The notes under the pieces are model-generated. The model did not search any database, was not told the DNA's origin, and saw nothing but the letters and a program-made list of their open reading frames with translations. DNA of 36,839 bases from a virus, in the IMG/VR virus record IMGVR_UViG_3300042938_002323, positions 1 to 36,839 of that record; one strand, given 5' to 3'. Below, one piece after another: positions 1 to 36,839 of this stretch. A program made the translations under genes and the position numbers. How positions within the stretch are numbered: position 1 is the stretch's first letter; the number at the start of each line of letters is the position of its first letter.

Positions 1-26
1 TTTATGCTGTTTGAAGGAACTGAACA

Positions 27-2375
27 ATGGCATTGCTCCCAGGATTAAGCCCCAACCTCCGTCTCCCTGCTGAAGAGCCCCCAATGGGTGCTCCGCAGGA
101 CGACATCGTGATCGAGTTGGCGGAAGAAGGCGGCGACAAACCGACCATGGATGAAAAGGGCAACCTTTTGACCATCGAGCATGACGATGGCTCGATCACG
201 TTGACGCTGGACGGTGCGCCGCTCGGCAAGTCCGAGGATGAAGGACCAGAGGGTTGGTTCGACAACCTCGTTGATCAAATCAGCGAAGGCGAGCTTTCCC
301 GCATCTCCGAGGAGTTGTTGAAGGGCATCAATGACGACCTCGACTCCCGCAAGGAGTGGATCGAGGATCGTGCTCAGGGCATCAAGCTCCTCGGGCTGAG
401 GATTGAGCTCCCTGGGATCTCAGGTGCGGCGGACGGGGCTCCGGTCGAAGGCATGAGCAAGGTGCGTCATCCCCTGTTGCTCGAGGCAGTGTTGCGGTTC
501 CAAGCCAACGCACGCTCCGAGCTGTTGCCCACGGACGGACCAGTGAAGGTTCGCGAGGACAACAACAATGCAACGTTGGACTCCGACACGTTGGCCAACG
601 ACCTCGAAAAAGACCTGAACCATTATTTGACCAGCACTGCTCGGGAATACTACCCCGACACCGACCGTATGCTGTTCATGCTTGGGTTCGGCGGCACCTC
701 ATTCAAAAAGGTTTACTTCTGCCCGTTGCGGAATCGGCCTGTGAGTGAGTCGGTCGATGCGGACGACCTCATTGTCAACAACGCTGCGACGGACTTGTCC
801 AACGCGAGACGTGCGACGCACCGCATCTACATGCGGCCATCGACAGTGAAGCGGATGCAGATCCTGGGAGCTTACAAAGACATCTCCTTGAGCACCCCGA
901 AGCAAGTCACCCTCGACTCTGCGCAGCTCGAGATGAAAGCGCAGCAGGGCATCGCCGCAAGCCAGATGAACCCCGACGATCGTGACCGCGAAATTTACGA
1001 ATGCTATTGCGAGCTGGACATTGTTGGTTTCGAACACACCCTCAAGGGCAAAGAGACAGGGCTCGAGATCCCTTACCGTGTCACGATTGACGAGAGCAGC
1101 CGTCAGGTGTTGTCGATTGTTCGGAACTACGACGAGGACACAGCGGAGCTTCCTGAGTCGCGCCAGAACTTCGTGAAATACACGTTCATTCCTGGGATGG
1201 GGTTCTACGACCTCGGGCTTTTGCATGTGCTCGGCAACACGACCAACGCCATCACTGCCGCGCAAAGAGAGCTGTTGGATGCGGGAATGTATGCTAACTT
1301 CCCTGGATTTTTGTATGCCGACACTGGCGCAAGACAGAACACGAACATTTTCCGTGTGCCTCCTGGAGGCGGAGCGTTGGTGAAAACAGGCGGCATGCCA
1401 ATAAACCAAGCCATCATGCCTCTGCCATACAAAGAACCGTCTCAAACATTGATGGCTCTCATCGAGAACATGGCTCAAACAGGCATGCGCCTCGGCGGCA
1501 CAGCCGAAGCAGCCGTGGGCGAAGGTCGGTCGGACGCTCCTGTCGGCACCACAATCGCCATGATCGATCAAGCCACCAAGGTTCTCAATGCTGTTCACAA
1601 GCGGATGCATGCCTCTCAGGCCGAGGAGTTCGCGATGCTTGTGCGTTGTTTCAAGGAGAACCCTGAGAGCTTCTGGCAACAGAACCGCAAACCAGCTCGT
1701 GCATGGGATCAAGAAACCTTCCTGCGTGGCGTGAATCAGGTCGACCTCGTTCCTCAAGCTGACCCAAACACCGCGAGCCAAACGCAACGGTTGATGAAGA
1801 TCATGGCACTGAAACAAATTCAGGCCTCGAACCCAACGCTCTACGACCCGATCGCGATTGACACGGCGGCATTGAAGGCGGTGGGTTGGTCGAACCCTGA
1901 GCAATTCATGATCCCGCAAGAGGCACAAGGCTCCCCTCCTCCTGAGATGCAGAAGGAAATGGCCGAGATGCAGATAAAGAAGCAGGATGCCGACACGAAG
2001 CAGGGCGCAGCTCAGGCTCGGATTGCGTTGGATCAGGGGCGTCTGCAAATCGACATGGCCAAGGCACAGCAAGAAGGTTTGGCTGGCGGCGAACAGCAAG
2101 GGCCAACCGAAAAGGACGCCGCTGAAGTTCAGATCAAGAAGCAACTCGCCGATGCCAAGATGATGGAAACCAAGCTGAAAGCTGCTGCTCTCCAGTCGAA
2201 CATGCAAAAAGACATTCGCGACAGTGAAGTCAAAGAACAGGAAATGCTGGCGAAGGAGCGCATCCAGATGATCGATCTTGCGCAGAACCTTGCTGTGCAT
2301 CCTGAAAGCGAGGACGAGGTCATTCGGCTCCTCGGCAGTGTCATCCCCGCCATCACAGGGAATAACCCACGATGA
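27..2375 (+). CDS. Portal protein (P22-like podovirus type)
   Basis: This 782-aa protein would form the dodecameric ring at one capsid vertex through which DNA is packaged and ejected. After an acidic N-terminal 85 residues comes the portal core, with DSRKEW and IKLLGL near residues 105-125, a KVRHPLLLEAVLRF segment near 145-158 and LLPTDGPVKV just after. The last ~150 residues are Gln/Lys/Ala-rich predicted helix (repeated QIKKQ), as expected for the helical barrel of long P22-type portals. The ATG at 27 has an AAGGAA ribosome site 6 nt upstream. A TGA at 12-14 may be the stop of the preceding gene, by phage convention the large terminase, but too little is present to identify it. The stop overlaps the next start as ATGA. 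Family call rests on pattern recognition, position and length. Confidence 0.92.
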   Translation: MALLPGLSPNLRLPAEEPPMGAPQDDIVIELAEEGGDKPTMDEKGNLLTIEHDDGSITLTLDGAPLGKSEDEGPEGWFDNLVDQISEGELSRISEELLKGINDDLDSRKEWIEDRAQGIKLLGLRIELPGISGAADGAPVEGMSKVRHPLLLEAVLRFQANARSELLPTDGPVKVREDNNNATLDSDTLANDLEKDLNHYLTSTAREYYPDTDRMLFMLGFGGTSFKKVYFCPLRNRPVSESVDADDLIVNNAATDLSNARRATHRIYMRPSTVKRMQILGAYKDISLSTPKQVTLDSAQLEMKAQQGIAASQMNPDDRDREIYECYCELDIVGFEHTLKGKETGLEIPYRVTIDESSRQVLSIVRNYDEDTAELPESRQNFVKYTFIPGMGFYDLGLLHVLGNTTNAITAAQRELLDAGMYANFPGFLYADTGARQNTNIFRVPPGGGALVKTGGMPINQAIMPLPYKEPSQTLMALIENMAQTGMRLGGTAEAAVGEGRSDAPVGTTIAMIDQATKVLNAVHKRMHASQAEEFAMLVRCFKENPESFWQQNRKPARAWDQETFLRGVNQVDLVPQADPNTASQTQRLMKIMALKQIQASNPTLYDPIAIDTAALKAVGWSNPEQFMIPQEAQGSPPPEMQKEMAEMQIKKQDADTKQGAAQARIALDQGRLQIDMAKAQQEGLAGGEQQGPTEKDAAEVQIKKQLADAKMMETKLKAAALQSNMQKDIRDSEVKEQEMLAKERIQMIDLAQNLAVHPESEDEVIRLLGSVIPAITGNNPR

Positions 2376-5300
2376 AAAACGATGTTATGCAGCTCGCGAA
2401 GTCGGTGAAGCTCATTCGCGCTGGGAAAAGCGAAGGCGGCGAGTTGAAAGACCCAACGAAACGCGCAGCATTCGCGAGCCTTTTCACGCCTCGGGAGGCA
2501 AACCTCCCATCGACCGTGGTTTCTCCTGCGCCAGCTCCCGCAACGCCGGAAGAGAACACTTCCCTCGTCAATCGTTCGCCGTCCAAAGGTCCAGCCTCGG
2601 CAGAAAACCCTGATTTAATCGCCAAGGCAACTCAAACATTGATGGAGGCTCCGGTAACACGGAGGAAGTTTTTGGAGACCTCTCGCAATGCAGTTGCTGC
2701 AGCGAATCAGGCTGGCAACATAAACAAATTGCTAAAACCAACCGAGATTGCAAAAGCCGTGGCAAAAGAGCCAATGGGCGAAGGAGCAACCAAATTCCTT
2801 ATCCGCCTTTTGTTAACTGAACCTGTCAACATCCACCACCCGATTGTAAAAGGATTGCTAGATTACGAGGAAGATCTTTATCCGGAATATTCTGATGTTG
2901 ATCCTGGTAAAATTCCAGGAATGGAACATCTAAATCCTGATGAAGCAACAGAAGAATTGATTCAATCTAATCCCCGCCGAGCGATCGATTTGATTCATGG
3001 AGCAGGGGACACTGTTGCATATATGGATCCAGAATTGGAAAATGAAATTTATGAACGCACCCATGCGCATATTAAATCAAAATTCGAATATTTGATGGGC
3101 GAAAAAATCTCCGATGAGGAATACAAAAATCTCGTCAGCGATGCTGAAAATAACTATTCCGGAAACGGAGATTTTATTGACGATAAACCTGCCATCAAAA
3201 AGTCCGAAGGCGGCGAGCTTGAATTGCGCCGCGCAAAGATGGCAAAAAAGCGTGCTGGTGGACAACAGCTCCCTCCATCTGTGTTCATGCCAAACGTTCC
3301 CCGTCAGGTTCGTGCGGAAGGTGGCCTCATTCACAAAGAGAGCGGCGGTCGTATTTCAAAGGAGCAACAGCTTTTCATAAATTATTTGAAAAAGCATTAC
3401 CCTGACGGCATCATTTTGCACCACGAAACTCCTGGACATGAAGGCCGATCCATAAGAGAAAATAAACTTCAGGGAGGTTATGGAGTTTTTGCTTCGATTG
3501 ATGCGCCATCGAATTTTGTTACGTCGAAAGATAAAACGACAACAAAATTTAGAGTTCCTGCCAGCGAATATGAAAATATTTCTCCGGACATGGGCTACGG
3601 AGGAAACGACGAAGGATCGACTCACGACGATCCGTTTATTGATTTTATGAATAAACACCCCAACCCAAAAGGCGCATATGTTGGGACATCATATGAAGAA
3701 ATCCCAGATCGTTGGGTAAAAGAAATAAAAGAAACTCATGATGATGGGCCGAAATATTTTTCGGAAGGTGGCCTCATTCACAAAGAGAGCGGCGGAGGTC
3801 TCGCGGCTCGTCGTGCGGAGGCTCAGGCCTACATAAAAGACCTGATCGAACAACGCAACCTATACACAAAAGGCTCCCCCAACTACGATTTTTACACGAA
3901 GCAAATCGCCGAGCAGGGCAAGATCGTTGCTCAAAAAGCCGAGCCGGAACGTTCGGTCGGCATGGGCCGCAATCAGCCGCCCGAAGAAACTGCAACCGAG
4001 AAACTCGACCGGAACTACAATGCCCTCGGGTTGTATTCAAAAGCCGCCGAGGCCGCTCGATCTTCGAAACAAGATGAGATGAAGCTGGAAGAGTGGACTA
4101 AATTTTTAAAAAACCAACCTGGAGTGAAAAAGGAAGAGCTTGAGTGGGGACTGAAACGCCTCAGCAACATAAAACCATTTCCTCTTGACGGCGAACCCGA
4201 AGAAGATCCGAGCGACAAAAAGTTTTCCAAGGAAGATATCGCAAGCGCATTCGAAGACGAGTCCCTTGGAGGTTACAAGAAAAGTGTTCGCTCCAACAAT
4301 TTGAGAGAGAAATACATGAAAGATCCTAGTTATTATCATAATAATTGGGAGGCGAGCCATTATTACGATCGCGCGCATGCTGCTGTCATGGCCGAAGAGA
4401 TGTCGAAAGACCCAAAAGCCATCGAGCATTATTTTTCGAAATTTGGGTATGATAAAGATGATATTGACGAAATTATTTACAATTTTAAACGTGGGCAAGA
4501 TTACAATGACACGTTTTTTCAAGATAAAGGATATTCTGACGCTCAACTTGAAAAAGAGAGGACGGATTGGGCTGCAAACTATTGGGCAGAAAATTATAAA
4601 AACGAGCTCCGTTCAATTGCTGGAACGATCAGCCCCAAATGGACAAAGTATCAACTCTCAGAAGAAAAAGAAGGTGTTGCGCCGCTCGAAAACTATCGGG
4701 AGATCATTCCGCAGTATCGCCCAGAAGAAAAAGAGCGATTCAAATATGAAACTCATTTCCCTGAAAAGAACCCGCTGTTTCACCTCCGGCTTGGCGACCG
4801 CAAAACTCCGGACGGCAAAAAAATACTTGAGGTCGTGGAAGCGCAGTCCGATGCTTCGCAACAGGGGCGAGGTAAATTTTTAAATGATGAAACGCATCAA
4901 AAATTGCAAGACGAATATGCTTCGTTAAATCAAGCTTATGCTGATGCATATAAGGAAGTTCAAGAAGCTCTCGAAAAACAAGAGGAATTGCACAACGAGT
5001 TTTATGCAAAAATTCGAGACACTCAAGGCCAAGAAGCTGCTTCGCAAGCGATGTTTTCCGATTATCCTGGAACTGAATATCCAAAATTGGCCATGAAAAT
5101 TGACATATTGTCGGATCGAAAAGACAAAATTCGACAGGAACTGGAAAAAACATCTGAAAAACTCAAAAATGTTATTCCGGAATATCCTCATGTCGCAAGC
5201 TCCAACGCGACGACAAATTTGATGATAAAGCAAATTCTCCATGAGGTCGCTGCGGGAGACTACGATGGGGTGACGGTCAACCATGGCCCGACTCAAGCTG

Positions 5301-6556
5301 ATCGCTGGCCGAGCAAAGAAGGCAAAGCGGTCGGAAATTGGTACGACACGACATTTATCCCAAAACTTTACGATGCGATGAAGTCGCATGATCCGGAAAC
5401 ATTGCACTATGGCCCGAAATTTGTTCCGAGGAATCTCGAGGACAAAGACGGCGAACCTGTGCTCGATCCAAAAACAAACGAGCCGATCGACCTTTGGAAA
5501 ACAAAAGGTTTGAGCGAAACGACACCAACGAACAAAGGTTTTTCGGTTTCAAAAGATCCTATAAGAGACCGACAACAAACCGGACTTGATTATTATTTCA
5601 ATGATAATATTTATGGATATGGCAACGATGCTCCTGCAAGGATGCAGCTGAGACAAGATGTGCAAAATTGGCATCACCAACAACGGCCAGACGTTCATGA
5701 ATCGCCGGAAGCTGTGCGAGTGACCGGAAACGCCATCGTGGATTATTTGGAAGGGAACAACATTCCTTTCCAGAAAAAAGACGAACAGCCCATGATCGAG
5801 GCTTCCCCGACCGCAAAAGCGAGCATCCTAAAAAACCAAACGCTATACAAGCGCGGCGGACGCATTGGCTACGACTACGGCGGCGACGTTCGCACTGGCG
5901 ACAATCCAGGTGGCGCGGCAGACGCAAATCGTCCTGCGGCAACCTCCCGCGATGCCGACCGGAATTACAACGCTGGTTCCGGTACCCAAACGGCTGGGCC
6001 AAGCGGCGACAATCGCCCCGACAATCGCCCCGACAACAGCAATGATCGTTTCAACATTGGCGGCGGCGGCGCACCAATGCCTCCTCAGCGCGGAGACGAT
6101 AGCTTCTTTGGCAACATGGGTGGCAACATTGGGTCTGTTTTGGGCGGACTTGCGCTCGGGCCGATTGGGTCGATTGGCGGAAGATACCTCGGCAACCAAT
6201 TCAATCAGCCTGACAATTCGCGCTTCGAAACGAAGAATGATGAGTTCGGGAATCCTGTTGGTGGCGGTTGGTTGGATTTTCTGGGCAACTCAGGCAGCCC
6301 TCCTGCTCCAATGACCAGCGACAATCGTCGTGACCCGATTGTTCAGCCTCGCAAACCTCGGAGACGGGTGTTAATGCCGGACGGAACTTATCAAGAAGTT
6401 GAGGAATACAAATCTGGTGGCGAGGTGAAAAGCCCCATTGCCAAAAAGACAAAAAAAGAACATAATAGTCCGATTGTCGAGGTCGCCCTCAGCAAAATCA
6501 GGTCTCTGCCGCGAGGCTCTGATTACCCCTCTCGCGGCATGCGGGGACGCCCGTAA
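2372..6556 (+). CDS. 1394-aa multidomain polyvalent-like virion protein
   Basis: A large mosaic protein, translationally coupled to the portal (ATGA overlap). In order: an N-terminal segment with KSEGGELK; an AT-rich segment to about residue 275; an EGGLIHKESGG motif (~315-326); a ~138-residue cassette with HHETPGHEGRSI and YGVFASIDAPSNF, which loosely recalls ADP-ribosyltransferase-type layouts (weak inference); a second EGGLIHKESGG (~464-475); charged helical regions; and a domain at ~795-1010 with LRLGDR, GKKILEVVEAQSD and GPTQADRW...GNWYD. That last pattern is one I associate with large phage polyvalent proteins. It is interrupted by a coiled coil at ~840-940. The C-terminus is Gly/Asp/Asn-rich, with a hydrophobic glycine-zipper-like stretch at ~1250-1280. 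It is probably packaged and ejected with the DNA. Activity is unknown. AT-rich and GC-rich blocks alternate, which suggests domain shuffling. Confidence 0.8.
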   Translation: MKNDVMQLAKSVKLIRAGKSEGGELKDPTKRAAFASLFTPREANLPSTVVSPAPAPATPEENTSLVNRSPSKGPASAENPDLIAKATQTLMEAPVTRRKFLETSRNAVAAANQAGNINKLLKPTEIAKAVAKEPMGEGATKFLIRLLLTEPVNIHHPIVKGLLDYEEDLYPEYSDVDPGKIPGMEHLNPDEATEELIQSNPRRAIDLIHGAGDTVAYMDPELENEIYERTHAHIKSKFEYLMGEKISDEEYKNLVSDAENNYSGNGDFIDDKPAIKKSEGGELELRRAKMAKKRAGGQQLPPSVFMPNVPRQVRAEGGLIHKESGGRISKEQQLFINYLKKHYPDGIILHHETPGHEGRSIRENKLQGGYGVFASIDAPSNFVTSKDKTTTKFRVPASEYENISPDMGYGGNDEGSTHDDPFIDFMNKHPNPKGAYVGTSYEEIPDRWVKEIKETHDDGPKYFSEGGLIHKESGGGLAARRAEAQAYIKDLIEQRNLYTKGSPNYDFYTKQIAEQGKIVAQKAEPERSVGMGRNQPPEETATEKLDRNYNALGLYSKAAEAARSSKQDEMKLEEWTKFLKNQPGVKKEELEWGLKRLSNIKPFPLDGEPEEDPSDKKFSKEDIASAFEDESLGGYKKSVRSNNLREKYMKDPSYYHNNWEASHYYDRAHAAVMAEEMSKDPKAIEHYFSKFGYDKDDIDEIIYNFKRGQDYNDTFFQDKGYSDAQLEKERTDWAANYWAENYKNELRSIAGTISPKWTKYQLSEEKEGVAPLENYREIIPQYRPEEKERFKYETHFPEKNPLFHLRLGDRKTPDGKKILEVVEAQSDASQQGRGKFLNDETHQKLQDEYASLNQAYADAYKEVQEALEKQEELHNEFYAKIRDTQGQEAASQAMFSDYPGTEYPKLAMKIDILSDRKDKIRQELEKTSEKLKNVIPEYPHVASSNATTNLMIKQILHEVAAGDYDGVTVNHGPTQADRWPSKEGKAVGNWYDTTFIPKLYDAMKSHDPETLHYGPKFVPRNLEDKDGEPVLDPKTNEPIDLWKTKGLSETTPTNKGFSVSKDPIRDRQQTGLDYYFNDNIYGYGNDAPARMQLRQDVQNWHHQQRPDVHESPEAVRVTGNAIVDYLEGNNIPFQKKDEQPMIEASPTAKASILKNQTLYKRGGRIGYDYGGDVRTGDNPGGAADANRPAATSRDADRNYNAGSGTQTAGPSGDNRPDNRPDNSNDRFNIGGGGAPMPPQRGDDSFFGNMGGNIGSVLGGLALGPIGSIGGRYLGNQFNQPDNSRFETKNDEFGNPVGGGWLDFLGNSGSPPAPMTSDNRRDPIVQPRKPRRRVLMPDGTYQEVEEYKSGGEVKSPIAKKTKKEHNSPIVEVALSKIRSLPRGSDYPSRGMRGRP
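3315..3348 (+). repeat. 34-bp direct repeat, left copy
   Basis: Exact 34-bp match to 3762-3795, in the same reading frame. It encodes EGGLIHKESGG. The bases on each side differ between copies, so the identity is sharply bounded. Confidence 0.95.
3762..3795 (+). repeat. 34-bp direct repeat, right copy
   Basis: Exact copy of 3315-3348. The two repeats enclose an AT-rich in-frame segment (3349-3761). Recombination between them would remove 447 bp (149 codons) without shifting the frame. Confidence 0.95.
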
Positions 6557-6577
6557 TTGCAACCTCCGGAGACGACC

Positions 6578-7873
6578 ATGGAATATTCTGCCAAAACTGT
6601 ACGTTCTGCGATGAAGGCAAAGGCAAAACGCCTCTCCTCCACCGACCCACAAAAAAAGGTTGACTCGTCAACTTGGTCTCCTTCCGAGCCGTTGAACACG
6701 GATGTTCAAACTGGCATGCGCCCATTGAGCAAGCGCTCATACAAAAAAGGCGGCAAAGTCGTCGGCAAAGCAGATGGCATGAAGGCGGCAGATCGCGCTG
6801 ATCGGATGCCCCGCAAGTCGGGCGGTCGTGCAGAACGCTACCTCACGCCTGACAACCTGATCAACCGTGATCAGAAGATGGCGAATGAGGTTCGCGAAGG
6901 CGGCAAGGCGCACGTTGGCGGATTGAAGCATGGCGGCAAAGCCAAGAAGTTCGGCGGTGGTCCAATCGGCGAGAACCCAATCAATCAGCAAAACCAAATG
7001 ATGGGTCGTGCTGCAGGGGCGATGAAGAAAGGCGGCAAGGTAAAAAGCCGTCAAGAAGGCGGCAAAACCATTGAGCAAAAAGGGCTTCCGCCATTGACAG
7101 CGGCAGAGCGTTTGAAGGAAAATCTTGGCATTGAACCAAAATCTTCAATGAATCCAAAAACCCGTAGCTCGCAGACCTCTCGCGCAGAGGCTCAGGAACC
7201 CGACCGCCTTGGAGAATTCATCGAGACTCTCCCTCGCAAGAACGGCGGAAAAGCTAAGTTCGAAGGCTCCGCGAAGGATGAAGCCCAAGATAAAAAGCTC
7301 GCTGCCAAGCGCGGCATGACCATGAAGCAGTGGGAAGCGTCGAAGGCTGACACGAAGCACGACAAGCAGGAGTCCATGAAGGGCTTGAAGAAGGGCGGCA
7401 AAGCGGAACATGCTGCCGATTGCTCATGCAAACAGTGCGGCGGTCGCACAATGAAATACAGCGGCGGCGGCGTGTTCTCTGGCAACTCAACAACCAAGGT
7501 TCCTGGAGTTGTTGGCGGTCGCAAAGCTCACGCAAAGGGCGGCAAAGTTGGCAAGGGCAAGGGCAAGACGCACATCAATATCATCATTGGTGCGCACGGG
7601 AGCCCTGCTGGCGGCGGCATGATGCCGAACGCACCAGTTCCTGCTCCAATGTCCCCGAGAACACCTCCAATGCCTCAAGGTGGTCCTCCAATGCCACCTC
7701 CAGGAATGATGCCTCCAGGAGCTGGCGGTCCTCCTCCAGGAATGATGCCACCTCCAGGAATGATGCCACGGAGATACGGTGGTCGTGCGACCCACGTCAT
7801 TGATCACGCAGCTGGCGGAGGTTTGGGTCGGTTGGAAAAGATCAAGGCTTACGGTCTGACTGGACCAAAATAA
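6578..7873 (+). CDS. Lys/Gly-rich virion-associated protein with GGK/GGR repeats
   Basis: This 431-aa very basic protein carries a dozen or more double-glycine motifs (KKGGK, KSGGRAE, QCGGRTM, RYGGRAT). It has a short Cys cluster, CSCKQC, near residue 285, which could bind metal, and a Pro/Met-rich tail of PPGMMPP units. DGMKAADRADRMPRKSGGR near residue 66 closely matches part of the small protein at 12985. A TTG at 6557 would extend the frame by seven residues, but the ATG at 6578 has a CCGGAG ribosome site and is preferred. It lies between the polyvalent-like protein and the head assembly genes. Low-complexity basic composition suggests DNA contact or a disordered linker inside the head, which is inference. 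I do not recognise a named family. Confidence 0.8.
   Translation: MEYSAKTVRSAMKAKAKRLSSTDPQKKVDSSTWSPSEPLNTDVQTGMRPLSKRSYKKGGKVVGKADGMKAADRADRMPRKSGGRAERYLTPDNLINRDQKMANEVREGGKAHVGGLKHGGKAKKFGGGPIGENPINQQNQMMGRAAGAMKKGGKVKSRQEGGKTIEQKGLPPLTAAERLKENLGIEPKSSMNPKTRSSQTSRAEAQEPDRLGEFIETLPRKNGGKAKFEGSAKDEAQDKKLAAKRGMTMKQWEASKADTKHDKQESMKGLKKGGKAEHAADCSCKQCGGRTMKYSGGGVFSGNSTTKVPGVVGGRKAHAKGGKVGKGKGKTHINIIIGAHGSPAGGGMMPNAPVPAPMSPRTPPMPQGGPPMPPPGMMPPGAGGPPPGMMPPPGMMPRRYGGRATHVIDHAAGGGLGRLEKIKAYGLTGPK
7697..7767 (+). repeat. Three copies of a 17-bp repeat in the Pro/Met-rich tail
   Basis: CCTCCAGGAATGATGCC occurs at 7697, 7733 and 7751. It encodes repeated PPGMMP units, a substrate for slippage or unequal recombination. 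Confidence 0.9.
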
Positions 7874-7898
7874 GTTCTCGGAAGCAATTCCGTGAAAA

Positions 7899-7935
7899 GG
7901 GCCGGACGCTTTCACCCCTCTGTGGTGTCCGGCCC
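7899..7935 (+). promoter_or_regulatory. 9-bp GC hairpin with anti-Shine-Dalgarno loop (possible pseudoknot)
   Basis: GGGCCGGAC (7899-7907) pairs perfectly with GTCCGGCCC (7927-7935). The loop contains ACCCCTCTG (7914-7922), the exact complement of CAGAGGGGT at 7958-7966, which is the ribosome site of the gene at 7972. It also matches 8 nt of a second copy at 7945-7952. AATAATTA follows the stem rather than a T run, so a classic terminator is less likely. The hairpin is clear; its regulatory role is inferred. Confidence 0.6.
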
Positions 7936-7944
7936 AATAATTAA

Positions 7945-7966
7945 CAGAGGGGAAAATCAGAGGGGT
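7945..7966 (+). promoter_or_regulatory. Tandem Shine-Dalgarno boxes
   Basis: CAGAGGGG occurs at 7945-7952 and 7958-7965. The second is 6 nt before the ATG at 7972; the first has no start codon at usable distance. CAGAGGGGAAAA recurs at 8175-8186 before the co-chaperonin start. Confidence 0.75.
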
Positions 7967-7971
7967 CTGAA

Positions 7972-8190
7972 ATGATATTGACTACGACGCATCAGCTCAG
8001 TTATGAGTTGAAAAAGATGATCGGAGCGGAATACGAACGCATCCGAGACAATCTTGCCGCTGGTTCGGCATCTTCATTCGATGAATACCAGCGTCAAGTC
8101 GGAAAAGTTCAAGGGCTTTCGCTTGCACTTGAATTTGTGAACGAAGCCAAGGCAATTGCCGATGGCGAAACAGTCAGAGGGGAAAACTGA
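7972..8190 (+). CDS. Small conserved phage protein upstream of co-chaperonin
   Basis: A 72-aa acidic, probably all-helical protein. The central AAGSASSFDEYQRQVGKVQGL pattern resembles a short two-helix protein I have seen next to GroES-like genes in marine and freshwater podoviruses; that association is recollection, not a search result. The ATG at 7972 has a strong GAGGGG ribosome site that is also the target of the anti-SD loop at 7914-7922. Its stop is one base before the next start, so the pair is probably co-translated. No membrane segment or catalytic motif is visible. Function unknown; a head-assembly role is suggested only by position. Confidence 0.72.
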   Translation: MILTTTHQLSYELKKMIGAEYERIRDNLAAGSASSFDEYQRQVGKVQGLSLALEFVNEAKAIADGETVRGEN

Positions 8191-8191
8191 C

Positions 8192-8584
8192 ATGCCTGCA
8201 ATGAAAATGTACCACGAAACAGATCCTCGAGAGCTGCTCGTTGAGCAGGTTGGAGACATTTCTGATTTTGAATTGTTCAACAACCAAGTTCTTGTTGCGC
8301 TTTATCTCCGACCAAAGATAACAAAAAGCGGAATTATTTTGACTGATCAAACGGTCGACGAAGATATTTATCAAAGCAAGGTTGGCCTCGTGCTTAAAAA
8401 AGGCCCGACCGCTTTCCAAGACGAAGAAGGTCAATGGTTCAAAGAAGTAACCATTAATGAAGGCGATTGGCTCGTTTCTCGAGCATCGGACGGCTGGACA
8501 ATCACGATAAATAGCGTTCCTTGCAAAATTTTGAATGATGTCAATGTCAAAGGTCGCATTTTAGATGTCGATCAAGTTTGGTAA
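8192..8584 (+). CDS. GroES-like (Cpn10-type) phage co-chaperonin
   Basis: This 130-aa protein has the Cpn10 barrel pattern: NNQVLVALYLRP, TKSGIILTDQT, a variable loop, YQSKVGLVLKKGP, then INEGDWLVSRASDGWTI and a C-terminal KILNDVNVKGRILDVDQVW. The TKSGIIL segment sits where GroES has its GroEL-binding mobile loop. Phage versions such as T4 gp31 replace or support host GroES in capsid-protein folding; here the host GroEL would be the partner, since no GroEL gene is in the window. The ATG at 8192 follows AGAGGGG at 8176-8182. An in-frame TTG at 8156 would overlap the upstream gene and is less likely. It lies just before the scaffold candidate and ahead of the capsid gene. Confidence 0.83.
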   Translation: MPAMKMYHETDPRELLVEQVGDISDFELFNNQVLVALYLRPKITKSGIILTDQTVDEDIYQSKVGLVLKKGPTAFQDEEGQWFKEVTINEGDWLVSRASDGWTITINSVPCKILNDVNVKGRILDVDQVW

Positions 8585-8593
8585 GGAGCCAAA

Positions 8594-9493
8594 ATGTCAG
8601 AAAACGATAAAAATGATATTGAGTTGGTGCTTGAACCGCTCGAGAATGAAGTCCCAGCTGAAGAAATTCAGGTGGAAAAAGATGAAGAGCCTGTAAGAGA
8701 GGAAATTTCGGCTGAGGACGGCATTCGAGAGCTGAAATTCAAGCTCGAGGAAGAGCGTCAGGCTCGTTTGGACGCTGAAAGGCGGATGAAACAGGCCTCG
8801 GAACAGGCAACTGCTGCCAAAAGCGAGGTCGATGACACAAATCTCCGACTGATTGACAACGCAATTGACACGGTGAAGTCAAATCAGCTCGTGTTGAAGC
8901 GTTCTTACGCAGATGCGCTCTCATCCGGCGACCATGAAGCGGCTGCTGACATCCAAATGCAGATGTCGGAGACCTCTGCACAGAAAATGCAGCTTGAACA
9001 AGGCCGCACTGCTTACGAAAACAGAGTAAAGGAGCTGAAAAACCAGCCTCAAGCTCCCTCCGACCCCGTCGAAGCTCTTGCTTCTCAGCTTTCGGGACGT
9101 TCTGCGGACTGGGTTAGGTCTCATCCGGAGTATGCAACAAACCCTCGCCTCTATCAGAAGATGATTGCGGCCCACAACCTCGCGGTTGCGGACGGGATCG
9201 AGGCTGATTCGGACGATTACTTCAATACGATTGAAGATACGTTGAAAATTCAGTCGCGTCGTTTCGTTCAACAAGAGGATTCTGCCTTGTCAAGTGCTTC
9301 CGCCCCAACAGCTCGCCGCTCTGCACCCCCAGCAGCTCCCGTTTCGCGTTCTCCGACGACCAATTCCGGCACAAAGCCGAATGTTGTGCGTCTAAACTCT
9401 CAGGAACGTGAGATGGCAAGCATGATGGGTATGACAGATCAGGAATATGCCCGAAACAAAGCTGCCTTGATCAAAGAAGGCAAATTGAATTGA
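8594..9493 (+). CDS. Probable capsid scaffolding protein
   Basis: A 299-aa acidic protein. Residues ~45-85 and ~105-155 are heptad-like charged helix (KLEEERQARLDAERRMKQ). They are followed by DPVEALASQLSGRSADWVRSHPEYATNPRLYQKMIAAHNLA, a pattern I associate with head-assembly proteins upstream of phage capsid genes. The C-terminus is Ala/Pro/Ser-rich and ends in a short helical segment (QEREMASMMGMTDQEYARNKAALIKEG), typical of scaffold C-termini that contact the capsid protein. AAGGAG at 8583 precedes the ATG. Position between portal and capsid genes supports a scaffold. No protease active site is visible. Confidence 0.65.
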   Translation: MSENDKNDIELVLEPLENEVPAEEIQVEKDEEPVREEISAEDGIRELKFKLEEERQARLDAERRMKQASEQATAAKSEVDDTNLRLIDNAIDTVKSNQLVLKRSYADALSSGDHEAAADIQMQMSETSAQKMQLEQGRTAYENRVKELKNQPQAPSDPVEALASQLSGRSADWVRSHPEYATNPRLYQKMIAAHNLAVADGIEADSDDYFNTIEDTLKIQSRRFVQQEDSALSSASAPTARRSAPPAAPVSRSPTTNSGTKPNVVRLNSQEREMASMMGMTDQEYARNKAALIKEGKLN

Positions 9494-9507
9494 TTGGAGA
9501 GACCGAA

Positions 9508-10014
9508 ATGAAGAATGTTGAAACTGCAAATCGCCGTGAAGTTCGCCCATCGCTGCGTGAAGATGATTCGAGAACTTTGGCTGCGCAGCGTGCGGCGGAA
9601 ATCCGTGGCAATTCGTCCCCGTTCGATGATGGGGTGGATGAATTCGCGACGCCACCCGCTCCGGACGGCTGGTCTTATGAATGGAAACGCAAATCTTCGA
9701 TGAATATGGAAGACCTTTCGCATATGAACCATGTTCGGCGGATGGGCTGGACGCCTGTTCCGGTTGAACGGCATCCGGACATGATGCATGTTGGAGCGGA
9801 AGGTTCCATTGAAAGAAAAGGTATGCTTTTGATGGAGCGGCCTGAAGAAATCACGCTCGATGCTCGGGCGAAAGATTTGCTCATGGCTCGCCGTCAGGTG
9901 AAAATTAAAGAAGGCCAGCTTACATCCTCGGATGGATTGCTGGGCCGCGAAGACTCGAAATTGGCTCCGAAGCTCAAGAAGAGCTACGAGCCAATGCCGA
10001 TCCCGAACGATTGA
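9508..10014 (+). CDS. Conserved head-module protein of unknown function
   Basis: A 168-aa soluble, charged protein with PAPDGWSYEWKRKS and GWTPVPVERHPDMM near its middle, then LMERPEEITLDARAKDLLMARRQVK. I associate this aromatic-rich pattern with proteins found just upstream of capsid genes in uncultured aquatic phages, without a known role. The ATG at 9508 has TTGGAGAG upstream. An in-frame TTG at 9490 overlapping the previous stop is less convincing. It is the last gene before the terminator at 10021, so it closes the scaffold/co-chaperonin group. Confidence 0.72.
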   Translation: MKNVETANRREVRPSLREDDSRTLAAQRAAEIRGNSSPFDDGVDEFATPPAPDGWSYEWKRKSSMNMEDLSHMNHVRRMGWTPVPVERHPDMMHVGAEGSIERKGMLLMERPEEITLDARAKDLLMARRQVKIKEGQLTSSDGLLGREDSKLAPKLKKSYEPMPIPND

Positions 10015-10020
10015 TAATTG

Positions 10021-10056
10021 AAGGGGCAGAAAATAAAAACATCTGCCCCTTTTCAT
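10021..10056 (+). terminator. Rho-independent terminator
   Basis: AAGGGGCAGA (10021-10030) pairs with TCTGCCCCTT (10042-10051) across an 11-nt A-rich loop and is followed by a T-rich tail. It separates the head-assembly genes from the capsid genes. Confidence 0.85.
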
Positions 10057-10086
10057 TTGCAATTTTTCAGGCATAATACCCAATAG

Positions 10087-10142
10087 TCTTCCCTCGGTGT
10101 GGAAGATTCAATTTTGTCCCGTTTCACAGTCGCCTCGGTGTG
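10087..10142 (+). promoter_or_regulatory. Leader of capsid block: small hairpin and 10-bp direct repeat
   Basis: The 162 nt between the gene ending at 10014 and the start at 10177 hold the terminator, a hairpin TCTTCC/GGAAGA (10087-10092, 10101-10106), and CCTCGGTGTG repeated exactly at 10092-10101 and 10133-10142. No convincing sigma70 promoter was found. CATAAT at 10072 lacks a spaced -35. The repeat may mark a phage-specific promoter or regulator site, but this is a guess. Confidence 0.4.
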
Positions 10143-10176
10143 CGATGATGGAAACTCTCTGAGAGGAGAACCCGTC

Positions 10177-10809
10177 ATGGCAAATACTGCAGCCTATAAC
10201 GGTTTTAAGGAATACTTTGGGAGTTCAGGCGGCGCACCGACATTTTCCGTGTCGACTCGTCGTGTTGCTTCCACGGCCTCAACGGCCATCTACACTGGCG
10301 ACCCAATCACCCCAGTCGCGGGTACGGGCGCAGCAACGGGCTATGTTGTATCTGCGGCAAACGGCACACAGCCAATCGCAGGCATCTTTGTCGGTTGCAA
10401 ATACCTCAACACCTCACTCGGTCGTACCGTATGGTCACCATACTGGCCTGGATCTGGCGCAACTGGCGACGTTGAAGCATATGTTATTGCTGATCCTGCC
10501 GCACGCTTCGTCGTTCAAACAAGCTTCGCAGGTGCACCAATGACTGGCACAGCGACCACGATGACTTCTGGCATCATTGGTCAGTATGCTACGTTCGCTC
10601 GTGGCACTGGCAGCACAGCAACCGGACAGTCCGGCGCATATGTTGATGGCGTCAGCACGACAATCACCTCACCTTTCATCATCGTTGATTACGCAATCAG
10701 CTTCGGTAACGGTGGCGATCCAACAACGCAGTACTGCAACGTTGTCGTTGGCTTCAATAACGAAGTCTGGCGCTCAAACGGTGCTGGCCCTGCTAGCATC
10801 AACGCTTAA
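10177..10809 (+). CDS. Probable capsid decoration or accessory head protein
   Basis: A 210-aa Gly/Ala/Thr-rich, probably all-beta protein with no charged helices. NGFKEYFGSSGG opens it, then IYTGDPITPVAGTG, AGIFVGCKYLN and WSPYWPGSGATGDVEAYVIADP, a beta-barrel-like pattern I associate with the gene immediately before the capsid gene in related phages. High expression is likely, given a strong GAGAGGAGAA ribosome site before the ATG at 10177. An upstream in-frame ATG at 10099 would add 26 residues but lies in the repeat-bearing leader and has a poor site. Decoration, cementing or minor capsid roles all remain possible. Confidence 0.7.
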   Translation: MANTAAYNGFKEYFGSSGGAPTFSVSTRRVASTASTAIYTGDPITPVAGTGAATGYVVSAANGTQPIAGIFVGCKYLNTSLGRTVWSPYWPGSGATGDVEAYVIADPAARFVVQTSFAGAPMTGTATTMTSGIIGQYATFARGTGSTATGQSGAYVDGVSTTITSPFIIVDYAISFGNGGDPTTQYCNVVVGFNNEVWRSNGAGPASINA

Positions 10810-10822
10810 GGAGTGAGCAATC

Positions 10823-11737
10823 ATGGCTGTTAATCTCTCACAGATCAAGGATCTCCTCCTTCCTGGCCTTCGCGGTGTCGAAGGCAAGTACGAGATGATC
10901 CCGTCCCAGTACGACAAGATCTTCACAAAGCACGATTCGAAAATGGCTCTCGAGCGTACCGCTGAAATGCGTTACCTCGGCCTTGCGCAGCTGAAGACCG
11001 AAGGTGGTCAGACTGCATTCGATAATGGTGCTGGTGAACGGTTTATCTACAACCAAGAGCACACTGAAATCGCTCTTGGCTATGCGATCACCCGCAAGGC
11101 GATCGACGACAACCTCTACAAGACACAGTTCCAGCCATCCAACCTCGGTCTGACGCAATCTTTCCATCAGACCAAGGAAATCTATGGCGCGAACCTCTTG
11201 AACACAGCAACGACCTACAACGCTGCAATTGGCGGTGACGGTGTGGCACTTTGCTCCACGTCTCATCCGATTGACGGCGGCACAGTCGCAAACACCCCAA
11301 CCACTCAGGTTGATCTCAACGAAGCCACGCTCCTGAACGCGATGATCTCGATCCGGACGAACTTCAAAGATCAGGCTGGCTTGAAGGTATTTGCACGTGG
11401 TCGCAAGCTCATCGTTCCTCCTCAGCTTGAGCCAGTCGCAATTCGTTTGACGAAGACCGAACTGCGTCCAGGTACTGCGGACAACGATGTGAACGCGATC
11501 ATGACAACGGCTGGCGGTCTCAGCGAAGGCTACATGGTTAACGACTTCCTCACCTCCGCTTATGCTTGGTTCTTGCTGACCAACATTGACGGTCTGTCGT
11601 ACATGGAACGTATCAAGTTCGAAACCGATATGCAGGTTGACTTCGTTACTGACAACCTGTTGGTCAAGGGCTACGAGCGTTATTCCTTCGGTTACTACAA
11701 CTGGCGTTCGATCTTCGGCTCATTCCCAACCTCGTAA
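10823..11737 (+). CDS. Major capsid protein (HK97 fold, Mu gpT-like)
   Basis: A 304-aa protein with the expected features: N-terminal LLLPGLRGVEGKYEMIPSQYDKIF; an extended arm with helix (ERFIYNQEHTEIALGYAITRKAIDDN); CSTSHPIDGGTVAN around residue 140; and the diagnostic KLIVPPQLEPVAIRL near 197-211, matching the Mu gpT-type signature. The end (TDMQVDFVTDNLLVKGYERYSFGYYNWRSIFG) fits the capsid A-domain. AAGGAG lies 12 nt before the ATG at 10823. It sits between two Gly/Thr-rich surface-type proteins. There is no long N-terminal delta domain, consistent with a separate scaffold gene. Confidence 0.9.
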   Translation: MAVNLSQIKDLLLPGLRGVEGKYEMIPSQYDKIFTKHDSKMALERTAEMRYLGLAQLKTEGGQTAFDNGAGERFIYNQEHTEIALGYAITRKAIDDNLYKTQFQPSNLGLTQSFHQTKEIYGANLLNTATTYNAAIGGDGVALCSTSHPIDGGTVANTPTTQVDLNEATLLNAMISIRTNFKDQAGLKVFARGRKLIVPPQLEPVAIRLTKTELRPGTADNDVNAIMTTAGGLSEGYMVNDFLTSAYAWFLLTNIDGLSYMERIKFETDMQVDFVTDNLLVKGYERYSFGYYNWRSIFGSFPTS

Positions 11738-11755
11738 TCCACAGGAGACTGCAAC

Positions 11756-12973
11756 ATGGCATTATCAGCATTCTCTGGTCCCGTAATTTCCTTTGGTCAG
11801 AACACCATTGGCAACACGACGGATTACAATCCTGATCTTGGCCCATCCCTCTTTTGGGGTGGGACAGGCATCATGGATCCCCGTCCAAACTTCAGCTACG
11901 TTCCAGGCTCTGGCTCTGGAACGGCAGCTTGCGGTTTCTTGGGGACAGCGGGAATCATCACGTATGATTACAACCCAACTGTAGCGGCGACTGCGGCAAT
12001 CTCCGCAGCTGCTGCCGCAACAATCAATACACCAGCGACTCTTGTTTCGGCAAATTCGGCGACAACAGGCGTGGCAGTTGCTCAGGCGATCACTCGCTCG
12101 GACACTGGCGTGGCGGTTACTGGACTTCTGGCTCTCGATGCTTGCACACAGGTTAGCGGTTACATCTCGAATGGCACTAGCGGAACAGCTGGTAACATTT
12201 TGGTTGTTTCCACTGCCTCGTCAGCGATCCTCGCGACTGGCATGATTATCTCCGGCACAGGGATCACCACAGGCACGCAAATTTTGGGTCCAGGCCCAAC
12301 ATTGAACGTGACAAACGGTGCTCAAGGTTCTGGGCTCACTGGCACATACTACGTCAGTGGAGCAAATCAGGCAGCAGGAACGAGTGGTTCCCCTGTTACG
12401 ATCACTGCAACGGTTAGCAATTCGACAAATGATGGTGTTGCAAATTCCCGCTTTGGCTTCGGCCAGTCGGACACCATTCAGTTGTGGAACCCGCAAGCTC
12501 TCAGTGCTCGCAACGTGGTTATCACTCCATCGTCTGCAAGCGCGGCAATCAACTGGACAGTTAGTGGCTACGATGTTTACGGATATCCAATGTCCGAAGT
12601 CATCGCAACTGCAGCTGACTCGACGGCTGTCGCTGGCAACAAGGCGTTCAAGTACATCACCTCGGTCACTCCGAGCGCGACGTCCACTGGAACGCATGCT
12701 GTCGGAACTGGCACAAAGTTTGGTTTTGCTCTTCGCACGGATACGTTTGGCGATGTTCTCGTCAACTATTCGGCAAGTCTCAATCCTGCTTTGATCACGG
12801 CAAATACAAACTATGTTGCAGCGGTAAAGACCTACGCAACAACGGCAACTGGTGACGTTCGCGGTACTTACACCTCGACGGCGGCTGTTGCCAACCGTTT
12901 TGTATTCCGTCAGTTCCCAGGTCTTGAAAATGTCGGGTCAATCACTGGCCTGTTCGGCGCAACGCAAGCATAA
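11756..12973 (+). CDS. Gly/Ala/Thr-rich virion surface protein with inserted fibre-type domain
   Basis: A 405-aa all-beta protein. The N-terminus (YNPDLGPSLFWGGTGIMDPRPNF) and C-terminal ~180 residues (FGFGQSDTIQLWNPQALSARNVVI ... QFPGLENVGSITGL) look like a conserved body. Residues ~143-220 (LATGMIISGTGITTGTQI, then LTGTYYVSGANQ and VTITA) resemble a short beta domain common in phage fibres, apparently inserted into the body. An AGGAGA site precedes the ATG. Its place right after the capsid gene suggests a head fibre or large decoration protein rather than a tail fibre, but that is inference. The low Cys and charge content agrees with an extracellular structural role. Confidence 0.72.
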   Translation: MALSAFSGPVISFGQNTIGNTTDYNPDLGPSLFWGGTGIMDPRPNFSYVPGSGSGTAACGFLGTAGIITYDYNPTVAATAAISAAAAATINTPATLVSANSATTGVAVAQAITRSDTGVAVTGLLALDACTQVSGYISNGTSGTAGNILVVSTASSAILATGMIISGTGITTGTQILGPGPTLNVTNGAQGSGLTGTYYVSGANQAAGTSGSPVTITATVSNSTNDGVANSRFGFGQSDTIQLWNPQALSARNVVITPSSASAAINWTVSGYDVYGYPMSEVIATAADSTAVAGNKAFKYITSVTPSATSTGTHAVGTGTKFGFALRTDTFGDVLVNYSASLNPALITANTNYVAAVKTYATTATGDVRGTYTSTAAVANRFVFRQFPGLENVGSITGLFGATQA

Positions 12974-12984
12974 GGATCGACACC

Positions 12985-13260
12985 ATGAAGGGTCGTAAGG
13001 GTAATATGGACTCCCCTAAGAGAGGGGTTGTCGCGATGGACAAGGCTCCATCAGACGTTTATGAAGGTGGTTCTTCGAACGTTGTGAAGGAAGCCAAGGC
13101 CAAGAAGCATGGCGGCAAGGCGGAAGGCATGAAGGCGATGCACCGCGCTGACCGCAAGCCTCGCAAGGCTGGTGGACGCACAGGTTCGAACATGAACCCG
13201 CTCTCGTCTGCGCATTCCGGCACGGCTCCAAAGGGCCGCTCTGGCATGCAAATGAACTAA
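12985..13260 (+). CDS. Small basic protein sharing the GGK/GGR motif
   Basis: A 91-aa very basic protein containing KKHGGKAEGMKAMHRADRK and, right after it, PRKAGGRTGS. The HGGKAEGMKAMHRADRKPR stretch matches DGMKAADRADRMPRKSGGR in the protein at 6578, so the two share a domain even though they lie 6 kb apart. No fold can be assigned; most of it looks disordered. It follows the surface protein by 11 nt and is the last gene before the UUCG terminator, so it belongs to the capsid transcript. A role in binding packaged DNA or joining internal proteins to the shell is speculative. Confidence 0.72.
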   Translation: MKGRKGNMDSPKRGVVAMDKAPSDVYEGGSSNVVKEAKAKKHGGKAEGMKAMHRADRKPRKAGGRTGSNMNPLSSAHSGTAPKGRSGMQMN

Positions 13261-13266
13261 AAAGTC

Positions 13267-13292
13267 GGGGGAGCTTCGGCTCCCCCTTCTCC
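13267..13292 (+). terminator. Rho-independent terminator with UUCG tetraloop
   Basis: GGGGGAGC (13267-13274), loop TTCG, GCTCCCCC (13279-13286), then TTCTCCTT. It is very stable and likely limits read-through from the capsid genes. Confidence 0.88.
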
Positions 13293-13311
13293 TTCAACCT
13301 TGGGGTTTCGC

Positions 13312-13542
13312 ATGACGCTCAAAAAGTATCAAAATCCTGAAGGTGGTTTGAATGAGCGCGGCAGAGCAGCAGCTCGCGCCGAAGGTCACAACCTGAAAGC
13401 TCCGACCAAAGATGCGGACAATCCGCGCCATAAATCATTTTGTGAGCGCATGACTGGCATGAAACGTAAAATGACAGGTGCTGCCACTGCCGCTGATCCT
13501 GATAGTCGGATCAATAAATCTCTCAGGAAATGGGGCTGTTAA
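13312..13542 (+). CDS. Small conserved phage protein (KSFCERM / SRINKSLRKW type)
   Basis: A 76-aa basic protein with EGGLNERGRAAARAEGHNLKAP, then RHKSFCERMTGMKRKM and DPDSRINKSLRKW. This three-part pattern belongs to a widespread phage/plasmid family of unknown function; I believe it is DUF6321, but cannot confirm the accession here. Two cysteines (in KSFCERM and at the C-terminus) are present. The ATG at 13312 is preferred over a TTG at 13300; the ribosome site (TTGGGG) is modest. It is the first gene after the terminator, and its last codons overlap a possible start of the next gene. Confidence 0.8.
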   Translation: MTLKKYQNPEGGLNERGRAAARAEGHNLKAPTKDADNPRHKSFCERMTGMKRKMTGAATAADPDSRINKSLRKWGC

Positions 13543-13544
13543 TT

Positions 13545-13871
13545 ATGGCAACGAGCAACATCAGTTACACTTTAACTGGAACGGGAACTAGCCCGATTTA
13601 TGCTGCTGATTATTATCAAGTTCCGTTCAACATCGGCGTTGGCGTTTCTTTTTCGGTTACGGCTTCATATACCGTTGAATTTACGTTTGATGACATCACT
13701 GCCGAGGGCTATGTGGCGTCGTCTGGAACTTGGTTCACGGATGCAACATTCGGCTCTGCAACCACCAAAAAGGCTGCGTCATTGACAATCCCATGCCGTG
13801 GGGTTCGGCTCAATGTTTCCGCAAGTGGCGGCACAGCAACAATGCAAATTCAACAAGCCGGAGAGCGCTAA
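13545..13871 (+). CDS. Small beta-rich virion protein
   Basis: A 108-aa protein of alternating hydrophobic and Thr/Ser residues (VPFNIGVGVSFSVTASYTVEFTFDDITAEGYVASSGTWF), consistent with a beta sandwich. CRGVRLNVSASGGTATMQI near the end resembles small head or tail surface proteins. I chose the ATG at 13545, two bases after the previous stop, with GGGG at 13532 as ribosome site. The ATG at 13530 lies inside the previous gene and would add five residues. It is immediately followed by another beta-rich structural gene, so both are probably virion components. No named family recognised. Confidence 0.65.
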   Translation: MATSNISYTLTGTGTSPIYAADYYQVPFNIGVGVSFSVTASYTVEFTFDDITAEGYVASSGTWFTDATFGSATTKKAASLTIPCRGVRLNVSASGGTATMQIQQAGER

Positions 13872-13872
13872 C

Positions 13873-14664
13873 ATGGTCAGCGGCGTCACAACTTGGTCAA
13901 TTACGCAAAATGGTCGTTATGAACCGTTTGAATTTCAGGTTGCGCGTGGGCAGATCACTGGTCATATAGCTATCACTGTGTTTGGCTACAATGCCGACAT
14001 TGACACGGATGAAGAAACAATCTGGCCTTATGGTGGTATTCAGCCTCATCCGGCTACAGCATTATCCATGAAGGTCAGTTCAGACGACGCCGATGACAAT
14101 GCTACCGGAAATGGCGCAAGGACTGTTTTTGTTGAGGGGCTGGACGCTGATTATAACTCAATTTCAGAAACTGTGATCTTGAATGGTCAAACGGCAGTTC
14201 TGACGGTTAATTCATACCTCCGCATAAATGAGGCTTATGTTGCTTCTGCTGGAACGAGCAACGGGGCAGAGGGCGATATCTATTTTGGCACAGGAAATGT
14301 TACGGCGGGTGTTCCTGCTACTGTGTATGACATTATCAAGTTTAATTATAACACCCGTGTTACGGGTCATTACACAGTCCCTGCTGGCTACACGGCGTAC
14401 ATGGATGCCGGATCTATTACGGTCGGGCAGACGGGAACATCTAACCCCGTGTCTGGCAGATTGGTGGTAACTGGGACAAACAATATTCGTATCAATAAAG
14501 CCATTGTTACATTGAACACGGGAAATGTTCCTTATCCATTTCTTTTCCCGCTTCAGATTCCGGAAAAAACCGACATAGAAGCCGTTGGTCAGGGTGGTGG
14601 CACAAACAATAGGATGTCGTCGTACTTCAACATTGTTCTTGTTAAAAACGATGGGGCACTCTGA
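13873..14664 (+). CDS. Conserved structural protein (marine podovirus type)
   Basis: A 263-aa beta-rich protein. Motifs include IWPYGGIQPHPATALSMKVSSDDADDNATGNGARTV, VEGLDADYNSISETVILNGQTAV and YLRINEAYVASAGTSNGAEGDIYFG. I associate this pattern with virion structural proteins of cyanophage-like and other aquatic podoviruses. The C-terminus contains SSYFNIVLVKN. The ATG at 13873 has a GGAGAG site; the frame is open further upstream from 13798, but that part overlaps the preceding gene. The stop overlaps the next ATG (TGATG). Its exact place in the virion is unknown; collar or tail-wall components are possible. Confidence 0.75.
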   Translation: MVSGVTTWSITQNGRYEPFEFQVARGQITGHIAITVFGYNADIDTDEETIWPYGGIQPHPATALSMKVSSDDADDNATGNGARTVFVEGLDADYNSISETVILNGQTAVLTVNSYLRINEAYVASAGTSNGAEGDIYFGTGNVTAGVPATVYDIIKFNYNTRVTGHYTVPAGYTAYMDAGSITVGQTGTSNPVSGRLVVTGTNNIRINKAIVTLNTGNVPYPFLFPLQIPEKTDIEAVGQGGGTNNRMSSYFNIVLVKNDGAL

Positions 14665-15383
14665 TGGCAACGAGCGGCACATACGCATTTAATCCGTCGC
14701 TCGGTGAGTTGACGCTTTATGCGTTCAACCTCTGCGAGGTGCGGAACACGGCAATTGTTCAAGAGCACATGGAATCGGCCCGTATGGCCTCCAACATGGT
14801 TCTGAGCAACTGGTCGAACCGTGGCGTGAACCTTTGGTGCGTTGATCTTATCACGGAGCCGTTGGTCGAGGGACAGTCGGTTTATGCTGTTGATCAAAAC
14901 ACCGTCATGGTTTTGGATGCTTATGTCCAGATCGACAACGGTGACGGCAACCCGATCGACCGCATCATCCTCCCTATCAGCCGCAGTGAATATGCGTCCT
15001 ACCCGAACAAAGAACAGCAAGGTTTCCCGACGACTTATTGGTTCGATCGGTTGATCTCGGCAAACCGTTCAACCGGATCGGCTGGCCCTTCGGTTACCAT
15101 TTGGCCTGTTCCGGACGGCACGAGCGCACAAAACCTGAAATATTATTGCGTCCGTCAAATTCAGGACAGCGCGTTGACAGACGGTCAAACGGTCGAGATC
15201 CCCTATTTGTGGATGGAGGCATATGCCTACGCGCTCGCGCAACGGCTCGCCATCATTTGGAACCCGCAGAAGGCAATGTTGCTGAAGCCATTGGCGGACG
15301 AGGCATATGCGGTTGCGGCAGAGCAAAACGTTGAACAAGCACAGCAGTATATCTCTCCAATGATTGCAGGGTACTTTAGGTGA
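14664..15383 (+). CDS. Head-tail adaptor-like protein (first copy)
   Basis: A 239-aa protein with a helical N-terminus (ELTLYAFNLCEVRNTAIVQEHMESARMASNMVLSNWSNRGVNLW), a beta middle (SVYAVDQNTVMVLDAYVQID, VTIWPVPDG) and helical C-terminus (PYLWMEAYAYALAQRLAIIWNP). This alpha-beta-alpha order with SNWSNRG.NLW is typical of podovirus head-tail connectors of the P22 gp4 / T7 gp11 kind, which join portal to nozzle. A second protein with similar layout is encoded at 23304. Start overlaps the previous stop (TGATG); its stop overlaps the next GTG start. Assignment to adaptor is by layout only. Confidence 0.65.
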   Translation: MATSGTYAFNPSLGELTLYAFNLCEVRNTAIVQEHMESARMASNMVLSNWSNRGVNLWCVDLITEPLVEGQSVYAVDQNTVMVLDAYVQIDNGDGNPIDRIILPISRSEYASYPNKEQQGFPTTYWFDRLISANRSTGSAGPSVTIWPVPDGTSAQNLKYYCVRQIQDSALTDGQTVEIPYLWMEAYAYALAQRLAIIWNPQKAMLLKPLADEAYAVAAEQNVEQAQQYISPMIAGYFR

Positions 15384-16105
15384 GACCTCATGGCCGCGCA
15401 GCAGTATCGTCGAGAAGCCCTCAAGCGTTCGCAATTTGCGATCGTTGCGGTTTTTTGTACAATCATTCGCGGCTTCAATGGCAGTTTGACTTCGCTGGCG
15501 CGAGCCTGATCAACAAACGGATCCTTGTTTGCAACTCTTGCAATGACACTCCGCAGAACCAACTCCGTGCGATCATTGTTCCTGCGGATCCGGTTCCAAT
15601 CCAGAACCCTCGTACGCAAGATTACGCCACGGCGGAAACCGACTTCATTGCGATCTCGGAGGCAACGGTTTACGACCCATTCACGGGCATTCCGATCCCG
15701 ACGACCACGAAAATCGTCAACGAGGACGGAACTTTTCCGAACACTCAAGTGCTCGGCCCACCAATAGGGCTTGATCAAAACGCAATTATGCCGTTAAATG
15801 GAACCGTTGAGTACGGAGTGATTTTGTCTCCGTTGTCCGTTATATCGACAGGGACGCGCACCGTGACCATGACTTTTTCTTCAGCTCACGGTTTGATTAC
15901 GAACAATCAGGTCGCTGTCAATGGGCTATCCAACAACAACGCAGATGGTTTTTACAGCGTCACGGTGGGCTCGGCAACGCAGTTCTCCTATCAGGCAAAC
16001 GTTGACATCGCGGCGGACAGCTTGCTTCAGTCAACAACGCTCGTGAAAACTGCGCTCGTTGGCCTCCCATACAATTACGCTCAAATACCTCAGACGGGGA
16101 TTTAA
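15380..16105 (+). CDS. Virion protein with N-terminal zinc ribbon
   Basis: A 241-aa protein. Residues ~20-54 hold ICDRCGF and LVCNSCND, two CxxC pairs about 30 residues apart, as in a zinc ribbon; after it come QNQLRAIIVPADPVPIQNPR and DYATAETDF, a pattern known to me from structural genes beside podovirus adaptors. Residues ~155-215 (VTMTFSSAHGLITNNQVAVNG, DGFYSVTVGSATQFSYQ) form a fibre-type beta domain. The GTG at 15380 overlaps the upstream TGA. MRPHGRAAVSSRSPQAFAICDRC leaves no room for a later start ahead of the first Cys pair. Probably a tail or collar component; the zinc may stabilise an interface. Confidence 0.72.
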   Translation: MRPHGRAAVSSRSPQAFAICDRCGFLYNHSRLQWQFDFAGASLINKRILVCNSCNDTPQNQLRAIIVPADPVPIQNPRTQDYATAETDFIAISEATVYDPFTGIPIPTTTKIVNEDGTFPNTQVLGPPIGLDQNAIMPLNGTVEYGVILSPLSVISTGTRTVTMTFSSAHGLITNNQVAVNGLSNNNADGFYSVTVGSATQFSYQANVDIAADSLLQSTTLVKTALVGLPYNYAQIPQTGI

Positions 16106-16107
16106 TC

Positions 16108-18252
16108 ATGGCCAATATTACCATCCCAAATCTCCCGCAAGCGGTCTCGATCGACGGAGCCGAGCAGCTTCTTGGGGTTCAGTCCGGCACCTCAAAGTCA
16201 ATCACGACTGGCCAGATCGTCAGCCTTGCAAACGGACAGGGCGGAAATTTGCCATTTCCGGTTTCTATTGGTGGCACTGGCAACACCACGTTTGACAATT
16301 ACGGCGTTTTGTACGGCGACGGGACGAACCCTATTGAGTCGATCACCCCTCCGACTGGCTCAAATTACGTCCTTGTCGCAAGTCCTGGGACAGTTCCGGC
16401 ATGGCAAGAAAACATTCCCGTCACCGCTGGCGTGAATAGCATCAGTTTTGGTTCGACTGGCCTGACGCCAAACACGGCAACGGAAGGCATCGTCACGGTT
16501 GCGGGAACGCTTGTGGCGGCCAATGGAGGCACGGGTCAATCGAGCTACACGATCGGCGATTTGCTTTATGCTTCTAGCTCAACAGCCTTGTCAAAACTCG
16601 CGGACGTGGCAACTGGCAACGCGCTCATATCTGGTGGCGTAAGCACCGCTCCATTGTGGGGTAAAATTGGTTTAACAACTCATGTTTCTGGAATTCTTCC
16701 TGTTGCAAATGGTGGGACGGATGCGGCAACATTTACAGCCAACGGCGTTATTTATGGTAATACAACAAGCGCATTGGGCGTAACTGCGGCTGGTACAACA
16801 GGCCAAGTTCTTGTAGCAACAACAAGCGGCGCACCATCTTGGGGTGCAATTCCTTCTACTGCCGCTGTAACTTCTATTACATTTGGCACAACAGGTCTTA
16901 CGCCTAACACAGCAACAACTGGTGCTGTGACGGTTGATGGCACATTAGTCGCGGTAAACGGCGGCACAGGTCAGTCATCTTATGCTGTTGGTGACTTGCT
17001 TTATGCATCCACAACAACGGCTCTTTCCAGATTAGCAGACGTAGCAACTGGCAATGCATTGATATCCGGTGGCGTAAACACTGCTCCTTCATGGGGTAAA
17101 ATTGATCTCGCAACAGCAATTAGTGGTACTCTTCCAGTTGCCAACGGCGGCACAGGCGCAACAACCTCCAATGCCGCTTTGACAAACCTGACGACGTTCA
17201 CAAGCACCGCAACTGCGGCTGGCACGACCGTCTTGACCAACACAAGCACATACTTCCAGTTCTTCACGGGAACGCTCACGCAGACGATCACGTTGCCTGT
17301 GACAAGCACTTTGGGAACTGGTTGGTCTTTCCACATCGTCAACAACAGCACTGGCAATCTGACAGTCAATTCATCCGGCGCGAACCTTGTTATTACGGTT
17401 CTCCCTGGGTTGACCGTAATGGTTACGTGCATAGGAACCGCATTAACAACCGCCGCAGATTGGGAAGCGGGTTATACTGACTTCACCACCGCGACAGGCA
17501 CAGGATCGGTTGTCCTTTCCGCAAGCCCGACGTTGACGGGGACAACAACTGCAACAACATTGAGCGCGACAACCCTTACAGCAACTGCGGGTGCTGGGTT
17601 CCAAAATATGGAAGTTTTGACATCTGGAGCCTCTTGGTCATTACCTGCGGCACTTCAGGTAACGGGCGCAAAATTTAAAATTACTGTTATTGGGGGCGGA
17701 GGCGGAGGCGGCGGCAATGCGGCGACTGCCGCAACTTCAGGTGCGGGGGGTGGCGGCGGTGGGCTTGCTGTTGCTTATTTAACTTATGTTTCAGGGCAAA
17801 ATTCAGTCACGACTTCCTTTGGTGCAGCAGGGGCCGGAGCATCAAACACTGCAGGCACGGCGGGTGGTGCAACAACTGCGACTTATAACTCACTTACATA
17901 TATTGGAACAGGCGGAAGCGGCGGAGCGATTGGAGCGACTGCTGCTGGCGGTGCAGGAGGAACAGGAACAACCGGAACTGGGGCTGCAACTTTTTCTCTC
18001 TCAGGCCAAAATGGAGGAAACGCCGGAACAACAACTGCGGTTGCTGGTGTGACTTACCTTGACAATTCTGGCGGCGGAACAGGTTTAGGTTGGGGCAACG
18101 GCGGAAGAATGCCATTTGCTGGCGCAACAGGTTCTGCGGGAAATTCGGCGACAGGATTCGGCGGTGGCGGTTCTGGTTCTACGGCGGGTTCAACGGCAAC
18201 TGCTCGTGCAGGTGGGGCAGGTCAAAACGGTGCAATTATCATTGAATACTGA
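16108..18252 (+). CDS. Tail fibre with duplicated shaft modules and glycine-rich tip
   Basis: A 714-aa protein. The N-terminus (ITIPNLPQAVSIDGAEQLLGVQSGTSKSIT) is typical of fibre attachment regions. Residues ~109-208 and ~254-353 are two copies of one shaft module containing NGGTGQSSY, GDLLYAS, LADVATGNALISGGV and LPVANGGT. After residue ~500, ALQVTGAKFKITVIGGGGGGGG begins a glycine-rich adhesin tip rich in GGxG turns that ends in GAIIIEY, a closing motif common to such tips. These tips resemble the polyglycine sandwich adhesins of T4-like gp38 proteins, which bind receptors. A GGGGA site precedes the ATG. Likely the main receptor-binding fibre or one of two. Confidence 0.85.
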   Translation: MANITIPNLPQAVSIDGAEQLLGVQSGTSKSITTGQIVSLANGQGGNLPFPVSIGGTGNTTFDNYGVLYGDGTNPIESITPPTGSNYVLVASPGTVPAWQENIPVTAGVNSISFGSTGLTPNTATEGIVTVAGTLVAANGGTGQSSYTIGDLLYASSSTALSKLADVATGNALISGGVSTAPLWGKIGLTTHVSGILPVANGGTDAATFTANGVIYGNTTSALGVTAAGTTGQVLVATTSGAPSWGAIPSTAAVTSITFGTTGLTPNTATTGAVTVDGTLVAVNGGTGQSSYAVGDLLYASTTTALSRLADVATGNALISGGVNTAPSWGKIDLATAISGTLPVANGGTGATTSNAALTNLTTFTSTATAAGTTVLTNTSTYFQFFTGTLTQTITLPVTSTLGTGWSFHIVNNSTGNLTVNSSGANLVITVLPGLTVMVTCIGTALTTAADWEAGYTDFTTATGTGSVVLSASPTLTGTTTATTLSATTLTATAGAGFQNMEVLTSGASWSLPAALQVTGAKFKITVIGGGGGGGGNAATAATSGAGGGGGGLAVAYLTYVSGQNSVTTSFGAAGAGASNTAGTAGGATTATYNSLTYIGTGGSGGAIGATAAGGAGGTGTTGTGAATFSLSGQNGGNAGTTTAVAGVTYLDNSGGGTGLGWGNGGRMPFAGATGSAGNSATGFGGGGSGSTAGSTATARAGGAGQNGAIIIEY
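16432..16731 (+). repeat. Tail-fibre shaft module, copy 1
   Basis: A 300-bp in-frame module, matched at 16867-17166 with a constant offset of 435 bp (145 codons). The protein is well conserved, but many third positions differ from copy 2. Confidence 0.85.
16867..17166 (+). repeat. Tail-fibre shaft module, copy 2
   Basis: Second copy of the module at 16432-16731. Conserved peptides include LADVATGNALISGGV and LPVANGGT. The synonymous differences reduce exact DNA identity to short runs. Confidence 0.85.
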
Positions 18253-18263
18253 TTGGGAAAATC

Positions 18264-18590
18264 ATGACAATCTCATACATCTGGACGATCAACTCAATGG
18301 AGTCCTACCCTCAAGCCGAGGGTCAGACGGACGTTGTGGTGAAGGTCAATTATTCATGCGAGGCGACTGACGGGACATACTCGGCGGCGGTTGCGGGAAT
18401 GACCAACCTAAAACTCGACCCAGATGCTCCATACACTCCCTACGCTGATCTCACGGAAGAACAGGTGGTCGGGTGGGTGAAGAGCGTCCTTGGGCCAGAG
18501 GGCGTTCAGGAACGCCAGAACGCCGCCGAGCAGACGTTGGCTTATCGGTTCTATCACCCCGTTACTCTGCCAAATCCTTGGAGCGCGTGA
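18264..18590 (+). CDS. Small conserved phage protein next to tail fibre
   Basis: A 108-aa soluble protein: an N-terminal beta part (SYIWTINSMESYPQAEGQTDVVVKVNYSCEATDGTYSAAV) and a C-terminal helical part (DLTEEQVVGWVKSVLGPEGVQERQNAAEQTL), then HPVTLPNPW. This combination is a frequent small family beside fibre genes in aquatic phages; I believe Pfam lists it as DUF7936, which I cannot verify here. Its role is unknown; suggestions such as fibre assembly chaperone are only positional. ATG at 18264 follows TGGGAAA. Its stop overlaps the next gene's start (TGATG), so the two are translationally coupled. Confidence 0.75.
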   Translation: MTISYIWTINSMESYPQAEGQTDVVVKVNYSCEATDGTYSAAVAGMTNLKLDPDAPYTPYADLTEEQVVGWVKSVLGPEGVQERQNAAEQTLAYRFYHPVTLPNPWSA

Positions 18591-18829
18591 TGACCGTTGA
18601 TCTTCAGTTCATCGCAAACCTTGCCGCGATTGTGGTGTTCGGAGTGATTGGGTATTTTTACCGTCAGTTGGTGAATGATATCCAAAAGCTCTCGTCCACG
18701 ATCAATGACATAAAGGTGGACATGCCAACAAACTACGTTCGGAAAGACGAGCTTTCTGTTCATTTGAACCGCATTGAAAACATGTTGAACAAGATTTTCG
18801 ATAAGCTCGACAACAAGGTGGATAAATAA
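18590..18829 (+). CDS. Small membrane protein with C-terminal coiled coil
   Basis: A 79-aa protein. Residues 6-24 (QFIANLAAIVVFGVIGYFY) form one membrane segment. The rest is a charged helix with heptads (VNDIQKLSSTINDIKV; YVRKDELSVHLNRIENMLNKIFDKLDNKVDK). The layout is that of small phage inner-membrane proteins sometimes annotated as holin-like or XhlA-like. It could belong to the lysis system, but it is separated from the endolysin by fibre genes. Translation is coupled to the preceding gene (TGATG), with GGAG at 18580. Longer frames upstream in this phase overlap the preceding gene and are not credible. Confidence 0.7.
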   Translation: MTVDLQFIANLAAIVVFGVIGYFYRQLVNDIQKLSSTINDIKVDMPTNYVRKDELSVHLNRIENMLNKIFDKLDNKVDK

Positions 18830-18830
18830 C

Positions 18831-20066
18831 ATGGCCATTTCATACACCGCAAACAAAAACATTCAGGTTCCGGCTCTGAACGACCTGAACTGGAACGTTC
18901 CGCTCAATGCGAACTTTAATGAATTGGACCAACTTGCGGGATCTTCTTTCCCGATTTCCATTGGTGTTGGGTCAACGGTTGCTTTAAACAGCGCGACTGC
19001 CGCAGTTTCAAGCGTTTATTGGTATTCCGCGCAACAGCTTGTTGTCACCTCGACAGGCACGTTGACCTCGAGCCCAGTGATCACTCTTCCTGCGAACATA
19101 ACTGGCTCAGGCACGATGGGCGGGTCGTGGATTGTAATCAATGATATTTCGACCGCTGATGCAAGAACCGCAAATGTAATATCGTCGCTTCCGGCATCTG
19201 GGGCTGTAAATTTCACAGTAACCACTGCCCCAGTGAACGGCACGGTTGTTATCCTCACAACGACAGGAAAACTTCCTGGTGGGTTCCAAGAAAACGTTGA
19301 ATATTATGCTGTGAACCGCACAGCAACAACGTTTCAGCTTTCGACGACTTACGGTGGAACGGCGATAACTTCGACGCAAACATCGACTTATGTCGGAACT
19401 CCAACAGCAACTTATTATTACGCGCTCACTGTTCGCCCTGCCTCCGGCGCAGCAGGAACAGGGGCTGTTATTGATAATGAAAAACAGAGTGTTATTTATT
19501 ACGACGGCACAAAAGTAGAATACGCAGACATAGGTGTGTTGACTCAACTCGATACGATCAGCGGTCCGCTCACCGTCACTGGCCCAACGACGCTTTCTGG
19601 TCCGGTTGAAATTGGAGACAATGGCGGTCTGACAATTGCTGCGACCGCATTTCCTGATTTGACCCTTGGAAGCATTGTTGAAAAAGGACTTTACAATTCT
19701 CCAGCCTCGGCTGCTGCTGTTGAATACGACGTTTTAGACCAAACCGTTTGGTACAACGCCACAATAGCAACAAGCAATTTTACAATTAGCATTCGCGGGG
19801 ATGGCACTTTAGTTCCATTATCTCAAATTATCCCCGACGTTGGCGACACGATAACTTGTGTTTACATTGTCAATTGCACAGCAACAGCATATTATTGCAC
19901 AGAGGTGCAAATTGATGGAACAACGACTGGTGTGACCACGGACTGGCAGGGCGGCACAGCACCAGTTGCGGGAATTGCAAATTCGCAAAATGCATATACG
20001 TTTACTGTTTTTCGAACAGGAGCCTCCTCATACCGTGTTTTTGCAAGCCTTGTCGGCTTTGGTTGA
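18831..20066 (+). CDS. Tail fibre or structural protein with fibre-type insert
   Basis: A 411-aa, mostly beta, Thr/Ser/Ala-rich protein. The N-terminus (NIQVPALNDLNWNVPLNANFNELDQLAGSSF) looks like the anchor used by phage tail fibres (WNVPLNANF.ELD). A domain at ~115-200 (VVILTTTGKLPGGFQENVEYYAVNRTATTFQLST) repeats the beta module also found in the nozzle gene. The C-terminal half (TVWYNATIATSNFTISIRGDGT, ITCVYIVNCTATAYYC) is probably a jelly-roll-like head with several cysteines. The start follows AAGGTGG. It sits between the small membrane protein and another adhesin, within the host-recognition block. Confidence 0.75.
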   Translation: MAISYTANKNIQVPALNDLNWNVPLNANFNELDQLAGSSFPISIGVGSTVALNSATAAVSSVYWYSAQQLVVTSTGTLTSSPVITLPANITGSGTMGGSWIVINDISTADARTANVISSLPASGAVNFTVTTAPVNGTVVILTTTGKLPGGFQENVEYYAVNRTATTFQLSTTYGGTAITSTQTSTYVGTPTATYYYALTVRPASGAAGTGAVIDNEKQSVIYYDGTKVEYADIGVLTQLDTISGPLTVTGPTTLSGPVEIGDNGGLTIAATAFPDLTLGSIVEKGLYNSPASAAAVEYDVLDQTVWYNATIATSNFTISIRGDGTLVPLSQIIPDVGDTITCVYIVNCTATAYYCTEVQIDGTTTGVTTDWQGGTAPVAGIANSQNAYTFTVFRTGASSYRVFASLVGFG

Positions 20067-20078
20067 TAGGGGAAATTA

Positions 20079-21203
20079 ATGCCAACCATTGCAACATTTG
20101 CTGCAGCTTCCGCGAGGGGGTTTGGAACAAGAACCAGCCGATTCATTTATGAATTTATTGGCGTAACAAGTGCTGCAACTGTTGGTACAACTTGGGACGG
20201 GCAAGAAAATTTTGCTTATTTTGCTCAGGCAGGGACCACTTCTTCCAACACCATAACAAATACAGGAGGCGTTCTTTTCAGCGGGACTGCTGGTTATTTG
20301 AATAGTGTTACAATTGATAATTCAAGCGGCGAAGGAAGAGCACTTGGCATGGGGTTGATAAATGTCATGCCTCCTGTTGCGAAAACAGTATCGTTCAGCA
20401 CGAGTGCTGGCGGAGGTTCTTTTAACACATTCAGAATTCTCGGCGGAACGGCACAACCTTCTATTTTTTATTCTAATGCGCAAGCTGGCGCAGTTTGGCC
20501 ATACACATATAACATAGCAAATTGCAAAGTTGGCGATATTGTTATTGTTGGATTATTTCTTAGAACAAATCCTGCGAACACAGTTAGTGCCAGCGCAACG
20601 AATATGACTTCGGTTTCTGAATCAACATCTGCGGGTCGCATTCAATCATTTGCGGCTTATGTCACGACGGATGGCACATTCAGCACAACGATCAACGGAA
20701 ATGAATACCAACAATGGACGCAAAGCATTGTTGTTTTGAGACAAAGCATTGGCACAAGCACTGGAGGCTCTTTAACTTTCTCAGCGAATGGAACTTTTAC
20801 CATTCCGACTTACAACACTCTGACAATTGATGCGACGAGCGGCACAGGTGGGCAAGGCGGTTCGACTGCTCGTGAACCAGGAGGAGGTTGTAGCCCAGGA
20901 GCGTCTGGTGGAGTTGGCGCATTAAGCAAAGTTGTTGGTGGCGGGATCAACGCAACAACCACCACTGGCCCAGGAGGCGCGGCAGGTGCGTGTAATCCTG
21001 GGAGTTGCACCAGTGGCAGCAATGGGAGCGCATCATCCTCTCTGACAACATACACGACTGGATTGACTGTTGGCGCAACCGCAACCGTAACCATCGGTGG
21101 CGGGGGAACGGGAGGAATCAGCAGTAAATCTGCCCCTTGTTCAAACAGCCAAAATAATGGTGCCGCAGGAACTTCTGGTCTTGTTACAGTAACTTGGACT
21201 TAA
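20079..21203 (+). CDS. Second glycine-rich adhesin / receptor-binding protein
   Basis: A 374-aa protein. The N-terminal ~225 residues are beta-rich and carry conserved-looking turns (FGTRTSRFIYEFIGVTSAATVGTTWDGQENFAYF, VGDIVIVGLFLRTN, QQWTQSIVVLRQSIGT). The C-terminal ~145 residues are a glycine-rich tip starting FSANGTFTIPTYNTLTIDATSGTGGQGG and ending GLVTVTWT, with Cys in GGGCSPG, GACNPGSC and SAPCSNS that could form disulphides outside the cell. AGGGGAA precedes the ATG. It differs in sequence from the tip of the fibre at 16108, so the phage seems to carry two distinct glycine-rich binding tips. Exact receptor unknown. Confidence 0.78.
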   Translation: MPTIATFAAASARGFGTRTSRFIYEFIGVTSAATVGTTWDGQENFAYFAQAGTTSSNTITNTGGVLFSGTAGYLNSVTIDNSSGEGRALGMGLINVMPPVAKTVSFSTSAGGGSFNTFRILGGTAQPSIFYSNAQAGAVWPYTYNIANCKVGDIVIVGLFLRTNPANTVSASATNMTSVSESTSAGRIQSFAAYVTTDGTFSTTINGNEYQQWTQSIVVLRQSIGTSTGGSLTFSANGTFTIPTYNTLTIDATSGTGGQGGSTAREPGGGCSPGASGGVGALSKVVGGGINATTTTGPGGAAGACNPGSCTSGSNGSASSSLTTYTTGLTVGATATVTIGGGGTGGISSKSAPCSNSQNNGAAGTSGLVTVTWT

Positions 21204-21207
21204 AACG

Positions 21208-21369
21208 ATGGAAATTAATAAACTTGATGTTGTTGAAGAAAAATCTCAACCGCAAGAAAAGGAGCAAACAAAATTAATTTTGATTGAGCGCAATGTTCCT
21301 TGTTGTGATTTATGGCCAGGACTGGCAATTGAAAGAGAATTTACAATAACCGTAGCTAAAAACGAGTAA
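21208..21369 (+). CDS. 53-aa small protein, short ORF
   Basis: Reading from ATG 21208 to TAA 21369 gives MEINKLDVVEEKSQPQEKEQ followed by TKLILIERNVPCCDLWPGLA and a short C-terminus ending in AKNE. It fills the gap between the adhesin and the next gene with almost no spacing on either side (4 nt and 2 nt), which supports it as real. The ribosome site is poor (no clear GGAG), so translation may depend on coupling to the upstream gene. It contains a CC pair and an aromatic-proline motif but no known domain. Function unknown; moderate confidence. Confidence 0.5.
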   Translation: MEINKLDVVEEKSQPQEKEQTKLILIERNVPCCDLWPGLAIEREFTITVAKNE

Positions 21370-21371
21370 AA

Positions 21372-21839
21372 ATGGATCCTTTTACGCTCCTCGCTGGCGC
21401 AACCGCCCTCTATAATGGAATCAAGTCAGCGACCGACGCTGGCCACGAAGCCATCGACGTGGTGGAGCGCGTGGGAAGTTTGTTTGCGAGAATTGCGCAG
21501 ATCACGCAACTTACCTCTGGGCGAAAAAAGAAGCTATTCCAAAGCCAAGCTGAATACGAGGCTGAAGCAATCAAGCTGTACGCTTTGCGGGCCAAGGCGC
21601 AACAGCTTCAGTTGGACACCAAGAACCTGTTTGTAGGGGCATACGGTCAACAAGCGTGGATTGCAATTCAGAAGGAAGTGACGGAAATGCATAAAGAGGC
21701 CGTGCGTCAGGCCGCTATTGCGCAGAAGGAAGCCGAGGAACGCCAAGCTGAACTGATTTTGGGAGCATGGATGTTTCTCGGGGTTATTGTCATGGCTCTC
21801 GGTCTTGCGCTCTTTGTCTACCTCACGGCGCACAAATGA
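21372..21839 (+). CDS. Tail-anchored membrane protein with helical domain
   Basis: A 155-aa protein. The N-terminus (MDPFTLLAGATALYNGIKSATDAGHEAIDVVERVG) and middle (SQAEYEAEAIKLYALRAKAQQLQLDTKNLFVGAYGQQAWIAIQKEVTEMHKEA) are helical and charged. Residues ~129-153 (LILGAWMFLGVIVMALGLALFVYL) form one membrane segment at the C-terminus. The layout recalls spanin-like or phage membrane proteins near lysis genes, although a true Rz would have an N-terminal membrane anchor, so Rz is unlikely. Its stop overlaps the lipoprotein start (ATGA), tying it to the lysis cluster. No family name can be assigned with certainty. Confidence 0.72.
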   Translation: MDPFTLLAGATALYNGIKSATDAGHEAIDVVERVGSLFARIAQITQLTSGRKKKLFQSQAEYEAEAIKLYALRAKAQQLQLDTKNLFVGAYGQQAWIAIQKEVTEMHKEAVRQAAIAQKEAEERQAELILGAWMFLGVIVMALGLALFVYLTAHK

Positions 21840-22018
21840 AGTACCTGATGGCAATTGCAGTTTTAGTTCTGGCGGGATGCGAAGATCGTTATCGCTATCC
21901 ATGCCAAGACCCCAAGAACTGGGACGCAGCTGAATGCAATCCTCCCATCTGCACCGCATCCGGAACCTGTTCCGCCGACACCCTGAAACAAAACCCTTGC
22001 GGAGCCGTAGCGCGATGA
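21836..22018 (+). CDS. Small Cys-rich phage lipoprotein
   Basis: A 60-aa protein: residues 1-14 are a lipoprotein signal (MKYLMAIAVLVLAG), with lipobox LAGC and acylated Cys15. It continues with EDRYRYPCQDPKNWDAAECNPPIC and TASGTC, a Cys pattern that I know from small lipoproteins in many aquatic phage genomes. It would be attached to a membrane of a Gram-negative cell. Its position before holin and endolysin genes suggests an envelope or lysis role such as an Rz1-like outer-membrane spanin, but Rz1 is usually proline-rich and nested in Rz, which is not the case here. Start overlaps the preceding stop; its stop overlaps the next start. Confidence 0.8.
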   Translation: MKYLMAIAVLVLAGCEDRYRYPCQDPKNWDAAECNPPICTASGTCSADTLKQNPCGAVAR

Positions 22019-22272
22019 GGATCAAGGAAGACGAACTCCACGCTCTGCTCCAGTTTATCATTGGCATCAGCTTGTGCCTGACCTTAACCGGAACCGTTTT
22101 CGCAGTGCTATACAGCCTGATTTTTGTGGTTCAGCCAATTGACGGGCAAGCACCAAACGACCAAGAGTTTTTCAAGTTGATTGCTCCAATTGCGACGTTC
22201 CTGACAGGCACGCTGTCGGGAATCATGTTAGGTTCTAAATCAAACGGAGGTAAGGACGATGGATCTGCTTAA
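22015..22272 (+). CDS. Two-TM holin-like membrane protein
   Basis: An 85-aa protein. Two hydrophobic segments lie at ~15-38 (FIIGISLCLTLTGTVFAVLYSLIF) and ~55-74 (LIAPIATFLTGTLSGIMLG), with VVQPIDGQAPNDQEFF between them and a short hydrophilic tail. Size and topology fit class II holins or small antiholins, but the QPI.GQAPND.EFF motif belongs to a phage membrane family without proven function. ATG at 22015 overlaps the lipoprotein stop and has GGAG upstream. The end overlaps the next gene by 14 nt, so it is translated together with the GTA-type holin; together they could act as holin/antiholin. Confidence 0.72.
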   Translation: MRIKEDELHALLQFIIGISLCLTLTGTVFAVLYSLIFVVQPIDGQAPNDQEFFKLIAPIATFLTGTLSGIMLGSKSNGGKDDGSA

Positions 22273-22786
22273 AACATTTGGCCCACTGCTTGGGTCGGTC
22301 GCTCCAAGCATTGCCACGGCCTTGGGCGGCCCATTGGCTGGGATGGCAACGAAGGCATTGTCTATGGCTTTGCTCGGCAACGAGGAGGGCTCCGAGGATG
22401 ATTTGCAAACAGCCCTTCGTTCTGCGTCGCCTGAGCAGCTTGCGTCTGTCAAAAAAATTGATGCCGATTTCAAAGTTCAAATGAAAAAACTTGACATTGA
22501 TCTGGAAGCACTTGCGGTGGACGACCGTAAGTCTGCCCGTGAGATGCAAAAAGAAGTCAAAGACTGGATTCCTCGTGCCTTGGCGATCAGCGTGACATTT
22601 GGGTTTTTTGCCATTCTGATTTATATGCTTGTTTATGGTTTGCCGACTTCTGGCAACGAGGCATTGCTTCTGCTTCTTGGCGCGTTGCAAACGGCTTGGG
22701 GCGGAATCATTGCTTTCTATTTCGGTTCGTCGTCTGGGTCGCAGAAAAAAGACCAGATGATTTACAATTCAACACCCAAGGAGTGA
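22259..22786 (+). CDS. Holin of the gene-transfer-agent 3TM family
   Basis: A 175-aa protein matching the GTA_holin_3TM pattern (Pfam PF11351 as I recall it). It has an N-terminal hydrophobic part (FGPLLGSVAPSIATALGGPLAGMATKALSMALLG), an acidic helix with ASPEQLASVKKIDADFKVQMKKLDIDLE, DDRKSAREM, and two membrane segments at ~107-127 (LAISVTFGFFAILIYMLVYG) and ~134-157 (LLLLLGALQTAWGGIIAFYFG) followed by GSSSGSQKK. The family permeabilises the inner membrane so that the endolysin reaches peptidoglycan. GGAGG before the ATG is a strong ribosome site. The endolysin follows after 3 nt, which supports the role. Confidence 0.85.
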   Translation: MDLLKTFGPLLGSVAPSIATALGGPLAGMATKALSMALLGNEEGSEDDLQTALRSASPEQLASVKKIDADFKVQMKKLDIDLEALAVDDRKSAREMQKEVKDWIPRALAISVTFGFFAILIYMLVYGLPTSGNEALLLLLGALQTAWGGIIAFYFGSSSGSQKKDQMIYNSTPKE

Positions 22787-22789
22787 GTC

Positions 22790-23302
22790 ATGAAAGGCAA
22801 TTTTGAACAGTGTTTAGCTCTTGTGTTGAAACATGAAGGTGGGTACGTCGATCACCCGAAAGATCCTGGTGGAGCCACGAACCTTGGCTGCACGAAAAAG
22901 GTTTGGGAAGAATGGCTAGGCCACGAGGTAACGAAAGATGACATCAAAGCCCTCAAAATCGCAGACGTCGCTCCCCTCTACAAAGCGCGGTACTGGGACA
23001 AGTGCCGCTGCGACGACCTCCCGTTTGGGGTGGACTTTTCTGTTTTTGATCTTGCTATTAATAGTGGTCCTGCTCGTGCCAGCAAGTATCTTCAGACAGC
23101 TTGTGGTGCTCATGCTGATGGGGTTATCGGACCTGCGACCCTCTCTTTAGTTAATTCACAAGATCCCCTTTCCTTATTGCAAAAAATCAACGATAATAGA
23201 TTGCAGTTTTTGCAGAGTCTTCCGACTTGGGAAACGTTCGGCAAGGGGTGGGGCCGGAGAGTTGCAGAAGTTAAATCGGCATCGACTTCAATGGTAGGGT
23301 GA
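22790..23302 (+). CDS. Endolysin: GH108 muramidase
   Basis: A 170-aa glycoside hydrolase family 108 lysozyme-like enzyme that cuts peptidoglycan glycan strands. The family signature is clear: FEQCLALVLKHEGGYVDHP has the catalytic Glu16 in EGGY, and DPGGATNLG is at residues 25-33. YKARYWDKCRCDDLPFGVDFSVFDLAINSGPARASKYLQ continues the catalytic domain, and DGVIGPATL plus KINDNRLQFLQSLPTWETFGKGWGRRV is the PG_binding_3-like C-terminal part. There is no signal peptide, so release relies on the holin just upstream. AAGGAG precedes the ATG. The length is typical for the family. Confidence 0.92.
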   Translation: MKGNFEQCLALVLKHEGGYVDHPKDPGGATNLGCTKKVWEEWLGHEVTKDDIKALKIADVAPLYKARYWDKCRCDDLPFGVDFSVFDLAINSGPARASKYLQTACGAHADGVIGPATLSLVNSQDPLSLLQKINDNRLQFLQSLPTWETFGKGWGRRVAEVKSASTSMVG

Positions 23303-23303
23303 C

Positions 23304-24017
23304 ATGGTCGGATTAACATACGCAACCTACGTTGAACAGATCGCCACGATGGCGGTCGTGCAATCGACCGACGTAAATTACCTCACCATTGTCCCGTCGA
23401 TGATTGATTACGCTGAATTGCGGATGCAACGCGATTTGGATTTTCTTTCGACGCAGATCAGCAATTCGTCTTATTCGTTCACTTCCGGCAACAACATATT
23501 GACGATCCCAACATCGTCGTTCGTTTCTTTGCAGACATTTGAAGTTATCACCAATGGAACTTCTTCTCCTCTTCTGCCGATTGGAAAAGAATACATTCAA
23601 AATGTGTATGCCAACGGCTCGACAGCAGGTGTGCCAAAATATTTTGCTGTTTATGGCGGGGATAGCGCAACAACTGGTTTGACTTCGCAAAATATTTTCG
23701 TTGGCCCAATACCGGACGATTCTTATGTTGTTCGGCTGACAGGCACAGTTCGATCGACTCCTTTATCTGCCGCAAACTCGACAACGTTCATCAGCGTTTA
23801 TCTGCCGGATTTGTTTATCATGGCGTCAATGATTTACATCTCCGCTTATCAGCGCAACTTTGGCCGACAGTCCGACGATCCTCAAATGGCTCAAAGTTAT
23901 GAAAGCCAATATCAAGCCCTCAAGGCAAGCGCGTTGGTTGAGGAAAACCGCAAGAAGTTTGAGGCGGCAGCTTGGACAGCCTATTCACCATCCCCTGTCG
24001 CTTCACCAACGAGGTAA
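23304..24017 (+). CDS. Head-tail adaptor / tail tube-like protein (second copy)
   Basis: A 237-aa protein with helix at residues ~5-50 (YATYVEQIATMAVVQSTDVNYLTIVPSMIDYAELRMQRDLDFL), a beta middle (NILTIPTSSFVSLQTFEVITNG, YFAVYGGDSATTGLTSQNIFVGPIPDDSYVVRLTG) and C-terminal helices (YLPDLFIMASMIYISAYQ ... YESQYQALKASALVEENRKKFE). This is the alpha-beta-alpha order of P22 gp4 or T7 gp11-type adaptors, and its place directly before the nozzle gene fits. The protein at 14664 has the same order but little obvious sequence identity. The YR.E.RMQRDLDFL pattern is known to me from podovirus adaptors. Confidence 0.72.
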   Translation: MVGLTYATYVEQIATMAVVQSTDVNYLTIVPSMIDYAELRMQRDLDFLSTQISNSSYSFTSGNNILTIPTSSFVSLQTFEVITNGTSSPLLPIGKEYIQNVYANGSTAGVPKYFAVYGGDSATTGLTSQNIFVGPIPDDSYVVRLTGTVRSTPLSAANSTTFISVYLPDLFIMASMIYISAYQRNFGRQSDDPQMAQSYESQYQALKASALVEENRKKFEAAAWTAYSPSPVASPTR

Positions 24018-24023
24018 CCTCCC

Positions 24024-26624
24024 ATGCCTCACGCAACGATGAAGCTGATACCTGGTATTGATACCTACAAGACACTTGCCTTGAACGAGGCGGCGTTTTC
24101 AGAGTCTCAGCTTATTCGTTTCGTTCCGGACAGATCAGGCATGGGCCTTGTTCAAAAAATGGGCGGTTGGGTCGATTGGGCGACTCAAGGGCCAATTACA
24201 GGCACTATTATGGACATTCACCCTTGGCAAAATTTGGTCGGGGATGCAGCTCTTGCTGTTGGAGCAGAGGATAGTATTTCGGTTATTGATGAAGTGAGCA
24301 GAAACGAAAACGTTATTACTCCTCAAAAAACAACTTCTAATTCTCCGAAAAGCACATACGACGTAACAATAACAAACGCGACTCCGGCAGTGGTGACCGC
24401 GACAGGAAGTTCCTACCCACCAGGAACTCCAATCGTATTTTCCACGACAGGGACTTTGCCTTCTCCGCTCGTGGTAGGAACAGTTTATTACGTTGCGTCA
24501 AGCTCACCAACCCCAACAGCGAACACTTTTGGAATAGCAACCTCGGTTGGCGGAACTGGCATCGCAACAACCACAGCCGGAAGCGGCGTTCATACGGTGA
24601 CCGTTCCGCTTGCCTCGACCACGAGCGGGTCATCAATCGTCACCATTTACGACACTGGATTGGGTGTTCAGTCTGTTTCATTCACCAATGGGTCGCCAAC
24701 GGTGGTCACAGCTGCCGTTGCGCCAACGCTCGACACAAGTTTAGTGTTTTATGGCACGTCGCTCCCGACGGGAGTCACGCAAGGCACGACTTATTACGCT
24801 CAACCGTTGACTGCCACAACGTTCAATATTTCGACAACGACTTTTGCGAGCGGCACCCTCACCCTTGTCAACACGACAACGACAGGGACAGGTACGGTTT
24901 ACACTCCAAACCAATTAAGAGACGGGTTTTCTTCTTGGATAAAAACGCCAATCAGCATATCAAATTTGATCGTGAGCGGAATTTATTCAATTCAAACTTA
25001 TACTGCAAGTTTGTATTTTAATGTTTATACGATTGATGTCGGGATTGCCGCGACTTCAACAACAAGCATTTCAACGCTTCCGGAGTTCGACCCTGATTCA
25101 GGGTTTTCAACAATTGTTGTAACTCAAGCCAATCACCCATATCAGGACGGTTTCACAGCAACGTTTCTCACGTCAACGACTTCTGCGGGTGTAACAATTT
25201 TTGGCAATTATTTTACGACATACATAAGTTCTACTCAGTATCAGATAACAGCTTCGTCTGCCGCGACAAGTAGCACTGCGTTTTTAATGAATTTGGGTAG
25301 TGCGCAATTTACTTATTATTATAATATTCCATCATCTTTTGCCGCCTTGGGTTATGGTTCAGGCGGATATGGCGAAGGAGGGTATGGGGCGGGAATTAAA
25401 ATTGGTTATCCTTCTGCTCCGACAGTGACGACAACCAATTGGACAATTAACAACTTTGGTGAAATTCTCACTGCGAATGTTCAAAACGGTGAAATTTACT
25501 ATTGGTCTCCAACCTCCAACACAACAACAATGTTTTTGTTGGAGACCGCTCCAACGGCAAACACAGGGCATTTTATTGCGATGCCATCTCGACAGGTTGT
25601 GGCTTACGGTTCAACAGTGACAGGCATTCAGGATCCATTGTTGATCCGGTGGTCGGAGGCCGGAGACGCAACCGTTTGGCAAGCCTCGGCGAATAACCAA
25701 GCTGGTTCTTTCCGCCTCGCGGAAGGAAGCAAGATTGTTGGCGGAATTCAGGCTTCACAACAGGCTTTGATTTGGACCGACCTTGCTCTTTGGTCTATGC
25801 AATACATTGGCTACCCAAATGTGTTCGGGTTCAACAAGCTCGCGGACGGTGTTGGATTGATTGCGCAAAAGGCAGTTGGCATTCTTGGGAGAGCAACATA
25901 TTGGATGTCTCCTGGAGGGTTCAACGTTTTGGCCGAAGGCGGCCCCCAAGACATGGCCTGTCCTGTTTGGGATCAAGTATTCCAAAACTTGAACACCAGT
26001 TTGGACCCAAACGGCTACCCTTATAGCGACCTGATCCAGTGTGGCACAAACTCTATTTTTGACGAAGTGATGTGGTATTACCCATCAACGAATTCAACGT
26101 ATAACGACTCATACGTTAAATATAACACCCTCACCCAAGCATGGGATTACGGCACATTGGATCGTGTTGCGTGGTGCGATCAATCCGTCCTTGGGCCACC
26201 GCTCGGCGCGGACAGCGATGGCTACATTTGGCAACATGAAATCGGATATGATGCTGGCTTTTCGCCAATGGTGTCGTCATTTGGAACGGGTTACATGCAG
26301 TTGAACGATGCGGACAACTTGATCTTCATTGATCAAATTTGGCCTGATTTCAAATGGCAAACGACCGAGCAACAATCGACTGGTTCCGCAACTTCAGCGA
26401 CCGTGTATTTAACTTTTTATGGGGCGGATTATCCAGGAGATGTTCCTACCCAATATGGCCCATACGAAATGAATTCAACCACGCAGTATTTGAGTGTTCG
26501 GATCCGAAACCGTTTATTGCGTATTTCATGCTCCACAGCGAACGCAAATGGTGTTGCGTTGAACGGGACATTTTTCCGGATTGGCGCACTGCGTTACCGT
26601 GCTCAACTTGATGGGAAATTCTGA
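24024..26624 (+). CDS. Tail nozzle-like protein (P22 gp10 type) with inserted beta modules
   Basis: An 866-aa protein. The N-terminus (KLIPGIDTYKTLALNEAAFSESQLIRFVPDRSGMGLVQKMGGWVDW, then GTIMDIHPWQNLVGDAALAVG) and the C-terminal ~400 residues (PLLIRWSEAGDATVW, SQQALIWTDLALWSMQYIG, DEVMWYYPS) are typical of podovirus nozzle proteins with a beta-propeller body, a group sometimes annotated as packaged-DNA stabilisation protein. Between them are two related beta modules at ~110-195 and ~214-294 (GTVYYVASS, GTTYYAQPL) and a weaker third at ~354-436, then GYGSGGYGEGGYGAG. These modules are an expansion of the core and may add exposed decorations. The end overlaps the next start (TGATG). Confidence 0.78.
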   Translation: MPHATMKLIPGIDTYKTLALNEAAFSESQLIRFVPDRSGMGLVQKMGGWVDWATQGPITGTIMDIHPWQNLVGDAALAVGAEDSISVIDEVSRNENVITPQKTTSNSPKSTYDVTITNATPAVVTATGSSYPPGTPIVFSTTGTLPSPLVVGTVYYVASSSPTPTANTFGIATSVGGTGIATTTAGSGVHTVTVPLASTTSGSSIVTIYDTGLGVQSVSFTNGSPTVVTAAVAPTLDTSLVFYGTSLPTGVTQGTTYYAQPLTATTFNISTTTFASGTLTLVNTTTTGTGTVYTPNQLRDGFSSWIKTPISISNLIVSGIYSIQTYTASLYFNVYTIDVGIAATSTTSISTLPEFDPDSGFSTIVVTQANHPYQDGFTATFLTSTTSAGVTIFGNYFTTYISSTQYQITASSAATSSTAFLMNLGSAQFTYYYNIPSSFAALGYGSGGYGEGGYGAGIKIGYPSAPTVTTTNWTINNFGEILTANVQNGEIYYWSPTSNTTTMFLLETAPTANTGHFIAMPSRQVVAYGSTVTGIQDPLLIRWSEAGDATVWQASANNQAGSFRLAEGSKIVGGIQASQQALIWTDLALWSMQYIGYPNVFGFNKLADGVGLIAQKAVGILGRATYWMSPGGFNVLAEGGPQDMACPVWDQVFQNLNTSLDPNGYPYSDLIQCGTNSIFDEVMWYYPSTNSTYNDSYVKYNTLTQAWDYGTLDRVAWCDQSVLGPPLGADSDGYIWQHEIGYDAGFSPMVSSFGTGYMQLNDADNLIFIDQIWPDFKWQTTEQQSTGSATSATVYLTFYGADYPGDVPTQYGPYEMNSTTQYLSVRIRNRLLRISCSTANANGVALNGTFFRIGALRYRAQLDGKF
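24352..24906 (+). repeat. Two tandem fibre-type beta modules in nozzle gene
   Basis: Copies at about 24352-24606 and 24664-24906. Both read VT-N-PTVVTA-type start, a Gly/Thr turn, LPxxVxxGTxYY, then TFxIxT and a GTGTV-like end. Similar modules occur in the genes at 18831 and, more distantly, 11756 and 15380. Confidence 0.65.
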
Positions 26625-26974
26625 TGGCAAGTCTTGACGATATCCTCACCACCCAGAAAAACGGCGTCATTGCAATTGGCGAATATCCAAGCGCACTCGC
26701 CAAGTTCGCTGGAACAAACAACACGAAAGAAATTGCGGCAGCAACGACTCGACAAGTTAAAGTTGGCAGCGGTTGGTTTGCCAACGTTTCTGTTATTGTA
26801 GCGGGAACCACAACTGGAACCGTCTACGATTCTTCCAACACCAACTCGCTGACAGACTTGCGGATTTACATCGTCCCCAACACAGTTGGCGTGTTTCAAG
26901 TTCAAGTCCCGTTCGCAGACGGCCTTGTCATCACCACTGGAACAGGACAGGTTGCTTCTGTCACTTATACGTGA
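26624..26974 (+). CDS. Small beta-rich virion protein downstream of nozzle
   Basis: A 116-aa protein. The N-terminus is short helix/coil (SLDDILTTQKNGVIAIGEYPSALAKFAGTN); from residue ~45 it is all beta: VKVGSGWFANVSVIVAGTTTGTVYDSS, IYIVPNTVGVFQVQVPFADGLVITTGTGQVASVTYT. The G.GW..NVSV.VAG...GTVYDS pattern is frequent in small proteins of phage tail regions that form a compact beta sandwich. It is translationally coupled to the nozzle gene (TGATG), which argues for a stoichiometric tail component. No enzymatic motif is seen. Possible decoration or collar subunit. Confidence 0.72.
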   Translation: MASLDDILTTQKNGVIAIGEYPSALAKFAGTNNTKEIAAATTRQVKVGSGWFANVSVIVAGTTTGTVYDSSNTNSLTDLRIYIVPNTVGVFQVQVPFADGLVITTGTGQVASVTYT

Positions 26975-26981
26975 GGTCGTT

Positions 26982-27776
26982 ATGCCGTTGAAAAAAGGCT
27001 CTTCCCAAAAAACAGTCAGCTCAAATATCTCGGAGATGATGCACTCTGGCCATTCGCAGGATCAATCCATTGCGGCGGCGTTAAACACTGCTCGGAACAC
27101 AAAGGCCATGGGCGGTGGGTTGTATGCCAACATTCACGCCAAGCGCGAGCGCATCGCTCGTGGTTCAAAAGAGCGCATGCGGAAGCCGAACGCGAAAGGT
27201 GCACCGACCGCTGGCGCGTTCAAAGCAGCCGCAAAAACAGTTCGTCCAGCGAAAGCGGAGGGTGGGCCGTTTGCCGACATGTCCTACGACAAAGGCGATA
27301 TGTCATACACAAAATCCGATCCGAAGTTTATGATGAATAAAGTGCATGAAGGCCCAATCCATTCTCCGGTCGCCGGACGCACGGATCACCTGCCGATGAA
27401 CGTTGCTTCAGGCTCGTACGTCATCCCTGCCGACATCATTTCGGCCATGGGCGAAGGCAACACAATGGCTGGTTTCAAAGTCGCCAGAAAAATGTTTTCC
27501 TCTCAGCCCTACATGGTGAATGAAAAGCAGCCATATGACTCTGCCGAACAACCCTACTCCGAGGGCAAACCCTACGGTGCGAGGGCGGCGGGTGGAGCGG
27601 CCCCTGTTGAGATCGTGGCAGCCGGAGGAGAGTATGTCATTTCTCCGAAAGATGTTCTCAAACTTGGCGGCGGCGACATGGATCACGGTCATGCCAGTTT
27701 GGATGAGTTCGTCAAAAGCTACCGCCAAAAAACGATCCACACGCTGAGAAAACTTCCTGGGCCAAAGAAAGATTGA
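26982..27776 (+). CDS. Internal virion-type protein with GG motifs
   Basis: A 264-aa basic protein. The N-terminus (MPLKKGSSQKTVSSNISEMMHSGHSQDQSIAAALNTARN) matches a short segment common in phage proteins. Then comes KAEGGPFADM, followed by GPIHSPVAGRTDHLPMNVASGSYVIPADIISAMGEGNTMAG, then APVEIVAAGGEYVISPKDVLKLGGGDMDHGHASLDEFVKSYRQ and THRKLPGP-like end (LRKLPGPKK). The GRTDH-P and SGSYVIPADI blocks and the second, related VAAGGEYVISP block suggest an internal duplication. The family is widespread beside ejection-protein genes, with unknown activity. I preferred the ATG at 26982 to frames reaching back into the previous gene. Confidence 0.78.
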   Translation: MPLKKGSSQKTVSSNISEMMHSGHSQDQSIAAALNTARNTKAMGGGLYANIHAKRERIARGSKERMRKPNAKGAPTAGAFKAAAKTVRPAKAEGGPFADMSYDKGDMSYTKSDPKFMMNKVHEGPIHSPVAGRTDHLPMNVASGSYVIPADIISAMGEGNTMAGFKVARKMFSSQPYMVNEKQPYDSAEQPYSEGKPYGARAAGGAAPVEIVAAGGEYVISPKDVLKLGGGDMDHGHASLDEFVKSYRQKTIHTLRKLPGPKKD

Positions 27777-27778
27777 TC

Positions 27779-28291
27779 ATGGACAACGAATTGAACGTTC
27801 GCGTCGGAACACCTGAAGACATTGACGGCATGATGAAGCTCGCTTTGGCAGCGTGCGAAGAAAATGGTTTGACGAACCCGAACCCAATGAAATTGCTGGG
27901 AGAGCTTTGGGCTGGGTTGACGAGGGAGCATGGCATTGTCGGGATCATTGGCAAAGCTGGAGAACAATTCGAGGCTGCAATTTTGTTGCGGACTGAATCT
28001 TTGTGGTATTCGGATGATTTAACGATTGTCGAACGTGCGATTTTCGTTCATCCTGATTACCGAAGTGCAAAAGGCGGTCGGGCAAGGAAACTTTGTGAAT
28101 TCGCGAAACAGGCGGCGGAAGTTTTGCAACTTCCATTGGTGATCGGGATTTTGAGTTCGCAGAGGGCCGAGGGCAAGGTTCGACTTTACGAGCGGCAATT
28201 TGGCCCACAGTCGGGTGCTTATTGGATTTATGGCAAGAAGACAGGTGAATGGGCAGACGAAGCTCAACCTGAAAACGCGACGGAGCATTGA
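27779..28291 (+). CDS. GNAT-family N-acetyltransferase
   Basis: A 170-aa protein with a GNAT fold pattern: N-terminal beta-alpha (LNVRVGTPEDIDGMMKLALAACEENG), a beta hairpin (AAILLRTESLWYSDDLTIVERAIFVHPDYR) and motif A, the acetyl-CoA pyrophosphate-binding loop, as RSAKGGRARKLCEFAKQAAE (residues ~94-113). It then continues LQLPLVIGILSSQRAEGKVRLYERQFGPQSGAYWIYGK. Acetyltransferases of this type occur in phage structural clusters with an unknown substrate. It overlaps or abuts the previous gene: TTG at 27773 is possible, but ATG at 27779 follows AAAGAAAG. Its stop is one base from the next start, so it is co-translated with the ejection protein genes. Confidence 0.85.
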   Translation: MDNELNVRVGTPEDIDGMMKLALAACEENGLTNPNPMKLLGELWAGLTREHGIVGIIGKAGEQFEAAILLRTESLWYSDDLTIVERAIFVHPDYRSAKGGRARKLCEFAKQAAEVLQLPLVIGILSSQRAEGKVRLYERQFGPQSGAYWIYGKKTGEWADEAQPENATEH

Positions 28292-28292
28292 C

Positions 28293-31200
28293 ATGGGCGG
28301 GAAAACCGGAACCACGAGTTCAACAACCAAAATTCCTCCCGAGGTCATGGCGCGTTACAATGCTGTGAACACTCGTGCTGAGGACGTTGCCGCAAAACCT
28401 TTTCAGCAATACGGCACAACGCCGGACGCTTTTGTTGCGCAGTTGAACCAACAGCAAAGAACAGGTCAGGCTGGGATGAACCAGTATGCCAATGCTGCGC
28501 AACCTGTTTTGAATCAGGTGCAGCAAGGCTACACTCCCGAGGGCTTTTCTCAGGGTGTTCAGGGCTACATGAATCCCTACCTTCAAAGTGCTGTTGGCGC
28601 GACCACTGCTCAAATGCAAAATGTTGCGGGTCAACAGCAAGCCCAAATGAAAGGCTCCGCAATCGGCCAAGGCGCGTTCGGTGGCGACCGAGCGAACATT
28701 GGTTTGGGCAACCTCATGAACCAGCAAAACCTTGCCTTGGGTCAGACGATCGGTGGCATGCAATCGCAAGGGTTCCAGAACGCTGCGCAAAATTATATGA
28801 CAGGCCTCGGCCAGCGTGGCCAGACAGCCCTTGCAGGACAGCAAGCAGGGCTGCAGGGAGCTCAGGCGCAGATCGGCGCGGGAACCCTTGGTCAGCAAAC
28901 CGAACAGGCTGGAAAAACCGCCCAGTACAATCAGTTCCTGCAGGAACAGGCATACCCATATCAAGTCGCTCAGTTCCTTGCGAACATCGCAATGGGCACA
29001 GGCGCATTGTCCGGCTCAAGCACAACCACGACTCAGCCTATGCCGTTTTTCTCGGATGAGCGTCTCAAGGATGACATTGAAAAGATCGGCAAAACGTTCG
29101 ACGGTCAGGACATCATCAAGTTTCGTTACAAAGGCGAGGACGGCCCGAAGCAGATCGGCTTGTCCGCTCAGAACGTCGAGAAGCATCACCCTGAAGCGGT
29201 TGGTTTGGCAAAGGGTTACAAAACTGTTGACTACGATGCCGCAACAAAAGACGCTGCCAAGCGTGGGCACTTCGAGGATGGCGGCATGGCTTCCGAAGGC
29301 GGAGCTGTCGGGCTGCAGAGCATGGGCCAAGGGTTCGCCGCAGGAGGCGGAGCTTACGATCCTTACGACCCATACTCCATTCAAAACATCATCGCCCGTC
29401 AGCAAGGGTTCTTCGACGGCGGTGAACGCAGCCATGTTCCGACCGCTCGCGGATTGTCCGGAGGCGTCGGAAAGCACGGTCGTGTTCCGGAGGCGAGCTT
29501 GCCTGTCGGAAGGCTCATGGTTGGATCCCCTCCTCCTGCGCCATTGGAAAGCGGAATGTCGCAAGCGATGAATGCGGCGAACACTGGCGAAACCATTTCA
29601 AAGATGTTTTCAACCAACGAGAAAACTGGCGAGAGCGGCCTTGCGCGTCAAATTTTGGAGTCGATTAAATCGAGACTGCCAAAAGATGAAGAAACGAAAA
29701 AGCCAGAGACAGAGGCTCGTGGTGGACTCGTTGGGTATGCTTCGGGAGGTATGCCTTACGACATGGATGAGGATCCGAAAAAGCTCGACATTCCGGATGA
29801 ATCGTCCAAATTCAAAATGCCTGAGCAAAAGCATCTTCCTGGAGCCATGCAAGACCCAACGATGAAAGCCATCATGGACATGGCGAAGCTCGCTTCTGGG
29901 TTTATGAAGAACGGCGGTCGTGCTGAATATCAAGAAGGCGGTGCGCCAGAAGATGAGCTGGGTCGTTATTTGGGAGCGATTGCGAAAACGGAAAGCGGCG
30001 GACAGAAAAATCCGTATGCGGCTCTTGGCCCATTGACAAAAACAGGCGACCGAGCTTACGGAAAATATCAAGTCATGGGGGCCAATATTCCTTCATGGAC
30101 GGAAGAGGCGTTGGGTCAAAAAATGACGCCTGACGAATATCTCGCCAACACAGATGCGCAAGAAAAAGTTGCGCGGCATCATTTTGGGAAAGCATTGAAT
30201 AAATATGGCACCCCAGAGGATGCGGCATCTGTTTGGTTCACAGGCAAGCCACGTTCCGAAGCAGGGAATGTTGCGGACATTCTCGGCACAACAAATTCAC
30301 AGTATGTACAGAAATTCAACGAAGCATTAGGCCGTCCAACGGAGCCTAGAGAAGCTCGTGCGGATCTTCCGGCGGAAAAAGCAGTCACGGCTGGAGATTT
30401 CAATGTTCCTGGAGAAAAATCCAACAAGGGATTTATGGAAGACCTTCTGCAAGAGAAATACGTTGTTCCGGCACTTGCGGGTCTCGGATCAATGCTTTCC
30501 TCGCGTAGTCCATATTTGCTTCCTGCTTTGGGCGAAGGACTTGCGGGTGGCGCGGCAGCTTATATGGGGCAGCAGAAAACTCGTGCTGACATCGGAAGGA
30601 CGGAAGCCGAAACTGAATTGACTGACGCAACGATGATTAACTCGGCTGTTGTTGAAACAAGCGCAGGACCAATGATGAGAATTGCAACACCAGAAGGATA
30701 TCAATTAATTCCGCTTGGTGTTTATAAATCAAACCCAAATTTATATCGATTAAAACTTGCTCCTTTTGCTCCAGGTGAAAACAAAAACGCATTTGCGAAA
30801 TCGGCGGGGCTCGGCGCAACAACTGAAAAAACAATGGATGCTAAAACCCCAACGGGATTGGTTCCTTCAGCTGGCCCAGACAGAACGGACATCGTTCAAG
30901 AAAAGCCACCAACTTCGGACATTGTAAAAACGGAGCTTACTCCTCCATCGGGCAGTGGTTTGGCGGCGGCAGAAGCTCCTCCAGCAGAAGCTCCTCCGGC
31001 AATGACAACAGGTTCAATGCTTAGTGAAACAGACAGGTCTCTTATCGACAAATCTGTTCAAGAAACAATAACTGGCCAAACGACAGCTTCTCTCGCGAGT
31101 GCTCCGAAAAAATTTGAAGATGCGAAAGCAATTCAAGCAGCCAATTTGCAAATTCAACCAATTTTGCGAACTTTGGCCGGAGAGTTTGCCTCCCTTCCAA

Positions 31201-31880
31201 GAGAAGCCTCTCTTTTGACTCCTGGAGTTCTCAATCCATATTCAAGGAAAATTGCTGAAAGTTTAAATTCAATCGCTGCAACATTGGGAACAGACCCATT
31301 TGTTAACGAAGCAGACATAAAAACCGTTGGTTCGATTGATAAAAACATTGAAAGACTTGCAGATGAATTGAGAGGTAAGGGGCAATATGCTGCTTCGGAC
31401 GCAGTCAATTCAACTCGCAAAATGCTTCCTCAAATGAACCAATCGACAGAAGCAATTGGTAAAAACCTTGCCGATGTTTTGGTTGATACGCAAAGGCAAA
31501 ATGATCTGGCCGATTATTATCAAGCCATTCGAGACGAGGCTGCAGCAAAACTTGGCCCAGGAAACGTAGCGATGGCAGATCGAATTCCTGATCTTCCTGG
31601 AGTGAACTGGGCAGATAATTTTGCTAAAAACACGGATGAAAAATATCTTAACGACCGTAGAGCAATGGAAGAAATGTTTAATACGGTGGTTACGAATCCT
31701 GAAGTTAAAGACGCTCGAGGCAACCCGACCCCAATTAATGACCCTGAGAGCGGACGGCCAATGAATTATATGAGCCTTATTATGAGATACGGAGATACGC
31801 TGAGTCCTGAAGTTCGCCAACAGATCGAAGCTGAATTCGGAAAAGGCATTTTGAAATACTTCGGCATCAAGGGAGAGTGA
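28293..31880 (+). CDS. Internal virion protein with S74-like motif and SLT/lysozyme-like domain
   Basis: A 1195-aa protein. Residues ~30-240 are Gln/Gly-rich helix with MNPYLQSAVGATTAQM and GAFGGDRANIGL. Residues ~250-315 (FFSDERLKDDIEKIGKTFDG, GPKQIGLSAQNVEKHHPEAVG) match the S74 intramolecular-chaperone motif, Ser254-Asp255. Several GG motifs follow (EDGGMASEGG, RGGLVGYASGG, NGGRAEYQEGG). Residues ~553-690 resemble a soluble lytic transglycosylase: AIAKTESGGQKNPYAALGP with candidate catalytic Glu567, then AYGKYQVMGANIPSWT. A hydrophobic stretch lies at ~722-762 and a long helical C-terminus follows. Probably ejected to open peptidoglycan at infection. S74 is usually C-terminal in fibres, so its internal position is notable. 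Confidence 0.82.
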   Translation: MGGKTGTTSSTTKIPPEVMARYNAVNTRAEDVAAKPFQQYGTTPDAFVAQLNQQQRTGQAGMNQYANAAQPVLNQVQQGYTPEGFSQGVQGYMNPYLQSAVGATTAQMQNVAGQQQAQMKGSAIGQGAFGGDRANIGLGNLMNQQNLALGQTIGGMQSQGFQNAAQNYMTGLGQRGQTALAGQQAGLQGAQAQIGAGTLGQQTEQAGKTAQYNQFLQEQAYPYQVAQFLANIAMGTGALSGSSTTTTQPMPFFSDERLKDDIEKIGKTFDGQDIIKFRYKGEDGPKQIGLSAQNVEKHHPEAVGLAKGYKTVDYDAATKDAAKRGHFEDGGMASEGGAVGLQSMGQGFAAGGGAYDPYDPYSIQNIIARQQGFFDGGERSHVPTARGLSGGVGKHGRVPEASLPVGRLMVGSPPPAPLESGMSQAMNAANTGETISKMFSTNEKTGESGLARQILESIKSRLPKDEETKKPETEARGGLVGYASGGMPYDMDEDPKKLDIPDESSKFKMPEQKHLPGAMQDPTMKAIMDMAKLASGFMKNGGRAEYQEGGAPEDELGRYLGAIAKTESGGQKNPYAALGPLTKTGDRAYGKYQVMGANIPSWTEEALGQKMTPDEYLANTDAQEKVARHHFGKALNKYGTPEDAASVWFTGKPRSEAGNVADILGTTNSQYVQKFNEALGRPTEPREARADLPAEKAVTAGDFNVPGEKSNKGFMEDLLQEKYVVPALAGLGSMLSSRSPYLLPALGEGLAGGAAAYMGQQKTRADIGRTEAETELTDATMINSAVVETSAGPMMRIATPEGYQLIPLGVYKSNPNLYRLKLAPFAPGENKNAFAKSAGLGATTEKTMDAKTPTGLVPSAGPDRTDIVQEKPPTSDIVKTELTPPSGSGLAAAEAPPAEAPPAMTTGSMLSETDRSLIDKSVQETITGQTTASLASAPKKFEDAKAIQAANLQIQPILRTLAGEFASLPREASLLTPGVLNPYSRKIAESLNSIAATLGTDPFVNEADIKTVGSIDKNIERLADELRGKGQYAASDAVNSTRKMLPQMNQSTEAIGKNLADVLVDTQRQNDLADYYQAIRDEAAAKLGPGNVAMADRIPDLPGVNWADNFAKNTDEKYLNDRRAMEEMFNTVVTNPEVKDARGNPTPINDPESGRPMNYMSLIMRYGDTLSPEVRQQIEAEFGKGILKYFGIKGE

Positions 31881-31881
31881 A

Positions 31882-34314
31882 ATGGTTGATGAATTTGTTT
31901 TGCCGGAAAGCCTTGGGTTCGATCGTCCGAAACACGGATTGAAAGGCGGAGAGCAGCCCAAAATTCCGTCTTTTGTTTCGACGGCCCCTTTGATGAAGGA
32001 TGAAGGGTTCACGCCAACACCTCCTCCGAATTTTCGAGACATTGGGCTTTCTGCGGCATCTGCATTCCCGAGGGAAATGGGTGCGTCGACGCTTGGGTTT
32101 TTGGGCGACGTGCAAAAAATTGCGCCAGAGGTCGGACCATTTCTCGCTCGGCAAGCAGGGAAGGCTTACGGTTATGTGACAGGGCAGCCAAATCCTATCG
32201 AAACCATGCAAAAGAAATACGAAACTGAATCCAAGGAGATGATGGATCGCCTTTCCCCGAGAGAGCAAGAGCTTGCTCGAACCTCCAAAAGGCTTGAACA
32301 GCCAGCGAGATATCCGACTTCCGAAGATATTCGCGAAGGCATGAAGCCGATGACGGTTGCGGGATATCCGGTTGGCGAGTTCTTGACCCGTCAGCCGGAA
32401 ACACCGGAAGGCGAAGCTGCTGGTCGAATTGCGGGTTTTGCGGGAACGGTTGCTTCTCCGGTCGGGGGAGCCTCCGGCACAGGCAGAAGAGCTTTGGAAG
32501 GTTTGGCAGGAGGAGCACTTGGGGAGAGCTATGCGTCGGCAAGGCCCGATGCTCCGGAGACGCCTTATGCGAAAGCTGCATTAGAATTGGCAGGAATGGG
32601 TGCAACAAATGCGGCTGGGAAATTTCTCAGAGGTGCAGAAACTCGTGGCGCAGATCAGCTCGCTTCGATTTTGAGAGAGGCTTACGATCAAGGGAAAATT
32701 AAATACACTCCCGAGCAGATTATCGCTGCTCAAAAATTAGGTGTTCCAATCTCGTTCGCAGACGTCGCAGACCCAGGAACAAGAAAAGCTCTTGAAGAAT
32801 TTGCAGGAATTTCCGACCGAAGCGGAGCTGTCGGAGAATACAATCGAAGGATCGCAACAATTGCGGAGCCACAGCCTTTCGTTGACTCTCAGTCGAGAAT
32901 TCAAGGAATGATGGAAGGGTTGATTGAAACTCCTCAAGGGGCAAAAATTTCGCCGAGCTTCGGCCCATCTCCTGCAACAACTTTCAAACCAAGTTTGAAT
33001 CCTGTTGATATTTCAGCAAGAATTGCGGCTGAAAATAAAGGCGAGATTGACCGTGTTTACAATCTTGCGCGAAGCAGTCCAGCGGCGCAAAATATTCCTG
33101 CGTCGAGCTTTGATTCGACGTTGATTGCAGCTCCTGCGTTCAAAACGGCTTTCGATGAAGCGGCAACAACTGCGGCAAATCGAAACGTTGGTAAATCAAT
33201 CAGCGACCCAGACTACGTAAAAGTTCCGTATTTCGATCCGAATACAGGTCAAGAAGTTGCTGGAAATCTTCCGTTTTGGGATTTGGTGAAACGGAGAGTT
33301 GATCAAACCATTTCGAAGTCAATCCGCGATGGAAGCGATGCGGACCTCGCCGATGCAATGAGAATAAAAGACAGTTTGCTGAAAGGTCTCGATCCAATTG
33401 TTCCGGAATATGGTGCGGCAAGGTCTTTTGCCTCGGAAGCATTTGGAGCGGCGGAGTCTCCGATGGCGGGTTACAATGCTTATAAAGACAGCAAAAACCT
33501 GATCAACCGAACTCAAGCCGCAAACGCATTTCGCTCTGCTCCAAAAATAGAGCAAGAAGGCATTCGTCAAGGTTGGTTGAGTGGGCTGAATGATGATATT
33601 CAATCCGGAAAATTGGACGGCATCGTAACCCGACTTCAAAAAGATCAAAATTTTAAAGACACAGGCCGATTGTTTTTGGGGGATGAAAAATTCGATGCAT
33701 TGTCGAGCAATCTTTTGGCAGAAGGTTTGCGGAACAAAGCGAAAGAAATGACGGCTCCGATCCAACGTGCTCCAACAGCAATGCAAAAAGCAGGTCCGGC
33801 TGCTGCTGGGATTGCTGCGTTGGCAGGGATCGGGTCAATCGTGAATGATGCTTTGGGCGATGTTTTCCAGCTTTCTTTTTTCAAACCTGAGCTGATGGTT
33901 CCAGGAGCAATGGCTGCTGTCGGAACATATGCTGGGAAAAAAATATCTCAGGCGAGATTGAAAGCAATGGCGGACCGAATGATTCCAATGTTCACATCAA
34001 CAAACCCTGCTGTGACAGAGCAATTGGCAAAATTAATAAAAGACGTGCCGGAAGCTCAAGCCCTCGCCGAGGCAACATGGAAACGCATCACTGCGGCGGA
34101 AAGTGGTGTTGAAGAATATGATGCTCAACAAGAGCGCGAAGGTCGCGCAACTGGCGGACGCACCATGGTGAAAGACCCAAGAAAAAATGCATCCGCACTG
34201 ATGGCCCTTGCCGACAAAATAAAAAAAGAGCAAAGTCAGGACACATCGTCATTGCTGAACCTTGACGATGCGACTGTGGCAAAAGCATTGGCTGTCGCCA
34301 ATAAACATATCTGA
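31882..34314 (+). CDS. Large internal virion / ejection protein
   Basis: An 810-aa mostly helical, Ala/Glu-rich protein. The N-terminus has amphipathic stretches (FRDIGLSAASAFPREMGASTLGFLGDVQKI); the middle is charged coiled-coil-like. Residues ~630-690 hold hydrophobic segments (AAAGIAALAGIGSIVNDALG; ELMVPGAMAAVGTYAGKK) that could insert in a membrane. The C-terminus has EGRATGGRTMVKDPRKNASALMALADKIKKE and a final LNLDDATVAKALAVANK, an ending I associate with ejection proteins of aquatic podoviruses. It follows the SLT protein by one base, shares the GGR motif, and probably forms part of the DNA-ejection apparatus. No enzymatic motif is visible. Confidence 0.72.
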   Translation: MVDEFVLPESLGFDRPKHGLKGGEQPKIPSFVSTAPLMKDEGFTPTPPPNFRDIGLSAASAFPREMGASTLGFLGDVQKIAPEVGPFLARQAGKAYGYVTGQPNPIETMQKKYETESKEMMDRLSPREQELARTSKRLEQPARYPTSEDIREGMKPMTVAGYPVGEFLTRQPETPEGEAAGRIAGFAGTVASPVGGASGTGRRALEGLAGGALGESYASARPDAPETPYAKAALELAGMGATNAAGKFLRGAETRGADQLASILREAYDQGKIKYTPEQIIAAQKLGVPISFADVADPGTRKALEEFAGISDRSGAVGEYNRRIATIAEPQPFVDSQSRIQGMMEGLIETPQGAKISPSFGPSPATTFKPSLNPVDISARIAAENKGEIDRVYNLARSSPAAQNIPASSFDSTLIAAPAFKTAFDEAATTAANRNVGKSISDPDYVKVPYFDPNTGQEVAGNLPFWDLVKRRVDQTISKSIRDGSDADLADAMRIKDSLLKGLDPIVPEYGAARSFASEAFGAAESPMAGYNAYKDSKNLINRTQAANAFRSAPKIEQEGIRQGWLSGLNDDIQSGKLDGIVTRLQKDQNFKDTGRLFLGDEKFDALSSNLLAEGLRNKAKEMTAPIQRAPTAMQKAGPAAAGIAALAGIGSIVNDALGDVFQLSFFKPELMVPGAMAAVGTYAGKKISQARLKAMADRMIPMFTSTNPAVTEQLAKLIKDVPEAQALAEATWKRITAAESGVEEYDAQQEREGRATGGRTMVKDPRKNASALMALADKIKKEQSQDTSSLLNLDDATVAKALAVANKHI

Positions 34315-34323
34315 GGGGATATC

Positions 34324-34515
34324 ATGGACAAAGTTGAAATTGATTTGACGTTGACGGTTGCGCAGGTGAACAACATTCTTGCGCACCTCGCAAGGGGAGC
34401 TTATGCAGACGTTGCTGATTTGGTGACAGAAATCCGGAAACAGGCAACACCTCAAGTTGAAAAAGCTACATTGAAACAGGAAAATCAGGCTTCCGAACCT
34501 CCCACGGAAGCCTGA
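34324..34515 (+). CDS. Small conserved phage protein at the operon end
   Basis: A 63-aa protein: MDKVEIDLTLTVAQVNNILAHLARGAYADVADLVTEIRKQATPQ, then an acidic tail. The LTV..VN.IL..L...Y..V..L...I..Q pattern is a very common small phage family, two helices with a short beta start and unknown function, often at the end of structural blocks. AGGGGAT precedes the ATG, 8 nt after the previous stop. It is the last plus-strand gene before the terminator. Confidence 0.75.
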   Translation: MDKVEIDLTLTVAQVNNILAHLARGAYADVADLVTEIRKQATPQVEKATLKQENQASEPPTEA

Positions 34516-34520
34516 TAACT

Positions 34521-34556
34521 GGGCCGGATCGAGCGCAAGTTCTCCGGCCCTTTTTT
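34521..34556 (+). terminator. Strong Rho-independent terminator ending the structural operon
   Basis: GGGCCGGA (34521-34528) pairs with TCCGGCCC (34543-34550), followed by TTTTTT. The stem resembles that of the hairpin at 7899. No T run lies on the other side, so it is unlikely to act on the minus-strand operon. Confidence 0.9.
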
Positions 34557-34558
34557 AT

Positions 34559-35206
34559 TTATTCAAAGAACGATTGGTCGAGCGCGTGAATGATATAATC
34601 ATTTGCCTTGCTAGACCAACGAGCGACGTTGATTTTTTCGTAAAATTCCCCGAGGTAGAAAAGCGTCATCCCGAAAACGATCGTATCCCCGAAAACAACA
34701 ATGATGTCTGTTTCTGGATCAAAATCTTTCAGCCTTTTCGCCATCTGCCACTCATAGCGAATTTTGCGCTCTTCAACGCTCATCCAATCCCTGACAGGTG
34801 CATCGCAGAGGTAAACTGTGTCATCCGCAAGGGAATGCAGTTTCGGGAGATCGAACCTGTCGCTCGGATTGCACGCAAATGCTTTCCGGAACTGTTTTTG
34901 AGATTTCACAGGCTCTGGCTCCGACTTGACGACTGGCTTTTGCCGGACGTTGATTTGATCCGGAAAAGAGATCAGGGTGTAGTTATGAACCCAACTTTGC
35001 GAGGCGTTCGGAGATTTTGACGACAAAATTTTGACTGGGTTCAAAAGCAAGCAGCCATCCGATTTCAAATGTGAAAGAGCAGCAGAAAGATTTCCCTCTG
35101 GCTCATTGGGAAATTGAGCGATGAGCGTATGAAGGTTCATGCTCAAGCCGATCGGAAGTGATCTTACCCATTGTTTCGTTTTTGCAAGTGTTGATAGATT
35201 TTCCAT
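34559..35206 (-). CDS. 215-aa protein with possible N-terminal winged helix
   Basis: Last gene of the minus-strand operon. Residues ~15-60 (RSLPIGLSMNLHTLIAQFPNEPEGNLSAALSHLKSDGCLLL) look like a winged-helix DNA-binding domain. A basic Pro/Lys-rich linker (RQKPVVKSEPEPVKSQKQF) follows, then a C-terminal part with DRFDLPKLHSLADDTVYLCDAP, SVEERKIRYEWQMAKRLKDFDPETDIIVVFGDTIVFGMTLFYLGEFYEKI. Start chosen at ATG 35206 because GAGGAGC precedes it; the frame is open 17 codons further upstream. Not a recognised family; regulation of phage early genes or a replication role is inferred only from the domain and neighbours. Confidence 0.65.
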   Translation of the reverse strand: MENLSTLAKTKQWVRSLPIGLSMNLHTLIAQFPNEPEGNLSAALSHLKSDGCLLLNPVKILSSKSPNASQSWVHNYTLISFPDQINVRQKPVVKSEPEPVKSQKQFRKAFACNPSDRFDLPKLHSLADDTVYLCDAPVRDWMSVEERKIRYEWQMAKRLKDFDPETDIIVVFGDTIVFGMTLFYLGEFYEKINVARWSSKANDYIIHALDQSFFE

Positions 35207-35228
35207 TTTAGCTCCTCTGTTTTTTGAA

Positions 35229-35498
35229 TTAATATACCAACGTGGCAATTCGAGCACTTATTTTATAAGTCGCTTTGTTCCCACGACCGAGCGGTGAAAC
35301 ATTCACCAGATCGATTCCGTAAACCGACAGTTTGCTTTTCAGTTTGTGAATTGAAACAAGCAAGGATTGTCGAAAATTCTTTGGTTCTTTGTTCATTCGT
35401 TTGGTGACATATTCTGTCAAGTCATCGAGCGGGAATTCCGTTGTTGGTGATGCCATCATAAAATCCAAAATTATTTGCTCTCTTTTAGAAAATCTCAT
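35229..35498 (-). CDS. Small winged-helix DNA-binding protein
   Basis: An 89-aa protein: MRFSKREQIILDFMMASP, then EFPLDDLTEYVTKRMN, then a recognition-helix-like FRQSLLVSIHKLKSKLSVYGIDLVNV and a wing GRGNKATYKI. This is the order of a winged helix of the OmpR C-terminal kind. Start at 35498 has GGAGG upstream; a start six codons earlier is possible. Its start overlaps the helicase 3' end by 14 nt, so it is translationally coupled. Probable role: transcription regulation or replication-initiation helper; cannot be decided from sequence. Confidence 0.65.
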   Translation of the reverse strand: MRFSKREQIILDFMMASPTTEFPLDDLTEYVTKRMNKEPKNFRQSLLVSIHKLKSKLSVYGIDLVNVSPLGRGNKATYKISARIATLVY

Positions 35499-36839
35499 CG
35501 TTGTCCTCCATTGCAATCAGTTTGCGGTATTCATCCAACGCAAGGTCGGAAATTGACTTTTTATCTTTCAGGTTCTGCAAAATCCTCGAGTCCCAAGAAC
35601 CCTTCGCCACGAGGTCAATATAAACCACCGAACCTGTCGTGCCATCGCGCCACGTCCTTCCCTCGGACTGCCACCGAGCGATGGAATTGAAGCTGTTCGA
35701 ATAATAAACATTCGTCCGGCAAATGCCCTGAAGGTTCAAACCCGTTCCCGCAGCCTCGGGAGAGGCAACGAGGTATCGCACCGATGAGTTCGCATTCAAA
35801 AACAGGTCGAGGTTTTGCTGGCGAGCCTTGGGACTCGTTTCACCGTAATAATCGACCGTTTTGTCGCCGAGCTTTTTCATCACCCGACGAATGTCCTCGT
35901 TGAACCTGCACCAGATGATGGCCTTTCCCTCGCGCTGTTCCAGCACATTCACCAACTCCTCCATCCTTGGGTTCGGGAGCTCGCGCACATGCCCTTCCTC
36001 ATCCACCACAAAACCGCAGGAAATCTGCTGCATCCTCGTCACGAGCGCGGCGGCGTTCGGCACGGATATTTTCGCGCCGGAACCAACCGAGGCCATGAAG
36101 TTTTGACGCAGATCTTTCATCAGCCGTTTTTGTTCATCCGACAAAACGAACGGTTGCGTGACATAAACCTTTGGTGGCAAATCGAGCACTTCATCGGCAT
36201 TGATCCGGAAAATGTGGGGATCGATTTTGCGGTAGAACTCCTCGACGTTTTTGTGACCAATGATTTCGAGGCCGAACCCATTGTCGCGCAACTGGCAATA
36301 CCTCGAACGGAAAGTCGTCACGTAGCGGTGACCAAAAATGTTTTCATCAAGGAATTTGAATTGGCTGAACGCATCCACGAGGTTCTTCGCAATCGGAGTG
36401 CCTGTCATGATCATGCGGTATTTGCACAAATTGCCATATTTGATTGCGGCCTTGGTGCGGCCAGCAGAAATGTTTTTGATATCCTGAGACTCATCAACAA
36501 TCATTGTCGCGTGGCCGCTCGCTGCTTTCAAAAACCGCATGATCTTCTGCTCTGCCGCAACCGTGATCAGCGCATCAATATTGATTGCGAAAATCTTGAG
36601 GCCGTCGAACTTCATCATCTGCTCGAATTCCGCTTCAGCCTTTTTCGTTTTGCCCCAAACCCAAGCCTTCCAAGGCACAACCTCCGACATGTGCTTCGGA
36701 AGCTGCTCCGTTACCCATTGGGTGTGAACACCGTTCTTGGCGACCAACAACACATAATCCGACTTTCCGGCACACCATCGCTTGCCCATCATGGCAATTC
36801 CCGTCCAGCTTTTGCCTGTCCCGATGTCCATGAACAAAC
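35485..36839 (-). CDS. SNF2-type superfamily 2 helicase/translocase (5' end beyond window)
   Basis: At least 450 residues are in the window; the gene continues past the right edge. Motif I FMDIGTGKSWTGIAMM lies next to the edge; motif II IVDESQDIKN (near 36490) has DESQ in the DExx position; motif III MIMTGTPIAKN (near 36405). After a linker come the second RecA lobe's GKAIIWCRFNEDIRRVMKKLG, the ASPEAAGTGLNLQ motif V, and QSEGRTWRDG motif VI (near 35655). This order is that of SNF2-family DNA-dependent ATPases used by phages in replication or recombination. The TTG near 36837 is not a real start. It heads a leftward operon with two small proteins. Confidence 0.9.
   Translation of the reverse strand, partial: LFMDIGTGKSWTGIAMMGKRWCAGKSDYVLLVAKNGVHTQWVTEQLPKHMSEVVPWKAWVWGKTKKAEAEFEQMMKFDGLKIFAINIDALITVAAEQKIMRFLKAASGHATMIVDESQDIKNISAGRTKAAIKYGNLCKYRMIMTGTPIAKNLVDAFSQFKFLDENIFGHRYVTTFRSRYCQLRDNGFGLEIIGHKNVEEFYRKIDPHIFRINADEVLDLPPKVYVTQPFVLSDEQKRLMKDLRQNFMASVGSGAKISVPNAAALVTRMQQISCGFVVDEEGHVRELPNPRMEELVNVLEQREGKAIIWCRFNEDIRRVMKKLGDKTVDYYGETSPKARQQNLDLFLNANSSVRYLVASPEAAGTGLNLQGICRTNVYYSNSFNSIARWQSEGRTWRDGTTGSVVYIDLVAKGSWDSRILQNLKDKKSISDLALDEYRKLIAMEDNDEIF

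Follow-up and report, generated by a model that had tools for sequence, protein, structure and literature searches.

A pseudoknot predicted ahead of a phage co-chaperonin gene, with a loop complementary to the ribosome sites of two genes

The stretch analysed here (hereafter the window) is the whole of a 36,839-nucleotide virus record, IMGVR_UViG_3300042938_002323. Portal protein, co-chaperonin and major head protein genes are recognised in it, and the element described below lies inside this structural-gene block, between an upstream gene and a pair of small genes, ORF72 and a co-chaperonin. Features of the locus, all on the plus strand, are as follows.

6557-7873, plus strand: upstream gene (438 aa, Pro/Gly/Met-rich C-terminus) without a Pfam or PHROG match; its stop codon, 7871-7873, abuts the element.
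7875-7896, plus strand: hairpin A, UUCUCGGAA-GCAA-UUCCGUGAA, directly after the upstream stop codon (-8.3 kcal/mol).
7899-7935, plus strand: hairpin B, a 12-bp stem S1 (7899-7910/7924-7935) closing a 13-nt loop at 7911-7923 (-24.3 kcal/mol).
7915-7923, plus strand: C-rich loop segment CCCCUCUGU, the 5′ strand of the pseudoknot helix, complementary to all three copies below.
7936-7943, plus strand: linker L3, AAUAAUUA, spanning stem 1.
7944-7952, plus strand: copy 1, ACAGAGGGG, the 3′ strand of the H-type pseudoknot with the best geometry.
7957-7970, plus strand: hairpin C, UCAGA-GGGG-UCUGA, carrying copy 2 (CAGAGGGGU, 7958-7966), the ORF72 Shine-Dalgarno region, in its loop and 5′ arm.
7972-8190, plus strand: ORF72, a 72-aa protein predicted to form a helical hairpin, the putative first controlled gene.
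8173-8191, plus strand: copy 3, CAGAGGGG (8175-8182), the co-chaperonin Shine-Dalgarno region, in a small hairpin (GUCAG/CUGAC) that overlaps the ORF72 stop.
8192-8584, plus strand: phage co-chaperonin (GroES-like), the putative second controlled gene, with one base between the ORF72 stop and its start.

The co-chaperonin was assigned by a match to phrog_3188 (E=6e-10), with Pfam Cpn10 falling just below its cut-off. ORF72 is conserved in relatives but belongs to no named family; an AlphaFold model is a confident helical hairpin (pLDDT 90, helices 5-29 and 36-63) that matches only unnamed phage proteins by fold. We considered whether ORF72 might be a Rop-like kissing-loop binder, but the model is a generic helical hairpin and no Rop was among the listed fold hits, so this is not claimed. 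Near the end of the upstream gene, at 7691-7784, short direct repeats (18 and 36 nt) encode Pro/Gly/Met-rich repeats.

An earlier note, made from the sequence alone, had described a perfect 9-bp GC-rich stem enclosing an exact 9-nt complement of 7958-7966, which contains the ORF72 ribosome site, with a second, 8-nt target at 7945-7952. What it had observed is present in the sequence and is far more than chance. The stem GGGCCGGAC (7899-7907)/GTCCGGCCC (7927-7935) is perfect, and the fold extends it to 12 bp with two G-U pairs; ACCCCTCTG at 7914-7922 is the exact complement of CAGAGGGGT at 7958-7966; and the second target is in fact 9 nt, ACAGAGGGG at 7944-7952 against CCCCTCTGT at 7915-7923. 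The note did not mention the third target, copy 3, at the co-chaperonin ribosome site. In the whole window, CAGAGGGG or its complement occurs only at these four places. The single-sequence fold of the leader is only mildly unusual (z -1.95), and the decisive support is comparative.

Searches with the co-chaperonin found several hundred related viral loci, individually numbered here with the prefix L. We were able to read 256 leaders, 163 of them distinct, falling into about 114 clusters, of which 113 representatives, all from uncultured phages, were analysed. Of these, 98 have a loop-target match of at least 5 Watson-Crick bases by an automatic rule that also lets in a few false or misplaced hairpins (e.g. 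L270, L354, and L178, whose true element lies further upstream). The element is conserved by covariation in more than 80 distinct clusters. Loops in unrelated lineages read UCCUCUC, UUCCUCGG, ACCUCUCUU or UUCCCCUUUC, and the targets change with them. L028 has loop UUCCUCGG with CCGAGGAA at copies 1 and 2; L244 has UCCUCUC with GAGAGGA at copies 1 and 3 and GAGAGG before the start; L257 has CCUCCCG with CGGGAGG at copy 2; L228 has UACCCUCUU with AAGAGGGUA; L332 has a 12-base match at copy 1; L234 has UUCCCCUUUC with GAAAGGGGAA at the co-chaperonin site only; and L227 has CCCUCUCUUU with AAAGAGAGGG at the co-chaperonin site. Some lineages lose individual targets: L017 keeps only copy 3, L263 lacks copy 1, the L192 and L225 types lose copy 3, and in L231 only copy 1 follows the loop.

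The earlier note had named the absence of covariation between loop and ribosome site in relatives as grounds for refutation, and we found instead that loop and targets covary. Swapping loops among the 113 representatives lowers the mean match at copy 1, copy 2 and copy 3 (z 12.6, 12.4 and 10.2), with none of 5000 permutations reaching the observed value in each case. As such permutations ignore kinship, we also compared 49 disjoint nearest-neighbour pairs with differing loops. By Watson-Crick run length the own target beats the swapped one 29:5 for copy 1, 25:5 for copy 2 and 25:11 for copy 3 (p 4e-5, 3e-4 and 0.03), whereas by duplex energy the support is weak for copies 2 and 3 (p 0.003, 0.07 and 0.09, respectively). 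A tree-based independent-pairs test gave only 3 supported pairs and had no power. As a control for ordinary G-rich ribosome sites, only 3.4% of the ribosome sites of 356 other genes in the same loci match the local loop over at least 6 bases, against 82% of 98 co-chaperonin sites. A shared anti-SD of the host as the cause of the similar copies was rejected, because other genes in the same loci use different ribosome sites.

In an alignment of 44 leaders (43 distinct relatives; the row identical to the window is L002), stem S1 is paired in 100% of cells, with two-sided changes in 9 of 10 pairs. Exceptions are G-U and never A-C, so it is the sense-strand RNA that is selected, and a structure on the antisense strand was rejected. 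The pseudoknot helix S2 shows two-sided changes in 5 of 7 pairs, hairpin C also shows such changes, and sliding the partners by 1-3 columns destroys the signal. A hairpin of the C type is found before the start in 87 of 98 relatives, with 37 distinct inner stems, and in 80 of them the G-run is in the loop. A hairpin directly after the upstream stop (hairpin A) is present in most relatives, scoring 7.4 against 4.5 for shuffled sequence in 67 loci. The small hairpin around copy 3 was seen in the window's own lineage but not in the other lineages inspected by eye.

For copy 1, the geometry is that of a classical H-type pseudoknot. Across 89 relatives, stem 1 is 10-15 bp (mostly 12-13), stem 2 is about 7 bp, stem 2 abuts the 3′ strand of stem 1 with no intervening nucleotide (L2 = 0) in 74 and with one nucleotide in 8 more, and the third loop, L3, is 7-12 nt (median 9 nt) with 3.9% G. 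In the window the corresponding values are S1 12 bp, L1 4 nt, S2 9 bp, L2 0 nt and L3 8 nt. Using copy 2 instead would give a 22-nt L3 and open hairpin C, with no gain in helix energy. The most likely ground state is therefore the copy 1 pseudoknot plus hairpin C, and hiding of the ribosome sites of ORF72 and the co-chaperonin by the loop is a competing state whose reality rests on the covariation at copies 2 and 3. The earlier note's interpretation, a pseudoknot that hides the ORF72 ribosome site and could limit translation of the small protein and the coupled co-chaperonin, was thus supported only in part: the H-type pseudoknot is strongly supported, but the geometry points to 7944-7952 and not to 7958-7966 as its partner, the ORF72 ribosome site sits in a separate conserved mini-hairpin, and the competing state extends to the co-chaperonin ribosome site. 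The note's suggestion of a response to temperature or a bound protein remains a hypothesis.

In the DNA-pattern scan and the long viral records searched, the element was seen only upstream of this pair of genes, once per genome. A covariance model of the leader finds the window element as its only hit in the window (the window's own sequence is in the training set through L002), finds held-out relatives such as L178, L246, L264, L302, L257 and L328, and finds at most one copy in each of 20 long viral records, 12 of which have one. A DNA pattern of copy 1 plus hairpin C, not tied to any protein, hit 23 stretches in all viral contigs, and all 23 lie 218-226 nt upstream of a co-chaperonin gene on the same strand. 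An unanchored scan for CCCCTCTG followed by CAGAGGGG returned many stretches that are probably simple palindromes, since the pattern is itself a hairpin, and only those at the co-chaperonin locus were used. Rfam searches of the window and of 20 relatives, at gathering and permissive thresholds, gave nothing credible, the only hit being TYMV_upPK at E=6.7. Among isolated relatives with related co-chaperonins or capsid genes, Pelagibacter phage HTVC027P, phage DSL-LC04, phage 023Pt_psg01, Alcaligenes phage QDWS535, Roseobacter phage CRP-901 and the Manatee Spring genome MW202675 lack the element, so no cultured carrier was found. The window's major capsid protein (10823-11737) is 92% identical to that of MW202675 (MW202675.1, L221), while the co-chaperonin of the same phage is only 58% identical and lacks the element, suggesting a likely module exchange. 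In L178 (1969-2042 and downstream to 2788), an HNH/AP2 endonuclease-like gene is inserted between ORF72 and the co-chaperonin, yet AGGGGG sites stand before both the inserted gene and the co-chaperonin.

We consider it likely that this is a cis-acting RNA element in the intercistronic leader of ORF72 and the phage co-chaperonin, acting as a translational gate for the two coupled genes. What sequence comparison establishes is hairpin B, the H-type pseudoknot between its loop and copy 1, hairpin A, hairpin C with the ORF72 ribosome site, and loop complementarity to the ribosome sites of both genes, maintained by compensatory change (for stem 1 demonstrably on the sense strand) and belonging to these two genes; that pairing alters translation, that the direction of control is repression, and that there is any trigger are inferences from sequence alone. 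In this model, the pseudoknot and hairpin C would keep the ORF72 start in a closed or slow state, and hairpin C must open for initiation at ORF72. By computed free-duplex energy the loop binds the three copies at -17.6, -17.5 and -16.3 kcal/mol, against -8.2, -7.7 and -8.2 for a 16S anti-SD (a generic one, because the host is unknown), i.e. about 8-9 kcal/mol more tightly, so the G-rich sites look tuned to the loop rather than to the ribosome. The loop could then trade copy 1 for copy 2 or copy 3 and block either start. As the co-chaperonin ribosome site overlaps the end of ORF72 (gap of -1 to 23 nt between the genes in relatives), ribosomes translating ORF72 would open it, and one RNA decision would set the output of both genes, keeping it low or delayed, and probably well below that of the flanking virion genes. 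One loop can hold only one of three targets at a time, however, so simultaneous repression of both genes in cis is not explained by pairing alone.

There are other possible explanations. It is possible, though we think it doubtful, that the copy 1 pseudoknot promotes translation, with copy 1 serving as a decoy that keeps the anti-SD-like loop off the real ribosome sites and both genes on, and pairing with copies 2 and 3 representing rare off states. The copy 1 pseudoknot plus hairpin C is indeed the geometrically and energetically favoured fold, and copy 1 tracks the loop best, but hairpin C and a stable pseudoknot about 20 nt before the start would be expected to slow initiation, and L017 and L263 lack copy 1. 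Similarly doubtful is a protein operator, in which ORF72, the co-chaperonin or a capsid protein would bind the pseudoknot and repress translation, by analogy with T4 gene 32, where a pseudoknot upstream of the start binds the gene's own product (PMC3014915). ORF72 is small, conserved and helical and could be an autogenous regulator, but loop and stem sequences vary freely as long as pairing is kept, and ORF72 matches no RNA-binding family.

Less likely still is a trans-acting, c4-like antisense RNA, in which hairpin B (with A) would be cut from the transcript to repress the ribosome sites of both genes on other mRNA molecules. One loop with two or three targets on the same transcript recalls the c4 RNA of phage P1, which is made from the same operon as its target (PMC8198154), and L017 and L234 match only the distant copy 3; however, the tight H-type spacing to copy 1 is a cis feature, c4 (RF01695) matched neither the window nor 20 relatives, and nothing in the data shows processing. 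An ordinary intrinsic terminator or mRNA-stability hairpin, with loop complementarity as a by-product of G-rich ribosome sites, is very unlikely and was rejected for most members. The window has no U tract (AAUAAUUA follows the stem), 84 of 98 relatives have 3 or fewer T in the 8 nt after hairpin B, and this reading does not predict the loop-target covariation, hairpin C or the specificity against other genes. Some outgroups (L219, L336, L330) do have plain terminator-like hairpins with a T run at this place, and in L264 (1640-1710) hairpin B is followed by a run of eight T, so that it could also be an intrinsic terminator, with the complementary sites still downstream, which hints at the origin of the element.

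Among described systems, the T4/T2/RB69 gene 32 leader (PMC3014915, PMC535899) likewise has an H-type pseudoknot in a phage mRNA leader upstream of a ribosome site, linked to translational control. There the pseudoknot lies 67 nt upstream of the start and nucleates gp32 binding (PMC3014915), whereas here the loop is complementary to the ribosome sites of two genes, the ribosome site is in its own hairpin, and the element sits between genes directly before the first start. The c4 antisense RNA of phages P1/P7 (RF01695) is a structured phage RNA upstream, in the same operon, of a small ORF that it represses by base pairing; the present element has instead a single loop with several near-identical targets and a local H-type geometry. 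In the SAM-II, preQ1-II and SAM/SAH riboswitches an H-type pseudoknot competes with Shine-Dalgarno access (the SAM/SAH H-type fold is named in PMC7367207). Those riboswitches keep conserved ligand-pocket bases, whereas here the loop, L1 and L3 vary, and invariant columns lie in stem 1, the C/G pairing run, the ribosome-site G run and the start codon; no unpaired base is conserved apart from the start codon, only the pairing, which argues against a small-molecule pocket. In the E. coli rpsO (S15) and rpmI/L20 regulatory pseudoknots, loop-to-downstream pairing near a ribosome site governs initiation (the rpsO operator pseudoknot is mentioned in PMC3014915). These are host ribosomal-protein operators, with no relation in sequence, genes or target multiplicity. 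The Pseudomon-groES RNA motif (RF01721, listed in PMC2864571), a candidate cis-regulatory RNA associated with groES, was described from Pseudomonas and not from phage co-chaperonin genes, and was not detected here by Rfam search.

The element is another phage pseudoknot tied to ribosome sites and a new RNA family, one that would work like, but is not a member of, known pseudoknot and anti-Shine-Dalgarno regulators. It lies in front of a phage co-chaperonin whose dose probably matters for capsid folding, and its three-target design makes possible a direct test of how one loop can arbitrate between competing ribosome sites, with natural variants as ready-made compensatory mutants. A more far-reaching possibility, which we put forward tentatively, is an RNA-only arbitration switch, in which one anti-Shine-Dalgarno loop chooses among a pseudoknot partner and the ribosome sites of two translationally coupled genes, so that a phage sets the dose and timing of its own co-chaperonin through competition of three near-identical sites for one loop. 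If true, this would be a regulatory logic that, to our knowledge, has not been described before, and a new RNA family spread over a large group of uncultured phages.

Elsewhere in the window, a strong symmetrical hairpin, GGGGGAGC-TTCG-GCTCCCCC, lies between genes at 13267-13286, with a T run on the minus-strand side.
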